Source: Cladochytrium replicatum
Taxonomy: Eukaryota > Chytridiomycota > Chytridiomycetes > Cladochytriales > Cladochytriaceae
Direction: 5' to 3'
Assembly: GCA_025526935.1 (NCBI GenBank)
Contig: JAHLKD010000038.1
Coordinates: 1 to 64,000 of the forward strand
DNA: 64,000 bases
Shown: positions 1-64,000 of the stretch, piece after piece
Layout of the letters: the number at the start of each line of letters is the position of its first letter
Position numbering within the stretch: position 1 is the stretch's first letter
Notes under the pieces: generated by a model
The model's input: only the letters and a program-made list of their open reading frames with translations
Databases searched by the model: none
What the model was told of the DNA's origin: nothing
Position numbers and translations under genes: made by a program

Positions 1-1344
1 TAACTCATTTGAGCTGGCATCATCAGCCTGGCCTGAAGAAGAAGTCCCAGCAAAAAGAGGTATGCTGTTTAGAGCATTCTGGTCTAACTTCTCTGATCGT
101 TTGGTGAGAAGCCCAGTTTGTTGGAGTGCTGAAACAATTTCCAGTCCAATGTTTCCCTGTGGAGGGGAAGATTGGCCAACTGGAAAGCTCTGGAAAACAT
201 CCGCTGTAGGTCCATGATAATCACTAGTTCCAAGTGTTTTCACTGTTGGTACAGCTGCATCTTTCAAAACAAATTGGGCAGATGGTAAAACTGGGGAAGC
301 TTGTTGTGATGCCGAGTCCTTTGGTCCAAGCTCTTGCATATCAGAGTGCTGATCGTCAGATGATGATGACACTGCAAGTAATGCTCGAATCTGATCACGA
401 TCCCTCTTCAATCTGTCACATTCAGCAATTGATAAATCCAAAGCTTCACGCAATTTGTGGTTGGCCCTGCATTCTGCTCGCCACAGACCACAAAATCGAT
501 CTGCCAACGTTGGAGGTCCATTTTCGTTTTGTGAAGAGACCTCGCTCCCACGCCCGCTCTGCTGCGCCATTTCGCCGTCGGGTATGTTGGCGCGATCCAA
601 ACGAGTGCGAAGACTGGCTCCGGCAGCCTTCACTGAGGCCAATTCCGCCTCTACCAGTTCGGCCTCGATGCGGAGTTGGCTGGCAAGCTCTTGGGACACC
701 TTCAACTGCTTCTCCAAGTCATCCAGAGCTGAAACTCGCTTTGCCTCCACCGATCGAGCCGTCTCTAGCTCCGCTGCAGCACTGGCTGCCTTGCGCCGTG
801 CTTCCGCTGCATTCTCCTGTGCAACGCGAAGCTCTCGACAAGCACTAGCCAGTTCCTGCTGCAGGTCTGCCAAGTTTTGGCCAATTCCATCATGGTTCGA
901 TAAATCGGCATCCCAAAAATCGGTCTGGGTCTGGGAATCAGTCCAACGCTTCTCTCCATCGTCCTCGACATCAGGAACATCAATGGGATCAAGCTGATCC
1001 GTCGCCAGAACCAAGTTATCCGCAAGCGCCGAGCACTGCATCACAAGTGCATCGTTCTCGATTTCAAGCTGCTCGAGCGATACGGCCGATTCAGCGCGTC
1101 CCTCTTCACGCGCACGGTTTAGCAATTCCACAAGTGCATTCGGGACAGCGATCTGGCCAGATCCAATACTGGCCAAAAATCCAGCAACGTCCTCCAATGA
1201 ATACATCAACAAAAACGCATTCCTCCACGCATTGCGAGGTTCCCCCAAGCGCTCCGCAAGATGCCGCAATCGTTCCCGAGGTTCCAAAGGCTGTCCAACA
1301 TGAGCCCTCGCCAAGCGATCCTGAACCCTCGAAGTTGTCGACAT
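1..1344 (-). CDS. Coiled-coil protein, unrecognised, C-terminus off the left edge
   Basis: One uninterrupted reading frame of 448 codons runs from an ATG at 1344 to the window edge without a stop, so the C-terminus is missing. The N-terminal third is helical and rich in Leu, Glu and Arg. The middle (about residues 150-240) is a strongly heptad-like Ala/Glu/Leu coiled coil (e.g. QQELASACRELRVAQENAAE). The last 150 residues are Ser/Gln-rich and look disordered. I recognise no catalytic motif. A structural or scaffold protein is possible; a retroelement gag-like protein is an alternative, because no housekeeping family matches and small direct repeats lie just upstream. The open frame and biased composition make real coding likely; the function is unknown. 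Confidence 0.6.
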   Translation of the reverse strand, partial: MSTTSRVQDRLARAHVGQPLEPRERLRHLAERLGEPRNAWRNAFLLMYSLEDVAGFLASIGSGQIAVPNALVELLNRAREEGRAESAVSLEQLEIENDALVMQCSALADNLVLATDQLDPIDVPDVEDDGEKRWTDSQTQTDFWDADLSNHDGIGQNLADLQQELASACRELRVAQENAAEARRKAASAAAELETARSVEAKRVSALDDLEKQLKVSQELASQLRIEAELVEAELASVKAAGASLRTRLDRANIPDGEMAQQSGRGSEVSSQNENGPPTLADRFCGLWRAECRANHKLREALDLSIAECDRLKRDRDQIRALLAVSSSSDDQHSDMQELGPKDSASQQASPVLPSAQFVLKDAAVPTVKTLGTSDYHGPTADVFQSFPVGQSSPPQGNIGLEIVSALQQTGLLTKRSEKLDQNALNSIPLFAGTSSSGQADDASSNEL

Positions 1345-1681
1345 ATTGTGCTCAGAAAAATGCGTAAAATAATCGAAACTGATCGCCCGTAATTCTGAGT
1401 AATCAGGGAAGTGTTTGTGTAGCCGGTAATACGTTCCTGAGTAAACGCACAAAAAGGTCCAAAAATGGTGGGTCCTGGATGAAACCACCACCTGTTAAAA
1501 ACCAAGGGCTTCTCCTGGCAGCGGTAGGGCGTGTTTAGCTGTACTTTAGCTAGCACAACAGCTCCAGGTTCCGTCTCTTGGCCCAGTTGAATATGGGGTA
1601 AATGATAAAGCAAATTCCCTTGTTGCACACAAGCACTCTGTGGCTAATACAAATCAAGGCTGGGATTGCTAACCAGGAAGA

Positions 1682-1767
1682 CTGTGGTGTGTGAGTGTTT
1701 GGTTTGTTCCACTGTCTCCTTTATTTATACCTGTGGTGTGTGAGTGTTTGGTTTGTTCCACTGTCTC
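1682..1767. repeat. Two direct copies of a 37-bp sequence
   Basis: Two identical 37-bp copies (1682-1718 and 1731-1767) begin CTGTGGTGTGTGAGTG and are separated by 12 bp. They lie about 340 bp upstream of the coiled-coil gene's start codon. They could be a promoter element, or the remains of a repeat-element end. Confidence 0.7.
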
Positions 1768-3393
1768 AAGGAACCAGCCACCCTCACACCGCAATAAATA
1801 TTCCCACACAGAAGAATATTCAACAATTACAATAAAGAAAATAAACAGCATGACTGCCCAAAACATAAATCGAGCAATAGCATAAAAACTTCTCAAGCCC
1901 AAGAGAAAAGCCTATTGCACAAAACAATGGGTAAGCCCTCCAAGGGTACACAGAATTTAACACCTGGCAACAAAAAAGACGATGAGCAAAGGCGATGGTA
2001 GGTGATGAGGACGGGGTGGTACCTGTTGGGATTGAGGCGGGTTGAGGGAGTTGACTGAATTCTGAATTTCTGATGCAAGGAAGCAGATGCTCGATGTATG
2101 CCATCCAGAACCTAAGCCATGCACAAGGATACGTATCCACTAGTGCTCTGAACATGCAGTACATAGTGGCAGACTTACTGAGCAAGTTGTTGTGCCGAAT
2201 CCAGTTTCCAAGGAAAATGTGCACCCTAAGAAGAGTAAGGCTGCTCCGAGCACTGCTACTTGAAGTCGATGTTCAGCTTGAGCGGTCGTCAGATTCAACA
2301 ACTTAGGCTGTAAGAACTCATTTTGGGAGAGGATTTCGTAGTTGGCACTGACAAACTTGATTGATGGTGGAAGAGACGGCAATTTAAGGTCATGAATAAC
2401 TTCATTGATCTTATACATCTGGAAGCAGATACCACCTCTTTCACCAAAAGGAAAGCCATACTATGGTGCTGCTGCAGGCTAAGCAATGCAAGGGAACTGG
2501 TTGGAGTAGCTGTTTCCTGAAGCGGGCAATTGCTACACGCCTGTATGATCACCAAAACTAACATACAGAAAGAATCAAAGTTCCTGCAAGAGTCTTGAAG
2601 GGGAAGCTGGATCCTGGAACTCTACAACAGCAACCATGGGCACACCACATGTATTGTATCACACACAAGAGAGCTATTTTCAGTGCAGGTGCTTCTGATT
2701 CAGGATCAACATCCGTACTCTGCGACAATGGACTTACACTCACTGCAGCTACTCTGGTGTAACTTGTGCACAGCCCAAGCAGCGGTCAAAAATCCCTCAA
2801 GATCAGGAGCCATAACGTCCAACAGGACACCATGCGCAATCAACGCTGTTGCTTGGGTCAGTGCATGTCCAGTGCTGCAGCGTGCCCTCTGTTGTACGAC
2901 AGGGGAATGGTGGCAGCTCTGAAGATGGCCTCATTTTCTTGCTCAATAGCGACTGGGAACTGCACTGGATAGTCACGACAGCCGGTGAGACACAGTGCAG
3001 TATCAAACAAACCCCAGCATGCTAAGCAAGATCTAGTGCTGATTTGGTAGCGATTCTCTCTGCTGCAATGCCACTTTTGTTGGGTATTCAACAGAACTCT
3101 GCTGACACTGAAATTCTTGTCAGCTTGTAATTGTAATTGTTTTTGCTGAGTCTGAGTGTCCGTTCACAACGAAATGTTTGTCCAGCCGGATCTCCTTTCT
3201 CGAACCTCTGGTGGATCGGATCTATAACGTCCTGAATTAATCATGTTCGCATCTGTGTAATCACAGCAGTGTTTACAACGAATCATCCACTCCATTTTCG
3301 GATCACCCCAACTTCTTTTGAACTTTTCTAAAAAATCGTTTTATTTAAACTCCCAACTTTCTCCTGGTGTTAAATTTATCTCTTCTTGAATCG
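1768..3393. other. Gene-poor stretch with decayed coding fragments
   Basis: No intact gene is visible. Two plus-strand stretches look like former coding sequence because they keep long open phases with protein-like composition. One, about 2139-2262, ends in a Lys/Pro/Ala-rich tail (KENVHPKKSKAAPSTAT) before a stop. The other, about 2305-2519, is interrupted by at least one stop and contains KVMNNFIDLIHLEADTTSF. Neither matches a family I know. The last ~150 bp before 3394 are AT-rich and probably hold the promoter of the next gene. Confidence 0.4.
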
Positions 3394-5428
3394 ATGGCCG
3401 CAACCACGTCTGAGCGTCTGCCGCCATCCGTACGTGCGGGTGCTGTCGACAATGTCACATTAACCCAGATGTAAGCAGAGTATTGACTTCATGGCTCATT
3501 CCGATATCCCAATGAATTGTTTCTCGCAGTCCCGAAGACATTCCCCTCTTCACAAACTCAATCGTGCACCCCGAACCCAACCACCTTCTCTACGTCACAC
3601 TCTACCTGGCTAATGGCAACACTCTCTACCTTCGAGGATTCTTCTCGCCATCGCCGCCCGAAGAGCTCAAAGTTCCCGGTGGCCAAAATAAAGGCATTGA
3701 CTTTGCATACACGTTCGTTGCGAAAGCAGTGAAGCTCGAGGACGGCGTTTCGGCGCTACAGCGGCGACCACAGGAGCAGATCACTGCGGAGTGGGAAAGT
3801 GCATGGAAAGGGTCGCTTCAGTTCTCAAAGTTCAGATGGGGGTTGAGGTCGCTTTCAAAAGCCGGGGAGGACGAGTACACTGCTGCCGAGCAGGCTTACG
3901 AGAAAGCGATTACAGTTGTAAGCCGCTAAAACAAAATTCCCAGATTTTGAGCATATTTACTTTTGGTTTTCAGGAAAGCGACAAGCACAAAGCACACACG
4001 GTGATTGAAGAGGGTAAGTCCCTTGCATCGAGCGGTAAACATCGCGAAGCTGTCGCCTCCTTCACTCGCGCATCGTCACTCCTTCCCATCTTTTCCGGCA
4101 ACGAGGATGACGAGGAAGAGGAGGACATCATTGCGATGCGTCTCCAGATCCATGCTCACCGCTCGGCGAGCACCTACTCAATCCAAGCGTACCGCTCCGC
4201 TGCGCGGGACTGCGAGATGCTGGAGCGAGAGTATAGCCGTCCCATTGATCTCCTCAACAGTCTCGACACCGGTGCGGTGAAGATTGAAGAAGCACGGACG
4301 TATTTTTCAGTCATGTTCCGACGAGGACAGTGCTACGAGAAACTTGGAAGGCTCGAAGCGGCCGCACAGGTATATCTCCAGACCATGGTGATCAAAGCAA
4401 TGTCGGAGGACCGGGAGTCGACTTCGCCGAAGCCGAAGAAGCGCGGAAAGCAGCAGCAACAGGAAAGCTCTGCGGCCGTAGGTGATAACGTTGCAGCTCA
4501 AGCGTCCGAGGCAATCAAGACGCTTGCGATCGATCCGAACACATTCCTGGTCTACACTCTCCGTGTGACTTTGCGAGGAGTCGATCCGCCTGTGTGGCGC
4601 CAGATCGATGTGACGGGCGACACGTACCTCACCGAAGCGCGGGAGTTTATCCTCACGACCATGGGATGGTGCGGCGACAAAGTTCATGAGTGGATCATTG
4701 ACGACCACGGCACGGTTCGGTTCACGCTGATTCCCGAGGACGCGGGGTACAATCTCAGCGACCCGCTCGCGGACACGTACGACGCCTACGAGGATGAGAG
4801 CCTGTTTAAAGTCTGGGATGCGTTCCGCGAGGTCGGCGAGCGCGCGACGTTTTTGTATGAGAGCGGTGTGTGGGCTCACGACGTTGAGGTTGTTGCGATC
4901 AGGCCCGAGATTCTGAGGGGCGGGGACGACGAGTTTGAGGAGGAGGTGAATCGGAAGGCTGGGAAGGGCGGGAGCGGGGATCCGAAGTTGGATATGGTTG
5001 AGGAGGCGGCACGGAACATGCCTGCATACCCTCGGTGTGTTGCCGGAGCGCGTGCGTGTCCGCCACAGGACCTTGGTGGGCCGAACGGGTATGAGGCGTT
5101 CATTAAGGTTGCGTCTGGGCAAGGTGGCTCGGAGAAGTTTAGGTCAAGAACCGAGGCCCTGGAGTTTGCAATGGCGAACATCGGATATACGAACGATGCG
5201 CTGGATTCTTGGGGCGGCATCCAGGGACGAGCAAAACTTGCGGTGAAGGGGACTAGGAGGAGCTCGCAGGCGGGAACTGGTTCGGGGGACGCCAATGTTG
5301 GCGGATGGAACGCGGATGCGTTCAACATGGACGATATCAACGATGCGTTGAAGACTCTGGTGGGGATGTACGAAGCGGAAGACCAATGGGAAGACGACGA
5401 GGAAGAGGAGTCATACGCTGCAGAGTGA
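3394..5428 (+). CDS. TPR-like protein with a pRiA4b ORF-3 (IS1096 TnpR-like) domain
   Basis: Three exons join in frame: 3394-3470, 3530-3917 and 3974-5428 (639 residues). Both introns are 56-59 nt with GTAAG donors and CAG acceptors. The first half is alpha-helical and TPR-like, with acidic and Lys/Gln-rich linkers. The second half contains the Plasmid_pRiA4_ORF3 fold: TLRVTLRGVDPPVWRQIDV, a GWCGDKVHEW segment, and near residue 470 the family's Cys/Pro motif CVAGARACPPQDLGGPNGYE. That domain is common in bacterial plasmids and insertion elements and also occurs in fungal proteins, where its role is poorly defined. The C-terminus is Asp/Glu-rich. Domain identity is firm; cellular role is not known. 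Nothing suggests decay. Confidence 0.85.
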
Positions 5429-6613
5429 AGACGTGTTGGATGTGAATGGGTCTGAGAGTGCGGGCTGTTTTCTGGATGTGGTTTTGTCGATACTTCTGTG
5501 TGTGTTGCTTTCTTTGGCTGTTTTTCTATTACTAATGTTCATTGGGAAGATGGAAGAAATGGGGGTTTGTTTTGGAGCACCATGTAGGTTGTCAACATCC
5601 AGTTTCAAACAAGTAAACTACGTACATTTAAGAGGCAGAGTTTCAACGACTCTCGCTGGGTGCCTCCACATTACTCGTTGAAACCCTTCTTGATCCTGAA
5701 CCTGACACCCTTTGCAGAAACAGGCGCGTTCGATGTCGTGGGTGCGTTCGCCGCTGCAGCCTTTCCACGGCATAATACGGAAGCGTCATCACACAAACTT
5801 GAAAATGCGTATCCGCGTGCTCTGGATCTAATTCCAAACATAACCCAAGGGATTCCAGAAGGAACGGCTAGGTACGGTCTGATACTTACCATGAAGCCAA
5901 CAGGCTCAAAGTCTTGCGTGTAGTCCGTGCTTCGTTCGATTTCCTAATCCGCAACTGGGGAGAGGTCAGTGATTATGCGACATGGAGTATCAAAGTTTAT
6001 GAAAAACTTTGCAAGACCAGACGACTTGTTTCTTCAGATTCATGACCTGCGGAAGCGTGATGATGAATTCTTGAAGGAACAACCCTGCTGTGATCCAGAA
6101 AGTCTGAATAGGTCCGTTCACCCTGTTGCCTAGTAAGCCAATATCGATTACGTGGACTGTTACCCGTCGAGAGTGTTCTCTGGAGGATGCAACGCATCCG
6201 CGGAAGTGACCATAGTTACACGGGCTCCCACTGCTGCCAGAGCGAGATTGTCTTCGAAGCAAGTTGTAAATTTTTATCCAACTTTATGAAAAATATCACC
6301 CACTGATTCAATTCTATAAGTTGGATATTGAGGGAAAACAGCAACTGACACTGTGGCTAGTAATGGTTAGTTTAACAACCCGGATCGGATACCACAGCGT
6401 CCACAGCATTCATATCGAACGAAAATAAGTCACAATGGTCTCGAAAGTCCCCCGTATTCGAGTTTTTCTGCACAACCAGTCATAGTCCGGTCGGTTCCCT
6501 CCAAAATTCAATCAATTTGTTGTAATTCTCTTTTATTTCATTATTTTCCAAATCGCTCAGTGGCTTTGACATATTATTTCCAGATTGGGATACTAATTTT
6601 GTATATCTTGGAA
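5429..6613 (-). other. Intergenic stretch with a possible small multi-exon gene on the minus strand
   Basis: No plus-strand gene is supported. On the minus strand, protein-like segments occur at about 6255-6160 (ALAAVGARVTMVTSADALHP), 6130-5990 and 5892-5674 (ending SAKGVRFRIKKGFNE before a stop), with plausible GT/AG sites between them such as a GTAAGT donor near 5890. I could not settle one consistent reading frame or recognise a family, so this may be a short unknown gene or a remnant. The 200 bp before 6614 are AT-rich and presumably serve as the RAD50 promoter. Confidence 0.25.
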
Positions 6614-9600
6614 ATGTCGAGCATCGAAAAGTTGCTGATACGCGGAATCAGGTCGTTTGCACCGGATGACACCAACGTCATCGAGTTTTACACCCCGCTC
6701 ACTCTAATCTGCGGTCATAACGGTGCTGGGAAGACGGTGCGTGCTTCCATGCGTTGACATCCCTCCTTTACTTAACATTACTAACACGACAATCTTGGTC
6801 AGACAATCATTGAGTGCCTGAAGTACGTCACCACAGGTGACCTCCCGCCAAACAGTAGAAATGGGGCGTTCATATATGATCCCAAGGTAGACACAGAATA
6901 CCGTTGATGCAGCCGATTTCAACGAAAGCCAATGAAGATTGCCAACCTCAATGAGGTGAAGGCTCAAGTGAAGCTAAGGTTCAAGAATACGTCGGGAAAA
7001 CCTCTTATCGTGACGCGTTCAATGTCGCTGACTCAAAAGAAGGGAGGGGGCTACACTCAGAAGTCACTCGAGAATGTGCTCATGGTGAAGAATACGGACA
7101 CAGGCGTTGTATGAATCAAAAAGCAAATCGGAATTTGGATATCTTTGTTTAATCAAGGATCCAGGACGCAAGCTTGAGCTCAAAGTGCGCAGAGGTGGAC
7201 TTATTGGTGCCAGAACACATGGGGGTTTCGCCGGCGATCATCGACAACGTGATATTTTGCCACCAGGAAGAGTCTTTCTGGTAGCGCTACTCTTTTGAAA
7301 CGGACTACTTGCTTGTCTGATCTTTTGGACAGGCCGCTTTCCGAGCCCTCAACCCTCAAGAAAAAATTTGACGATATCTTCGCTGCTACTCGGTGAGTTC
7401 TATTCGTTTGTTTTTTTTTGTGTAAACAAGTTTTGATCCTGACCAATGCTCAGCTACACAAAAGCTCTGGACACCATCAAATCGCTTAAGAAGGATCGGA
7501 CTACAACGCTAAAATTGAACAGGCAGGAGCTCGAGCACGTGAAGTCCGACGAAGAGAAAGCCCACAAAGTACGCACGCTACGATTCGTGTATTTGATTTC
7601 ATAAACTCCTTTCCAAGGTACAACGAAACCTCGACAAAACAATTGTCAAAATCAACACAGCTAATGAGCGAATCGCTGCACTGGAAGGCGGGGAACTTGA
7701 AGATACACAAAGAAAGATGCAAAACATTGTCGAAGATCAGCGGAAATGGGGCCAAATCGATTCGGAAATTCAGCAGCTGAAGAATCAGTATGCGATGACT
7801 CGGAGACAGCTTGACGAGCTTGAAAACTCGATGGAAGTGTACCAAGGTATGTGCTTTACTTTTCTCTTGAGAATTTTATGTCTGAAGATTGAATTCGAAG
7901 AGACGGATGAAGAGCTGCAACAGTTGATGAATGAGCAGGGGCATCATGTGTCTGATCAGTCCCGAGAGCTCCAGCTTTTGGAGTCCGAGAGATCAAAAGC
8001 CGAAAGAGAGTTGGAGCAGGTTGGACGGGAGCTATCCGCAAAGCTAGCCACAAAGGGGCAGCTTAAAGCAGAGCAAGAGGTAATTTATTTCTGGAGATAT
8101 TTTGGTACAGCATTCTAAACACAAAAGAAAGGCTTTCAATCGGCGAGTCCAAGACCGAGACGCTCTTGTTGTTCAACTTGCACGGAAGCATCATTATCGC
8201 GGATTCGAAGTTACTCCGCTTTCAAATGAGTATCTCCGCAGCTTTCATTCAAAGTTGAAAGCTGAGGTGGACGATGCGCTGTCACGTCTGGAATCAACTA
8301 AGGTACGCTTGAATCGATACGGATCGGTTACAATTAACCTCGCCTTGAAATATTGAAGTTATCGCATCATGATCAACAGACGGTGCAGATGCGCGAGATA
8401 CAAAATGTGAAGTCTAACATAGCATCCCTTGAAGAGAAGCGCCGGATGTTCAGAAGACAGCTGGTAAATTCCTGAGCATTGCAGTCTCGACTTTCGCTCA
8501 ATGATTCCTTAAACAGGAATCCAGCCGGCAGAAACTCCATCAACTGACAAACAACATCAATGCAACCAAAGTGTCTGAAGTGGACATACATGAGCTCGAA
8601 AGCAGAATGGAAGACGCGGTAAGTCCAAATTTTACATAATTACTGGCCTGGAGGTGCTTACCCAGAATTTAGGAGAAGGAACTGAAGAGATGCCAGGACG
8701 CACTCAACGCAACAGACTACGACGGGAAGCTGCGGTCTCTGAACAGAGAACTGCAGCAAAACGAAGCCCAATTACAGAAAGTCACACAGGAGATTCGGGA
8801 GCAATCCAAACACGGAGATTCGAGAACCAGATTAAGCTTGAAGCAAGCTGAGCGGGATCGAAAACAGGAGACTTTGAGGCGAACGTATGGCGTTTGCTGT
8901 GTGACTTGACAAAGGCTTATTCAGTTTTGACGCAGACTCGCAAGTAGCCAGAGCCAGTTTGAGAGAGTTCTTGGAACTACTGTCCTATCATCTGAAGTCG
9001 AGCGTGAGATCGATCAGGCAATACGGTGTGCATCGTGGATATTTATCTGATTGTGGGTTTCATCTGATAATTGTCACAGGAGGAAAGAAAAGCAGCTGTC
9101 ATCTGCAACGGACGATCAAGAGACATATAGAAGAGAGCTTGCGACGGTTGAAGCGAACCTTGCAACAGCGAAGCAAACCCTGCGATCCAAAAGGTCTGAA
9201 ATGGAGAGTAAGCGGAACAGCTGCTCTCAACTCTTTTGAACCATAACTTCGCTCTATTCAGGCAAGATAAACAGGATTAAGTCACATTGTGATTTTGGAA
9301 AATTTTTGGATGAACTGAAGGAAGTCGAACAAGAATACGAGCAGAAGAAAGGGTATGTTTAGAAAACAAATATATAGGCTCTGTATTGAACTTTGTTTAA
9401 CGATGACAGAGAGATCGACCAGTACATCAACAGCTCAGACGTTTTCAGCCGGTTTTTCAATGCGTTCAAGAACAACGAGTGCTGTCCTCTCTGCAAGCGA
9501 GGGTTTGATAGCGACTCGGATCGACGTCAGTTTGAGACCACGGTTTGTTTATTGGGCCATTTTTCGTTTCCACTGTTGACAAGCGAACTTTAGCTACAAC

Positions 9601-11975
9601 GGAAGGTGGATATGAGCGGAAGCATGAAAGTAAAGATGCAAGAAGATGCAGAAAGTCTACAAAGGAGAGTTAAGTCGCTGCGAGATCTCAGGCCCATTTA
9701 CGACGACGCGGTCCGGCTCCAGTCCGACGAAGTTCCAGAGTTGATGGCCAAGGTGGAGCGTTTCGAGAGCCAAAGAACCAAAGTAACCACACAGGTCGAC
9801 GAGGTATTTTGAACTTTACAGTCTTTGAGTTCATGCTTATGTTTGACACTGTGAAGTCCGATTCCGAAGTTGCAGGCATCAGGGCAGAGCTACAAGGGAT
9901 ACGAGAATTGCTGGCACACGCGGGCGACATTGTTCGCATGCAGAGCGACATAAAGCATCTCACACAGGACATCGATTCGCTCTCCAACGAGCTCGCTGCT
10001 GCGTCAAGCAACGAAAGAAGTTTGAATGATTGCCAAAGCGAGCTTGAGTCACTCCAAGATAAATGGTACATATCACATTGGGTCAATGAATTTGAACTGA
10101 ATGAACGTCCAGCAAGGATATCCGGCGAGAGATCGACCGATTGAACAACGACAGCCGATCGAAGCAAAAGGACATCTCTTCAAAGGAGAGCACTTTGCGT
10201 GAGACCCAGTCGCAGCTTCAAACGCTTCGAAAGCGCTTCGATGAACGGGAGTCTCTTCGAAAGCAATCAGCTGAGACTAAAACAGAGATTGAGAACTCAC
10301 AGAGTGAGATCGACGTGAGTGAAGCTAAACCAAGTAATGGTATTTAGCTAAAACTCGCCCACCAGGCATCAGACAAAGAGCTTCATCGGCTTAGCCCAAC
10401 CTTGCGGGAGCTTGAAGACGAGCTAGCTAGTTTGGTAAAGCTACATACGTCGCAACAATCCGACGTCGCTGCCGAGGTCGACAACCTGCGACAATCCATG
10501 CAACAATTAACTTCGTCCGAGCGAGAAATTCAACGGTGAGGATTATTCATTCCTATTCTGGTATGAGATTGATTTGTTAAATTAGCTATGTCGAATCAGA
10601 CGGAGACGGAAGGTTGAGGGAATGTGAAGATCAAGTAAACGAGCTTGAAGTGCGTCGGGAACGCGTTAAGAAAAAGTCTTCGGATCTGTCCAAGAAAATC
10701 GCCGATATGCAGAAGCAAGCTGCGGAGTACACTTTGATACAGCGGAACATTGAAGATAATATCAAGGCGAGGCAATTGCAACGAGAGCTGCAGCGGTATG
10801 CGCAGAAATTGGACGAGCTGAAGAAAGCCGCGGCCAAGATCGATCGAGCTTCAGTGACAACGCAGTACGATGCTTTGAAGCTCAAGTATGACAGGCTGCT
10901 TGGAGAGGTAGGTTGATTTAACAAAAATGGTTTGAAGTCCGTGTTGAAGTTACATATTTGTTTAGCGTGCGCAACTCGTTGGAGAGTTGAAGCAGCTCCA
11001 GGTGCAAGTAGATCAGTACAACACGGAGCTCAACACTGAATATAAGGATATTGAGAACGTCTACAGAGACGTTCTTATTAGAGTACGGGTATGTACAAGC
11101 TGACAAAGGGTTGATGTGTGATATGCTGACGGGAAACTCAGACAGAATCAATGGCGCAAACTGACCTCGAGAAGTATGCGAAAGCTCTTGATCAGTGAGT
11201 ATTAGGGTGATGTTGTTCTCGTTTGCTGACCAGTGATCTATGACAGAGCGATCATTCGATTCCACACGCTTAAGATGGAAGAGATCAACAAGATCATTCA
11301 TGAGCTTTGGGTAAATACTTATCAAGGCAATGGTGCGTGTTGAAAACGGTTGCGCATAGTATTCCATTACTCACTGTTAGCAGACATTGACACAATCGAG
11401 ATCCGGTCGGACCACGAGACACAGAAGGGCAATCGATCATACAACTACCGAGTGAGCGCTTTAGTTAAGGATTTGGGAGAAAACTGAGGGTATATTATCC
11501 ACAGGTGGTCATGAGAAAGAGTGGACAGGATCTAGACATGCGTGGAAGATGCAGCGCAGGGCAAAAGGTGCTCTGTTCTTTGATTATCCGGCTGGCGCTC
11601 GCAGAAACGTTTGGATTGAGTTGCGGCGTGTTGGCACTCGACGAGCCCACCACCAATCTTGACAAAGAGAACGTCGACGGACTTGCCGAATCGCTCTCAA
11701 AGTATGCTACCTTTCGTGATCCTGTTTGCAAATTACTAATGAGTTTAATTTAGCATCATCAAGATGCGACGAAAGCAGAGCAATTTCCAGTTGATTATCA
11801 TTACACATGACGAGGATTTCCTGCAAAGGATGGGGAAGTCTGAGTGGGCGGACTATTACTGGCGCGTGGAACGAGACGAGCAGTGAGTATTTATTGCAGC
11901 AGTCGATCTGGTGCGCTGATTGGTGTTTGAAGTGGGAACAGCAGAATCGAGAGGAAGGCTATTCAAGATTCGTGA
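6614..11975 (+). CDS. RAD50: DNA double-strand-break repair ATPase Rad50
   Basis: SMC-like ATPase of the Mre11-Rad50-Nbs1 complex, which tethers and processes DNA ends. The start [15 protein letters not shown] and the Walker A motif GHNGAGKT are split by an intron directly after the P-loop. Early exons are 6614-6736, 6803-6886, 6938-7108, 7165-7280, 7333-7392 and 7454-7568. A long coiled coil follows, with the zinc hook CPLC at about 9482, then a second coiled coil. The C-terminal ATPase half carries the signature motif ([20 protein letters not shown]), Walker B ([12 protein letters not shown]) and the ITHDEDFL switch. The last exon ends [10 protein letters not shown] with a stop at 11973-11975. 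I count about 27 short introns, mostly 45-65 nt, an unusually fragmented gene. All core motifs are intact, so it should be functional. Confidence 0.95.
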
Positions 11976-12113
11976 AGCGGTTGACTGGAATGTGAAGATG
12001 TGTACATGGACTATTTGCGGTTGTTTTCTCCTTGCGGATGTCGGGTCACAAATCACACGGATCTTAAAAAAATAAAAAACTCACTTCACAAGAAAAAGAA
12101 AAAATTCTCCTCC

Positions 12114-13142
12114 ATGCTTCCCGTTGAAATCGTAGACGAAATCCTCATCAATCTTGGGCGATGGGGTGGCGATCCTCGTCTCGCTTTCCGTGTCGCAACT
12201 CTGTGCAGAAGGAGGACGGTACAGATTCAGCTCATCGACCTGATCCCCGAACTTTCCATGGATCGTGCCACAACCCGTGGTCTTGTCGGCGTCCTCGACC
12301 TCCACAGGGCTTCTACCCGCCCGTGCAGATACAGCCGAAGGATCATGGACGTCGCCAGCATAAGTGGAAACGTGGCAGTTCTCGAGTGGTGGAAGCAAAG
12401 TGGTCTGGAGCTGGACCCGACCACGATCGCACTGGACGTCATCAGCTCCGCGACTTTCCACACAAACCCCGTGGAAGTTCTCCAGTGGTGGAAGGACAGT
12501 GGGCTCGAGCTGCGGTATACAAACGTAGGGCTGGACGGAGCGAGTTCGAAAGGGATGATGAACGTGCTTGGGTGGTGGAAAGACAGCGGCCTCGAATTAC
12601 GGTACACCAGGGACGCTGTCGACATCGCGAGCGGGAACGGCCACATTGAGGTGCTGGAGTGGTGGAAACACAGCGGGCTGGAGCTTCGTTACGGTGATCT
12701 GGCGATGGATTTTGCAAGTGTAAGAGGGAGAACGGATGTCCTGCAGTGGTGGAAAGGCAGCGGCTTGGAACTCAAGTATAGCCACAGGGCTGTCGACCAA
12801 GCTAGCGAGCATGGTCAGATTGGATCGCTTGAATGGTGGAAGGAAAGTGGACTGGTGATGGGATGGACGGTCGATTCAATGGATCTTGCGAGCTCGATGG
12901 GTCATGTCGACGTGCTGGAATGGTGGAAGAACAGTGGGCTGGAGCTAAAATGGAGCGAAAGGGCCATGGACTCTGCGAGCGGAGAGGGACACCTTTCGGT
13001 GTTGGAATGGTGGAAGGACAGTGGATTGGAGCTCAAGTGGACACACATAGCGTTAGAACATGCCAAGTTCTACAACCATTCTGAGGTTGTCGCGTGGTGG
13101 AAGACCTTTGATCGAGAAATCGAAAATCCGAATGGTCACTGA
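12114..13142 (+). CDS. Protein of nine 29-residue ankyrin-like 'WWK' repeats
   Basis: A single exon of 342 codons. I start it at the ATG at 12114 because the upstream extension of the open frame is AT-rich and starts with GTG. The first ~45 residues (MLPVEIVDEILINLGRWGG) look like an F-box-like helix pair. The rest is nine tandem 29-residue repeats with the core VLEWWKDSGLELKW followed by an xxAMDxASxxGH-type helix. The spacing is close to ankyrin repeats (AS..GH..VL), but with an invariant WWK. Proteins of this kind occur in expanded families in chytrids and some giant viruses (recalled, not checked). The likely role is protein binding, possibly as a ubiquitin-ligase adaptor if the F-box reading holds. 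It ends 160 bp after RAD50 begins its 3' flank and is independently expressed. Confidence 0.8.
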   Translation: MLPVEIVDEILINLGRWGGDPRLAFRVATLCRRRTVQIQLIDLIPELSMDRATTRGLVGVLDLHRASTRPCRYSRRIMDVASISGNVAVLEWWKQSGLELDPTTIALDVISSATFHTNPVEVLQWWKDSGLELRYTNVGLDGASSKGMMNVLGWWKDSGLELRYTRDAVDIASGNGHIEVLEWWKHSGLELRYGDLAMDFASVRGRTDVLQWWKGSGLELKYSHRAVDQASEHGQIGSLEWWKESGLVMGWTVDSMDLASSMGHVDVLEWWKNSGLELKWSERAMDSASGEGHLSVLEWWKDSGLELKWTHIALEHAKFYNHSEVVAWWKTFDREIENPNGH

Positions 13143-13235
13143 CCTCATGAACTCTTCTCTATTCATCAACGAACTTCAATAGACTAGATCTTTACCTCTT
13201 CTTAATGTCTGTCCATCTTGTCCGTCTTCAAATTC

Positions 13236-13996
13236 TCAATTCGGTTGATGAATCTGTACCCCCGTCGCTCGGCCGAAGATCGTGTGCTTATTGTCAAGCC
13301 AAGGCTGCAAACAATCAGTTGGAATTGAAACCCCGGCCACAAAGTTCAGTATTACGGTTGGAGCGACCGTGATGAAGAACTGGCTCGCGTTCGTATTCGG
13401 CCCCGCGTTCGCCATCGACACTGTGAACGACCGATCATGCTTGATCGCCTTATTAAACTCGTCCTCAAAGTCGTGGCCCCACAAACTCTCCCCGCCCGTC
13501 CCATCGCCCAAGGGGTCTCCAGTCTGGATCATGCAGCCCTTGATCACACGATGGAACTTTACGTGATCGTAATTACCCTTCTTTGCAAGCCCGACAAAGT
13601 TCTCGACGGCTTTGGGGTGCGTATTCGGGGAACAGGCGGATGTGGATGTGGGAACAATTTTTCCTGACTCGGATGCCAGTACTCTAGCATCGCGGCGTCG
13701 TCTCTGCTGACGACTACGTTGACGTGTGGGTGGTACCTCACGATCCCCGACGGGCTGAGAGTGTATGAAGACAGTGTACAGGGAAATCCGCTGGCGTCCA
13801 CAATGTGAATTGTGCTCGATTCCATCTGAGCAATTAGGATTGTCAAAGCTTGGACAGCGTGAAGTGGCGTCGCCCCTTTCTGGATGGTTGCACACGGAGA
13901 AGTCGTGGAAGCAATACGAACTCTGGGGGGAGGGAAGGACGGAGATGGAGAAGCAATGGATATGTTGCTGAAGGTGGTGTCGATGGTAGGTGACAC
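13236..13996 (-). pseudogene. Decayed PPWD1-like gene (WD40 piece joined to cyclophilin domain)
   Basis: The minus strand holds most of a cyclophilin domain: [32 protein letters not shown] and, after a 51-nt intron, [11 protein letters not shown]. The last part ([11 protein letters not shown]) is in another frame, so there is a frameshift near 13,255. Upstream, in a different phase, lies a WD40 fragment typical of PPWD1 ([15 protein letters not shown] followed by MLEYWHP). In intact PPWD1 proteins, several WD repeats and a linker lie between these parts; here they are directly adjacent and at least two frame changes occur. This is therefore a deletion-bearing, frameshifted remnant of a spliceosome-associated peptidyl-prolyl isomerase gene. 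Sequencing error could explain single indels but not the missing middle. Confidence 0.75.
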
Positions 13997-14044
13997 GGTG
14001 GTGAAGGGAGGTTCGGGTTTTTGTGCTCATGTGGCAGACTGCAG

Positions 14045-15180
14045 GTGAAGCCCATCATGAAGAAATACGGCTGGAAGGTTGGACAGCTGCGAGAATTCTA
14101 TCCAAATGACCCGAAACTTTGGGGGCTCAATGTGAACCATGGTCAAGAGGTTAAGCTGCGTTTGCGGACTGCGCAGGACAAGAACAGGTTTCTTGATTTT
14201 GAGAGCGTTGTAGGAACGATGCTGCACGAGTGGGTGGATTATTTTCTTTTTCGGAAATATCGCTAATTCTCAAAATTATCGGCTATGTGATTAAGATTGG
14301 CACACAATGGTATATCACAGTGGAGCACGTTTGTCGATAACGTCTGATTTCACCATTCTCAGTGCATGGACCACACGATGCAAAGTTCTACGCGCTACTC
14401 TCAAAACTAGAGGAAGAATACTATGCTTTGGTGGCTCGTGGATACACCGGCGAAGGATTCGACGCCAGAGGGGATCGGGTTGGGATCGGCTTGTCTCATA
14501 ACCTTCCCTTACACCTTGCACGAAAGAGGGCGGCCGACGCAGCAGAAGAGCGAATGCGAAAACGTGGCTGGAGTGCAAGTACACCTTCGGGAGGTGTGGT
14601 GCTCGGTTTAACACCCGAAACTAAAAGCGAAGGTTGGCAGGCATTACAACGCGTGATGACACCGGTGCAGATGGCTGCTATGGCGGCGGAGAAACGACTG
14701 CGCGACGATGTGTGGTGTGGAAGTGGACGAGTTGGGTCCGACGAAGAGGGGATTCAAGGATCGAACTCAAATGCCTCGGCTGTTGGGCAAAAACCACATT
14801 CGTCACTGTCGATCAGGGATGTCACTTTATCGACAAAAAATGTTTCAAGTAGGGTGCCACATGGAGAACCGCAGTCCACGTCAACTTCCAGCTCGTTGTC
14901 AGCAAGCTTACTGTCAGGTACCCAATGGGACACCACTTCCAAGGAGAACGGAACCAAACGTCCCCGAACACTGAACAACGGCTCACGACCAAGAGCTATT
15001 GTTCCAGAGTCTGCTCTCACTAAATTCGAAGCCGCTTCCCGATCACAACCAAAAGACTCTGCATTCGACGAGTGCATTTTGGTAGGCGATGATGAAGAGG
15101 GTTGGGAGTGCTCTGTATGCACGCTAGTAAACGAAGCTCTGCATTTGCAATGTGCGGCCTGCTGTTCTGTTCGAGTTTAG
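14045..15180 (+). CDS. WSS1: WSS1-like DNA-protein crosslink protease (WLM domain)
   Basis: The WLM metalloprotease family (Wss1/SPRTN-like) degrades proteins crosslinked to DNA and acts with SUMO and Cdc48. The domain begins at [20 protein letters not shown]. The zinc site is assembled across a 14-nt microexon: exons 14045-14229, 14296-14309 and 14363-15180 give HELAHNVHGPHD, the complete HExxH..H signature, with frame kept throughout (338 residues from the first visible codon). The C-terminus ends in a RanBP2-type zinc finger ([20 protein letters not shown]), as in other Wss1 proteins. The true start is uncertain. The WLM domain normally has about 15 more residues upstream, and the visible exon follows a CAG acceptor, so a short first exon is expected; a candidate ATG near 13,960 overlaps the antisense PPWD1 remnant. 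Confidence 0.88.
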
Positions 15181-15213
15181 ATTCGCTTTGTTGAAGATGT
15201 TGTAAATACAAGA

Positions 15214-15278
15214 AAATTCGAAGCCGCTTCTCGATCACAACCAAAAGACTCTGCATTCGACGAGTACATTTTGGTAGG
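15214..15278 (+). repeat. 65-bp partial duplication of the WSS1 3' coding end
   Basis: Bases 15214-15278 repeat 15022-15086 (inside the last WSS1 exon) with only two mismatches, and lie 34 bp after the WSS1 stop. This is a small local duplication and does not extend the protein. Confidence 0.9.
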
Positions 15279-16157
15279 TAGCCCTGATAAACTCTGCAAT
15301 CACGAGCTCTGGGATCCTTCTGTATAGCGTTGCGATCAAGTTCCGACCGATTTCCCGAGAACATTTTGCACCAGGTGGTTGGACAATAATTGCGTCCATA
15401 GTTCCACGAGCGTGCTGACTTGGTCTACGAATGAGCGGGCATGACGTCCTCAACAACGAGATCGGTTCGTCTGGCGAAGGACGAGCTTGAGAGATGGGAC
15501 CATAGGAAATGAGTTGAATATGGCAGGATTCGAGAGCAACCGATTGTTCCCTTGAATATCCTGTTTCGGATTTACTCCTTCAGTGTGCCTTCACTTTTAG
15601 CCTGTTTATCTTACAGGGAATCCTGTTTGGACTTGCCAGGGGCCGGGTGCGTTTCCAAATTAGAGGGCTTGAGGGACTTGTTCCATTCTGAAGGAACTAT
15701 ATACATGGGCGCTTGCATCCAACAAGTTTGTTCATCCATCGATGATTGCCATGATATTCGAAAGTTGCGATGAAGATGTCTCCTTGGTCAAGAAAAGATA
15801 TGATCTGATTACTCCATTCTTCGTTTGACTCGAGCTCAATGCGGTTTCTGCATCAGCAAAGACGAAGGATTCAAGCGTTGGAAGGTCAGGTTAGCATAAT
15901 ATTCTGACCATCAACAACCATGAACTTGAACTCCTTGATTTTGACAAGAGTTCCTTTTCGAGATCAGCCTACAAGATCTGAAGGAAACGGATCAACTCTT
16001 CATACATTGTCCCCCTATAGCCCCGCATGGGGGATATTCTTTCGATTATCCTTAATATTCAAGATAGAAACTAACAGTCTACAATGGTCGCCAATTATCA
16101 CACCAAGTGCCACCAAAACCAAGGACAACAACAACCAACGAATCGCTCGATCTCTCA
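15279..16157. other. Stretch without a convincing gene
   Basis: Short open frames exist on both strands, for example a minus-strand segment around 15250-15410 reading GRNLIATLYRRIPELVIAEF and a plus-strand exon-like piece after a TTACAG at about 15616. None joins into a recognisable protein. The last ~60 bp before 16158 match the 5' leaders of the two TIR-NACHT-WD40 genes (…GCTCGATCTCTCA just before the ATG). Confidence 0.4.
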
Positions 16158-16653
16158 ATGGGAAACTCTCAGTCGAACCAGAACGAATTCTGCAACGTGT
16201 GCGTTCAACACGACGGAAAGGAGGTCATCTTGACCATCTACGAAGACAAGCCGATTGGATATTTGCGGAAGGAGGTAAGGGTTTTCTATGTCATCGTGGT
16301 TCACTCTGACGTTTGGTTTCTCGGTGAAGACCGAATGCGATATCGGTGAAGTGGAATTTGCGCTTTTTGTTTTGCTGAATGGAAATCGAGAATGTCTTGA
16401 ATGCAATCAACATGTCATCGATCTTGTCGAGGGTAGCTTGCTAGGTTCAACATCAAAGGCTCCAACGATCTATGTTGAGCTTTCGGGGTGTTTACCGCTA
16501 TCGCTATCCAGCTTGAACGTCAGAATGCGAATCCTGCCACTCCAATCACATACTCTCCAAGCTCCGCTGATCGCGTCGTCACGTTCTGCTCTTATCAAGA
16601 TCAGAGGAATCACCGTGCACACTGCACAATATCATTGCCATGAGCGCACCTAG
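16158..16653 (+). pseudogene. Truncated copy of the N-terminal module of the TIR-NACHT-WD40 family
   Basis: Exon 1 (16158-16274, 39 codons) begins MGNSQSNQNEFCNVC, and exon 2 starts at 16330 after a 55-nt intron at exactly the same position and phase as in the two large receptor genes. The ubiquitin/Crinkler-like module is complete (LFVLLNGNREC followed by a conserved APTIYVEL-type strand). Shortly after it the frame is lost relative to the paralogs: in the next frame the linker and the first TIR residues (SYQ) can still be followed, but in the open frame translation runs into unrelated sequence and stops at 16653. The TIR, NACHT and WD40 parts are absent. It could still make a ~147-residue one-module protein, but decay is the simpler reading. 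Confidence 0.75.
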
Positions 16654-16743
16654 TGCTCCCATCACCCGCTTCCGCACCGACCATCCATTCCACATTTTTT
16701 GAAATTCAAATTCAAATTTGTGACGTGTTGCACACGTGACCCC

Positions 16744-17830
16744 ATGGATGAACGTCGCCGTGAAGCGAGACGGAGGAGAATCCTCGAGTCGGCGGAGGAC
16801 AGGCTGGCGAGAATCACCAATGCCCAGTCCGCTGGTTTCTCGACTGACAATGCATCGGATGCCGGCTCGCGGCCAAGGCGAGTAACCGCAGGATCTTCGG
16901 CAAACAGTAGTCCTGCCCCGTCCTTTGCAGGTTCATTTTTGAAAGTTGGAAAAATATTTCTCTTGCTAATTACACAAAAAATAGACCCGCCAACACCCAC
17001 TCTTGATGCTCAGACAAGTACAGCGCCAGCAACTCCCATCGCCGAATTGCCCCCACCAGCAATCACCCACTCCCCACAACTCGAACGAGCCACGCCTCAT
17101 TTGAGACGACCGTTTTCGAGCTCACGGCTTGCATTCGGCGGCAGTGACTCGGATTCCATCACCGGCGGCTCTCCATTAGGTGCGCCATCTGTGACAGCGT
17201 CAAACACGTCACATTACCCAGCGGCATCAATAACGACAACGAATGCACAGGAAAGCACGCTGTACCAGTCTCACCTCCTCGATGATTTTGCAGAGAGACT
17301 GGCTGCATTGGAACAATCTTCCTCTGCTGCACCCACCCTGCCGTTGCCACCTGGGCTAATGGCGTTCAAGTCGCTCCAGGAAAAGAGGGTGAGCAATGTT
17401 GGGCGGACTGTCGCGGCGCTTGCGTTTGGGATTGGGGTATTGTGGATTTATTTTACGTCCGAATCGACGGATTGGGCGGACAGAGTTGATCGGCTGTACG
17501 ACCTCGGAAACGACACCGTTGTGCACGGTGGCTTCTCTTCGTACCTGGTAAGACTAGCGGCTTTTGTGGGTGTCAAAAAATGCAGTCTAACCACTTTTGA
17601 TAGCCTGTTTGGTTGCTATTTCTTGTGATGGAGGTTGTTTTCACCGTGACCGACAATCGTTATGTCGGAAAGGTAGGTGAAAATAGAATGAACCTTCAGG
17701 ACAGTTCTCACGAGCTCACTACCAGGACGCGATGGTGATTTTGACGGGAGTCTTTAATGATTTGGCGGTGGCATTGTTTGTTGTGGGAGTTGCTGTCGGA
17801 CTCGAGCCGTTGATGAGGCCAAAGGAATGA
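16744..17830 (+). CDS. GET2: GET2/CAMLG-like tail-anchored protein insertion receptor
   Basis: Four exons join in frame: 16744-16930, 16985-17547, 17604-17672 and 17726-17830 (307 residues). The N-terminus MDERRREARRRRILESAEDR has the basic RERR-type helix by which Get2/CAML binds the Get3 ATPase, followed by LARIT as in fungal Get2. A long Ser/Thr/Pro-rich cytosolic linker leads to three hydrophobic segments: one around residue 225 (VAALAFGIGVLWIYF), one in exon 3 (PVWLLFLVMEVVF) and one in exon 4 (LAVALFVVGVAVGL). Get2 works in the ER membrane with Get1 to insert tail-anchored proteins. Sequence conservation of this family is low, so the call rests on the N-terminal motif plus topology. The alternative is another three-pass ER protein. 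Confidence 0.75.
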
Positions 17831-19240
17831 AGTCAGAAAGAAAACTTTTGCAAAATGGATTTGCATGTTAACCCAAAAAAAGAGCACAACGTCGTGCATT
17901 ACATCAATGTGCAATACTTGGCACCCTCACTCTTCTACGACAACCGCAAGGCAAATTTTTTTGTTGCACTATTGTCCGGCGGAATAGGTGTTGTCATCAC
18001 TTTCAGTGTACTCGAATTCCGAGATCAAAAGTCGGAATCCTTTGGCAAAAAGAGCCCATCTGATCCACTTTGCTTCATCTTCACTATCGTCTCGACACCA
18101 CCTTCTATTGTGTCCAGCACAATGCAGTCGCCCACATCCAAGGTTCTAACCACCCTGCTGCCCTTGATCAGCGCTATGACGGCGGCCAACCCTCTGCTTT
18201 GAGTTCAAAGTTCAGTCGAAGGTGTTCCACCGCTCTGATATTTGCCCGAGAATCACGGCACAGAGAGTTGAGGCAAATGCGGCTGTTCATGCTACAAACG
18301 TTGCGACACCCGTATAATTTAGCCCCTACGGTATCGTTCTTCCTGTCCGATCCGATCGTTATATTTACCACAATAAAAATGGATGCATTTTCTTTCTAGC
18401 AGTGGTCAGGAACTCACGGCCCTTTCAAATAGAAGATGAATAAATGAGAGGATAAATTCAGATTCAAGACATACCGAAAGCGTAAAGTGTTTCTCCGCGT
18501 TCACGACAAAGACTGTTGGCGAAAAACGAGGGCAGTGTCGATTGAACATTCAGTTTGGAGATCAGAAAAATGTTGGGAAAGATGGTATTGAAAGTTTGAA
18601 GATAATACAAACTGAAACAAGAAAACAGAAAGGAGGAGGCTTATTAAGAATAAGAAGGCGGACCTAAAGGAACGTTTCATAGAAAGTAAACAGTGACAAA
18701 TGTGAAAAAGGGGGAACAGAGTTGTATAAAAGATTAGCTTCGAAGAAAGAGTCAAATCAAACTGAGAAAAGGAATTTGTGAACTAAACGAAACATGCGTA
18801 AGATCATAACTGCTAAAATGGTAAGAACAGAACAGATCGAGAAACCTTACATCGTCTCTTTCTCACAACTAAATCAGAAGATTCAAGAAGAATCCGGTAG
18901 GTAAATCGGGGCGCCAGGGTGAAGAATGTAGTAAACTCAAGAAGAGAGTGAAGTTTGGTAAGTGCAGATGACATCTTCCAAGAGTTCTCTGATTCTGGTG
19001 ATCTTTCCATGTGTTCAGATACTGGTTGGTGAACCAGGTAGTTTCGAAATCGTAAAAATCGATTCGGGTTCAGGCGTATCCATGACAACGTCTGAAGGAT
19101 TGAAGGAAGAAACGAGATTGTTTGCACGATTCACCGAAATCGCCTTGGTACAAAGTTTCACTTCTGTTCGAAATTCATGAGAATGTCACAATGGAGCACA
19201 AAGAGTGGGGTGCATGTATTTCATCTGAAAAACAACTATT
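17831..19240. other. Gene-poor stretch; one possible lone exon on the minus strand
   Basis: Around 18,190-18,028 the minus strand reads ALIKGSRVVRTLDVGDCIVL and continues in frame to a stop after LPKDSDF. This is protein-like and preceded by an AG, so it could be the last exon of a short or broken gene, but I found no matching upstream exon or family. From 18,420 to 19,240 the sequence is A/T-rich with purine-rich tracts and only short open frames. Confidence 0.35.
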
Positions 19241-20836
19241 TTACGATCCCGGCGCTTCTCTGCTAAGAATTGGCTTGCTCGTCCTTTCCGTGCTCTCCTC
19301 GACCAATTCTATGCAGCGAAGATGGAACCGTCTCACTGGAACCGCTCCATCCTCTCCCTTCCTTTTCATCCTCATCAGCACATCAATACCGTCCACCGTA
19401 TCCGGCACCGGCGAAAAGCTCATGTCCACAGATCTAAGCACCTTCCCTTCCTTTATGACCTCCTTGATCTCCTCCCACCCTTCCTTCCCAACCACGAAGT
19501 TCAAATCCAGCTCCACCAAGCGATCCAAGATTCGGCCCGGTCCGCCGACGAGCGCGCGCAGGTACTTGACAAACCCGGGCACAGAGATCCGCTCCCAATG
19601 CGAGTCGTACATGTCGACCACTTCAAGACCTCTGCAGCTCCCAAGCGCTTTCCCCATTGCCTCGAGCGAGTGGTCGTCAAAGTACGGCGTCTCGAGTTGC
19701 ACTGATCTTAGGAACTCGTGGTTTTTAATTGCGTCTGCGAGGGCGAGCGCGCCGACGCCAAACTTGTCGATTTTCCAGTAATCCGGTTCCTGGACCCACA
19801 CGAGCTTGGTCAGCTTGTTCAGCCTCTTGATCCCCTCCGCCAAAAGGATCACAACGTCCCCTTCCGATGCGTCGTCCCTCACGATAAGTTCCTTCAGATC
19901 CTCGAAAGCGCTCGCGTCGACCAGCGCCGCCCCGAGCTGTCCGAGGTTCTTCGCGCCAAGATGCCACGCCTTGAACTTTCTCAACCTGATTTTATGGTTC
20001 ACACGCAAAGCGCTGAAGGGCGACACTTCCGCCGGTGTGCCGTGGTACGTATCGGTCACGGTCACAACCGACATCCGGAGATCCACAAGACTCTCTGCCC
20101 TCCTCAGTAGTATCGCGAGCGTCACCATGTCCGCGTCCCAGATCACCTTCTCCAGCACACTCGCCGGACACTTCCCGCAATCCTGATCCTCGACAAGCGC
20201 GTTTCCAAGTATTTCCCTCATAACCGACGAGTCGAAAAAAACGTTGGGCGTGGCAACATGCAAGATCCTCACCCTCCCGTTCCTCAAGATCCTCTCGACA
20301 CCTTCAAATATCGTCCGCGCCGCTTCCCTCGAAGCGTCCACGACAACCTCGACCCTCTCAACAAGTCCGCGCTCCCACCCCTCCAAAACAGCTTTCTCCT
20401 CGTCCTCCTCGCGCACGTCCTCGTCCGCAGGGTTCTCGATCTCTTCCTCAGGTTTCACCGAGCGCAGAACGAAGGCGCGCATGGTATGTGAGATCTGCGG
20501 GAGGATGCCGCCGGTGCAGCGGAGCTGCCACCATCCGCCGATGACGACGGTGCGGATCAGATCAGTGCGGGCGGAGAATGCGGCGGTGAATTTGGAGAGG
20601 TGGGAGGTGAGGCGGGAGCGGCTGCGGAAGCGCATTAGGTCGAGGGTGTGTATGACGTGTGGGAGGAGGAGCGAGCGTAGGTTGCGGGAAGTGTGCATGA
20701 GGTTGCGGAGCGACGGGTCGCGCTCTGAGTGATGTGCAGTGCAGATGTAGTCTTTGATCAGGCCCACGATGAGCTCGGCAGGAAGGGAAAGGAGGCCGGG
20801 ACGACGACGGATGTTTGGGTTTTGGGAAGAATTCAT
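19241..20836 (-). CDS. F-box/leucine-rich-repeat-like protein
   Basis: An intronless gene of 531 codons. Residues 15-65 resemble an F-box (LLSLPAELIVGLIKDYI, then LMHTSRNLRSLLLP), which would dock to Skp1 in an SCF ubiquitin ligase. The remainder has irregular leucine-rich segments typical of fungal F-box/LRR proteins, such as LRKFKAWHLGAKNLGQLG, LTKLVWVQEPDYW and LDRLVELDLNFVVG. An acidic loop around residue 145 (PEEEIENPADEDVREEDEE) interrupts the helical part. The 3' end lies in a region of low coding density. The substrate is unknown. If the F-box assignment is wrong, it is still an LRR-like scaffold. Confidence 0.75.
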   Translation of the reverse strand: MNSSQNPNIRRRPGLLSLPAELIVGLIKDYICTAHHSERDPSLRNLMHTSRNLRSLLLPHVIHTLDLMRFRSRSRLTSHLSKFTAAFSARTDLIRTVVIGGWWQLRCTGGILPQISHTMRAFVLRSVKPEEEIENPADEDVREEDEEKAVLEGWERGLVERVEVVVDASREAARTIFEGVERILRNGRVRILHVATPNVFFDSSVMREILGNALVEDQDCGKCPASVLEKVIWDADMVTLAILLRRAESLVDLRMSVVTVTDTYHGTPAEVSPFSALRVNHKIRLRKFKAWHLGAKNLGQLGAALVDASAFEDLKELIVRDDASEGDVVILLAEGIKRLNKLTKLVWVQEPDYWKIDKFGVGALALADAIKNHEFLRSVQLETPYFDDHSLEAMGKALGSCRGLEVVDMYDSHWERISVPGFVKYLRALVGGPGRILDRLVELDLNFVVGKEGWEEIKEVIKEGKVLRSVDMSFSPVPDTVDGIDVLMRMKRKGEDGAVPVRRFHLRCIELVEESTERTSKPILSREAPGS

Positions 20837-20931
20837 TTGTTAAGAATTCAGTGGCTTTGTGATGACCGTGTTTAAAAAAATAAGAATAATAAGATGTGGT
20901 CCGTTAATAGCATAGATCAACGGAAACTGTG

Positions 20932-22216
20932 TCACTCCTCAACGGACTTCTGTACATCCGCACTAGAAACATCTTCTCGCTTTGGGGGCTCATCGGACAT
21001 CCACGCAACGTGGGCCCTCCAGGTTTCCCTCCATGCCATAAACAGAGGGAAAGTCACAGACACAGAAAACACAGGCGTAGCTACGATCCACACCGCGGCA
21101 GTAACAACCTGCTTGACCAAGCTCTCCCCATTCTTCTTTCTCGGATTCCGACGCTTGAAAACCTCTGATCCCATCACAATCACACTCGTGATCGTCGCAA
21201 ACACTAGATCCCCGCTGATAGACGCCTGGCAGTGGTTAATATTAGGGGTGTTCCACAAATTCCACGCGCGCTCTGAGAGGTCCGGTGAGAGCTTGAGGCT
21301 TTCGATTGGTGTGGTGAAAAAGTACTGCAAGGTGAGGTGGAGATAGGATACAAAGTTGATACCGGCCAGAAGCGCGTAAAGGATCACCAGCGATCGCGGT
21401 TCTTTCCGTATAGAGACGGATCGGCGGCGAGGGGGTGGTGTTGCGAAGAGGGAGACACCTGTGATCGGCAGCAGGAGGGCAACGTGGAGGATGACGAGGC
21501 TGCTAACGAAAAGCGGGGACGATGGAGATATATAGGGTGTAAGCAGAATCGAGAGGGCGGCCGTAGCTGCGGCCACACTGATCGTAAACGAAGGCTTGCG
21601 AGCTCGGTCAATAACAATCGCAGCTCCATCAGCGACATTTTGTTGCAGCGCAAACAAGGAAAATCCAACCGACATTGCTCCTAAAACGACTTTAGTTAAG
21701 CTGTACAGCCTTCGATTCAAGTTGTCTCAGCCCACCGAAAAATCCGAGCCAGACGTACACCAGCGTGCTCGCATAGTCCATCCTCTTCATAAACCCTTTC
21801 GTACCCGCATGCGATACGCCTTCGCTCCACATCCACACGATCACAGGGACAGTCCACAGCAAAAGCTGGCTGCTCCACCACCACTGCTCGACAGATCCGG
21901 TCACGAGCCTGTACGCCTCGTTGAACGCATCGTTGGTGACGGCCCACTCCTCAAGAGCAAAATTAGCAAGATCCGCCGAAGACGGTAGCATCCACGATAG
22001 GATGTGGAACCAGGCGAGGTAGAACGAGAGGACTGAGAGGGCGAGGTGGAGGGGGTTTGTTGGGTGAGCGAAGAGATTGCGCAGAGAGACTTCTGTCCCG
22101 CGGAAGATCGAGAGGATAAGAGTCGAGAAGTAGATTATGACTGGGGCAAGGTTGATTGCCGCCGTGGGGGTCAGTTCCTTTGAGAGCCATTCGAAGAAGG
22201 GCTGCAAGTTGTCCAT
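20932..22216 (-). CDS. Multi-pass membrane protein of unknown function
   Basis: Two exons, 22216-21736 and 21680-20932 on the minus strand, give 409 residues. The 55-nt intron has a GT donor, a CTTAACTAA branch-like site and a TTTTAG acceptor, and it restores a frame that otherwise stops. Hydrophobic segments are numerous: about residues 20-40 (AINLAPVIIYFSTLILSIF), 53-75, 113-130 (LLLWTVPVIVWMW), 150-175 across the splice junction, and several more in exon 2 ending near VVTAAVWIVATPVFSVSV. The C-terminus is acidic and probably cytosolic. I do not recognise the family. It starts 160 bp from the divergent TIR-NACHT-WD40 gene, so the two promoters share this gap. Confidence 0.75.
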
Positions 22217-22375
22217 CGTTGGTAGGCGATCACAGATTATTAGGGAAAGAGATCACAAAGCCACTCACAGAACACAGTTTTTAGAAGCCAGCGGATACCT
22301 TGGTTGGGGCAGGGCTAAGCAACTCACCAGTCACCCTAACCAACCTCCACAACCAAAAAACCGCTCGATCTCTCA

Positions 22376-25300
22376 ATGGGAAACTCTCAGTCGCAGCAGA
22401 ACGAATTCTGCAACGTTTGCATCAACCATGCTGGTAACGAGGTCATTGTGACAATCTATGAGGACAAGTCATTTGCTTATTTGCGGAAGAAGGTAAGAGT
22501 TCAGGTGCAGTTTCGACAAATTTCAAACAAATGCTTGTTTGCCAGGTGAAGAACGAGTGTGATTTCGGTGACGCCGAATTTGCTCTCTTCGTTTTATTGG
22601 GCGAAAATCGTGAGAATATTGTGAGCGACGAGGATGTTGTGGAGCTGTTGGAAGGTCGCTTGCTCGGATCTCGTTCGAATGCTCCCACGATTTTCGTTGA
22701 GATTGTTGGAGGAGCTACTGCCCTTGCGAATCCGCTAACGCCTCCGAAAACGAATTCTGCCTCTCCAATCGCTGGACAGGAAACTTTGACTCTACCTGCG
22801 ATCCCCCAGTTTCCGACTGGCGAAAGCTTTGACGTCATGCTGTCGTACCAGTAAGATTTCGAAATTCAAAAATAATCATGGTGTCTTACTTTTGATTGAC
22901 AGGTGGGATAGTAAGTACAAGGTTGAACGAATCTACGACGACCTTGTTGCGAGCGGACTTACTGTGTGGATGGATCTTGACCAGATGCACGGCGACATCT
23001 ACCGACGCATGGTCGAAGGCGTTGTTGCCAGCAAGATATTTTCTCCGTGCTTGACCCTGGCTTATTCCGTACGCCTTTTTTCTAGCTTTGTGAACAACAT
23101 ATCTTACATCCATGTTACAGAAATCCGATAAATGTCTTGCCGAGATTGAATATGCTCGAGTGGTTCGAAAAGCGATGGTGCCGAACTTGTTCTGGAAGCC
23201 TGCAGTTGATGCGCCGCTTCATCAAACATTTGTTGAATTGAAACAAGTTGATTTGATCACTGCAGGCTTGCTGTTGGTCGATTTTCACAAGGTGGAGCCT
23301 GATCAAGCAGGTTGGGCAGATTGTATGTCAGACCTAAAAGCTCAGATTGCCAAACGACTTTCGGAAGTGAACTCATTGGCTGTGAATCCTGCATCACCGA
23401 CCACAGATCAGTTGCAATCAACAGTACCCATGCCTCAGCAATCTACTAAGCCTGATATCCTCCGAGAATGGCTCAAACCAGTTGATATTGACTCTGACCT
23501 CAACTCATATGCTGAATCTTATGTGAGTGGAACACGCCACTGGCTACTGGAGAAGATCAACGCGTGGATTGCGGACCCTGGAGCCAGTCAAGTGATGTGG
23601 CTCCGCGGAGGAGCGGGTGTTGGGAAATCCATGATGGCATGGTTTGTTGGTGCCTATTTAAGTCATAGCCTATCAAAGCATGTAGAGGATTCCTTGGAGA
23701 TTGATCAACCAGTTGAAGCTCTTCTTGGGGCTCGGTTCTTCTGCAAGTATAATGACAGTCTTAAAAATGATCCCCATTGCGTGATTCAATCGATTGCTTA
23801 TCAGTTATCTTTTATTGATTCTCGCATTCAAATATACCTATCTGAACTCTGCAGCAAGGATCTCGAAAAGAAACCATCATTAATAGACTCGGATATTGTG
23901 ACCAAGTTTGACAAACTTGTGCTTGAACCCCTTAGACAGATTGATGCTCAGCAAGGAACAACTCGAAAGATAGTGGTCATTTTGGACGCGCTTGATGAAT
24001 GTGGAAAAATTGGAGGGAAAGCCCAGAAGGAATTATTGTTAGCATTTGCAAATTCTATCAACAAGACTCCAAAGAATGTGAAGCTTCTTGTCACTGGAAG
24101 ACCAGAGCCTGGTGTGTACTCTGTGCTTCATGATATGCACTGCACAGAACTTTGCCTAACTGATGACGACAATTTGAAGGACACCAAAATCTATGCACAT
24201 GAGCGCCTAAAAATCTATCTTGGAACAAATAAAAAGCTTCTAGATGAAGCAATTGGCTATCTCAGTGCTGCAGCAGAAGGGGTTTTTGTATGGATGAGGC
24301 TGGTGTGTGACCTGATCAGATCTAAATCTCCACAAACTGAAGATGAAGCCATGTCTATCATATCAGCACAGGGTAGAGGTGTTGACTCAGCGTATCACCA
24401 ACTCTTGGAAAGTGCGCTCCTGAATACTGGAGGATCAGCTGAGAACTTCAGGAGAGTGTTTGGAATGCTCTGTGTTGTCAAGGTCCCTGTTACTTTGAAT
24501 GTATTGGCAGAGCTGCTCAATATGGAAGAAACTCTTGTATCAGCTGAGCTTCTGCGCTATAGGTTTTTGATTGAGATTATGGCAAGTGGAGCAGTCAAGT
24601 TTATCCACAAGAGTGTCAGTGACTTCTTGACCAATTCCAGCCGTTGCAGTGATTCTAGGTTTTCAATTATATTATCTATTTATGAGACAGTAATTCTTGA
24701 CAGATGCTTGGATATCATGATGTCAGGTCTTTTTGCAAACATTGGTGACTTGAGTTCTACAACAATCTATGAGAAAATACCTCCTTCTGCACTGGAAAAG
24801 ATTCCCAATACACTTTTATATTGCTGTCTCTATTGGATTGAGCATTTTCTTTGGGTTTCTGACATATCCTCAGATGGATTCAGTAAAATATACAGCTTTT
24901 GCAAAACAGATCTTCTGTCTTGGGCAGAGGTTATGATTATCAATCAAGCTATTCGGACTATGATTGGGCAATTAGAGAAATTTTCTTTGAAAATTGCAAT
25001 GGCAAACAAGATGACAGATGCCATCAGCGTCATAACTGTGCCGGAAGCAGGGAGGGCAGATAATCGTATTCCTATTCTGAGAGCAACGGCAGCAAAGTTC
25101 ATTGAAGATATCTCTGTAGATCTTGCAAGGGTTGTTGAGTACAATCTGTTTCCAATCTCAAAGTGTCCTCTTCAGCTATACTGCACAGGATTGGTGTTTT
25201 GTCCCACCAAAACCAAGCTATGGGAAACATACAAAGATATTCTTAGCGGACCATTCTCTTCAGTCAAATTCACTATTGGCAGAGAACTGTCCTGGAGTCC

Positions 25301-26777
25301 ACAACTCTGGAACCATCAACTTTCAGACGACTGTCATTTTGTGACGTACTCACCAGATGGAAGCATGATTGCAGCAGCAACAGGAAACGACATAATCATA
25401 CTTGATGTGCAGTATCATACTGTATTGATCAAGCTCAAGGGTCACAGTGATTCGGTGAAGTCAGTAGCATGGTCACATGATGGGACAAAGATTGTGTCAG
25501 GATCATATGACTTTTCAGTGAGGGTGTGGTCAGCAACAACTGGAGAGCAGCTGATGAAGCTCGAGGGGCACAGTTCTTGGGTTTATTCTGTGGCATGGTC
25601 ACATGATGGGACAAAGATTGTGTCAGGATCACAAGAACAAACAGTGAGGGTGTGGTCAGCAACAACAGGAGAGCAGCTGATGACACTCGAGGGTCACAGT
25701 TCTTGGGTTAATTCAGTAGCATGGTCACATGATGGGACAAAGATTGTGTCAGGATCATTTGACAGCACAGTGAGGGTGTGGTCAGCAACAACAGGAGAGC
25801 AGCTCATGATGCTTGAGGTTCGCAATTCTTTGGGTTACAGTAGTGTTGTTTCTTCAGTAGCATGGTCACATGATGGGACAAAGATTGTGTCAGGATCAAG
25901 CGACGAGACAGTGAGGGTGTGGTCAGCAACAACTGGAGAGCAGCTGATAGAGCTTGAGGGTCACCGTGATTGGGTCAATTCAGTAGTATGGTCACGTGAT
26001 GGGACAAAGATTGTGTCAGGATCAGATGACAGTACAGTGAATGTGTGGTCAGCAACAACAGGGGAGCAGCTGTTGAAACTCGAGGGTCACAGTACTTCGG
26101 TTATTTCAGTAGCATGGTCACATGATGGGACAAAGATTGTGTCAGGATCAAGTGACAAGACAGTGAGGGTGTGGTCAGCAACAACAGGAGAGCACCTGAT
26201 GAAGCTCGAGGGTCGCGGTTCTGGGGTTATATCAGTAGCATGGTCACATGATGGTACAAAGATTGTGTCAGGATCAGTTGACAATACAGTAGGGGTGTGG
26301 TCACCAACAACTGGAGAGCAGTTAATGAAGCTCGAGGGTCACAGTTATGCAGTTTATTCAGTAGCATGGTCACATGATGGGACAAAGATTGTGTCAGGAT
26401 CATTTGACAAGACAGTGAGGGTGTGGTCAGCGACAACAGGAGAGCAGCTGATGAAGCTCGAGGGTCACATTTCTTCAGTTTATTCAGTAGCATGGTCACA
26501 CGATGGGACAAAGATTGTGTCTAAATCAGGCAAAGGTGAAATGATTTTATGGTCAGCAGTTACTGGACAGAAGGTTGATGGAGAGAGTCTATCAGAGAAG
26601 TATGATGATGGATATGGGACGTATTATTTTTTTTCTCAAGTTTATTCAGATGGATGGGCAGTTTTGGGCCATCACAAGTTCTGGTTGCCAGCTGAGATGA
26701 GGGGAATAATTTACAATAATAGTGAGAAAGGAATGTGTGTCATTCAATCAGCAAAGATGTATTGTTTCTTAAAGTAG
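22376..26777 (+). CDS. NLR-like receptor 1: myristoylation-type N-module, TIR, NACHT, nine WD40 repeats
   Basis: Four exons join in frame: 22376-22492, 22546-22850, 22903-23068 and 23121-26777 (1,414 residues). Residues 1-95 start MGNSQSQQNEFCNVC, an N-myristoylation consensus (Gly2, Ser6) with nearby Cys, and form a beta-grasp-like module (VIVTIYEDKSFAYLRKKV) resembling ubiquitin or Crinkler N-domains. Residues ~133-265 are a TIR domain (FDVMLSYQW, then VWMDLDQMHGDIY and CLAEIEYA, a plausible site for the catalytic Glu). The NACHT ATPase has Walker A GGAGVGKS (~359), Walker B ILDALDEC (~483) and TGRPEP. A helical region leads to nine 42-residue WD40 repeats (~968-1350) and a conserved tail ending YCFLK. 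NACHT-WD40 STAND proteins act as non-self or damage sensors in fungi; TIR domains often cleave NAD. Function here is inferred from architecture. All parts are intact. Confidence 0.92.
25430..26577 (+). repeat. Nine near-identical 126-bp WD40-coding repeats (receptor 1)
   Basis: Each unit encodes 42 residues around the constant core SVAWSHDGTKIVSGS and VRVWSATTGEQLM. Nucleotide identity between units is very high, even at silent sites, while a few codons vary: those after GHS, the one before SVAW and those flanking the Asp after VSGS. Repeat 4 carries a 5-codon insertion (NSLGYSSVV) and repeat 9 is divergent and closes the propeller. Confidence 0.95.
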
Positions 26778-27059
26778 AAACACAATTGAGGAGTTTTCGG
26801 TATTGAACAATAAAGGGATTTCAGTTGGAATGTCTTGAATTGTATTGAGTGCAGGAACCCATCATTTTATAGGACAGTCCAGCCAATCCCCTTGTGCTTA
26901 GTAGCAAATCCTCAACAAAAGTGTCTAGCATGTTCCATCTGCTAACCATCACTGTCCCCTTAAAAACAGGAGAGAAACAAATACAAAACAGGCATATGTT
27001 GTATGTAAAGTTGCTTTTTTTGCTCTTTGTACATTTGTTGATTCATATAATATTTCAAC
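26778..27059. other. 3' flank of receptor 1, homologous to the receptor 2 flank
   Basis: This stretch holds a polyadenylation-like AATAAA (about 26,808) and sequence shared with the 3' side of receptor 2 (39,602-39,718 and 40,210-40,330). Position 26,887-26,894 (TCCCCTTG) is the counterpart of the hAT insertion site in receptor 2 and is empty here. Confidence 0.8.
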
Positions 27060-27143
27060 TAAGGATCAGCGGGTTTTCGGTAAGGATCAGCAGGTTTTCG
27101 GTAAGGATCGGCGGGGTTTCGGTAAGGATCAGTGGGGTTTTGG
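27060..27143 (+). repeat. Four 21-bp tandem repeats at the edge of the hAT remnant
   Basis: Four copies of TAAGGATCRGCRGGKTTTCGG-type units run head to tail. The first ten bases match the terminal inverted repeat of the non-autonomous element at 39,719, so this is probably the terminal/subterminal repeat block of the adjacent hAT transposon. Confidence 0.85.
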
Positions 27144-27179
27144 TAATGACTCACATCTTCTTCCAATGACTACAGCGAG

Positions 27180-29177
27180 TTGGGCCTGGCTTCTCAGCGT
27201 GAACCACAGCTTCCTGCCGACGTTAGTTTTGCTGACTCTTCAGTGCGACAAGGGCACTCAGCTGGATTGGTTCAACCATCAATGCTTTCATCGGACGTAG
27301 ATGTTGATAGCATGTCGGACTGTAGAGGTGGTCGAGGCAGCCTAGCGAAGGATAACTATAAGGTTAATAATGGACTGAGAATGTGTTTGGTTGCGAAATG
27401 CAAGTGGAGCCATGTTGGCTAGGATTGCTGCAGACAATCAGGCTTTTACTCTTGTGGAGAACGAGTTTCTTTGTCAGCATGCTGAAGACTTTTCAGCCAA
27501 ACTATACAGCAAAGACGGCAAAAGCAGTGAAGCAAAATGAGATGGATCTTTACAGTAGGCAGAAGGAGCTCGTTAAAGGTCTGATTGTTGGTTCGCCTTC
27601 AAAAGTATCAATAAGAGCAGAACCAGATTTCTTTTCTTGGAATTACTGCCCACTTCATCACGAAAGAATGGGAGCCGCAGCACTTGCTGCTGCAGATGAT
27701 TCCGATGGTTGGAAAGCATGAAGGCGTCGCCATGGCTAGTCAGCTTGTCAAGTGTCTGGATGAATTTGGCATGCTATCTGGTGGACACTTATTGTGCATT
27801 AAAACTGACAATGGTTCAAACAACTTTACCATGAGTGCTAAGCTGGAGACGCTATTGGAAGATAAAGTATATTGGGTGGTCTGCAGAAACTCAACACATG
27901 CAGTGTATGGCACACATTATCAATCTTGCAGCAAAGGATTTTATCAACACATTCGGGCCTGCAGGGGACAGTCGCACATGTTGATTACTCCGGCGTTAAT
28001 GTCATAAACCTTCTTCGACGGCTGGTCAGAGGAATCCGGTCTTCCCCATAACGACGAAGCTCATTTGTTGATTCGTGCTGATTTGTGAAACTGGTTCCTC
28101 TATTACCAATTATCGATGTGACAACTCGCTGGAATAGCACGTTCTATATGGTCAACGAGCCTTACAGCTACGAGAGGCAATGGACAAAATATGCTGGATT
28201 GAAGATTCTTTGAAAGATTGGTCAATGAATCCAAAGCAATGGGAGGTCCTACAGAAGATCCGGGATGGTTTGAGTGTTTTCGAGGTTATATCAAAGGCAA
28301 TTGAGGGGTCTAGATTTCCAACACTTCCGCTTGTTATTCCATTTAACAACGATCTCATCGATCAACTGGAGGACCTAGAGGAGGCAGAATTGGATGAAAC
28401 TTTCACCAAAGCATTTCGAAATGAACTAGATAAGCTGAGAATATATTACTCAATCGCTAAGAGCCCGTGTTTAGCAGTTGCTACGGTACTCGATCCTCGT
28501 TTTATGGATCAATATTATCAATTTTCAAAGGCTTGGGAGAAAGATGTAGGAAGGGATCAGGTCACCCTAGTGCGGAAAGTCTGGGAGGAATCGTATAAGT
28601 CACGGAAAATCAAGAACAGTGGTGCCAATGTTTTTGGAAACACGCCAGAACGTCGATACGATTTGAGCGGAGCTTCCAGTGATAGACAGAAAAAAACGGA
28701 TGCTGAATGCTTGAGAGCCATTAGATCCATTTTCATCTGGCAAGAGATTCCTGAGGAAAAAGATGAACTGGATCGCTATCTTGGCGATCGGGTAATCCGC
28801 GGTATTGATTGTGATGGGAAGCCAATCAATATTATGGACTGGTGGAAGACCGTTGGAAGTGTGAACTTCCAGCCCTAAGCCAGATGGCAATGGACTATTT
28901 AGGAATACCAGCAACAAGCGCTCCAGTCGAACGAAAGTTTTCAGCCGGGGTTGATTTGGTACCTGCAACTCGCAATCGCCTTGCTTCAAAAACAATAAAT
29001 GTGTTGATGTGCAGTCATGACTGGTTGCATCAATTGAGTGCTGAAGAACTGTTCAAAAGTGATTTCCTAGATTCAAAAAGTGATGTTAGTGAGGATTTTG
29101 TAAAGGTGCATAATTTTGGCGCGGATTTTGATGTGGTCTTAGAGTTGGAAGCAACTGATGATAACCCAATCCTTTAA
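27180..29177 (+). pseudogene. Degenerate hAT-family transposase gene
   Basis: Pieces of one transposase appear in shifting frames. An N-terminal fragment (27,180-27,422) ends in KCKWSHVG, like a BED zinc-finger remnant. The middle keeps AHIINLAAKDF at about 27,910. A long open piece (28,180-28,878) carries the catalytic-core and insertion region (CLAVATVLDPRFMDQYY). After a stop, the C-terminal dimerisation (HATC) region is clear: QMAMDYLGIPATSAPVERKF, then a stretch ending NVLMCSHDWL. Several stops and frameshifts make it inactive. hAT elements move by cut-and-paste and make 8-bp target duplications. The left repeat block lies immediately upstream; I could not find the right terminus, so the element may be truncated. 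Confidence 0.88.
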
Positions 29178-29204
29178 ATATAAATTGTTGTTTAGACTGT
29201 TCAT

Positions 29205-29650
29205 CTGTTGAAGTACCGTCCAGGCGTTGAGAAATTGTCCGCCTGGACAGAATCCTATTGCGGGTAGTATTTATAGAGAGGTTGGTTGTACTTGATAGAG
29301 ATCAGTGAAGTACCGTCAATGAGTTGAGAAAGTGTCCGGGTGGACAGAATCCTATTGCTAGTAACATTGATAGAGAGGTTAGCTGTACTTGATAGAGATC
29401 AGTGAAGTACCGTCAATGAGTTGAGAAAGTGTCCGGTGGACAGAATCCTATTGCTAGTAACATTGATAGAGAGGTTAGCTGTACTTGATAGAGATCAGTG
29501 AAGTACCGTCAATGAGTTGAGAAAGTGTCCGGGTGGACAGAATCCTATTGCTAGTAGTATTTGTAGAGAGGTTAGCTGTACCTGATAGAGATTACTGAAC
29601 TACGGTTAATAAGTTGAGAAAGTGTCCAGGTGGACAGAATCTGGGAGACT
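29205..29650 (+). repeat. Five tandem ~97-bp repeats
   Basis: Units start near 29,211, 29,308, 29,405, 29,501 and about 29,593 (spacing 96-97 bp). Each contains AAGTACCGTC, a palindrome-like GTCC(N)GGTGGAC followed by AGAATCCTATTG, and a GTACTTGATAGAGATCA segment. The outer copies are the most diverged. No coding potential. It may be a subterminal repeat array of the neighbouring transposon or an independent minisatellite. Confidence 0.9.
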
Positions 29651-29814
29651 GAGTGTCACTGTGTCTAAATAGACAGTTTCTTCCCTAGCTCATTATTATT
29701 TTCAGATTGGATAGAAAACTATAGGTATAGCGTCAGGTAAGTATTATAGCATACATTCCTTTAATATTCCGGCTACGACGCAGGACCCATATCTTCCCAC
29801 GACAAACATTACCA

Positions 29815-30648
29815 TGCCTCGAACTACAACGAAGCGAGCTTTGAAACAATCCACACCATCATCTGAAAGAGAATCAAGTGCAGAACCGGTGACTGCACAT
29901 GAAACATCTCTGGGATCGGGTTCTGAAGTGGAAGAAGCAGAAGTAGGCCTTGATGTCAAATCGACTGTTCCTTCAAACTAACTGGCGTGACGTGGTACTA
30001 AAGGGGATGCTGACTATTTACGCATCGACGGACTCTGTCCTGCTTCAGACATACGACTTTGGTATCGAAAATTCAAAGCAAGCGGCCACAGCTACGACTC
30101 GGAGCACTTCATCAGCAACTGTCAAACAAATCGTGATAAATGCGGCCCAAGGTTTGTTCTTCAAGGGTTGATTGACCGACACAACTCTTACTCTTACAGC
30201 AAGCTAGTTCGTCAAGCCCTGAATGAAATTCACGATGCAGTGGACTAACGGAGTTCATAACAGCAGCACACGCCTATCGTATGGAGTGCTTGAAAACCTC
30301 TTACTTTCAGAAGGAAACAACATTTCTGAACTTTTACAGGCAGCACAGACACAAGTACGGCATTTACAGAGGAATGCCTGTCACTGCAAAGGTTGACAGG
30401 TTCCAAGCGACCATCAAACGAGCAGATGAGGACCGTGAAAGGACAAAACAGGTCCTCAAAAGGCAGAACGATTGTTGAACATGACAAAAGATCTTGAAGA
30501 GACGGCAATGAACGAGAGAAGGACCTGCATCGCAGCAGAAGTGCGAGAGAAGGCTCTCATTGATGAATTGGGCAGGGCGGGTGCATTGATTCAGCATGGC
30601 GAGCACGAAGAGCCAGCAATGCTCACCAAGAGAAAGAAATCTTTTTAA
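29815..30648 (+). pseudogene. Frameshifted gene of unknown family, possibly transposon-associated
   Basis: A plus-strand protein can be followed through several frames: MPRTTTKRALKQSTPSSERE at 29,815; then DYLRIDGLCPASDIRLWYRK and CGPRFVLQGLIDRHNSYSYS (about 30,010-30,245); then LSYGVLENLLLSEGNNISEL; then a coiled coil (LNMTKDLEETAMNERRTC) ending in LTKRKKSF and a stop at 30,648. Reading needs at least three frame changes, so it is broken or contains unrecognised introns. The sequence around its 3' end is repeated at about 46,909-47,060. I do not recognise the family. Confidence 0.5.
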
Positions 30649-30989
30649 GTCAATTTTTAAACAGAAGCAAGTTGGGAGCAAATTGGATGCAGAGAAAATA
30701 GGAAAGAGTATAGCAAAATAGGAAAGAAGCATCCGTTCCGAATAAGCTGTTAGACATCGGCTGTGTTTTCATCTCCCAAAAAGGACATTTGAGCAGGCTT
30801 TAACTTGCCGATCAGTTCAGAGGCACAACCGCACCGCACATGTTAGAGAACCAAAAATCGACGGTTGGCCTTAATACGGGAATCCAAATTGATACAAGAA
30901 AGGTAAGGGAGTCGACCGCAGAAACATAGACCGCAAACATCAAAGGAGATAGCATTCCAGGGATCTGGCAAAAGTAGGACCAAAAATCT
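30649..30989. other. Gene-free spacer shared with the region before the third ADAM copy
   Basis: This is AT-rich sequence closely similar to 46,920-47,280, including a GGGATCTGGCAAA..GTAGGA motif near the 3' end of each ADAM copy. It belongs to the duplicated ADAM block and has no gene of its own. Confidence 0.6.
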
Positions 30990-33549
30990 CAAACACCTAA
31001 TCCCACACTCCCAAAAATCGTTTTTTATCCCGACTCTCGGCGAGCCCTGCCGACCGGCTCCATACCCGTCATCGAACGCCGGCGCATTGTACGGCAAGCA
31101 ATTATTCTGCTGGCGCTGTTGCTGTGCCGGGGAGTTCGTCCTCACCGGCTGCTGCTGCTGGGGCGGCGTCCTCCTGCCGCCGTTGTCAGTCGCGACGTTC
31201 GTGCGCTCCGAGTTGACCTTGGCCATCTCGTGTGCGCGTAGGTCCGAGTCGTCGTCTCCGGTCGGGTGCGATTTCTGGAAGAACGGAGTCTTGAGCATGC
31301 TTTCGGACTTTCCGCCGCGCAGGGGGTTCTTTTTCGGTCGTCGGAGAGTTGTTTGGAGACTGAGCGCCGGCGGAGGCAGCAGCGCACGATGAGGAGGATG
31401 AGGGAGAAGACAAGGAGGGCGATGATCACGACGATGGCGATGAGCTCTGGAAGAATTGGAAGAGGCTGCAGATCGCGTCGCGTCGACTGGAAAGCAAACA
31501 CAGTCATGGTTATGTATTTGGAAGTACCAGCTCCAGAGCCGGTCTCACAGACTCCGTCGCGACAGCTGCCACCAAATCCGTATCCGCAAGGCGTACCATC
31601 TAGTCAAGAAATTAGTGGACCTGGTACAACGTTTTGATTATTTCCCAAACACACCGATGTAGTTCTGGTTCAAGTTCAAGCAAGTCCCGTCCGAAGACTT
31701 GCAGTGGAGCGTGCACTGCAACTCCGACCCTTCGCACTGCGACACAGTTCCAAACAATGAGTTCAAGCACTGCGAGTTCCTGAGCATCCAACATAAACGT
31801 AAGCACGAATCACAGCCTTCCATCTGATTTTCCTCACCTGCTGGTGCAGTACCCGCTAGCGCACACGTTGCCTCCAAAAGAGTCGGTGCACGTCGTCCCG
31901 TCCTTCATTACAAGGTCGACCGGACACGTCGCGTTAGTGCCCAAGCACTTTTCCTCGAGATCGCAAGGACCCGATGACGGTCGACACGTTGTCCCGCATC
32001 ACGGAGCTGGCATCGGAGCAGCACTCGTCGTTGGAGTCCGAGCACACAGCGCCGTTTTTGAACTTGCAGGCGTTGCCGTTGCGGCAAGAGTCCTTTGCGC
32101 ATTCCTCTGGGGTACCGCAATCGCAGTCTTCACCATCTTCAACGCAGAGAATAAGTATGAAGAACATAAGCAACTATCGGTGATATTTTACATTCTTTAA
32201 TTCCGTTTCCGCACACACCCGCATTGATGGCCGTGATCTCATTGGAGTCTTGAAAGAACGGTGAGCATTTTTTGAACATTCCCATTGATGAAACTCACTC
32301 TTCAGGCACTTTGCGAGCCGAGTGTAGTTACTGAAAATATAGCGAATGGAGCAAGGAGAGAATTCGTTCGACTCTGCGTTGTCCGAAGGGTGCATCACTG
32401 GTAGCGACAAAAAGCACTTAGGAAAAAACAAAATCTCCGTCGAGCAATCACGCAACTCACAGTATTTGCCATTACAGTCACAGTTTGTGCAGGGGCAGAA
32501 ACCACACGACGGGAAAGAGCACATGTTGGTGTTGCAGTCGTGAATTGCACCAAAGTCTGAAAATAAAAGTTCATCGATGGGACGAGTGTTTGGAATACGA
32601 CCGGCTTACTGAGGGCAATTTCGTGTGCAACGACCATCCACTCATTGGTGGTGATGACTCACAATCCAGTTCCCGAGCTATAGGTCGTCACCCCCCCTAA
32701 TAAAACACGATTTGTAAGTCGTTTAAAAAAATGGAGAGCCAGCTCTACCATCAGTCTGAATCTTGGAGCTGGTAGTGTAGACTGATGTCACCGACACCAA
32801 TCCTACCGCAGACCCAGTCCTACAGTCAGGAAGTTAGTGTACCCTCCTTTTTACCACCCGGCATTGGACGCACCCACACTTGTGACCAAATGCCACAGAT
32901 CCGCCTGGTCACTTACGGTTCCTCTCCACTTTGAAAAGTCCGAGAGACGCTGTGTGAGGTTACACCCCGTGCTGCAATCCTGGTTCCACTTCATGTTCTC
33001 CTCGTTGGGCGTGCACACGCGCTTCAGCGTCACGTTGATCAAAGTCAGGCCAATGTTCGTCGACTGCTGGTAAGTCGCCGACGCCGTGTTTCAGTTCTTC
33101 GGAATCTGCTAAGCAGCAGGTGAAATAGTGACGTACGAGCAATCCGCACCGGCGGACATGAAGAACTTTGAGGTGTGAGGGAGTTGATGTTCTGCGAGAG
33201 GATGTTTCCGACGATGACACCATTCGGCGGTCATGGTGCAGCACGAGCCGAAGAGCGCAGTGTCATCGCGACGACTGAGGTGCAGGTTGCCGGTTGCGCC
33301 GTGTCGTCGCGACGACTGAGGTGCAGGTTGCTGGTTGGGCGGAGCTCTTCGTTATTCAGGGCGGCGAGAAACTCTTTGGACTGGTCGGTAAAGATGATCA
33401 TTTTGGAGCGTCGGTGGGCCGTCGGGTGACAGAGTGGGCTGGTGATGTTCACATCATACTGAAAAGTGTAGATCGATAAGTCAGTGCAATCACAGCTAAA
33501 TATTCTTTAGGTTACCACTTGCTTGACGCACTGCTAGGGCAGCGACGTT
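30990..33549 (-). pseudogene. ADAM metalloprotease copy 1: 5'-truncated, active-site mutated
   Basis: The exon order of a membrane ADAM can be followed on the minus strand: prodomain/protease parts (33,450-32,560), disintegrin and Cys-rich parts (32,150-31,640), a transmembrane segment near 31,400 (AIVVIIALLVFSLILLIV) and a Gln-rich tail. Three kinds of damage are visible compared with copy 3. The zinc-binding HEIAH is changed to HEIAL (codon CTC read from 32,611-32,613). The disintegrin is frameshifted after NDECC. The cytosolic tail lacks about 190 bp. The 5' part stops at about 33,549, where receptor 2 sequence begins, so the signal peptide and first prodomain exons are missing. Confidence 0.85.
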
Positions 33550-33589
33550 GTGGCGTAGCTGGGTTGTGGTTTGCTGGTAGCTACGCCAC
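33550..33589. repeat. Perfect 11-bp inverted repeat (hairpin) at the ADAM 1 / receptor 2 junction
   Basis: GTGGCGTAGCT (33,550-33,560) and AGCTACGCCAC (33,579-33,589) are exact reverse complements separated by 18 nt. The repeat sits at the point where similarity to the ADAM copies ends and the receptor 2 leader begins. Confidence 0.9.
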
Positions 33590-33643
33590 ACACAATTGCC
33601 ACCCAAACCAACCTCGACAACCAACGGAGCGCTCGATCTCTCA

Positions 33644-36600
33644 ATGGGAAACGCTCAGTCGCAGCAGAACGAATTCTGCAACGTTTGCATCAACCATGCT
33701 GGTAACGAGGTTGTCGTGACAATCTACGAGGACAAGTCCATTGCGTATTTGCGGAAGGAGGTAAGAATTCAGGGGCAGTCCGAACAAACTCACACTAATG
33801 TGCGTTTTCCAGGTGAAAAAACAGTGTGATTTCGGAGACGCCGAATTTGCTCTTTTCGCTTTAATGGGTGAAAATCGCGAGAATCTTGAGTGCGACGAGA
33901 ATGTTGTTGAGCTGGTGGAAGGTCGCTTGCTTGGATCTCCTTCGAAGGCTCCCACAATTTTCGTTGAGATTTTTGGAGGAGCTACTTCCCCTGCGAATCC
34001 GCTAACGCCTCCGAAAACGAATCCCGCCTCTCCAATCGCTGGACAGGAAACTTTGTCCCAACCTGCGATCCCCCAGTTTCCGACTGGTGAAAGCTTTGAT
34101 ATCATGCTGTCGTACCAGTAAGATTACGAAATTCAAAAATAATCATGGTGTCTTACTTTTGATTGACAGGTGGGATAGTAAGTACAAGGTTAAACGAATC
34201 TACGACGACCTTGTTGCGAGCGGACTTACGGTGTGGATGGATCTTGACCAGATGCACGGCGACATCTACCGACGCATGGCCGAAGGCGTTGTTGCCAGCA
34301 AGATATTTTCTCCGTGCTTGACCCTGGCTTATTCCGTACGCCTTTTTTTCCCTTTGTGAACAACATATCTTACATTCATGTTACAGAAATCCGATAGCTG
34401 TCTTGCCGAGATTGAATATGCTCGAGTGGTTCGAAAAGCGATGGTGCCGAGCTTGTTCTGGAAGCCTGCAGTTGATGCACCGCTTCATCAAACATTTGTT
34501 GAATTGAAACAAGTTGGACTGATCACTGCAGGCTTGCTGTTTGTCGATTTTTACAATGTGGAGCCTGATCAAGCAGATTGGGCAGATTGTATGTCAGACC
34601 TAAAGGCTCAGATCGCCAAACGACTTTTGGAATTGAACTCATTTGCAGTCAGTCCTGCATTACCGAGCACAGATCAGTTGCAATCAACCGTACCCATGCC
34701 TCAGCAATCTACTAAGCCTCATATTCTCCGAGAATGGCTCAAACCAGTTGATATCGAATCTGACCTCAACTCATACTCTGAATCTTATGTGAGCGGAACA
34801 CGCCACTGGCTACTGGAGAAGATCAACACTTGGATTGCAGACCCTGAAGCCAGTCAAGTGATGTGGCTCCGCGGAGGTGCAGGTGTTGGAAAATCCGTCA
34901 TGGCATGGTTTATTGGTGCCTATCTGAGTCATAGCCTATCAAGGCATGTGGAGGATTCCTTGGAGATTGATCGACCAGTTGAAACTCTTCTTGGAGCTCA
35001 GTTCTTCTGCAAGTACAATGACAGTCTCAAAAATGATCCCCATTGCGTGATTCACTCAATAGCTTATCCGCTATCTTTTATTGATTCTCGCATTCAAATA
35101 TACCTTACCAAACTCTGCAATAAGGATCTCCAAAAGAAACTATCATTATTGGACTCGGATATCCTGACCAAATTTGACAAACTTGTCCTTGAACCCCTTA
35201 GACAGATTGATGCTCAGCAAGGAACAACTCAAAAGATAGTGATCATTTTGGATGCACTTGATGAATGTGGAAAAATTGGAGGGAAAGCCCGGAAGGGATT
35301 ATTGTCAGCTCTTGCAAACTCTACCAACAAGACTCCAAAGAATGTGAAGCTCCTGGTCACTGGAAGACCAGAGCCTGATGTGTACTCTATGCTCCATGAT
35401 ATCCACTGCACAGAACTTTGCCCAACTGATGACGACAATTTGAAGGACACCAAAATCTATGCACACGAGCGCCTAAAAATCTATCTTGGAACAAATAAAA
35501 AGCTTCTAGATGAAGCAGTTAGCTATCTCAGTACTGCAGCAGAAGGGGTGTTTGTATGGATGAGGCTGGTGTGTGACCTGATCAGATCAAAATCACCACA
35601 AACTGAAGATGAAGCCATGTCTATCATATCAGCACAGGGTGGATGTGTTGACTCAATGTATCACCAGCTCTTAGAAAGTGCACTCCAAAATACTGGAGGA
35701 TCACCTAAGAACTTCAGGAGGGTTTTTGGAATGCTCTGTGTTGTCAAGGTCCCTGTTACTTTAAATGTATTGGCAGAGCTGCTCAATATGGAAGAAACTC
35801 TTGTATCAGCTGAGCTATTGCGCTATAGGTTTTTGATTGAGATTATGTCAAGTGGAGCACTCAAGTTTATGCACAAGAGTGTCAGTGACTTCTTGACCAA
35901 TTCCAGCCGTTGCCGTGATTCTAGGTTTTCAATTGATGTATCAATCTATGAGACAGTAATTCTTGACAGATGCTTGGATATCATGATGTCAGGTCTTTTT
36001 GCAAACATTGGTGACTTGAGTTCTACAACAATCTATGAGAAAATACCTCCTTCTGCACTCAAAAAGATTCCCAATACACTTGTATATTGCTGTCTCTATT
36101 GGATTGAGCATTTTCTTTGGGTATCTGACATATCCTCAGATGGATTCAGTAAAATATACAGCTTTTGCAAAACACATCTTCTGTCTTGGGCAGAGGTTAT
36201 GATTGTCAATCAAGCAATTCGGACTATGATTGGGCAATTAGAGAAATTTTCTTCGAAAATTGCAATGGCAAACAAGATGAAAGATGACATCAGCATCATA
36301 ACTGATCGTATTCCTCTTCTGAGAGCAACGGCAACAAAGTTCATTGAAGACATCTCCGTAGATCTTGCAAGGGTTGTCGAGTACAATCTGTTTCCAATCT
36401 CAAAGTGTCCTCTTCAGCTTTACTGCACAGGATTGGCGTTCTGTCCCACCCAAACCAAGCTATGGGAAACATACAAAGATATTCTTAGTGGACCATTCTC
36501 TTCAGTCAAGTTCACTATTGGCAGAGAACTGTCCTGGAGTCCACAACTCTGGAACCATCAACTTTCAGACAACTGTTATTTTGTGACGTACTCACCAGAT

Positions 36601-39600
36601 GGAAGCATGATTGCAGCAGCAACAGGAAATGACATAATCATACTTGATGTGCAGTATCATACTGTATTGATCAAGCTCAAGGGTCACAGTGATTCGGTGA
36701 AGTCAGTAGCCTGGTCACATGATGGGACAAAGATTGTGTCAGGATCATTGGACAACACAGTGAGGGTGTGCTCTGCAACAACAGGAGAGCAGCTGATGAA
36801 GCTCGAGGGTCACAGTTCTTCGGTCAATTCAGTAGCATGGTCACATGATGGGACAAAGATTGTGTCAGGATCAAGCGACAAGACAGTGAGGGTGTGGTCA
36901 GCAACAACAGGAGAGCAGCTGATGAAGCTCGAGGGTCACAGTTCTTCAGTCCTTTCAGTGGCATGGTCACATGATGGGACAAAGATTGTGTCAGGATCAT
37001 TGGACAACACAGTGAGGGTGTGGTCAGCAACAACAGGATGGCAGCTGATGAAGCTCGAGGGTCACAGTGATTGGGTCAATTCAGTAGCATGGTCACATGA
37101 TGGGACAAAGATTGTGTCAGGATCACGTGACTTTTCAGTGAGGGTGTGGTCAGCAACAACAGGAGAGCAGCTGATGAAGCTCGAGGGTCACCGTGATTGG
37201 GTCAATTCAGTAGCATGGTCACATGATGGGACAAAGATTGTGTCAGGATCAAGCGACATGATGGGACAAAGATTGTGTCAGGATCAAGCGACAAGACAGT
37301 GAGGGTGTGGTCAGCAACAACAGGAGAGCAGCTGATGAAGCTCGAGGGTCACAGTTCTTCAGTCCTTTCAGTGGCATGGTCACATGATGGGACAAAGATT
37401 GTGTCAGGATCATTGGACAACACAGTGAGGGTGTGGTCAGCAACAACAGGATGGCAGCTGATGAAGCTCGAGGGTCACAGTGATTGGGTCAATTCAGTAG
37501 CATGGTCACATGATGGGACAAAGATTGTGTCAGGATCACGTGACTTTTCAGTGAGGGTGTGGTCAGCAACAACAGGAGAGCAGCTGATGAAGCTCGAGGG
37601 TCACCGTGATTGGGTCAATTCAGTAGCATGGTCACATGATGGGACAAAGATTGTGTCAGGATCAAGCGACAAGACAGTGAGGGTGTGGTCAGCAACAACA
37701 GGAGAGCTTCTGGGTCACAGTTCTTCAGTCCATTCAGTAGCATGGTCACATGATGGGACAAAGATTGTGTCAGGATCAAATGACAAGACAGTGAGGGTGT
37801 GGTCAGCAAACAACAGGAGAGCTTCAGGGTCACAGTTCTTCAGTCCATTCAGTAGCATGGTCACATGATGGGACAAAGATTGTGTCAGGATCATTGGACA
37901 AAACAGTGAGGGTGTGGTCAGCAACAACAGGAGAGCAGCTGATGAAGCTCGAGGGTCACAGTTCTTGGGTCAATTCAGTAGCATGGTCACATGATGGGAC
38001 AAAGATTGTGTCAGGATCATTTGACAAGACAGTGAGGATGTGGTCAGCAACAACAGGAGAGCAGCTGATGAAGCTCGAGGGTCACAGTTCTTCAGTCCAT
38101 TCAGTAACATGGTCACATGATGGGACAAAGATTGTGTCAGGATCAAGCAACAACAGGAGAGCTTCAGGGTCACAGTTCTTCAGTCCATTCAGTAGCATGG
38201 TCAAAGATTGTGTCAGGATCATTGGACAACACAGTGAGGGTGTGGTCAGCAACAACAGGATGGCAGCTGATGAAGCTCGAGGGTCACAGTTCTTGGGTCA
38301 ATTCAGTAGCATGGTCACATGATGGGACAAAGATTGTGTCAGGATCATTTGACAAGACAGTGAGGATGTGGTCAGCAACAACAGGAGAGCAGCTGATGAA
38401 GCTCGAGGGTCACAGTTCTTCAGTCCTTTCAGTGGCATGGTCACATGATGGGACAAAGATTGTGTCAGGATCATTGGACAAAACAGTGAGGGTGTGGTCA
38501 GCAACAACAGGATGGCAGCTGATGAAGCTCGAGGGTGACAGTTCTTGGGTCAATTCAGTAGCATGGTCACATGATGGGACAAAGATTGTGTCAGGATCAT
38601 TTGACTTTTCAGTGAGGGTGTGGTCAGCAACAACAGGAGAGCAGCTGATGAAGCTCGAGGGTCACAGTTCTTCAGTTGATTCAGTGGCATGGTCACATGA
38701 TGGGACAAAGATTGTGTCAGGATCAAGCGACAAGACAGTGAGGGTGTGGTCAGCAACAACAGGAGAGCAGCTGATGAAGCTCGAGGGTCACAGTTCTTCA
38801 GTCCATTCAGTGGCATGGTCACATGATGGGACAAAGATTGTGTCAGGATCAAGTGACAAGACAGTGAGGATGTGGTCAGCAACAACAGGAGAGCAGCTGA
38901 TGAAGCTGGAGGGTCACAGTTCTTCAGTTGATTCAGTGGCATGGTCACATGATGGGACAAAGATTGTGTCAGGATCATTTGACAAGACAGTGAGGGTGTG
39001 GTCAGCAACAACAGGAGAGCAGCTGATGAAGCTCGAGGGTCACAGTTCTTCAGTTGATTCAGTGGCATGGTCACATGATGGGACAAAGATTGTGTCAGGA
39101 TCAAGCGACAAGACAGTGAGGGTGTGGTCAGCAACAACTGGAGAGCAGCTGATGAAGCTCGAGGGTCACAGTTCTTCAGTCCATTCAGTGGCATGGTCAC
39201 ATGATGGGACAAAGATTGTGTCAGGATCAAGTGACAAGACAGTGAGGGTGTGGTCAGCAACAACAGGAGAGCAGCTGATGAAGCTCGAGGGTCACAGTTC
39301 TTCAGTCCATTCAGTAACATGGTCACATGATGGGACAAAGATTGTGTCAGGATCAAGCGACAAGACAGTGAGGGTGTGGTCAGCATTTACTGGACAGGAG
39401 GTTGATGGAGATATTCTATCAGACCAGTATGATGGAAATGGGAAGGAGGATTTATTTTATCACGTTGATTCAGATGGATGGGTAGTTTTTGGCCATCACA
39501 AGTTCTGGATGTCAGCTGAGCTGACGGGAATAATTTACAATAATGGTGAGAAAGGAATGTGTGTCGTTCAGTCATCAAAGATGTATTGTTTCTTAAAGTA

Positions 39601-39601
39601 A
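33644..39601 (+). pseudogene. NLR-like receptor 2: same architecture, WD40 array expanded and frameshifted
   Basis: Exons 33644-33760, 33813-34117, 34170-34335 and 34387 onward match receptor 1 in position and phase. The N-module starts MGNAQSQQ. The TIR (FDIMLSYQW, VWMDLDQMHGDIY) and the NACHT (GGAGVGKS, ILDALDEC) are intact. Within the WD40 array the frame is lost at 37,258, where a 413-bp segment is duplicated. It is disturbed again near 37,708 (a 16-bp loss), 37,810 (an extra A plus a deletion), 38,145 and 38,200. The last part (38,117-39,601) is open again and encodes further perfect repeats plus the conserved tail ending YCFLK. If these changes are real, the product stops about 10 residues after 37,272 and keeps a short propeller. 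If they come from misassembly of near-identical 126-bp units, the gene may be intact with roughly 20 repeats. Confidence 0.85.
36845..37670 (+). repeat. 413-bp tandem duplication inside the receptor 2 WD40 array
   Basis: Bases 36,845-37,257 and 37,258-37,670 appear identical throughout. The unit is three 126-bp repeats plus 35 bp, so it breaks both the repeat register and the reading frame at its junction (…AGCGAC|ATGATGGGAC…). Confidence 0.85.
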
Positions 39602-39718
39602 AAACACAGTGGAGGCGTTTTGGGTATCGAACAATAAAGAGAATTTGGTTGGAAGGTCGTCAATCGTATTGAGTGCAGGAAAATATCTTTTTATAGGATA
39701 GTCCAGCCAATCCTATTG
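39602..39718. other. 3' flank of receptor 2 up to the hAT insertion
   Basis: It has a polyadenylation-like AATAAA at about 39,634 and sequence homologous to the receptor 1 flank. It ends with TCCTATTG, the left target-site duplication of the following insertion. Confidence 0.75.
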
Positions 39719-40209
39719 TAAGGATCGGCGTTTTCTGGTCTTCCAGGTCGGGTTCAGGTCCATTGACAAAATGTACCCAATCCGATACAGGAAAGTTGCT
39801 CGGGTCGGATCCGGGTTGGGTATTGGGTCCAGAAGCAAAACCTTTATTGGGTCGAGCTTTAGAGCGGGGTAAAACCAGATCTCATAAGAAAAGATAGAAG
39901 GAAGCCATTTGTATTGCTGTCCGCATGGAAACTACAAGATGACAATCGAGGTTTTGTAAGAAGCTTTTTCTATTCACAACAGCCTTGAGAGCTGCACTTT
40001 CTGTCCACGCGGCCACTTTCCAAGAAGACACAATCAAGATTTTATTTTACCTTCTCCTAGTTCAAGTTAAAACGCAAAACGGACAGGGTCAGGGTTGGGT
40101 ATAGGTTTCGATAACTGCGGGTTTGGGTTTGGCGCTGCTACGCCCAGTGACCCGGCGGTATGTCGGTTGACTCTCCAACACAGACTCGACCTGGACCTGC
40201 TGAACCTTA
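39719..40209. mobile_element. 491-bp non-autonomous hAT-type element
   Basis: The element begins TAAGGATCGGC and ends with GCTGAACCTTA, whose reverse complement TAAGGTTCAGC matches 9 of 11 bases: short terminal inverted repeats. It is flanked on both sides by the 8-bp direct repeat TCCTATTG (39,711-39,718 and 40,210-40,217), the target duplication length made by hAT transposases. The homologous flank of receptor 1 is continuous at this point, giving an independent empty site. Its interior has no gene but is rich in GGGT/GGGTC motifs near both ends. Its terminus matches the repeats beside the dead hAT gene at 27,060, so that family could have mobilised it. Confidence 0.88.
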
Positions 40210-40599
40210 TCCTATTGTGTTTAGTGGCAAATCTTCCACAAAAGGAATCCAGCATGCTGTCCATCACTTTCCCCTTAAAAACGATGGAGAAACAAATAAA
40301 AAACAGGTATATGTTCTAAAGTTCCTATTTTTTGAACTTTATGACATGTATTGAAAATGTCTCAACCAGTATATGTCACCCACGTGTACTTCAACCAAGA
40401 TTTGGAATCTTCAGTGCTTCTGGAGCTGTGTGAGCCGTAGGAAAGTTAGTAGCACATGTTCTTTTTTCCTTTCCTCTTTGGAATTAGTTGTAAGTTTTAT
40501 CTCCTTTGTCAGAAGTAGCAAGAATAGTGTCCATTTGCGATGAATGACTCAAGGACATGGCAGGAAGTTGCAACCAAACCTGTGTTTCCTCCCACAGCG
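40210..40599. other. Remaining receptor 2 flank, then non-coding sequence
   Basis: Up to about 40,330 the sequence continues the homology to the 3' flank of receptor 1. Beyond that I see no gene or repeat. Confidence 0.5.
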
Positions 40600-40862
40600 T
40601 CAGGGTCTCAGAGGTTCGACAACCACTGACAAAGAGGGTTTTGGTGAGCTGGTTTTGTCGTCACTGCTTCCAAACACAAGGCAGCCTCATCCGTCTAAGG
40701 CTTTCAAACAACATTGAGATCGACAGCTTATGGAGGTGCCAGAGTCGATGGCGACTCCACAACCACATCAACCAGATCTGCGAAAGCACGATTCAGATCC
40801 TTGTCTGTCACAAACACCGGCATGTTGATCTCCATGCCTTTTTCAGGACATTATCATTTTGG
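40600..40862 (-). pseudogene. Fragment 1 of an unrecognised gene family
   Basis: This segment is homologous, in the same orientation, to 45,925-46,165, where the minus strand reads STLAPPKLSISTLFGSLRR and LPSFASSDDETSSAETLF. Here indels interrupt the frame. It is the first of three pieces of one gene copy now spread over 40,600-44,040. Confidence 0.6.
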
Positions 40863-40872
40863 ATGATGTTTT

Positions 40873-41155
40873 AACATTTTTTTTCGGTTGAAACATCTTG
40901 TTTTATCTTGTTGTCTCCTTGTTTGTTTGCCGTTCTGCAATCTTTTCTAATTTGGAAATATTTGTTTTCAGAAATGTTTCGAGGATGTTTTACTTGATTA
41001 CTTACCGCTTGTTTTCTTTTGCAGTATTTCTACAACTTCTTTGTAAGCTTGATTGTTTTCGTTTATTCTGTTCAATTTCTGTTATCTCAATATTGTTGCG
41101 ATATTTCTTCACAACTTACCTTCTCGAACTATTTTAAACCAAGTGGGAGTGTACA
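40873..41155 (+). mobile_element. LTR-like sequence (plus orientation)
   Basis: It starts TGTTTTAACATTTTTTTTCG and ends near TGTACA, the TG..CA borders expected of an LTR. About 150 bp of its 5' part are present in reverse complement at 43,190-43,345, directly upstream of the gag gene of the Ty3/gypsy remnant, which is why I read it as an LTR of that element. Confidence 0.5.
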
Positions 41156-41186
41156 GACCTGCCAAGTGACAAAGTGTCCATTTCAC

Positions 41187-41330
41187 AAGGATGGCTGGTA
41201 GCATTGGGTGTTGTTGCGGCGCATGCAGTTGTGGATGCAATGGAGCGTGGTAATTTCCTGAGGGAGTGTGTGAAGGAGTGTAATGCAGAGAAGGAGGTAA
41301 ACAATAGAAAACAAGTGTTGACCAAACTCT
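41187..41330 (+). pseudogene. Fragment 2 of the unrecognised gene family, inverted
   Basis: The plus strand reads WLVALGVVAAHAVVDAMERG and FLRECVKE. The homologous segment at 46,165-46,255 is on the opposite strand (ALGVFAAHAVVDVMELGDFL). The piece is thus inverted relative to its neighbours, fragments 1 and 3. Confidence 0.65.
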
Positions 41331-41402
41331 GAAATCATTCCCTCATTGGTGGAGATATAGATCAAGATTTTTCGGAAGGGTGAGAGCTAGAGCACTGGGG
41401 TG

Positions 41403-43061
41403 TCAAACAAAGTAGTTTTCAAGGAGTTTATCGAGATCAGGAACATTGGGGGGGAATTCCCAAGAGTTCTTGGATGCAGGGCGATCTTTCCACTTGATGA
41501 GATAGCGTGCTGTGGAATTGGGTGATTGGTGAATGTATATGATTGATTCGGGCTCGGGAGAGTCGGAAATGACTTCAGCATGATCAGGGATCAGAGATTT
41601 CAAACCAACTTTTTCGCAGAGGTCCTTAGTGTTGGTAGGTTCGAGGAGACGAACATGGAACATGGGATGAATCTTCATGGTTGAAGGTAAGTCCAGCTTG
41701 AAAGCAAGATCGTTGATCTTTTCGATGATCTTGAAACGTCCCAGTTTCTTAACTTTCTGTTGGCAGTGGTCTTGATGTTGGTGGCAATGGGCCGGCCAGA
41801 CTCAGTTTCTAATTTCGTATTTTGGAGCCGGACGTCAGTGTCAATTGGCGAAGAGTTTCTGGGATGCTTGTCAGAATTGCATCTGAGCGAGCATTCGCTT
41901 CGGCTTTAGGAACAAAGGAGATTGTGGGAAGCCCAGGATCGACGTACATCGCAAAGAATGGAGAGAAGCGAGTAGTTGCATTGTCTGAATTGTTGAATGC
42001 AAACGCAGCGAGGGGAAAATTTTGGAGGCAGAGAGTAGGTTTAGCACTTGCAAAACATCGAGAGATATTGCTGAACAGTTTTATTCAGGTTCTCAGATTG
42101 TCCATCGGTTTGAGGGTGCAACGCAGTAGAGAGTGCACGTTTCACGCCAAACAATTTGAAAAAGCGTTTCCAAAAGTTTGACTGGAACCGAGGGCCAGAT
42201 CGGTGATGATCTTTCTTGGGAGACTGTGGTTCTTAAAGACGTTATCGAGAAAGGGGTAAGCAGAGAATTCAGCATCGATCTTCGTGTTACAGGGGGTAAT
42301 AACTAAGAATTTAGTAGCCTTTTCGAAGAAGATTGAGGGTTCGGTCGAGGTTTGGAGCTGGAATTCGTATTGCGAGCTGGTTGTTTGCCCTGCTATGGTC
42401 AAACAAATCTTGATCTATTTCAACCACGCAAGCTTGGTAGTCAGCAAGATTCTTAAAGTAAGAGCGAGGGAAGGGCATCAGTAATTCGCGAACTTTGTCT
42501 TTTAACCCAGCTTTGAATAGGCGATACAGAGCGTCCTCGTTGTATCCAGATTCGGCGGCAAGTTAGATATGCAGAAGCTGAGCCAGTCTGGCGGAGAGTT
42601 TCACGCTTTTGCTGAGCGTTAAGCTTTCGATCATTTTTCACCAAAGAGTTGCAAGATCTCGTATCGAAGCATGATCCAGGAGAGTTGAGAGCCTGCGTTG
42701 CGTCGTTGCTCATAGTAAGAGTAAATCCAATCGCGGGTATTCCCAGTAGGCCAAGCTTTAACCGCGATGATCTTGATTTTGTCCGTAGGGTACCTTAACG
42801 GTTCCGCGGCGAGTTTGTCGTCGATCTGCGTCAAGAAGAGTCGAGTCTTGTTTTGTTGACCGGAGAAAGGTCGGGATCTTTGATCTTGACCTTGGAAGAG
42901 GCTGCAATCTTAGTGTTTTCAAGTTCGGAGATGCGTTTTTCGAGTGCGAGAATGTACGCTTCCATAGATGGCTGAGGTTGTTGGGTAACATTCGTGACGG
43001 TTTGCTGCTGAGCGTCCAACATTGCTCCGGGAGTGTTGCACATGTCCATCGGGGTTGCCAT
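41403..43061 (-). mobile_element. Internally deleted Ty3/gypsy (chromovirus-type) retrotransposon
   Basis: On the minus strand the order is gag (43,061 down to about 42,400; MATPMDMCNTPGAML, then a coiled coil and the capsid-like LRYPTDKIKIIAVKAWPTGN), integrase core (about 42,400-41,850; FLDNVFKNHSLPRKIITDLA, then HPQTDGQSENLNKTVQQYLD) and a C-terminal chromodomain (41,678-41,403; KIHPMFHVRLLEP followed by STARYLIKWKDRP). Protease, reverse transcriptase and RNase H are missing between gag and integrase, and several frameshifts and stops are present. The element is therefore dead. The chromodomain places it in the chromovirus clade of Ty3/gypsy elements. Confidence 0.9.
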
Positions 43062-43189
43062 GGCAGATCAGGTAAGTTCAGAAGAGTCAGAAAGATTCAA
43101 GAGTAATAAGAGTTCATAGAGAGTCATAAAACCAAGCGTTTCGCGGAGGAGTGCAGAGATCAGGAGTTTCTGTTACGCTGAAATGGAAA

Positions 43190-43345
43190 ACATTCTCGAA
43201 ACGTTTCTCAAAACAAATATTTCCAAATAAGAAAAGATTCCAAATAAGAAAAGATTTCAGAACGGCAGACAAGCAAAGAGATAACAAGATAAAACAAGAT
43301 GTTTCAAGTGAAAACAGACCTGAAAACATCATCCAAAAGGTAACA
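43190..43345 (-). mobile_element. LTR-like sequence (minus orientation), 5' LTR candidate of the gypsy remnant
   Basis: It is the reverse complement of the first ~150 bp of the LTR-like sequence at 40,873. It has a small internal tandem duplication (TTTTCTTATTTGGAA twice on the minus strand). It lies upstream of gag in the orientation expected for a 5' LTR. Confidence 0.6.
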
Positions 43346-44040
43346 ATAGAAAACACGTGTCGACCAAACTATCTGAACTCCATCACCCTCACATGCACCA
43401 ACATCACGTCCTTCCCCATATATGACAAGAACCTCTTCATCCCTCCCCGCTCCATCCCGCTCACCACCCTAGGCACCTCCCTACCCTCCGTATTCGGAAA
43501 CGAGAACCACAGTTCCGGGCTTTCCCACTCGCCGATTCAACGGTCCAATCACCGACACCGCGCCATGGATCCGACTCCGTCTGCGCGAACTCGACCCACA
43601 CGCCCGCGTCGAACTTTGTAGTCTCGAAATGTTTATTGCCGGTCAGGTCAAGCTTGATACGTCCCGAAAGCAGCATGAAACGCACCAGGAGATTGGATGA
43701 AGGTGTTGAGAGCGAGGGGTAGAACAGGGCGACGGCAGGAGGGTGAGAGGTGCGACGATGGCGTCTAGAGCGGAGGTCTGGTGGACGTGCAAGGGATCGT
43801 CCCAGGGAGGGAAATCAAGGATGCATCTGGAGTTATGAGTTGGACGGTCTTGATTTGGAGATCCGACGGGAGGGAAGGAGGCGGGTTCGGGGTATCGGGT
43901 TGGGTCGCCATTGGAAGCAAAGTGATTGACTTTCGAGGAGTTGTGAGACCGGCGACGGACTCTAAGGCGTTGGACTTGCTGTCCCAATCCGGATACCAAT
44001 CAAATTCGTGGAGGCCGTGGATTTGGTGTTGTTAAGAAAC
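43346..44040 (-). pseudogene. Fragment 3 of the unrecognised gene family
   Basis: Bases 43,365-43,545 are homologous to 46,255-46,450. The minus strand reads MLLSGRIKLDLTGNKHFETT, then FDAGVWVEFAQTESDPWRGV and, after a frameshift, VVSGMERGGMKRFLSYMGKD. Upstream minus-strand sequence to about 44,000 is Pro/Ser-rich and looks like the start of the same gene. The family is not recognised. Confidence 0.55.
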
Positions 44041-44127
44041 CAAGCTAGTGCCCAGGAAAGTATCGAATGTTTTTTGAAGGTATGATATACACATTTCAGG
44101 GATCTGGCAAAAGTAGGACCAAAAGTG

Positions 44128-45242
44128 TCAAACACCTAATCCCACGCTCCCAAAAATCGTTTTCAACTTAACGCCTTTTCCCCTGCGGCGGCGGCGCTCT
44201 GCTCCTGCTTCTCTCTCTCCTCTGTCCACCGACTTGCCGTCCCTCCCGCTCCCCTTGCAGCATCGCATTCTCAACAATCGGGCTCCCGACGTCCCGGTCC
44301 CCAACACGCCGTTCATGTCTGCAGAGTACCGCGATTCATACGGTGCCGGCGACGGAGCGTTCCCGACTCGCGGCGAGCCCTGTCGTCCTGATCCATACCC
44401 GTCATCGAACGCCCGCGAATTGTACGGCTGGTAATTATTCTCCTGCTGCTTGCTGCGCGGGTGAGATGTCCTCATCGGCTGCTGCTGTGGCGGCGTCCTC
44501 CTGCCCCCGTTGTCCGTCGCGAAGTTCATGCGCTCCGAGTTGACCTTAGCCATCTCAGGTGCGCGCGGGCCCGAGTCGACATCTCTGGCCGGGTGCGATT
44601 TCTGGAAGAACGGATTCTTGAGCATGCTTTGGGACTTTCCACCCCGCAAGGGGTTCTTTTTCGGGTCGTCGGAGAGTTGTTTGGAGGCCGAGCGCCGGCG
44701 GAGGCAGCAGCGAACGATGAGGAGGATAAGGGCGAGGACGAGGAGGGCGATGATCACGACGATGGCGATGCCGTAGCTCTGGAAGAATTGGAAGAAGCTG
44801 TAGATGGCGTCGACTGGAAAACAAAGACGGTCAGGGTTGTGTATGTTGGTGTTTTTTACAACGTACCAGCACCAGACCCGGTCTTACAGACTCCGTCGCG
44901 ACAGCTACCGCCAAATCCGTATCCGCAACGCGTACCATTTAATCAAGAAATTAGTGGACCTGGTACAAAGTTTTGATTCCCAAACATACCGATGTAGTTC
45001 TGGTTCAAGTTCAAGCAAGTCCCGTCCGAAGACTTGCAGTGGAGCGTGCACTGCAACTCCGACCCTTCGCACTGCGACACAGTTCCAAACAATGAGTTCA
45101 AGCACTGCGAGTTCCTGAGCATCCAACATAAACGTAAGCACGAATCATAGCCTTCCATCTGATATTCCTCACCTGCTGGTGCAGTACCCGCTAGCGCACA
45201 CGTTGCCTCCAAAAGAGTCGGTGCACGTCGTCCCGTCCTTCA
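44128..45242 (-). pseudogene. ADAM copy 2: 3' half only
   Basis: The minus strand carries the C-terminal exons of the ADAM gene, almost identical to copy 3: end of the disintegrin (GNVCASGYCTSR), the Cys-rich exon (CLNSLFGTVSQCEGSELQCT), the transmembrane segment near 44,750 and the Gln-rich cytosolic tail. Homology stops abruptly at about 45,242 within the disintegrin exon, so the signal peptide, prodomain and protease are missing. The tail is also frameshifted (GVLGTGTSGARLL instead of the copy 3 reading). Confidence 0.85.
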
Positions 45243-46502
45243 CGATTATGAGCTTTTCCCGAAAGTCATTCATTGTCGATCTTTTGTTCTCATACTTCTT
45301 GAACTTTGTGAATCTCCAGTCCAACTGAACGCTGATTCGACATATACCCAGGATGCGAAGCATTTATCTTAAAGTCAACGGAATGACGTACCACTGGATT
45401 GTACATCTTCGTAAGCCATTGTATGCCGTTCCCAGCCTGAGTTTCGTAGAAGCGGGTGACTGTCGAACACACTGCTGCAAGTATACCTTCTGATGTGTTG
45501 TCGACGAAGCTACCGATGGCATTTATTGTCAGGTTTCCGAATGGTATCACGACAAAGGAACAAGCGAGAGTTGAGATTCAAATTGCACGCTGAAGTTACA
45601 CCACCACGTACACCACCACGTACCTGCGTCTGTATCGACGAAGTCAGTAGCTGGTTGGATCAACGGGTACAAAGTTGCTGAGACGATGATCTCCATGTGA
45701 AGTCCTCCATTATGGCTGTGCGAACACCTTTCATTGCAAGCTTGGTGAAACTCATTCCCCGATGCATCATAAAGTCTCCTCCAGAGTCTGGGTAGTGCGG
45801 ATATTTTCATTCACACAGCCGTGAACGACCTCGACAGGCTCAATGATGGCGGTGACATCAGCGATCCCAGCAACCACAGATCAGTCTCGACTTCTGCATG
45901 TTGCTGTTCCATAGGCATTGGAATAGCAGCGCCGGTCTCGGAGGTCGGACGACCGCTGACAAAGAGGGTTTCGGCTGAGCTGGTTTCGTCATCACTGCTT
46001 GCAAACGAAGGCAGCCTCATCCGTCTAAGGCTTCCAAACAACGTTGAGATCGACAGCTTTGGAGGTGCCAGAGTCGATGGCAACTCCTCTACCACATCAA
46101 CCGGATCCGCGAAAGCGCGATTCAGATCCACAAACACCGGCTTGTTGATCTCCACGCCGTCCTTCTCTGTGCTACTCCTTCACCCACTCCCTCAGGAAAT
46201 CACCAAGCTCCATCACATCCACAACCGCATGTGCCGCAAAAACACCCAACGCCACCAGACTTGAACTCCATCACCTTCACATGCACGAACGGCAAGTCCT
46301 TCCCAATATACGACAAGAACCTCTTGATCCTTCTCCGCTCCATCCCGCTCACCACCATAGGCTCCTCCCCACTCTCCGTGCTCGGAAAGAAGAACCACAG
46401 ATCCAGGCTTTCCCACCCCTCGCTGTTTCCAACCGGCCGATCACCGACACCCATGTACCGCACCATGGAAACCAACTCCGTCCGAGCTAACTCGAAGAGC
46501 AA
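45243..46502 (-). pseudogene. Most complete copy of the unrecognised gene family, frame-broken
   Basis: From high to low coordinates the minus strand reads MVRYMGVGDRPVGNSEGWES, RRRIKRFLSYIGKDLPFVHV, then ALGVFAAHAVVDVMELGDFL in another frame, then a Ser-rich part with LSISTLFGSLRRMRLPSFAS ending at 45,811, and finally separate open pieces to 45,290 (FVDNTSEGILAAVCSTVTRF). Related fragments occur at 40,600-40,862, 41,187-41,330 and 43,346-44,040. Stops and frame changes between the parts suggest decay, though unrecognised introns could explain some. No domain is identified. Confidence 0.5.
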
Positions 46503-47312
46503 GCAGTTTAGCTTTTATCAAGGGGAAGTATATCCATTTTGAAGAACAGCCGTGTCCACCTTGAAGCACAGAAGCGTACACCATTCCCGAGATTTGATTG
46601 ACGCTTTTGGGATCTTGTGAAATGTGTGTTCAATAGTTCTCGTTGAAGCACCTCATTATCGCATGACTGCTCAAAGGCTGAAGCAGCATTTTTGCATTCA
46701 GTTGAACAGCTCCAAAAATGTTTCACATTTTGCAAATTGTGTGTTTTGCTGCACAATATAATTAGCTTGTTCGATTTTTTATGTATCATTTTGCTTCAAG
46801 AGTAACTGCCGAAAAAAAAAAGCAACGCATCCAAAAACACTAAACCAATCTAAAAAGGACCAAAATCAGAAAGATCAACATTGAATTTGAAACTAAAAAA
46901 GTAGCGCTCACCAAGAGAAAGGAATCTTTTTAAGTCAATTTTTTAACAGAAACAGGTTGGGACCAATTGGATTCAGGGAAAACAGGGAGTGTGAAGGAAA
47001 TAGGATAGAAGCTTCCGTTCCGAATGGGCTGTGAGCCATCGGCTGTGTTTCATCTCCAAAAAAGGACATTTGAGAAGCAGGCTATTCGTGCCGATCAAAT
47101 CAGAGGCACATAAACAAAACGCCCAAAGAAAAGAGCCAAAAATCGAAGATTTACCTTAGTAGGGGAATCCAATTTGATGTAAAAAAATGTAACGGAGCCG
47201 ACTGCAGAAAAAGAGACCGCAAACAAAAAAGAGATGGCATTTCAGGGATCTGGCAAAGTAGGATCAAAAGTGTCGAACACCTAACCCCACGCTCCCAAAA
47301 ATCGTTTTCAAC
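46503..47312. other. Gene-free spacer, partly duplicated from the copy 1 ADAM block
   Basis: 46,503-46,900 holds nothing recognisable. From about 46,909 the sequence matches 30,621-30,990, including the fragment AAGAGAAAG.AATCTTTTTAA, and leads into the 3' end of ADAM copy 3. Confidence 0.6.
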
Positions 47313-50300
47313 TTAACGCCTTTTCCCCTGCGGCGGCGGCGCTCTGCTCCTGCTTCTCTCTCTCCTCTGTCCACCGACTTGCCGTCCCTCCCGCTCCCCT
47401 TGCAGCATCGCATTCTCAACCATCGGGCTCCCCACGTCCCGGTCCCCATACACGCCGTTCATGTCTGCAGAGTACCGCGATTCATACGGCGCCGGCGACG
47501 GCGCGTTCCCGACTCGCGGCGAGCCCTGTCGTCCTGATCCATACCCGTCATCGAACGCCCGCGAATTGTACGGCTGGTAATTATTCTCCTGCTGCTGTTG
47601 CTGCGCGGGAGAGTTCGTCCTCGTCTGCTGCTGCTGTTGCTGCGCGGGTGAGTTCGTCCTCATCTGCTGCTGCTGTGGCGGCGTCCTCCTGCCCCCGTTG
47701 TCAGTCGCGAAGTTCGTGCGCTCCGAGTTGACCTTAGCCATCTCAGGTGCGCGCGGGCCCGAGTCGACATCTCTGGCCGGGTGCGATTTCTGGAAGAACG
47801 GATTCTTGAGCATGCTTTGGGACTTTCCACCCCGCAAGGGGTTCTTTTTCGGGTCGTCGGAGAGTTGCTTGGAGGCCGAGCGCCGGCGGAGGCAGCAGCG
47901 AACGATGAGGAGGATGAGGGCGAGGACGAGGAGGGCGATGATCACGACGATGGCGATGCCGTAGCTCTGGAAGAATTGGAAGAAGCTGTAGATGGCGTCG
48001 ACTGGAAAACAAAGACGGTCAGGGTTATGTATATGGGTTTTTTTACAACGTACCAGCACCAGACCCGGTCTTACAGACTCCGTCGCGACAGCTACCGCCA
48101 AATCCGTATCCGCAAGGCGTACCATCTAATCAAGAAATTAGTGGACCTGGTACAACGTTTTGATTATTTCCCAAACATACCGATGTAGTTCTGGTTCAAG
48201 TTCAAGCAAGTCCCGTCCGAAGACTTGCAGTGGAGCGTGCACTGCAACTCCGACCCTTCGCACTGCGACACAGTTCCAAACAATGAGTTCAAGCACTGCG
48301 AGTTCCTGAGCATCCAACATAAACGTAAGCACGAATCACAGCCTTCCATCTGATTTTCCTCACCTGCTGGTGCAGTACCCGCTAGCGCACACGTTGCCTC
48401 CAAAAGAGTCGGTGCACGTCGTCCCGTCCTTCATTACAAGGTCGACCGGACACGTCGCGTTAGTGCCCGAGCACTTTTCCTCGAGATCGCAAGGACCGGA
48501 TGACGGTCGACACACGTGTCCCGCATCACGGAGCTGGCATCCGGAGCAGCACTCGTCGTTGGAGTCGGAGCACACGGCGCCGTTTTTGAACTTGCAGGTG
48601 TTTCCGTTGCAGCAAGAGTCCTTCGCGCATTGCTCTGCGGTACCGCAATCGCAGTCTTCACCATCTTCAACACAGAGAATAGGTATGAAGAAAATTAACA
48701 AAAATAATGGTTGATATTTACCTTCTTTGATTCCGTTTCCGCACACACCAGCTTTGAAGGCCGTGATCTCGTTGGGGTCTTGAAAGAATGGTGAGCATTT
48801 TTTGAACATTCCCATTGATGAAACTCACTCTTCAGGCACTTTGCGAGCCGAGTGTAGTTACTGCAAATATAGCGAATGGAGCAAGGAGAGAATTCGTTCG
48901 ACTCTGCGTTGTCCGAAGGGTGCATCACTGGTAGCGACAAAAAACACTTAGGAAAAAACAAAATCTCCGTCCAGCAATCACGCCACTCACAGTATTTGCC
49001 ATTACAGTCACAGTTTGTGCAGGGGCAGCAACCACACGACGGGGAAGTGCAAGTCGGGGAGCACATGTTGGTGTTGCAGTCGTGAATTGCACCAAAGTCT
49101 GAAAATAAAAGGTGAATCGATAGAACGAGTGGTCGGAAAATGTCCGGCTTACTGTGGGCAATTTCGTGTGCAACGACCTTCCACTCATTGGTGGTGATGA
49201 CCGACACTCCAGTTCCCGAGCTATAGGTCGTCACCCCGCCTAATAAAAACAGGATATGTAAGTCGTTTAAAATATGGCGAGACAGCCCTACCATCAGTCT
49301 GAATCTTGGAGCTGGTTGTGCAGAGTGATGCAACCCACGCCAATCCTACCGCAGACCCAGTCCTACAGTCAGGAAGTTAGTGTACCCTCCTTTTTACCAC
49401 CCGGCATTAGACGCACCCACACTTGGTGACCAAATGCCACAGACCCGCCTGGTCAGTTACAGTTCCTCTCCACTTTGAAAAGTCCGAGAGACGCTGTGTG
49501 AGGTTATACCCCGTGCTACAATCCTGGTTCCACTTCACGTTCTCGTCGTTGGGCGTGCACACGCGCTTCAGCGTCACGTTGATCAAAGTCAGCCCTATGT
49601 TCATCGACTGCTGGTAAATCGCCGACGCCGTGTTCCAGTTCTTCAGAATCTGTTGCGCAGCGGGCGTCACGCCCCCGTGCGCAGTGACGTACGTGCAATC
49701 CGCCGCGGCGGACATGAAAAGAACTTTGAGGGTCGACGGGCAACCGTCTGTCGGGTTTCCGCTGCCGCCGTTGGCCGGGAGATTGCCGAAGAGGTTGTTG
49801 GACTCTGTGAGGGAGTTGATGTTCTGCGAGAGGATATTTCCAACGATGGCACCCTGGCCTTCGGGGGTCATGGTGCCGCAGGAGCCGAAGACCGTAGTGT
49901 CGTCGCGACGACGGAGGTGGAGGTTGCCGGTCGGGCGGAGCTCTTCGTTGTTCAGGGCGGCGAGAAACTCTTTGGACTGGTCGGTGAAGATGATCATTTT
50001 GGAGCGTCGGTGGGCCGTGGGGCGCGAGAGGGGGCTGGCGATGTTCACATCATACTGAAATGTGCAGATGGATAAGTCAGTTTAATCTATCAGCAAAATA
50101 TTCTTTAGGTTACCTCTTGCTTGACGCGCTGGTAGGTAGCGACGTCGTGGATGTGGAACATCATATCGCCAGCTGTAAATGAACCCTCAAACACAAGAAT
50201 GTCCTTCTTGTCATATGTGAGGATGCTGCACAGTGACCCAATGTTAGACTCGGAGGATCGAGGCATTCGACGGATGGCACGTACTTCAGGTTTTGGAAGG

Positions 50301-50761
50301 TGATGCCCGCCCAACCACGTTCAGGTGCGACGACGTCTCCCCGGTATGTTCCAAAGTCACCCATGGGTGTCTCTGAAAAGACTTCATTTCCGTCCTCATC
50401 GATATCAGTTGTTGTAATGACGGCCTCAGGATGCAAAAGCAATGAATTCTTCTTCAGATGGAGTTTGAATGTTTGGTTGAATGCCTGGAGAGAGCAAGAA
50501 CTGTGAATGACTGTTCCGTTGAAGAAGTGCCATGGCACGAACATTGAAGTGCAAAACGAGAGCACCATGGTTGTTGTACTCGACATGGGACGTCGAGATG
50601 AAATCGTAGTACCGCACGGGGTTGGGGTTATGATGGCTGAGCGACGAAACTGGAAAATGTTGGGTTAGTGATGAGTCGCAGAGTCCAGTTATTGAAGAGA
50701 TGGTACCAGATGTAGCCAGATAGGCCAGCAGCGAAAGGATGAAGACGAGCAACGAGTTCAT
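47313..50761 (-). CDS. Membrane-anchored ADAM metalloprotease (copy 3, apparently complete)
   Basis: A multi-exon gene on the minus strand. It starts with a signal peptide (MNSLLVFILSLLAYLATSG). The prodomain includes ALVLHFN joined by splicing to AFNQTFKLHLKKNSLLLHPE. The reprolysin (M12B) domain has its zinc site split by an intron but complete: HEIAH (near 49,154) and NFGAIHDC, giving HExxHxxGxxHD. The disintegrin domain (about 48,800-48,400) is rich in paired Cys, followed by a Cys-rich region, a transmembrane helix (GIAIVVIIALLVLALILLIV) and a ~190-residue cytosolic tail with Gln-rich PAQQQQQ repeats. ADAM proteins shed or process surface proteins; fungal members are rare outside early lineages and a few yeasts. 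Copies 1 and 2 are broken relatives. I did not trace every splice site, so small errors in the protein are possible. Confidence 0.85.
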
Positions 50762-51883
50762 TTTGCAGAACAGTCGAATGAACGCAGGTCTATGTCTATG
50801 TAGTGTCTAGTTGAGGGAGTGCTTCGGCGAAGAGAGCCGGAGCGCTTCGAGAGCAAGACGCGGAGCTGAGAGAGGCTACAGCAGATGCTTTAAGCCAAGA
50901 AAGTTAAAAAATAACAATTAATGACCCGGTTGGCAAACAAATTTGAGGCGCTAAGGGTGGCTTAATGAGGGGTAAATTTGAGACATTTAATTTAAGAGCG
51001 TAGATGGGTATATTAATACTGGAAGTCACGATTTACGTGGTTTGAATAACGATCCTGATCAGATGAGGATCATAGATCATTGCTGGCCAAAACACCCTGT
51101 ATTGCCATGCAAAATGCCATATTCTGGTCCAGTACCTCAGCAGTTCGTAAGCATCTCTCTGAGAGCCTCCACGGCTACTGGTGTAGCTTCATCTTCCAGC
51201 TTACCAACAAAGGAGGATGACGTCTATAGCCTAATCAGAGAGTATGACAACCGGAAGAGAGAGAGCAACTCGTCAAGTGAGTGTCCTGCACAGGGGAGCA
51301 CTTTATCACAGTCCCATAGGCTACCAGAAAAATAGTATATAGCATTAGAGGGGATGGTAGATGTGCCGGCGAAGGTGAGCAGGAAGAGAAAGATGTCGCT
51401 GCCGGGGAATGTAGGCGTGAGGAGCTCGGGGGTCAAGAGCCAGCCGCACGCACCGGCGCGTTCAAGGCGGTTGAGTGGAAAAGAAGAAGCGTCAAGGAAA
51501 TTCGGTTGTGCTCCACTATCTCTTTATTCTTTCTTAAGTTTGCCCTCTTTCGAAAAGGCTTCAAATTACATAACTTACGTCGAAGAAAACGAGACAAAAC
51601 TTCCAATCTGCGGTGCACAAATCGGAGCCAAATGAGAACAGTAAGATCAGGCTGAGTTTCTGGCGGGCTCAACACATCGGTGTCGGAATCAAAGAAAACA
51701 AAGAACATGGGCGGACAACAACACTTTGGATTCGAGCCTGCAAAACTACGTCGTTCTTCATTCATTTTTGTTGGCCGGCGCGACCCCTGACAATTCAACT
51801 TTTGTCCCTATCTCCAATCCAATAAAACATTCAATAACAACCGTTGTCGTTCACAATCTTCAATCACACCCACCTCGAAACAC
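50762..51883. other. Stretch with one possible small gene
   Basis: The plus strand has an open frame from an ATG at 51,066 to a stop at 51,335 (90 codons; includes MPYSGPVPQQFVSISLRAST and KEDDVYSLIREYDNRKRESN). It has no recognisable family and could be a transposon leader fragment or a small real gene. The remainder, including the ~200 bp before the ADAM start and the 3' flank of the velvet gene, shows nothing else. Confidence 0.35.
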
Positions 51884-54140
51884 CTAATACTGGCCCTGTC
51901 GTCTGTATGGATCCCTGTAGGCTCCGTACCCTCCTCCAGGCGACTGCGGCCTCTGCTGCCCATTCCCTGAACCTCCCTGACTTCCCGCGGCAGCAGCAGC
52001 CGCAGCAGCAGCCGCAGCCGCCGCAGCCGCATTCACTGCCGCGTTTCCCTCACCTTGCGACCCCGTCTGCTGCTGCTGCGGTGGCGCGTACATGTGTCCC
52101 GGCGGAGGCGGCGGTGGGAGCTGGTACCCGTATCGCATGAATCCGTCCGGTCGACCGCTGGCGCTCGATCCGGGTGGACCCGCTGGGGGAGGGGGAGGCG
52201 GGGCGATGTTCGTTGGGTAGGGTTGCGGTTGCGACTGTGCGCTTGAGGATGCGGATGCGGCGGTTGGAGGCCCGACGGGGCTCGCGGGGTTCGGTGGGAG
52301 GTTTGGGTCGTTGGGGTTGGATGGGCGTGGGTAGGGGTACCCCATCATCGGCATGTAGGCACCTGGAAACAACAAGTTCAATTAAAATTGTTCCAAGGGA
52401 CCCGTTGGATCATGTAGTGGTTGTACCTGGAGGCGGCATGTTTGGGTCCCTGCTGTACATCATGTGTGGGCTCTGGTCGTGCGGAGGCGGTCGATAATCC
52501 GGATGTGCGTAGGGAGGGTACCCACCCACTTCTCGCTGTGGTGGCGGAGGGTACGGATACTGGTGCGTCATCTGCGGCGGCCCACCTCCCATCCTCTGCC
52601 CACCAGACTGTCCAACTCCTCCACCAACCGGTGCAGCATGCCCCTGCGTTGGCGGCGGCACACTCCCTTGCGATCCCTGCGGGGGCGCACCACCTTCGTT
52701 GTGCTCCGGTGGCGTGTAAGGCCTCGGCATGGGGTACGGGTATCCATAAGGCGGGTAGCCGGGGTACGGCGGGTACTGGTACATGTGCGGAGAATACCCG
52801 TGCGCAGGCGGATAGTAGTCTCGCTCTTCTCCGGGTGTCGGTGGCCTTGCGGCGGAGTCGTAGTACTCGTGCGGAAGACGGTGCGGCGGAGGGTAGCCGT
52901 ACATGGGGGGGTAGTAACCGGGCGGCGGTGGCGGCCATGGGTACGGGTACATGTGTGGCGGGAACTCGCGCTTGGCGTCTGGGTCGGGATGCTTGCCGAG
53001 AATCTCGGACTGGTGCCGTTTGACTGGCGAGTGCGAGGGCATGTCGCCACGTTCATCGTGTGAGATTGACCGGTTTCGCTTGCGATCCAGGGAGAAGTCG
53101 TCTGCGGCATCGAGTTCCTCAAGACGTCGCTGTGCGCCTTTCCTTCGGCTGATCAGAGATGGATTGGGTTGAGCTAAAATCAGATACTTGTGACAGGAAA
53201 CTACTTGCCTGATTCTGATTTTCAGTCCTTGATCAGCGAAAAATTTGGACAAAGGAGTTGAATCCGCGACTCCAGGGAACGCTTGTAGTAAGAGAGGGAG
53301 TCAGCATTGAGCTCTCCAACAAACCAATTTCTCCGACATACTCTTGTTATTGTACACCATAAATGGATCCGAAACGGTGCTCTTTCGGCGCAAAACGACG
53401 TTACTTACCGAAAAATTAGTCACAGAACTTTCGTTTCGTCAGTCTTCGACTCACTCTATTATTTCAAACAACGTAAATCGCAGCCTATATCTCCCTTCAA
53501 TGCGTATCGATATCTCTGGGAAGAAAAAAAATCCTCCATAGCTCGAATCGGTATCCTTCAATCTGTACAACGACGACGCAATGGTGCCTGTGATCGCGCG
53601 AAGAGACATGCCTTTCACGACATATATCTCCTCATTTGTATCAGGATGGATCAGCGTCGCGTAGACAAAGTAGAACGGGTTCGATAGGAATGTCCTTGAT
53701 TGGATCGAAAAGATCTTAGCTGTAACAGGGAGACGATTTAACCTTTTAGTTACCGCTTGATCACTGGGTCCTGCACGTCCAATTGAACTGTGTTGTTTTT
53801 TTGTTATTACCAAGTTGCGATTAAGTGAATTAGTAAGGTTCTGATTGGCAAGACAGGAAGTACGTACGGATAGGAAGGGGGTCCAGCGGACGGCGGTCGA
53901 CCTTATTGTTGCTAGACGCTATGTCCAAGAGTGAGTTGAGATCAAAAGCCAAAGGACTGTTATTACTTACGCCGATCTGTGAACCCCGCAGAACGGGCTT
54001 GTTTCGGCTGTTGCCGAATCTTCAATACGTATCTGCTACTTCTCGTTTAATGCGAAAACACGGAGCAATTCGGTTAGCCTATGCAGCAAGATATACAATC
54101 CACAGTTTAAAATGTGGTGAACATACTCTTCGTCGTCCAT
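51884..54140 (-). CDS. Velvet-domain regulator with a long Pro/Gly/Tyr-rich tail
   Basis: Nine exons join in frame on the minus strand: 54140-54127, 54032-53971, 53918-53868, 53787-53765, 53714-53455, 53403-53342, 53281-53209, 53148-52427 and 52362-51884 (581 residues). The velvet fold is clear: MDDEEYVLKIRQQPKQARSA, VDRRPLDPLPILQLDV, NPFYFVYATL, ITGTIASSLYRLKD, GGFFFFPEISIRIEGRYRLR, STVSDPFMVYNNKTFPGVAD and ADQGLKIRI. Velvet proteins (VosA/VelB/VeA types) are fungal DNA-binding regulators of development and metabolism. After the domain comes a basic segment (RRKGAQRRLEELD) and ~380 residues of low-complexity Pro/Tyr/Gly sequence with a 15-Ala run. The seventh intron uses a GC donor (AG|GCAAGT). 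Which velvet subtype it is cannot be told from sequence alone. Confidence 0.92.
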
Positions 54141-55071
54141 CCGAGAGAATTGGGAGCTGGCAGTTGATAGAACTGTTTAGATCTGTTTGGGGACCGTGTG
54201 TCGAAAACTGTGGGAGACAAGGTTGGCTCAGTCTGCTGTCAAGCAATGGATATCGCTTGCAAATTGCTGCCGTGCTACCCTCCAAATAACGACCAGTGGT
54301 AGTGACTTTGATCGAAAACCCAGTTTCGATCCGGACCATATGCATGCAGGCCAACCCCATCACCACTCCTTCCACCCGGGGTACTGTGCTTACCGGTTTC
54401 TGTGATTCTTACACTTACTTGTGTGCGCTGTGGCGAGCCTTCCCCGGCTGACGGGAGTCGGTGCTCGGATTGGATCGACTCCAGGGATCCCCGGGCAAGA
54501 TGTGTAGGTAGACCCCGGTCTGTTGAACACCCAGAGAAAATCCACGGCAGCTGACCCAGCCACCCACACGAAAGCCACGGACCGCGGTATCACGGGGCTC
54601 GGGCGAGTGTTTTGGGACCAGACACGCAAGGGGAGAAGGATGTGTGCGAGTGTCGGGCTGTAGGGCAGGTGTGTGCACGAAGATTCGTTCATGCATGACC
54701 GGTTGGAGAATTGTCAATCGCAACGGGGCCGATGATTAACGAAGCATCATTTTTGGGTCTTCCTTTAAACCAACAACTTCGCTTTTGGTTCCGCATTCCT
54801 TCCTATTGAGTCCGGGGGTTTGATGAAGATGGGATGGGCATTCCATTCGACGCAAATAACGGAAGGTTGTTTTAAAAATTCGCATGCGGGTAAATTTGAT
54901 AGCATAAAGCCGGGTTCCGACCACCGGTGGCAATTGATCACTCCCAAAGTCTTTTTGGTTCAAAAGCACAAACACTTCTGGGAGCGGAGCTTTGGCACCC
55001 AGCGTGTAATTTAAATACCACACGTTTTCATTTCGTGCAGTATCAGTGAAGTTTGTAGCAAGAAGTTTGTC
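54141..55071. other. Intergenic region between velvet and UCH genes
   Basis: Only short, composition-poor open frames occur on both strands, and no exon with family resemblance was found. Part of it must hold the velvet promoter (the gene points left from 54,140) and the 3' flank of the UCH gene. Confidence 0.5.
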
Positions 55072-56131
55072 TCACGCTGCATTGGCTGGTGACAGAGCCA
55101 TGAGGGTAAATTGAAGGTTCTCTGCGTAAAATTCCATTCAGTTGGTAAAGCCAAAAAACATCAACCATCTCGCTCAAACCTGGATCTCTTGCCATGAACT
55201 GTTGGACAACCGCAGCAGTATTCTGATGAAACACAAACATAAGTGCAAGTGCAGAGCCTCTCCCCAGATTACAACATACCGCAACGAAATCATTCACCCT
55301 CCCGTGGTTTACAGGACACGGCTTCCGTCCGTCCAGTTCGAAAAGCATTCCATCTTTCTGCACAAAGCACACAAAGTGAAGATCGACATCATCCTCGCGG
55401 TCTGGAACCTGGGATTGCCCCTCATGGCTTGTTTCTTCGTGAATACGGACGAGATCGTCGTCAAACTCCAGCGCACGACCGCGCTCCTCTGGTGAAGATG
55501 CGCTCATTCTATCCAAGATCCTCTTGAGAGGTCCCGTTTCTATACCATGCAAATGCCACGACGTAAACAAGAAGAATATCAAAGAAGCTCCACTCACCGA
55601 TGTCGATCTTTTCGGAATTATTTGCAAGGGCATGCAATAATGCAATGGTTCCACAAGCGTTCGCCGTCTTTTGTAGGCAGAAAAAGCCAGAGAAATCGAT
55701 CGGGCCAGATTTCAACTTCGCTTCTTCCTCGCGTCTGTAGCTTTCGTACTGCCATGAGATGACGAATACGGTTAAAAGACATTGGTAAATGTGAGGACGT
55801 GAAGTTCCTCCTGCAGCTTACAGTTTCAGTGATAGGAAACAGCATCAGAATGGCAATCACTGGTTTCGGAACCATGTCCAACAGCTCCGGGTCCAGGCCT
55901 GATCGAGCGGTTAGCACTAAAGCAATCGTTGCTGTTCCCCCGGATTTACCGTAGATATCAGTGAACGCCCAGTCACCGCCCACCCCAAGGCGTTCCATGT
56001 AGGTGTTGAGCACCTGCGCAATGAACACGCAACGCATCATCATCGTGAGGAAAGGTTCTTTCTGTGGTGCGATACAAGCATAATACCTCCGGGTTAGATT
56101 CGAGCGGCAGCCATATCGACGGAGAGGCCAT
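55072..56131 (-). CDS. Ubiquitin C-terminal hydrolase (UCHL3/Yuh1 type)
   Basis: A multi-exon gene on the minus strand. It starts MASPSIWLPLESNPE and, after an intron, continues VLNTYMERLGVGGDWAFTDI, then LDPELLDMVPKPVIAILMLF. The next exon gives YESYRREEEAKLKSGPIDFS and the catalytic Cys in CLQKTANACGTIALLHALAN. Further on come the catalytic His (VDLHFVCFVQKDG) and Asp (FELDGRKPCPVNHG). The protein ends NLQFTLMALSPANAA. This peptidase C12 family trims small adducts from ubiquitin or Nedd8 C-termini. All three catalytic residues and the oxyanion Gln region are present, so it should be active. It is divergently paired with the FIBP gene across a 135-bp gap. Confidence 0.93.
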
Positions 56132-56266
56132 TTCCCAACAACCGAGGATGCTTTTCTAGGAAGAGCCAAGTGTGCACCAATGCGAACCACGGACCGACCC
56201 ACGCGATGCCTGTCTGAGCCATTTCCAAAAATCAATTCAATTCAGCAGTGCTCCCCGGCCTCAGGA
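56132..56266. promoter_or_regulatory. Short bidirectional promoter region (UCH / FIBP)
   Basis: Only 135 bp separate the two divergent start codons, so both genes probably share promoter elements here. I did not identify a specific binding motif. Confidence 0.5.
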
Positions 56267-57709
56267 ATGTCCCCAGAGCGTTCTGCCTTCGTGTCCGATG
56301 CGCAGGTCCTGGACCGCTCTGTCTACCAGCTGTGGCTACTTGGTCTCAATGGTGGGTGGCCATGTGTGATTACCCCTCGCTACCCAGATCTCACCTTATC
56401 TCAACAGTCGAACAAGCCGTCTTCTACGCCCAGCGCAAGTTAGCCGACCGTCAGTCTTCAGACCCCACGACTGCACCAGACCCAACCTCCCAAACAAACG
56501 CCCCGCATACTCGCTCCCAAAGCATATCCGCAACTCCAAACCCGCCAACAACAAACCCCGCGTCTACTTCTCCCCACACCTCCCAGTCCCAACTCACCAC
56601 CATCGCACCACCACCGCCCCTCATCCGCGCTCTCATCACATCCCAATACCGCAACTTTGAGCTCCTGGAGCACTACCTCCACAGACCACGGCACCTCCAA
56701 ACCCAGCTCATCTTCCCGCTGGCGTCTGAAACACAGCGGTTTCTGATCGAGACGTACTACTCGTTCGATGAGCGTGTCATGAGGGACTTGCTCGGGAAGA
56801 GACTCACGTCGAGGGCACGGAAAGAGCTTGAAGAAGTCGCAGAGAAGACAAAGATTCCGCTGGCGGGGTGCAGGAGGATGTTTGACAATTTGAAGAGGAT
56901 CATGAAGCGCGTAGAGGACTCTGAAGGGAACGCTCTGCAGGTGATTCGGAACGATTTTCTCCTCAACAAAAAGATGGCAAGGTTTGATTTCACAGTTGGA
57001 TGTGCCGGACCCTTTCTGATCATCGGGTCTCTGTAGTCAATACGCAAATGTCATTTTCATTTGTACATACCGCCTCGACACCTCGAAAAAGAAGCTCTCA
57101 AACCTCAAGTTCGCAGACTTTTGTGACGTCGCGCAGATATTCAGACAGCACTTTTCCGTGCAGCCTGCTTCCCCCACCACCAACAACACAAACACAAACT
57201 CCACCTCGTCCACACCAACTACCCCGCAAAACTTGCCGCTTCCAGTCCAATCCCTCTCTATAGGAGAAGAGGTCGATCTGGGCCTCGCACAGGACTCGCG
57301 CGACATTCGCACCTTGTTGTTCAACAGCAAAGACGTGATGGACGACTACCGTGGCATTGTAACCCGACGTATCGCCGGTGCGTCGGCGTCTGCGATCGAG
57401 AAGGGCGGCGACAAGGCGTTCAAACTCGTCCTGCGGAACGTGCTGGGCATCGGGGCGGGTCTGGGGAACAACAGGGACCTCAGGGACATTTTTGTCAACC
57501 TGATTGAGAAAATCGTTGAGCCGTGTGTGGGAATGGGATGGACTGCATCGGATCTGGAGACGTTCCTGAACGCAGTGGTCCAGTCGTATGGAGAGGTCAA
57601 CGCGATCTCCGTGTCTGTCAGAAAACGGTACACAAACTCGCTGTCGAGATTGCTGACGGGGATTATCTTGGCGGCGTCGAGATTGTACGAAATTCCTCAG
57701 AAAACATGA
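56267..57709 (+). CDS. FIBP: FIBP family protein (acidic FGF intracellular-binding protein homolog)
   Basis: Three exons, 56267-56351, 56408-56981 and 57037-57709, join in frame to 443 residues. It follows the animal FIBP pattern: an N-terminal VYQLWLLGLN; a region with LIFPLASETQRFLIETYYSF, VMRDLLGKRL, and CRRMFDNLKRIMKRVED; then YANVIFICTYRL, a KKKLSNLKFADFCD segment, and a C-terminal NNRDLRDIFVNLIEKIVEPC. Animal FIBP binds FGF1 inside cells, but its conserved role outside animals is unknown. A Pro/Ser/Thr-rich insert (about residues 45-110) is specific to this protein. A fungal member suggests the family predates FGF signalling. Confidence 0.9.
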
Positions 57710-57812
57710 GACGAATGTCAGAAATGAATCATCTATTTCGCGAGCAGAAGTTAAAATCTGCATTGTGACAAAATCCAGAAAAATGGCATAACCCTTAAAG
57801 TGAACATTTCGG

Positions 57813-59979
57813 CTAAACGACGAGATATTCCTCAACTTCGAAGCCTCCGTTCTTTGCAAATGAAACTGAAGCCCCGTCGGCAACCGACACAACCCGATCA
57901 ACCTGGTTACGAAGGTTTAGAAGAATGCGAATAAATAAATTATCATAAAACCAACATACCTCAACGTTTGTCAGTGTCTTCACACTGTGGAACTTCGCAC
58001 TAATGGGGTAGAACCCACTGACATCCTCGGAAGGAACAGAGAATTCAAGCACTCCAGAGCGATTCGATGCATCGATAAATGGAATCTCCCACTCGATCGA
58101 ACGTTTCTGCTTGTCGATCCTGTACGAACCTTCCGCGTCCCCAACTGATGGAGGAGTGCCACCACTGACAGATAAACATGAATTATTAGGAATCCCAGCA
58201 GCTTTGGTAAAAGATCATACGGGTATGGAATAGAAATGACTACATCTCGAAGCTCCAGACTGGTGTTCTGCAGCTCGTACTCGATGTTCACATCGCAAGA
58301 CCCAGATCCAGTGGGAGATGGCCAGCAGTTGACTGAAAGCCCGTTAACATTTAGACATATCCATAATGTGTGTAAGGGATGGTCGACTTACTAGCCAAGG
58401 GAATCGCAGCCTCATCTTTGGACGAGTAGCGCCATCGCAGGATGACAATGCTTTGAGTTGGGAACGGCCGGGATTTGTCTTTGTTTCCGATGGTGTTTTC
58501 CTCTGAGAACAAGGCTTTGTCCACGTTCGGATGTGTCTACAAAGAAATACGTTGTGAGCTCTTAGTCCCATCCAAGACTATTACTGACATACCTGGAACT
58601 GGACGTTCGATTCGTGGTTGTTCTTCAAAACGATGCGGATTCCACCCTTTGACGGGTCCGAAACCTTGAGAGAAAGTGTGCCTTTGACCTCGAGCTTTGA
58701 GAGACCACCATCCCTGTTGGCGTTCATAATCATCCGCTCTTCGATGTCGAGCTGGACTCTTTTTTGGGAAAACAAATTAAGCCAGAGAAGCGCCTAAAAT
58801 CACTTTTTATGTCATACGCTTCGCCCGTCGGAGATGTTATCGGAGCAACGGCGGACACCATATGAGGCGATGCGCGGGGTGGATCGACAACATCGTGCAA
58901 TCCTTCTTCGTTCTTGAGTGACTCGAAAAGCGCATTGGCAGTACTCTTCTTTGCGCCAAGCTGCATTCCTTTACTGGGAGGACCGGCAGCAGCCGATGCT
59001 TTGGCTGGCCTGTTTACGCCATATCAAAGTCGTATCTCCCCTCTTCTTCAAAATTTCGGTAAAACTTACGTCGGTGAGGAGCGGTAGTCGTCATACGAAG
59101 ACGAAGATTCGTACGATGTAGTCTGGCGTCCACCGTAACCCCCACCGCTCCCTCCAGATGACCCGCCACCCCCGAAAGCGCTGATGCTGCTAGCCATCCC
59201 CGAGAAGCTCGACATCCCTCCACTGTATCCTCCTCCCTTCTTCTGCATCTCCCTCTTCTGCTGGTCAAGCATCCTCGCTTTCCTGTTCAACTCCTCCTTC
59301 GCGTCCCTCTCTTTTTGCTAATCAAACAAAATTAAGAATGGGTTCTAATCCCAAATTATCAGAGGCAAATTACCTTGGCAATCTCTGCCTGCACACGTTC
59401 CTCGTGCGACTCCATCTCTGTGATGGTCCGAATCTGCGCGAGCGTGACGCTCTCGCGGTACCCACCGACGGCCACGAGCTCATCAAACACGCTCAAGAGG
59501 TTAAACGCGTTCTTGGCGACTTCCTTCTCATCCATTGTGCGGCATTGTTCTGAGACCACCCTTGCGAACAGGTGGAGCGTGTCGATGTCTTGCAGGATGT
59601 TGGACTGCTTGTTTGTCACGAGCACCATGAAAAGTTCCTCGAGTGGCTGGAAGTTTTCATCGGAAATCATTTTACTGGGTTGGGGGAAATCGAGGAGCGG
59701 GTACACACCTGGTAGACATAGCGCACAGACTCGGTTTCGACAAAGGTGTGCTGATCACCGGTGCCGATGAGTTTTGGGAATGAGGCTAGTAATCCTTCGA
59801 TGCGGGAGCGAGGCATCTCGAAGAATTGTCTCGAAACGATGGCTAATTGTGAACAAGCGTTAGAAATGGTTGGTACTGGGACAGACAGGGCGGTTGTTGG
59901 CCAGGTTAAACCCACACGTACCCTTTCCAGTCTTTGTGCAAATTGAAGCTGCCAGCACCACCTTTCCAAGTAAAGCCAT
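57813..59979 (-). CDS. ARCN1: Coatomer delta subunit (delta-COP)
   Basis: Delta-COP (RET2 in yeast) is part of the COPI coat for Golgi-to-ER transport. The N-terminal longin-like domain reads [12 protein letters not shown], then [38 protein letters not shown] and [18 protein letters not shown]. Then comes a helical [20 protein letters not shown] segment and a Gly/Ser-rich linker ([20 protein letters not shown]). The C-terminal mu-homology domain includes VEGTLSLK-type strands ([20 protein letters not shown]), [20 protein letters not shown] and [20 protein letters not shown], and ends EEYLVV. Short introns split the gene into about eight exons. I chose the ATG at 59,979 because it gives the family's usual hydrophobic start. 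Confidence 0.92.
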
Positions 59980-60102
59980 GCGAGTGTTAGCACCATCAGC
60001 CATCCATTCATCCATCGATTCATTCATTCGTACCATCTTGGGTTGACTCGACTCTGAAGAATTTCAAGTCCCACACGAAGCCACAGAACAAGTTGTTAAG
60101 TA

Positions 60103-61212
60103 ATGGACACTTCAAGCGGTTTGGACACGGCAAAGACTTTCAAGCCAGAGAAAATCGTAAGAAATGTTCAGAGAGAGCATCTGCAGTGCAGCGGTGAAAC
60201 CTCGAATTGCTGTTCATCTTGCTGACTTTGAACCCTTGATCACACTCATTCTAGCTGCTGTGCCTCGACGTTGGGTCGGAAGCCGTCCAGGATGTCGCAA
60301 AGTTCATGTTTACTCTACAAGCGTTGAAGCGGTTTGCACACATGAAGCTCTCCCTGAGCAAGAGGCACAAAATTGGAATTTGTCTCATTACCAACTGTGC
60401 GCAATGGGTACGTTGGTTATGTCGAAAGATTCATGGTGCCTCTCATCGCCTTTATCTTTCGTAAAAGCATCTCTCGTTCACATCTGATTTGGATATGATA
60501 CTTCGAGCAATCGAGTCAATACATCCGGTTTCGGACGAATACAGAGAATGCGGTAATGTCTATGATCCGCTGTTTTCAATATGCTCTGTGAATTAAACTT
60601 TGGTGTCCATTTAGATTTGAGGTGCAGTAATGCACATTACTCGTCAAAAGGTCTTTTGGATCTGAACCGGTACTGTTGTAGGACAATCTTTAAGGCATCA
60701 GAGGATCACTTCCCGGATAAGATCAGCGGGGATAATATCCTACGGTTCATTTTGGTATACTTTCGCAACAACACAATACCAATTCTTCCAAGTAGACCAG
60801 AGGTGGGTGGATCGTATTTGGAACACCGGCAAAATCTCACTTTTTGAGTGATTGCCTAGCTACGACGATTGTATGACAACTACTCTGTGTGGTTCGATGT
60901 CATATATTGGAGAGATAGGGTGAGTGTTAGATCAGAAGATTTGTTTGACAAGAACTAATATACCTTTTGAAAGGAACTCTCAACAAACAAAGTTCAGGTA
61001 GCTGTATTTACCAAATCTTGGATGATATCATCCTCACAATCAAATAACAGAAAGTATACGAAGAGCTTGCTGAGGTTGATATCGACGACAACGACCGATG
61101 TTGGGTTTTTGAGACTCGTTTCGGCGTGAAGCGCCTTCCATACATCCTATCGAAGCTAATTGGACACCCCGAGCAACGCTATAGTACAGACTTCATTATC
61201 GCGGATGCCTAG
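60103..61212 (+). CDS. BABAM1: BABAM1/MERIT40-like vWA protein (BRISC/BRCA1-A subunit)
   Basis: Exon 1 (60103-60156) ends FKPEKI and exon 2 (60255-60407) continues LLCLDVGSEAVQDVAK, together matching the vWA start of animal BABAM1 (PEKIILCLD-like). It then reads LKRFAHMKLSLSKRHKIGIC and CAQW. Exon 3 gives HLSFTSDLDMILRAIES. Later exons give ILRFILVYFRNNTIPILPSR, the YSVWFDVIYWRDR strand and a final part GVKRLPYILSKLIGHPEQRY before the stop at 61,210-61,212. In animals this protein is the adaptor core of the K63-specific BRISC deubiquitinase and of the BRCA1-A complex. Similarity is moderate but extends over the whole length. Some internal splice sites were not fully traced. Confidence 0.82.
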
Positions 61213-61322
61213 ATTTTGTTTCCCCAATGCACAACCCTGTAAATGTTGCCCCTAGATTCTTCAGATCTGCTGTGATTGGCTGGGACCATATATTTCTCTA
61301 GACCAACCGTAGCTCGTTTTGA

Positions 61323-64000
61323 ATGTCACAGGTCGCTCATATAGCAACTCTTCGACCGGGTGGAATATCTGCTCTGGATCACGATGGCCGCAATGCCGTC
61401 ACTGTGTCCACCGAATCTCCTAAACAACCTGAAAGCGAGCCCGGCTCTTCCCCAGCGAATCAAAAACAGCAGCAGCAGTCTCCACCGGCCAACACTCTCG
61501 TTCTTCGAATTTCGCTTCCGGCACAAGGGATACAGAAAGCAATCCGGGCGACGTCTACGGACACGATCTGGGCGGTTAAGCTGCAGGTGCTCGAGAAGAT
61601 ACAGCAGGACATCAAGGATGGGCTGAATCATGGGCTGTTCATGCCTGGGAAGGAAGGCAGGCAGGGGAAGTTTTTGGAGGAGAGGAGAGATGTTGCGAGT
61701 TACTCTATCGAAACAAACGTGAGTGAAAAAATCGTAGTACCAGTCAGGGCTTGCTTTCGGGAGCGAATCCATATGTCTGTGATCTGATACACTTTCAACG
61801 CAGACGATGCTGGAGTTTATCCCAAAGATACGACTTGGAGTTAACGAGGATTCCGGAGACGGGGGATCTCCCACTAGCAGCACAAAGAAAAAGCAGAAGA
61901 GGCTGATCGAGGATGTTCAGAAGGGTGCGGTTGATAAGATTCGCGAGCGTGGGCGTCAAGTGGACCCGAATTTCTGGGCAGAGAATCAAGGTTTGAATGT
62001 TTAAGCTTATCAAAAGCATGCCTTCCTGATCTCCCATGTATTCAGAGACTCCACTCTCGATTGCAGTGATGAACAACGATAAAGATATGATTGGGACTCT
62101 CATAGAGTTTGGTGCATTCTTGGACTACAGATTAGGCGAAAAAGACACCTGGAAAACTCCCCTGCACATTGCAGCATCACACAATAAGCTCGATGCGATG
62201 CAGGTGAACAGATTCTGTCACAATGGTATCAAGAAACAGGCTGATGTGATGCTGTCCCATCATAGTCGCTCTTGCAGTTTGGCTCATGGATGAATGTGCG
62301 AGATAGCGTTGGGTTGACTCCGTTGTGGTATGCCGCCACTGCTGGACACACTGAGTGTGTATTCCGCCTTCTGCTAGCAAAAGCGGACACTGAGGTGTTT
62401 GACCAAAACGGCAAGGGACCCCTTCACCAGGTAAATAATCTGAAAATTGCTCTGCCGTCATCGACGCTCAATTCAGAACGACCACAAAGGCTTGTTTGAA
62501 TGGTCATGAGCTTGTCGTTGCACATTTGATCGATTTTGGCGCAAACATCAATGCACTCAACCTTGCCGGCAACACACCCCTTCACGTTGCTGCGACACGA
62601 AGTAATCGGGAGTGTGTACGATGGCTATTGATTCGAGGTGCTGACAGGGAGAAAACCAACAGGAGCGGCCAAACTCCTGCCGAAGTTGCGAGCATTTCAG
62701 GAAATGAAGAGCTTGGTGACACAATTAAAAAGTTCACCTCGGATCAGATTGGTACTTGTTTGTGCACCATCACTTTCACTCCTCTGATCTGACTCATTCT
62801 TTGTAGTTCCCTTACCACCTAAACTTACCGAAAGTCAACTGAACACCATGGCACGCGACATCAAAAACTACACGTTCGCTCCCTCACCTTCGGGCATGAC
62901 GCGATCCCCATCCGGTGCAACCGTTGGAGGCAACAAGTTGCTCAGCTTCATGACAAACTCTGTAACGAATCTGGAACACGCATCAAGAACCGTACACGTG
63001 AAATTCACAAACGCGTCCATGGCGGACCTTCAATCAATCTCTCCAAGTATGCGGCGGTTGTCTGGACATGCTAGCATGGAAGAGGACGGCGACCGATCCT
63101 TTACACAATCCTCGCCATCGATCGCCACGCTTCAGCAAAACCGACTGACATTGCGAAAGTCTGTGCGAATCGCAACAACGCCAAGCAAAGAGACTGCTCA
63201 AAGATCACCGGGCTCTATAAAGATACCTCCGCCACCACAAACGCCTCGACCTGAGATCGTGCAAGCTGACTCGGAAGGTTCCACGCCCGACTTTTTGGAC
63301 GATGGAGATAATCCCGGAACGAATCTATGTCGGAGCAAGTCTGCTTCTGCTTCGGTTATCCGCGTACCAGATAGCATGCCGCCTTCACTAGGTGTAACTA
63401 CCCAAATTTCCGCCGCTTCGATGCACAATCTATCCCCCTCCAGCTCCTTCTACACCTCATCGACACCATCCAGCTCACCAGGCCGACCACTTCAGCCCAA
63501 ACCCGAGATCAAAGAAGCGATGCCGGTGGCAGCAACAGACTCCAAAACGTTCACAGTGCGGCCACCGTCGGAGTCAGCCATGAGCAGCAACCCCACATCT
63601 CAATCGGGTCACAACGCAAAGAATCTCTCTACGATGAGCTTGACAACACACGCACCAATATCTTCACTCCAGAGTGTAACCACATCGTCTGCCGCGCTAG
63701 GCTCAACTGCATCGTTGACATCAGGGTCGACACCTGCAGCCGCGGCCGTAGCCCACCTTCGTAAAGTGCTTTCTGGCATTTCCGGATCAGAACTGGACCC
63801 TCTCTTGAAGTCGCTTAACTCCCTCGAGGTGACTGTTAAGATCTCAACGGAGCGGGCTGTGCGTGCTGAAGTGCGGGCGAAGAAGTTGGAAGAGGAGTTG
63901 TCAAAGCTCAAGAAAGGGGCGGTGGGATCGCCCGGGTATACGTCTCCCAATACAACGTCTGGGCTTAAACCACAGGCAGCTACTGTGAAAGTTGCGTCGC
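61323..64000 (+). CDS. SHANK-like SPN + ankyrin-repeat protein (C-terminus off the right edge)
   Basis: Exons 61323-61718, 61804-61990, 62046-62203, 62266-62430, 62490-62751 and 62807 to the edge join in frame. After a Gln-rich start comes a ubiquitin-like SPN/F0 domain: NTLVLRISLPAQGIQKAIRA, then IWAVKLQVLEKI, the hallmark YGLF/PGRDG-like stretch HGLFMPGKEGRQGKFLEER and TMLEFIPKIRL. Six ankyrin-type repeats follow (ETPLSIAVMNNDKDMIGTLI, KTPLHIAASHNKLDAMQ, LTPLWYAATAGHTECVFRLL, LHQACLNGHELVVAHLIDFG, NTPLHVAATRSNRECVRWLL). This SPN-ankyrin order matches the N-terminus of animal SHANK scaffolds. After residue ~400 the protein is Ser/Thr/Pro-rich with a coiled coil at about 63,830-63,915 (RAEVRAKKLEEELSKLKKG). 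SH3, PD Z or SAM domains, if any, would lie beyond the window. Confidence 0.88.

Follow-up and report, generated by a model that had tools for sequence, protein, structure and literature searches.

We propose that the gene at 22376-26777 of the window, the whole 64,000-nucleotide stretch of DNA that was analysed, is probably a member of a lineage-specific, tandemly expanded family of NLR receptors in what is probably a chytrid fungus. The receptors would act in the following steps. The protein would be N-myristoylated and sit on an inner membrane, and its WD40 propellers would grip a protein, foreign or altered self, by way of a hypervariable surface. The NACHT module would then exchange nucleotide and oligomerise, the PB1-like heads would assist in aligning the TIRs, and NAD cleavage by the TIRs would lead to death or to a signal. 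We infer an immune function for the family from its sequences, the likely role being parasite or virus detection rather than fusion incompatibility.

The gene, on the forward strand, has four exons (22376-22492, 22546-22850, 22903-23068 and 23121-26777) that splice into a 1414-aa frame free of internal stops. Its introns are of the GT-AG type and measure 53, 52 and 52 bp, lying at 22493-22545 (phase 0), 22851-22902 (phase 2) and 23069-23120 (phase 0). Exactly three introns with phases 0-2-0 are present in 25 of 29 paralog models. The window protein served as the template for the spliced alignments behind these models, which biases them toward its own intron positions. This conservation across paralogs supports the predicted splicing of the window gene. 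The original prediction of an intact four-exon gene with a TIR-NACHT-WD40 architecture and intact motifs is borne out, by the stop-free frame and shared introns for the former and by Pfam matches and motif residues in 29 of 29 copies for the latter.

What was described as one receptor gene is real but not singular, being one of 42 loci of the TIR-NACHT-WD40 family in the 50.5-Mb source genome, fragments and broken copies counted. The loci are clustered, with 11 on contig C61 and another 11 on contig C63, and the genome's own 29 copies form one clade in the tree with support of 100/100. In all 29 modelled copies the TIR glutamate is retained, as are Walker A and Walker B. A second member, 89% identical to the first up to residue 934, lies in the window itself at 33644-39601 on the same strand, with introns at 33761-33812, 34118-34169 and 34336-34386; its frame ends at 37302, a further frame covers 38108-39601, and its WD array consists of 22 repeat cores with out-of-phase junctions. 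Such an array, and the failure of 13 of the 29 copies in the intactness test, would suit a repeat family that is mostly decaying and recombining, multiplies by duplication and has little present function. We regard that as very unlikely, as 16 of the 29 copies are intact through residue 934, purifying selection is evident on the head, TIR and NACHT (median pairwise dN/dS among these 16 of 0.25, 0.18 and 0.18, respectively) and the motif residues are invariant.

In the receptor family that we favour instead, the TIR region spans residues 133-290 (22825-23402, with introns 22851-22902 and 23069-23120 inside). The profile check proposed for residues 133-265 gave a TIR_2 match (PF13676) at residues 136-223, with an E-value of 3e-12 and a score of 47.5 bits, the cut-off being 28. 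The predicted catalytic glutamate, residue 204 in the motif CLAE (23142-23144), is E in 29 of 29 copies, and weak alignments pair it with a Glu, which we take to be catalytic, in the TIRs of flax L6 (E 0.91) and Cat1 (E 0.062). The TIR, a predicted NADase, may cleave NAD. It might alternatively be a scaffold rather than an enzyme, passing its signal on by bringing in stand-alone TIR proteins that the genome also encodes, as animal TIR adaptors signal by recruitment; the 71 TIR_2 matches listed in the genome include many away from NLR loci or on contigs without one. Retention of the catalytic-position glutamate in every one of the 29 copies argues against a scaffold, as does the position of the TIR among the most constrained regions (median pairwise dN/dS 0.18, with 101 of 120 pairs usable), and we consider this alternative unlikely.

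Downstream of the putative NADase domain, the NACHT-type NTPase region covers residues 333-640 (23529-24452, its end set by eye) and contains a match to NPHP3_N, a NACHT-type NTPase, at residues 333-523 with 95.2 bits against a cut-off of 24.8; PF05729 NACHT itself scored 24.9 bits and so narrowly missed its cut-off of 26.7. Both Walker A, GGAGVGKS (23607-23630), and the DALDE of the Walker B region VVILDALDEC (23973-24002) are found in 29 of 29 copies, which confirms the NACHT ATPase with intact Walker motifs that had been predicted. The window protein combines two features of fungal NLRs, which have an effector-NOD-repeat layout and would act in non-self recognition: a NACHT/NB-ARC-type NTPase with Walker A and B and C-terminal superstructure-forming repeats, the latter being WD40 with ten motifs.

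The N-myristoylation consensus consists of an MG start with a small residue at position 6. The window protein opens with MGNSQS (22376-22393), of the type MGxxxS, and this is its true N-terminus as judged by its ATG being the first in frame, with an in-frame stop 13 codons upstream. G2 and S6 are kept in 27 of 27 family copies with a readable start, the residues around them vary, and profile search of the source genome found N-myristoyltransferase matches above cut-off, so that the predicted N-myristoylation-type start holds as a motif. The divergent copy on contig C123 shows no evident MGxxxS, and the motif is absent from all five database relatives that have a start (P0001, P0002, P0004, P0005 and P0023; P0003 is partial and hence outside the comparison). 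From this motif, the window protein is predicted to be N-myristoylated and attached to the membrane. The motif, as seen in the sequence, is paralleled by the N-terminal myristoylation of the TIR adaptor TRAM and by putative N-myristoylation sites on some plant CC-NLRs (PMC10014160; PMC11467418). TRAM, unlike the window protein, is not an NLR, and the plant proteins carry a CC domain rather than a TIR. To our knowledge, WD40 is part of neither.

Residues 1-95 (22376-22713, with intron 22493-22545 inside) make up the N-terminal head, a PB1-like module by profile similarity that we place, with moderate confidence, nearer to PB1 than to Crinkler. In searches of solved structures the top matches of both head profiles, A1 and A4, were PB1 proteins (A1 against Bem1, E 4.9e-4; A4 against NBR1, E 1.2e-4), PB1 protein names standing on 13 of the 17 sequences in the A4 list; the matched chains are presumably PB1 domains, and the similarity spans about 40-80 residues. 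The family's own heads matched those of other chytrids at E 2.4e-4, and 0 of 200 column shuffles was equally good. On profile similarity only, the head may have the beta-grasp fold first suggested for it. The heads resemble the PB1 domains of yeast Bem1, NBR1, MEKK2 and MEK5 in profile but differ from them in two respects. No single head tested reached the PB1 cut-off (PF00564; the best, P0002, scored 21.1 bits against 23.6), and by eye the conserved lysine was not seen in the first strand, so that classic PB1 pairing is not assured. The window head itself had no PB1 match in Pfam, and a profile built from the own heads alone found no PB1 among solved structures.

PB1, ubiquitin and Crinkler have the beta-grasp fold in common, and this shared fold leaves some room for a Crinkler- or ubiquitin-type head whose MG start is incidental. 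Other ubiquitin-like families, namely UN_NPL4, OTU1_UBXL and SNX17 FERM F1 (the last at E 0.0013 with the Rhizophlyctis head), equal or beat PB1 on some heads; weak Pfam matches among 16 heads went to UN_NPL4 in four, OTU1_UBXL in five and Crinkler in three (best E 0.054); and the A1 list also holds SUMO and ubiquitin variants. We nevertheless think such a head quite improbable, since PB1 proteins lead the solved-structure matches in both lists and since the residues around G2 and S6 vary while these two do not. The Crinkler-like identity first suggested was rejected as the best match, with PB1 closer by profile and Crinkler (PF20147) matching the window head at E 0.14 and 13.4 bits, below the cut-off of 24.6. 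None of the genome's five Crinkler matches is at an NLR locus. PB1 and Crinkler searches of the genome gave no match at NLR loci, but exons were scanned one at a time and intron 1 splits the head. Searching loci L001-L028 (3.2-3.6 kb each) with the head profile gave a match only at L008, which is an NLR locus too; a weak hit at L013 (E 0.08) was chance-like on reading.

Beyond the PB1-like head, TIR and NACHT, the C-terminal array begins with a divergent first WD repeat (25308-25430), followed by nine near-identical WD40 repeats (25431-26579) that are hypervariable at positions 7, 8, 10, 26 and 28. Pfam reports WD40 in nine stretches, and the predicted nine blades correspond to the near-identical repeats, but there are ten WD motifs in all, the divergent repeat being extra. 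Repeat diversity is concentrated at the five positions, with pN/pS above 1. For four positions chosen on the window gene, 23 other paralogs give a pN/pS of 1.48 (pN 0.57), against 0.50 (pN 0.10) elsewhere in the repeat core. Among 400 random four-position sets, 26 had a pN/pS at least as high as the hypervariable one and 92 exceeded 1, so the raw pN contrast is stronger evidence than the ratio.

The spacing of these sites is that published for the HNWD NLRs of Podospora anserina, HET-E, HET-D and HET-R (11, 12, 14, 30 and 32 among seven published positions), with the register fitted to the published numbering by an offset. HNWD proteins share with the window protein NACHT plus WD40 and a divergent first repeat, and their hallmark of 42-aa highly conserved WD repeats with hypervariable sites under diversifying selection is found here, the random-set control being weak. 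They differ in that the window protein has TIR_2 in place of HET, a PB1-like head and the MGxxxS start, and in the 42 loci in one genome; a Pfam search of residues 1-934 found no HET domain and matched TIR_2, NPHP3_N and NACHT only. Site diversity and HNWD-like spacing support a sensor that evolves like those of known fungal non-self receptors. The conserved 42-aa repeats, the spacing and the divergent first repeat, which is also described for HET-E/D/R, would also befit an allorecognition receptor like HET-E, acting between strains of one species. We give this only a small chance: we know of no vegetative hyphal fusion in chytrids, which makes parasite or virus detection the likelier role.

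The nearest relatives of the presumed defence receptors are chytrid proteins, and it is from these that the source organism is taken to be a chytrid. TIR-NLRs of Quaeritorhiza (P0002), Nowakowskiella (P0005), Rhizophlyctis (P0023) and Blyttiomyces (P0001 and P0003) share the head-TIR-NACHT order but, where a start is present, not the MGxxxS motif; P0002 is sister to the own copies in the tree, with 35% identity over 87% of residues 1-900, and in Blyttiomyces TIR-NACHT units are repeated and the pieces examined lack WD40. Two database searches, one of which scored only the best 7999 candidates, showed no comparable expansion. TIR-bearing NLRs of Chytridiomycota are already in print (PMC9815663), so the core of the TIR, NACHT and WD40 combination, which had been called unusual, is not new. 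One survey reports no NLRs in chytrids and describes the HET domain as a remote TIR relative (PMC4986451), and in a later survey the numbers for Chytridiomycota species start at one NLR (PMC12258605). What is new here is that the family has expanded and that it has a conserved acylation motif, a PB1-like head and a sensor with HNWD-type evolution.

By analogy, this clustered, immune-receptor-like gene family resembles the disease-resistance gene families of plants. We suggest tentatively, and short of thinking it probable, that a zoosporic fungus independently evolved a plant-like R-gene system, in which expanded, membrane-anchored TIR receptors with TIR-assembling PB1-like heads and Podospora-type repeat-diversified sensors would serve parasite defence without vegetative fusion. 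Forty-two loci of one TIR-NLR family in a chytrid would show that receptor repertoires both large and fast-evolving have emerged outside Dikarya, and the family would lend itself, as a natural test case, to asking if NLRs of fungi act in defence or only in strain incompatibility. It links a true TIR to the HET-E mode of sensing, and its conserved acylation motif and PB1-like head point to activation steps that can be tested directly.

The window gene is borne out as a four-exon gene on the forward strand (22376-22492, 22546-22850, 22903-23068 and 23121-26777), whose translation of 1414 residues has no internal stop and whose introns are returned identically by a spliced alignment guided by the translated window protein itself. 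The TIR domain claimed near residues 133-265 is found by Pfam as TIR_2 at residues 136-223 (E 3e-12, over cut-off), and the proposed NACHT ATPase with intact Walker motifs as NPHP3_N, a NACHT-type NTPase, at residues 333-523 (E 6e-27), with PF05729 NACHT itself just under cut-off. The nine-blade WD40 array of the original prediction holds for nine near-identical repeats, and Pfam WD40 marks nine stretches, but by reading there are ten WD motifs before the tail, a divergent first repeat being added. Tested in this way on its sequence, the window protein classes as a fungal-type NLR and as a TIR protein. Downstream of the gene lie a short tandem repeat of the type GGATCAGCGGGTTTTCGGTAA, seen by eye at about 27060-27145, and a weak hAT-type transposase RNase-H match at 28138-28875 (19.8 bits, cut-off 27).

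When residues 1-934 were searched against the organism's own assembly (50.5 Mb, 198 contigs), at least 73 matches were returned, which on joining those less than 2.5 kb apart give at least 42 family loci, with fragments, broken copies and a divergent copy on contig C123 counted in; 49 of 241 candidates were scored, and all counts are lower bounds. At least 11 loci each lie on C61 and C63, 5 on C80, 2 on C71 and 2 on C38, the contig of the window, with one each on 11 further contigs. Thirty loci were fetched and 29 modelled, L058, which lacks the 5′ part, being left out. Exactly three introns in phases 0-2-0 are returned for 25 of the 29, and 16 pass an intactness test that demands, as far as residue 934, a start, three introns and a frame free of shifts and stops; it is strict, and L044, for example, fails it at one splice junction only. 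The second copy in the window (33644-39601) passes through residue 934 and is broken further on, where its frame stops at 37302 and where, among the spacings between the 22 repeat cores of its WD array, those of 35, 114, 115 and 202 bp are out of phase; these junctions probably reflect either unequal recombination or an error in the assembly. Three related open frames in the window (30843-31544, 44128-44883 and 47313-48125 (-)) have stretches of sequence in common, two with a hydrophobic segment; Pfam gave nothing over cut-off on the one searched, and they look like a local family.

A tree of the NACHT region (42 rows: the 29 own copies, the C123 copy and 12 database proteins, P0019 being dropped because it has no Walker A match) places all 29 own copies in one clade with support of 100/100. 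Next to it stand the C123 copy (88/74) and then Quaeritorhiza P0002 (99/97), and the program warns of long branches and unsure placement for several database rows as well as for the C123 copy. The nearest relatives found with head, TIR and NACHT are Chytridiomycota proteins; in P0001 and P0003 of Blyttiomyces, TIR-NACHT units are repeated inside one protein and head-like stretches recur before the TIRs. The protein database includes P0025, a neighbour protein of the window, and among the matches listed the window NLR and its close paralogs are absent, as if left out by the source annotation or collection. The genome also carries both TIR and HET proteins, since it gives 71 TIR_2 matches, many away from NLR loci, and 19 HET matches. 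As far as the accessible parts of the sources go, TIR domains are reported in NLRs of Chytridiomycota (PMC9815663), no NLRs were found in chytrids by PMC4986451, and NLR counts in Chytridiomycota species run from one upward (PMC12258605); we found no description of this family in the mostly open-access, abstract-level literature on PB1/TIR/NACHT, myristoylated fungal NLRs and chytrid TIRs.

The start of the protein is conserved. Among 27 copies with a recoverable start (L039 was dropped for lack of its 5′ exons in the model and L054 for lack of a recovered start), Gly2 and Ser6 are each kept in 27, and Met1 in 26 because L042 has lost it, while positions 3-5 and 7-12 vary to differing degrees and more than one codon is in use for both Gly2 and Ser6. 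In the window gene the reading frame has no ATG between this MG and a stop 13 codons before it; in 4 of the 27 copies another ATG in frame precedes the start. N-myristoyltransferase matches over cut-off are present in the genome. The MGxxxS start is absent in all five database relatives that have a start (P0001, P0002, P0004, Nowakowskiella P0005 and Rhizophlyctis P0023), and the C123 copy shows no evident MG start, which argues that the motif was probably gained in the expanded clade. TIR glutamate 204, Walker A (GGAGVGKS) and Walker B (DALDE) are each kept in 29 of 29 modelled copies, and Glu204 aligns with a glutamate of the flax L6 and Cat1 TIRs in weak matches (E 0.91 and 0.062). Median pairwise dN/dS over the 16 intact copies, by a simple counting method with saturated pairs excluded from the 120, is 0.18 for both TIR (101 pairs) and NACHT (120), 0.25 for the head (116), 0.31 and 0.36 for the second (94) and first (84) linkers, and 0.33 for residues 641-934 (120).

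The head, residues 1-95, had been predicted as Ubiquitin/Crinkler-like. No Pfam family is over cut-off in residues 1-129 of the window protein. Across 16 aligned heads (12 of the 16 intact own copies and 4 database heads) the best E for Crinkler is 0.054, against 3.1e-4 for PB1, 0.017 for OTU1_UBXL and 0.031 for UN_NPL4, and the Crinkler reading was rejected; the PB1 match comes from one head, that of P0002, at 21.1 bits, below the cut-off of 23.6. The Rhizophlyctis head matches an SNX17-type FERM F1 lobe better than PB1 (E 0.0013 and 0.037, both below cut-off). Against solved structures, the profile of all 16 heads has yeast Bem1 as its top match (E 4.9e-4), and its weaker matches include variants of SUMO and ubiquitin. 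For a profile built from seven head-like stretches of other chytrids the top match is NBR1 (E 1.2e-4), and of the 17 sequences listed for it 13 bear names of PB1 proteins (NBR1, MEKK2, MEKK3, MEK5 and atypical PKC); we take the matched chains to be PB1 domains. A profile of the own heads alone found no PB1 among solved structures. Own and other heads align to each other in hhalign with a score of 26.4 (E 2.4e-4, probability 43.9), a score reached by 0 of 200 column shuffles (maximum 17.1). Given the profile matches to PB1 proteins and this match between own and other heads, we call the head PB1-like rather than Crinkler, with moderate confidence. PB1 domains of p62 form filaments (PMC6978347). 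The family heads may assemble in the same manner.

Within the WD40 repeats, variation is concentrated at few positions. A strict pattern that drops departing repeats, with several loci cut 1.5 kb downstream, yielded 148 repeats in 27 of the 29 copies; their entropy is 2.85-3.74 bits at positions 7, 8, 10, 26 and 28, and no other position exceeds 1.76. In the window gene pN/pS is 1.09 at positions 8, 10, 26 and 28 and 1.44 when position 7 is included, compared with 0.55 over the remaining core. These four sites, picked from the window gene, were then scored in 389 within-gene repeat pairs from the 23 further copies that have two or more repeats, where pN is 0.570 and pS 0.384 (ratio 1.48), against 0.101 and 0.203 (0.50) in the rest of the core. 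In a control on 200 of the 389 pairs, 400 sets of four positions were drawn at random: 26 of them reached the observed ratio of 1.41 and 92 gave a ratio above 1, so that the contrast in pN is the stronger part. Repeat identity outside the variable sites is 0.872 within genes against 0.836 between genes, which points modestly to concerted evolution. For Podospora HNWD repeats, the text available of PMC12222747 gives the sites of high dN/dS as 10, 11, 12, 14, 30, 32 and 39, and a shift of four puts all five family sites onto them, the register being set by offset; with sites placed at random, the best of 42 shifts would give such full cover with a probability of about 0.001.

With the anatomy of the family given by sequence, we infer its actions as follows in the reading that is best supported. 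An N-myristate would tether the NLR to the membrane, the fast-changing WD40 surface would do the sensing, the NACHT would act as the switch and the TIR would act by cleaving NAD, with assembly aided by the PB1-like heads. As the family has no HET domain it is not an HNWD member, and its proteins may work in the manner of HNWD receptors and plant TIR-NLRs.
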